DNA of 5,468 nucleotides, taken from assembly GCA_018058125.1 (NCBI GenBank), contig JAGPCH010000132.1, positions 1 to 5,468 of the forward strand, in the 5' to 3' direction. The translations under genes and the position numbers were made by a program. The DNA is from Ignavibacteria bacterium (GTDB taxonomy: Bacteria > Bacteroidota > Ignavibacteria > Tepidaquicellales > Tepidaquicellaceae). Every line of letters starts with the position of its first letter. Positions within the stretch are counted from its first letter, which is position 1. Shown one piece after another: positions 1-5,468 of this stretch. A model generated the notes under the pieces. It worked only from the letters and a program-made list of their open reading frames with translations. It did not search any database and was not told the DNA's origin.

Positions 1-123
1 GGCGGTTTTAAAAAACTTGTTCAGAATATACGGGATGTAGAAAGATCTCTTGGTGATGGGGTAAAGAAAATATATGAAAGTGAAATGCCTCAGAGGAAAA
101 AACTAAGACGGGTAAGTCATTAA
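1..123 (+). CDS. C-terminal end of a NeuB/SpsE-family (N-acetylneuraminate synthase-like) protein, 5' partial
   Basis: Frame 1 reads 40 codons to a TAA at 121-123; the gene begins upstream of the window. The visible peptide contains FKKLVQNIRDVERSLGDG followed by VKKIYESE and ends KKLRRVSH. Family knowledge: the pattern FxxxVxxIRxxExxLGDGxKxxxxSE is the last helix and tail of the TIM-barrel domain of NeuB/PseI/LegI/SpsE synthases, which condense phosphoenolpyruvate with an N-acetylated hexose to make nonulosonic acids. In most members the LGDG segment is followed by an RRSL-like strand and a C-terminal SAF (antifreeze-like) domain of about 60 residues. Here a stop follows at once, so this member is SAF-less or truncated. 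The catalytic barrel lies outside the window, so the substrate cannot be inferred. The assignment rests on a short tail and is moderately secure. Confidence 0.62.
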   Translation, partial: GGFKKLVQNIRDVERSLGDGVKKIYESEMPQRKKLRRVSH

Positions 124-127
124 AAGA

Positions 128-736
128 TCAATAATCTCTGGGATCCACTACCAGGAGCAGTGTGCATCCGTTCTTCGTTCGTAAAGGTTCATGGTCACTT
201 TCTCCTTCTGCATGATGAAAATCACCGGGTCCGAGATGTTTTCCTTCAACAAAAAGATCTCCTTCCAATACATAACACTCTTCAGCGCCGCTATGATGAT
301 GGGACGGATAAACACAACCCGCGGCTGCTTTCAGAAGGATCACCAGATATCCTTTTTCTTTATTTAATGAAAGCGGTTTGATAGATAATCCTTTAATTTC
401 AGGATGAGGCATCCATTCTGTAGAATCCGAAAAAATAAATTCAAAACTTTCCCGCTTTTCTGAAGGCTCAGATATTGAATCCGACTTGATTTTTAGATTC
501 AATTTTTCAAATAATTTTTCTTTCAGTTCGGGTCCGGGTGTCATTAATTTATCGGAAAATACAGCCAGAGACATAAGATAGGAAAGATTATTATATTCTT
601 TGAAAAGATTCCTTACACTGTCGCTTTCAGTTTTATCCGGAGAGTTATTCAATTCCTCATCTAATGAATTAGTCAATCCCAGAGAATTCAGGATTGCACT
701 ATCTTCAGATATATTTATTTTATTTTTATTGGTCAA
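128..736 (-). CDS. ChrR-like cupin-domain anti-sigma factor
   Basis: A 202-residue soluble protein, probably the cytoplasmic partner that holds the adjacent ECF sigma factor inactive until a signal is sensed. Residues ~40-80 look like the helical anti-sigma part, including the PGPELKEKLFEKL stretch typical of such domains. Residues ~98-200 form a cupin barrel: motif 1 has H146-H147-H148, E152 and G159, and motif 2 is PGDFHH (170-175) followed by H182. H146, H148, E152 and H182 are the probable metal ligands by analogy with ChrR. C141, C154 and C191 lie within the cupin. The N-terminus lacks the HxxxCxxC zinc motif of classical ChrR/ZAS anti-sigma factors. The start is TTG at 734-736; the next in-frame ATG (residue 55) would remove part of the anti-sigma helices. 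It lies 12 bp downstream of the sigma gene and ends 4 bp from the converging plus-strand gene. The signal (singlet oxygen, peroxide or another) cannot be read from the sequence. Confidence 0.83.
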   Translation of the reverse strand: MTNKNKINISEDSAILNSLGLTNSLDEELNNSPDKTESDSVRNLFKEYNNLSYLMSLAVFSDKLMTPGPELKEKLFEKLNLKIKSDSISEPSEKRESFEFIFSDSTEWMPHPEIKGLSIKPLSLNKEKGYLVILLKAAAGCVYPSHHHSGAEECYVLEGDLFVEGKHLGPGDFHHAEGESDHEPLRTKNGCTLLLVVDPRDY

Positions 737-748
737 TTTAAATTCTGC

Positions 749-1315
749 TTACTGTATATATTTTTTTAATTTATCACGAAGCTGCATCATAGCAGCTCTC
801 ATTCTTGTCTTTACCGTCCCAAGCGGGATCTGAAAATGTTCTGCAAGTTCCGACTGGGAATAACCTTTGAAATAAGCTAATTCTATAAGGTCTTTTTGGT
901 TTTGCTTTAAAGAATTAATTGCATTTGAAACTTCAATCTGCTCCTGCTTACTGATTATTGCTGAATCAGGATCATCATAAACCGGATCTCCCGAAAGATT
1001 AAAAAATTTTTCAATATCTGTTTCGCTTGAACGGTTCTTATAACTTTTACTTCTTATACGGTCAATGGATTTGTTTCTAGTCATACGTGTAATCCATGCA
1101 AGTGGATGTCCGAGAGTTTCATCATAAGAATCTATTTTTTCCCAGATCTGAATAAAAATCTCCTGCAACAGATCCTCAGCTTCAGCTTTGTCCCTGAGAA
1201 TGTTAAAAATAATTGTGAACAAATATCTGCAGTGAATATCATAAAATTCACTCAGAGCTGCTTCATCTTTTTTCGAAATTCTTCTTATTAATATCAGGTC
1301 GTTATTATTATCCAT
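749..1315 (-). CDS. ECF-family RNA polymerase sigma factor
   Basis: A 188-residue sigma-70 family protein with only regions 2 and 4, which directs RNA polymerase to alternative promoters. Region 2 spans ~24-90: the AEAEDLLQEIFIQIWEKI segment (44-61) is region 2.1/2.2, the core-binding part, and AWITRMTRNKSIDRIRSK (73-90) is region 2.3/2.4, which opens and reads the -10 element. An acidic linker (~91-128) leads to region 4 (~129-182), whose helix-turn-helix YSQSELAEHFQIPLGTVKTR (152-171) reads the -35 element. Length and domain order are normal for an ECF factor. The start is ATG at 1313-1315, with no Shine-Dalgarno motif in the preceding bases. The cupin anti-sigma gene follows after 12 bp in the same frame, so the two are almost certainly co-transcribed. 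ChrR-type partners are known for ECF11-like and SigK-like factors, but the subgroup cannot be fixed by eye. An autoregulatory promoter probably lies in 1316-1377. Confidence 0.93.
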   Translation of the reverse strand: MDNNNDLILIRRISKKDEAALSEFYDIHCRYLFTIIFNILRDKAEAEDLLQEIFIQIWEKIDSYDETLGHPLAWITRMTRNKSIDRIRSKSYKNRSSETDIEKFFNLSGDPVYDDPDSAIISKQEQIEVSNAINSLKQNQKDLIELAYFKGYSQSELAEHFQIPLGTVKTRMRAAMMQLRDKLKKYIQ

Positions 1316-1377
1316 AAAGTAAAGTGATGTAATTGTAGTATATCAATTCATAAATTGAAATTTACGAATTCATTATA
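1316..1377 (-). promoter_or_regulatory. Probable promoter/operator region of the sigma/anti-sigma operon
   Basis: This 62-bp gap separates the fusion gene's stop from the sigma start. On the minus strand a TATACT hexamer (1337-1342) is a plausible -10 element, placing the transcript start near 1330 and leaving a ~15-nt leader. No good TTGACA-like -35 is seen at the matching distance (the 17-bp-spaced hexamer is GTAAAT). This suits either an activator- or ECF-dependent promoter, or simply a weak assignment. A second TATAAT lies at 1372-1377, next to the upstream gene's TGA stop. The inverted repeat at 1345-1370 would cover roughly -15 to -40 of the TATACT promoter. The promoter calls are inferred from base patterns only. 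Confidence 0.35.
1345..1370. repeat. 26-bp near-perfect inverted repeat (12-bp arms)
   Basis: Plus-strand arms AATTCATAAATT (1345-1356) and AATTTACGAATT (1359-1370) flank a 2-bp GA centre. Eleven of the 12 arm positions pair; the only mismatch is A1350 against C1365. The arms are very AT-rich and no U tract follows on either strand, so a dimeric regulator's operator fits better than an intrinsic terminator. It lies 8 bp past the fusion gene's stop and 30 bp before the sigma start codon. Confidence 0.7.
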
Positions 1378-2994
1378 TCAGGTTAATGTCTCATTTAATT
1401 CAAAAAGAATTTTATTCAGATCATGTCCAAACAGCTTATAAGCTTTAGCAGCGCCACCTTTATTGACAAAGGGTGGTTGATTAAAACTGGTCATGCTGAT
1501 TTCAAGAAATGTAGAATAATAATTTTTCATCATATTAAGCCAATCCAGTTCTTCTTCCGTAAATTTTTTCCCTTCTTCTTTTTGCCTCTCCAGCCATTCA
1601 TTAAATTTGATGCCAACTTTATCAAGGAATGGTTCAAGAGTATCAATCTTTCCCAGTGCAAACTGAGTTAAAGCAATTATATTCGCAGGGTTTTTCTTAT
1701 CTCCTATAGGTTTTACTTTGTCAGGGTCTATTCTCTGAAATGCATTCCAGACATCCTCTGGAGTGATCTCATAAGGAGGTTTTCTTAATTCTTTTGTAAC
1801 GCCTTTTATTTCTTCAAAATCAATATTGATATGCCCGTTTTTACTACTTGAGATTATTTCAATTAATGGAATATCATTCTTGTGGGATTCAAGAAAACTT
1901 TTAAATTTGAATATAACATCTCCGGATCTTTCTTTTGCAGCTTCCTCCAATGAATTATTATTTATAAGCTGTGTATTTTTCTTTTTAATACTAAGAATAA
2001 TGAATCTGAACTTAGGATTGTCAAAAGGCCGGCAGGCAATGCTTACAAGTTCTTCAGACGCTTGTTTTAAATCTATATCATTAGGGACATAAGACTTTTC
2101 ACCGGATCCATACAATTCCTTTGCCTTCTCCATTTGTTTATCAACTCTTGTAGTGAGAATAAGATTGTTGATAATATCTTTAAGACTTGTAGCAGGTGGA
2201 TCAAGTTCAGAACAAACTTTTTTAAGTTCAGCTTTATCCTCATCTGTTAAATTCTTTTCAATTCGTGTCAAACCCTCAATAAGAGAAATCAGCGTGTTTT
2301 CGTCTCTGAATCCGATTGCAACGGACTGTATCAATGATTCTAAGGAGAATGCTTTTATAATTTCCTGAACTGTTTCAGTAGTTACTTTAATGCTATACAT
2401 TTTGATTGCTAATTTATAACTAAGTAATGCTAAAAGTGCACCTGCAACTACATCTAAAACCGAACTCATTTTCAGAAATAAAGGTGAAAGACAGATCAGC
2501 ACACACCACGCTATGATAAGTCCTTTTTTACCGAAATTAAATTTTGAATAAGCAATTGTACAGAGAACAGCCGTAGCGGCCAGCCAGTTTGGAAATGTAT
2601 TAAACGGATCAACTGATTTATACAGACTGTTTACAGCTTCAAAGAAAAACCCTGTTTCAGTTATTACTGGTCTTATTTCATTTTGTGTCGGCATAAATCC
2701 ATGAAAGAAATTTACCAGACTCCATAATATTACCAAAGCAAATAGAAATACGGTCATATCCATGGCATCTTTCTTTCGAAGTATGGAAACATATACAAAG
2801 ATCAGAAAAACATATATTGATATATAAAATATTATAAATCCCGGTATCAGTTTAAGACCTTTTTCAAAGGCTAAAAAAATTGGTGTATAACTTTCCGCCG
2901 GATGGTTTAGGGGTGTAAGGAGATAATATTGTATTAGCGCTATAAGCAGTAATACAATATTGAAAATATTCATTACTCTAAATCTTGCTGTCAT
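1378..2994 (-). CDS. Fusion protein: degenerate PAP2/AUR1-like membrane domain joined to an HsdR (type I restriction R subunit) C-terminal domain
   Basis: A 538-residue protein in two unrelated halves. Residues ~8-198 carry about six membrane segments (8-30, 48-72, 78-100, 133-151, 157-174, 177-198). RP (108-109), VDPFNTFPNWLA (128-139) and LDVVAG (180-185) match the frame of AUR1-like PAP2 proteins (RP...DPxNxFPSLH...HxxxDVxAG). However, the motif-2 histidine is L138 and the motif-3 histidine is S177, so phosphatase or transferase activity is unlikely. Residues ~216-535 resemble the region after the helicase in type I restriction R subunits: VAIGFRDENTLISLIEGL (226-243), CRPFDNPKFR (321-330), FKSFLESHKNDIP (364-376), PEDVWNAF (412-419), FALGKIDTLEPF (445-456) and a tail with KGGAAKAYKLFGHDL (512-526). 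This is the EcoEI_R_C type that docks on HsdM. The PD-(D/E)XK nuclease, Walker motifs and helicase motifs are absent. The start is ATG at 2992-2994 without a Shine-Dalgarno sequence. The function of the fusion is unknown. Confidence 0.82.
   Translation of the reverse strand: MTARFRVMNIFNIVLLLIALIQYYLLTPLNHPAESYTPIFLAFEKGLKLIPGFIIFYISIYVFLIFVYVSILRKKDAMDMTVFLFALVILWSLVNFFHGFMPTQNEIRPVITETGFFFEAVNSLYKSVDPFNTFPNWLAATAVLCTIAYSKFNFGKKGLIIAWCVLICLSPLFLKMSSVLDVVAGALLALLSYKLAIKMYSIKVTTETVQEIIKAFSLESLIQSVAIGFRDENTLISLIEGLTRIEKNLTDEDKAELKKVCSELDPPATSLKDIINNLILTTRVDKQMEKAKELYGSGEKSYVPNDIDLKQASEELVSIACRPFDNPKFRFIILSIKKKNTQLINNNSLEEAAKERSGDVIFKFKSFLESHKNDIPLIEIISSSKNGHINIDFEEIKGVTKELRKPPYEITPEDVWNAFQRIDPDKVKPIGDKKNPANIIALTQFALGKIDTLEPFLDKVGIKFNEWLERQKEEGKKFTEEELDWLNMMKNYYSTFLEISMTSFNQPPFVNKGGAAKAYKLFGHDLNKILFELNETLT
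1390..2349 (-). other. HsdR-derived segment of the fusion gene (post-helicase region plus EcoEI_R_C domain)
   Basis: This marks the part of the fusion gene (residues ~216-535) that resembles type I restriction R subunits. In whole HsdR proteins of ~750-1000 residues it is the last ~300 residues, helical, and it holds the motor-nuclease subunit on the methyltransferase core. The similarity appears to run from the VAxGxRDExTLxSL helix to the LNETL tail without a gap large enough to notice by eye, and no stop or frameshift interrupts it. The boundary with the membrane part is approximate and probably lies at residues 198-220 (nt 2335-2403). M199 (codon 2398-2400) could in principle start a separate soluble version. 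Confidence 0.78.
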
Positions 2995-3117
2995 TTTATT
3001 TTAAAAGATTTCTAATAGGTTCTGTGTTTTATTTATGGGATTTCACAAATTACTCATAATACTTATGCATTTCAAGATTGAATACAATAGCATTTTTAAT
3101 TTCCCGTTTTTAATATT
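2995..3117 (-). promoter_or_regulatory. 123-bp intergenic region between permease and fusion gene; possible promoter
   Basis: This AT-rich gap is long enough for a promoter of the fusion gene. On the minus strand the nearest -10-like hexamer is TATTAT (3056-3061), ~60 bp before the start codon. A TTGTAT lies 20 bp upstream of it, wider than the usual 17 bp, so the pairing is weak. Two small palindromes are present: CATAA-TAC-TTATG (3055-3067) and TTCAA-GA-TTGAA (3071-3082). No GC-rich hairpin with a T tract follows the permease stop, so no intrinsic terminator can be called and read-through into the fusion gene is possible. Confidence 0.25.
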
Positions 3118-4791
3118 CTAAAAACTCACGGATTTATCGACAGTTTTACGTGATAAATAGACTACTATCATTACCATTGCAAAAAGAACTATGCCGTATG
3201 CTGCAGCAGCTCCGGTATTGTATAATCTTAACTGAGAATAGATCTCGACTGAAATGGTTTTTGTAGAGTATGTGTACAATAAAATTGTAGATACAAATTC
3301 ACCCACCGAATTGATAAAAACAAGCATTGCTCCTGCAAGCACAGAAGGTAAAATAAACGGAAGTATGATCTTCCTGAATGTTCTGAATCCGGACGCCCCT
3401 AGCGAAGAAGATGCCTCCTCAAGTGTCGGATCAAATGCATTAAAACCGGCTAATGAGGACTGGGTCATGACTGGCAGATTTCTTACCGCATAAGCAAGCG
3501 GAAGAATAATGAATGTCCCTGTAAGAGGAACAAATCCTGAAAACAAATTAGGTGTATTAAAACTTATGATAAAACTAAGAGCGATGACGGTTCCGGGAAT
3601 TCCATATGGAAGAGAAAGAAGGCTTTCAATTAATTTACTGCCTTTGATCTTTTTACGGGAAATAAGATAAGTCGCGCTTACACCAATTATAATTGTCATA
3701 ACTACAGCAACCATTGCCATTTTTATGCTGTTGAAAAACGGTTCGAAAAATTTCGGATCATTGAATACTTTAATGTAATTCTCAATAGTTAACGGTTCTG
3801 TGAAATAATTTCTCATCAGCGAACCTTCAGGTATCAATGAAAGAAATGCAAGTGCAAGTATCGGAAGAAGGATGATGGAAACAAAAGAAAACACCGCTAA
3901 ATTTATCGGTAATCCTGATTTATTATTTATGCCGGAAGTGAAAGATCTAACAGTTCCTTTGGTACGTGTTTCAAATGAATTTTTATTTCTGTAATATCTG
4001 AGTAACAAAAAGAATAAAAGAGAGATCAGCGTAAGTATTACAGATAGCATTGAAGCTACAGAACTGTCACCATTGATCTTGGAAGAATAAATTTCTGTCG
4101 TTAAAAACCTTATCGAACCGCCGAATATCAATGGTGCAGTAAAAGACGCCATGCTCGCCATAAAAACAATTAATGAAGCTCCTGTCACAGACGGTATCAG
4201 TTGCGGAAAAATTATCTTCAAAAAAGTCCTGATCTTCGATGCACCGAGAGTATAGGAGGCTTCAATTATACTAAAGTCAATTTTCTTCAGGGCTGAGTAA
4301 ATAAACAAAAGAAAAAAAGGATAGAAGGAATAAATATGAATAATAATAATCGCTGTCCAGCCTTCAAATTTAAATGGTATGCTCTCTATTCCTGTTAGCA
4401 TTGCGATAACTTTTATCAGCAACCCGTTTTCATTCAGCAAAAATAAAAATGCAACTGTGCTGACAAGAGGAGGCGCAGCTATTGGTATGAGTAAAACCGA
4501 ATACAGAAAATTTCCAAAAGGCAATTTTTTAAAATGAAAAATATAAGCTAAGTACAACCCGATTATGAAACTGCCAGCTGCAGTGACGAGAGACAATAAT
4601 ACAGAATTCCAAACTGAGCTGCCTGCAATATTATAAAATGAATCTGACTGACTATCAGGTGCAAACACAGCAAGACTGTCTTTGACAAGCGAGAATAGCG
4701 GGAACAGAATATACCCTGCGATAAAGAAGATTATTAATACAAGTAAAAAAATGTTAGTCTTTGACAGCTTTAACAAGCTATTCTTTTTCAT
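3118..4791 (-). CDS. Two-domain ABC transporter permease, FbpB/ThiP-like (iron(III)/phosphonate/thiamine-type importer)
   Basis: A 557-residue inner-membrane protein, an internal duplication of two binding-protein-dependent permease domains with about six helices each (roughly 13-265 and 298-547). Each half has the cytoplasmic EAA loop that contacts the ATPase: IIEASYTLGASKIRTFLKII (175-194) and LEEASSSLGASGFRTFRKII (457-476), with glycines G183 and G465 in place. The fused pair in one chain of ~500-570 residues is the architecture of FbpB, ThiP, AfuB and PhnV-like permeases, which form a channel for ferric iron, thiamine or aminophosphonates. Substrate specificity cannot be read from the permease. 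The ATG at 4789-4791 is chosen over an upstream TTG at 4819-4821, since it gives a normal MKKN leader and a 14-bp overlap with the ATPase gene, typical of coupled translation. No periplasmic binding-protein gene is in the window; it may lie beyond the right edge or elsewhere. Confidence 0.92.
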   Translation of the reverse strand: MKKNSLLKLSKTNIFLLVLIIFFIAGYILFPLFSLVKDSLAVFAPDSQSDSFYNIAGSSVWNSVLLSLVTAAGSFIIGLYLAYIFHFKKLPFGNFLYSVLLIPIAAPPLVSTVAFLFLLNENGLLIKVIAMLTGIESIPFKFEGWTAIIIIHIYSFYPFFLLFIYSALKKIDFSIIEASYTLGASKIRTFLKIIFPQLIPSVTGASLIVFMASMASFTAPLIFGGSIRFLTTEIYSSKINGDSSVASMLSVILTLISLLFFLLLRYYRNKNSFETRTKGTVRSFTSGINNKSGLPINLAVFSFVSIILLPILALAFLSLIPEGSLMRNYFTEPLTIENYIKVFNDPKFFEPFFNSIKMAMVAVVMTIIIGVSATYLISRKKIKGSKLIESLLSLPYGIPGTVIALSFIISFNTPNLFSGFVPLTGTFIILPLAYAVRNLPVMTQSSLAGFNAFDPTLEEASSSLGASGFRTFRKIILPFILPSVLAGAMLVFINSVGEFVSTILLYTYSTKTISVEIYSQLRLYNTGAAAAYGIVLFAMVMIVVYLSRKTVDKSVSF

Positions 4792-5468
4792 CTTTAAGAA
4801 TTCTAAGTTTACTGTGATCAATAGTAAAGGAAATATTGTCTCCCGGTCTCAAAGTATTTTCTGTGTAACTTGCCGGGCGGCGTGAGTTAATGATCCTATC
4901 TCCGAAAGTGATCAGATACTCCATACTGAAACCTGTAAACTGAATATCAATTAATTTCAAATCGCTTTCGGTAATTGAAAGTTTTGGGATCAGTTCTTCG
5001 GGAAACAATGAAAGCACACTGTCTTTCTCAATATCAATATTGAAAATTTTCTTTGCTTCGGCTTTATCAAAAAAGTTTGAATGTCCGATAAAATCCGCCA
5101 CAAAAATATTCTGAGGTTCAAAATATATTTCCCGGGGCGTACCGATTTGCATGATTTTGCCTTTATTCATGACAGCAATCCTGTCAGACATTGCAAGCGC
5201 TTCGGACTGGTCATGCGTGACATATACAGAAGTTATTCCAATGTCTTTCTGAAGTCTTTTAATTTCATTACGCGCTTCTAAGCGGAGAGAATAATCAAGA
5301 TTTGATAAGGGTTCATCAAAGAGCAGCAAAGCCGGTTCGGTAACCAGTACTCTCGCAAGAGAAACCCTCTGCTGCTGACCGCCGCTAAGTAATGTAACGC
5401 TTTTCCGGGCATGACTGGTGAGTTTTACTTTTTCAAGCGCAAGATTAACTTTTTCCCTGATCTCTTCT
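4778..5468 (-). CDS. ABC transporter ATP-binding protein, FbpC/PotA-like with TOBE domain (N-terminus beyond the window)
   Basis: An open frame enters from the right edge and gives 229 visible residues. Reading from the edge, it has the ABC signature LSGGQQQRVSLAR (5351-5389), Walker B LLLFDEP with catalytic Glu at 5312-5314, the D-loop SNLD (5294-5305) and the H-loop VTHDQSEA with the switch histidine at 5213-5215. The stretch AVMNKGKIMQIGTPREIYFEP and then VADFIGHSNFF is the usual end of the nucleotide-binding domain. The last ~75 residues are a TOBE-type beta domain with ITFGDRIINSRRP and LRPGDNISFTI. Walker A and the Q-loop lie outside the window. It would hydrolyse ATP at the inner membrane to drive the adjacent permease. 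The signature and TOBE place it in the iron/polyamine/phosphonate/maltose importer group; its pairing with a fused FbpB-type permease favours the iron/phosphonate/thiamine branch. It ends in TAG inside the start of the permease gene. Confidence 0.93.
   Translation of the reverse strand, partial: EEIREKVNLALEKVKLTSHARKSVTLLSGGQQQRVSLARVLVTEPALLLFDEPLSNLDYSLRLEARNEIKRLQKDIGITSVYVTHDQSEALAMSDRIAVMNKGKIMQIGTPREIYFEPQNIFVADFIGHSNFFDKAEAKKIFNIDIEKDSVLSLFPEELIPKLSITESDLKLIDIQFTGFSMEYLITFGDRIINSRRPASYTENTLRPGDNISFTIDHSKLRILKDEKE

Follow-up and report, generated by a model that had tools for sequence, protein, structure and literature searches.

We identified a bacterial gene in which a membrane domain of the PAP2/AUR1 type, probably without catalytic activity, is joined in one frame to the C-terminal region of an EcoEI-type HsdR, the R subunit of type I restriction enzymes. 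The gene lies in the window, the whole stretch of 5,468 nucleotides analyzed here (Table 1). The explanation that accounts best for its features, to which we give about an even chance, is that the PAP2/AUR1-like pseudoenzyme and the HsdR region together form a membrane-anchored docking platform that operates outside restriction. A sequence-only reading of the window had described a fusion of these two parts, ascribed to selection or a very recent event, and had suggested that it may serve in type I restriction or in defense. The fusion proves genuine and under selection, whereas the tie to type I restriction or defense is not supported.

TABLE 1. Location of the fusion gene, its domains and motif positions, its neighbors in the window, and a stand-alone relative of its membrane half in another genome.
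Feature	Protein residues	Position	Strand	Remarks
Fusion gene	1-538	1378-2994	minus	538 aa plus stop, ATG start
PAP2/AUR1-fold domain	1-202	2389..2994	minus	six long predicted helices
PAP2 motif 2 (PSxH) place	135-138 (PNWL)	2581..2592	minus	His in 51/61 members, Leu in window
PAP2 motif 3 place	170-181	2452..2487	minus	from alignments with LpxE (weak) and four intact PAP2 proteins
Low-confidence linker	203-215	2350..2388	minus	HsdR part begins around here
All-helical post-motor C-terminal region of HsdR	216-538	1381..2349	minus	without nuclease and RecA-like motor domains
PF08463 EcoEI_R_C	361-537	1384..1914	minus	Pfam E = 3.8e-24, above cut-off
ECF sigma factor		749..1315	minus	62 nt downstream of fusion; order kept in 4/9 loci
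ChrR-type cupin protein, likely anti-sigma		128..736	minus	behind sigma gene; same 4/9 loci
ABC transporter permease		3118..4821	minus	upstream; in three loci of the window's genus
Stand-alone degenerate PAP2 (P0067-P0069, 205-208 aa)		L020 1468-2094	minus	genome G020

The reading frame is uninterrupted over 538 codons, as had been claimed, and its translation carries all five HsdR C-terminal landmarks named earlier (PFDNPKFR, FLESHKNDIP, EDVWNAF, and GGAAKAYKLFG among them). The assignment of this half to HsdR was confirmed, and the likeness exceeds the Pfam domain: residues 205-538 can be aligned over 96-98% with HsdR proteins 915-921 aa long (27-41% identity). The matching HsdR region is the part that follows the second RecA-like domain. 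Unlike EcoEI-type HsdR, the fusion has a PAP2-like domain in place of the nuclease and ATPase motor, and a Pfam search of the whole protein found neither HSDR_N nuclease nor RecA-like motor domains. The single NCBIfam match is an HsdR model (residues 336-537), whose E-value of 3.8e-6 falls far short of the model's cut-off. For the first 200 or so residues, the six predicted helices agree with the PAP2/AUR1-like membrane domain seen earlier, and PAP2_3 (PF14378) matches residues 55-194 at E = 2.4e-4, below the Pfam cut-off. Across the 61-row fusion family, Pfam at E ≤ 1e-3 recovers PF08463 in every row, PAP2_3 in 37, and PAP2 in 25. Database names for the family seem to have been assigned automatically (“type I restriction-modification enzyme R subunit C-terminal domain-containing protein,” “membrane-associated phospholipid phosphatase”), and no description of a PAP2-HsdR fusion appears among the titles and abstract starts of the literature matches listed.

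An AlphaFold2 model of the protein has two confident domains (mean pLDDT 87) and is weak at residues 203-215. The six-helix PAP2 fold is present in the model, which suggests an AUR1/IPC-synthase fold. Based on the K/R-rich N-terminus and the loops at 72-79 and 150-157, both ends are predicted to be cytoplasmic, and the fusion is predicted to be an inner-membrane protein with its HsdR-derived domain in the cytoplasm. A short loop at 174-178 that is predicted to lie outside carries a conserved Lys, which counts against the docking-platform explanation. No solved structure related to the HsdR-derived domain was found by sequence.

The same architecture recurs well beyond the window. Searching 5.8 billion proteins, with scoring of the 8000 candidates that had most words in common, returned 66 matches: 61 that have the complete architecture (the query among them), two partial (P0062 and P0063), and three HsdR proteins (P0064-P0066), the latter five omitted from the family alignment (A1). 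The 61 clusters share the architecture across 97-100% of the query, and the other members are 46-82% identical to it, so the fusion is not confined to a single assembly, the outcome that the sequence-only reading had held would count against it. Both halves have low dN/dS values. For L002 and L003, the least diverged of the eight pairs computed (dS about 0.5), dN/dS (NG86) is 0.094 in the membrane half and 0.061 in the C-terminal half; between the window and L002 the Nei-Gojobori values are 0.144 and 0.058, which are rough since dS exceeds 1. Defined values range from 0.05 to 0.26, the highest coming from the membrane half of the L006-L009 pair, and several saturated pairs gave no value. At the amino-acid level, the C-terminal half is better conserved than the membrane half in most of 28 pairs. 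Given the 61 clusters and the low dN/dS in both halves, the view that the intact frame reflects a selected fusion stands.

Within the window's family, we found the full-length fusion in nine of 29 genomes, which are every sampled member of five genera (g1, g7, g8, g9, and g14); it is absent from the remaining 20. Matches at E ≤ 1e-20 occur in 44 of 391 genomes sampled from the class, nine of them full length, one (G020) through a stand-alone PAP2 protein, and 34 through the HsdR part alone. The HsdR-part-only matches are mostly frames near 920 aa, and one shorter frame that we examined (L038) runs past the end of its extracted stretch. No full-length fusion beyond the nine carriers was found in this class sample, and 395 genomes sampled from the phylum yielded no new carrier: of the three genomes that match at E ≤ 1e-60, one is the window's own and the other two match through the HsdR part. 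The class and the phylum are each larger than the set sampled. In an rpoB phylogeny of 28 genomes, from which G000 is absent for want of an rpoB gene, the eight carriers with rpoB form one clade (support 100/99) in which no member is without the fusion gene. The main groups of the fusion tree are compatible with the rpoB tree, and its deep forks are weak. A single origin followed by vertical descent is likely. As a rule, type I restriction genes belong to the accessory, fast-moving part of a genome; the fusion differs from such mobile genes, vertical descent from one origin being the simplest reading. Mobile or viral carriage was considered and rejected: none of 16 pattern matches in viral contigs is related to the fusion, and seven plasmid records match the HsdR part only, none of them the whole fusion.

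The HsdR-derived half offers clues to a possible partner. We aligned 26 of the 61 fusions with 15 of 27 further matches (P0070-P0096; HsdR or HsdR fragments; alignment A2) and identified 31 columns that reach at least 90% conservation in each group, 26 HsdR-conserved columns lost in the fusions (HsdR residue in <30%), and 21 fusion-specific columns. This pattern fits a retained fold with altered surfaces that would go with a changed partner, and the 31 common columns may represent an old binding face that was kept. Such a face is central to the main rival of a docking platform outside restriction, namely a membrane-tethered type I adaptor or decoy. In that case the C-terminal domain would dock HsdM and either hold the methyltransferase at the membrane or compete with HsdR, so that restriction is localized or damped. 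In its favor, besides the 31 columns, the helical domain at the C-terminus of HsdR in EcoR124I is believed to assemble with HsdM (PMC5248579). Several genomic observations count against it, and we regard the adaptor or decoy as rather unlikely, if the strongest of the alternatives.

PF02384 (E ≤ 1e-20) and PF01420 each occur in seven of the nine carriers and HSDR_N in eight, so HsdM could still be the partner, a point that counts against a reading outside restriction. However, each of these three is also found in 15 of the 20 non-carriers, and a second PF08463 (EcoEI_R_C) protein occurs in three of nine carriers versus eight of 20 non-carriers; there is no clear excess of type I genes in carriers. 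The search for host hsdM, hsdS, and hsdR that the sequence-only reading proposed was thus positive for most carriers of the family and negative for HsdM and HsdS (including PF01420) in the window's own genome, which is only 67% complete. The contigs that carry the fusion (5.5-162 kb) have no PF02384 or PF01420 match in any of the nine genomes, another difference from EcoEI-type HsdR. Carrier G017 (97% complete) has no PF01420 match, and its sole PF02384 match is PrmC-like by sequence reading, yet its fusion copy is still constrained. The G017 branch has 17 nonsynonymous and 37 synonymous changes compared with 18 and 50 on the sister branch (46 sites ambiguous), counts that suggest no clear relaxation relative to the sister copy. 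The weight of this case is reduced because the absence of HsdM and HsdS rests on a metagenome-assembled genome of about 430 contigs, and because G017 does encode an HsdR-like ORF. Overall, none of the nine carrier contigs has an hsdM/hsdS-type match, type I genes do not clearly co-occur with the fusion in excess, and the earlier proposal of an adaptor, decoy, or regulator of a type I complex is not supported, although the protein may act as an HsdM decoy or adaptor in some genomes.

Other HsdR-like genes were encountered in these genomes. G017 encodes one HsdR-like helicase-nuclease ORF of 1026 aa, whose 3.9-kb contig has no hsdM/hsdS, and by eye a look-alike exists in G014 (L050, L051), with no PF02384 match on the contig of the latter. 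In carrier G018, two contig-edge frames of 432 aa (L052 2707-4005 and L053 3-1301) match PF08463 and are probably cut HsdR ends; the L052 frame adjoins an ORF that reads as SIR2-like. EcoKI subunits are reportedly membrane-associated.

In PAP2 enzymes, motif 3 has the form SR-x5-H-x3-D. The Arg is absent from all 61 fusions, 59 of which have Pro instead, and the nucleophile His is never found at its aligned place (position 177), which was set by a weak alignment with LpxE (12.7 bits) and by four intact PAP2 proteins; the Asp is retained in 57 of 61. With this His missing throughout, the PAP2 half of the fusion is probably a pseudoenzyme. The fusion differs from AUR1/IPC synthase and LpxE in the absence of both motif-3 residues and in being joined to a predicted cytoplasmic domain. 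We considered column 178 (Tyr in 43 and His in 10 of 61) as an alternative catalytic His and rejected it, since the aligned place is 177. Motif-1 Arg-Pro is retained in 60 of 61 fusions and the motif-2 His in most, which is more than a pure anchor would need and counts against the docking-platform explanation. These retained residues, the modeled AUR1/IPC-synthase fold, and the ten members with His at 178, beside the usual place, would suit an active PAP2-superfamily lipid enzyme in which the HsdR-derived C-terminal domain is regulatory. The loss of the motif-3 Arg and His in every member argues against this, as does the missing motif-2 His in the window and its four nearest tree relatives, and we consider an active enzyme improbable.

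Each of the three carriers that were checked also encodes a distinct PAP2 protein in which the PSGH and HYxxD motifs are intact. The family genomes also contain 12 weaker PAP2-like matches (about residues 131-228), four of which were examined. Of the relatives found for just the N-terminal half, the closest is the stand-alone PAP2 of G020 (E = 6e-37, profile positions 3-199). It is without the same histidines as the fusion and, unlike the fusion, has no HsdR part; only three clusters of it were found, its own included.

The scanned gene neighbors (Pfam, 10 proteins from relatives' loci and four from the window) are ordinary and include urocanase, an ECF sigma factor with a ChrR-type cupin, TonB receptors, and an ABC transporter. 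The sigma and cupin genes are directly 3′ of the fusion in the window, L002, L003, and L009 (gaps of 22-69 nt), and these loci belong to two genera that the rpoB tree does not place as sisters. The pair may be co-transcribed with the fusion, which would be a hint of a link to the envelope or to oxidative stress. Urocanase (hutU) is directly upstream of the fusion in four of the nine loci and third upstream in L008 (L004-L008; one member scanned). Promoter-like sites were no more numerous than in shuffles, and five terminator-like sites were observed versus 1.3 expected.

Membrane-acting effectors are common in defense, and one domain of the fusion is of HsdR origin; the protein could thus be imagined as a membrane-acting defense effector with the HsdR domain as its phage sensor. 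This sits poorly with a clade-wide gene that appears to be vertically inherited and shows no loss in any sampled member of the five carrier genera, with the kinds of neighbors described above, and with the absence of relatives in viral contigs and of plasmid matches outside the HsdR part. No PADLOC family matches the fusion at E ≤ 1. A role as a new defense component, as suggested earlier, therefore seems to us a poor prospect. The plain alternative, that a recent chance deletion or an assembly artefact fused a PAP2 gene to an hsdR remnant, is refuted by the 61 clusters, the nine-genome clade distribution, and dN/dS far below 1, and is almost certainly wrong even though the parts do occur separately (G020 has a stand-alone relative of the N-terminal half, and G010 and G028 have full HsdR).

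For the docking-platform explanation, we envisage that an ancestor of the clade acquired its fusion when a PAP2-like membrane gene captured, at its 3′ end, the docking/control domain of an hsdR, and that the fusion would then have been inherited vertically. The membrane half likely binds a lipid or headgroup without hydrolysis, or only anchors the protein; the helical half likely brings a partner from the cytoplasm to the membrane. A bolder version, which we put forward only tentatively and think doubtful, is that an HsdR docking domain became, through a single domestication, a permanent component of the cell envelope. Throughout a whole bacterial lineage, the fusion would then sense lipids as a pseudo-phosphatase and hold a DNA-associated partner, either a methyltransferase or the nucleoid, at the inner membrane. 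A restriction domain is now part of a clade-wide gene, carried on a likely membrane pseudoenzyme. If the docking-platform explanation is true, restriction machinery has been converted into cell-envelope machinery, and the fusion would provide a natural, motor-free HsdR docking domain with which to ask what this domain binds.
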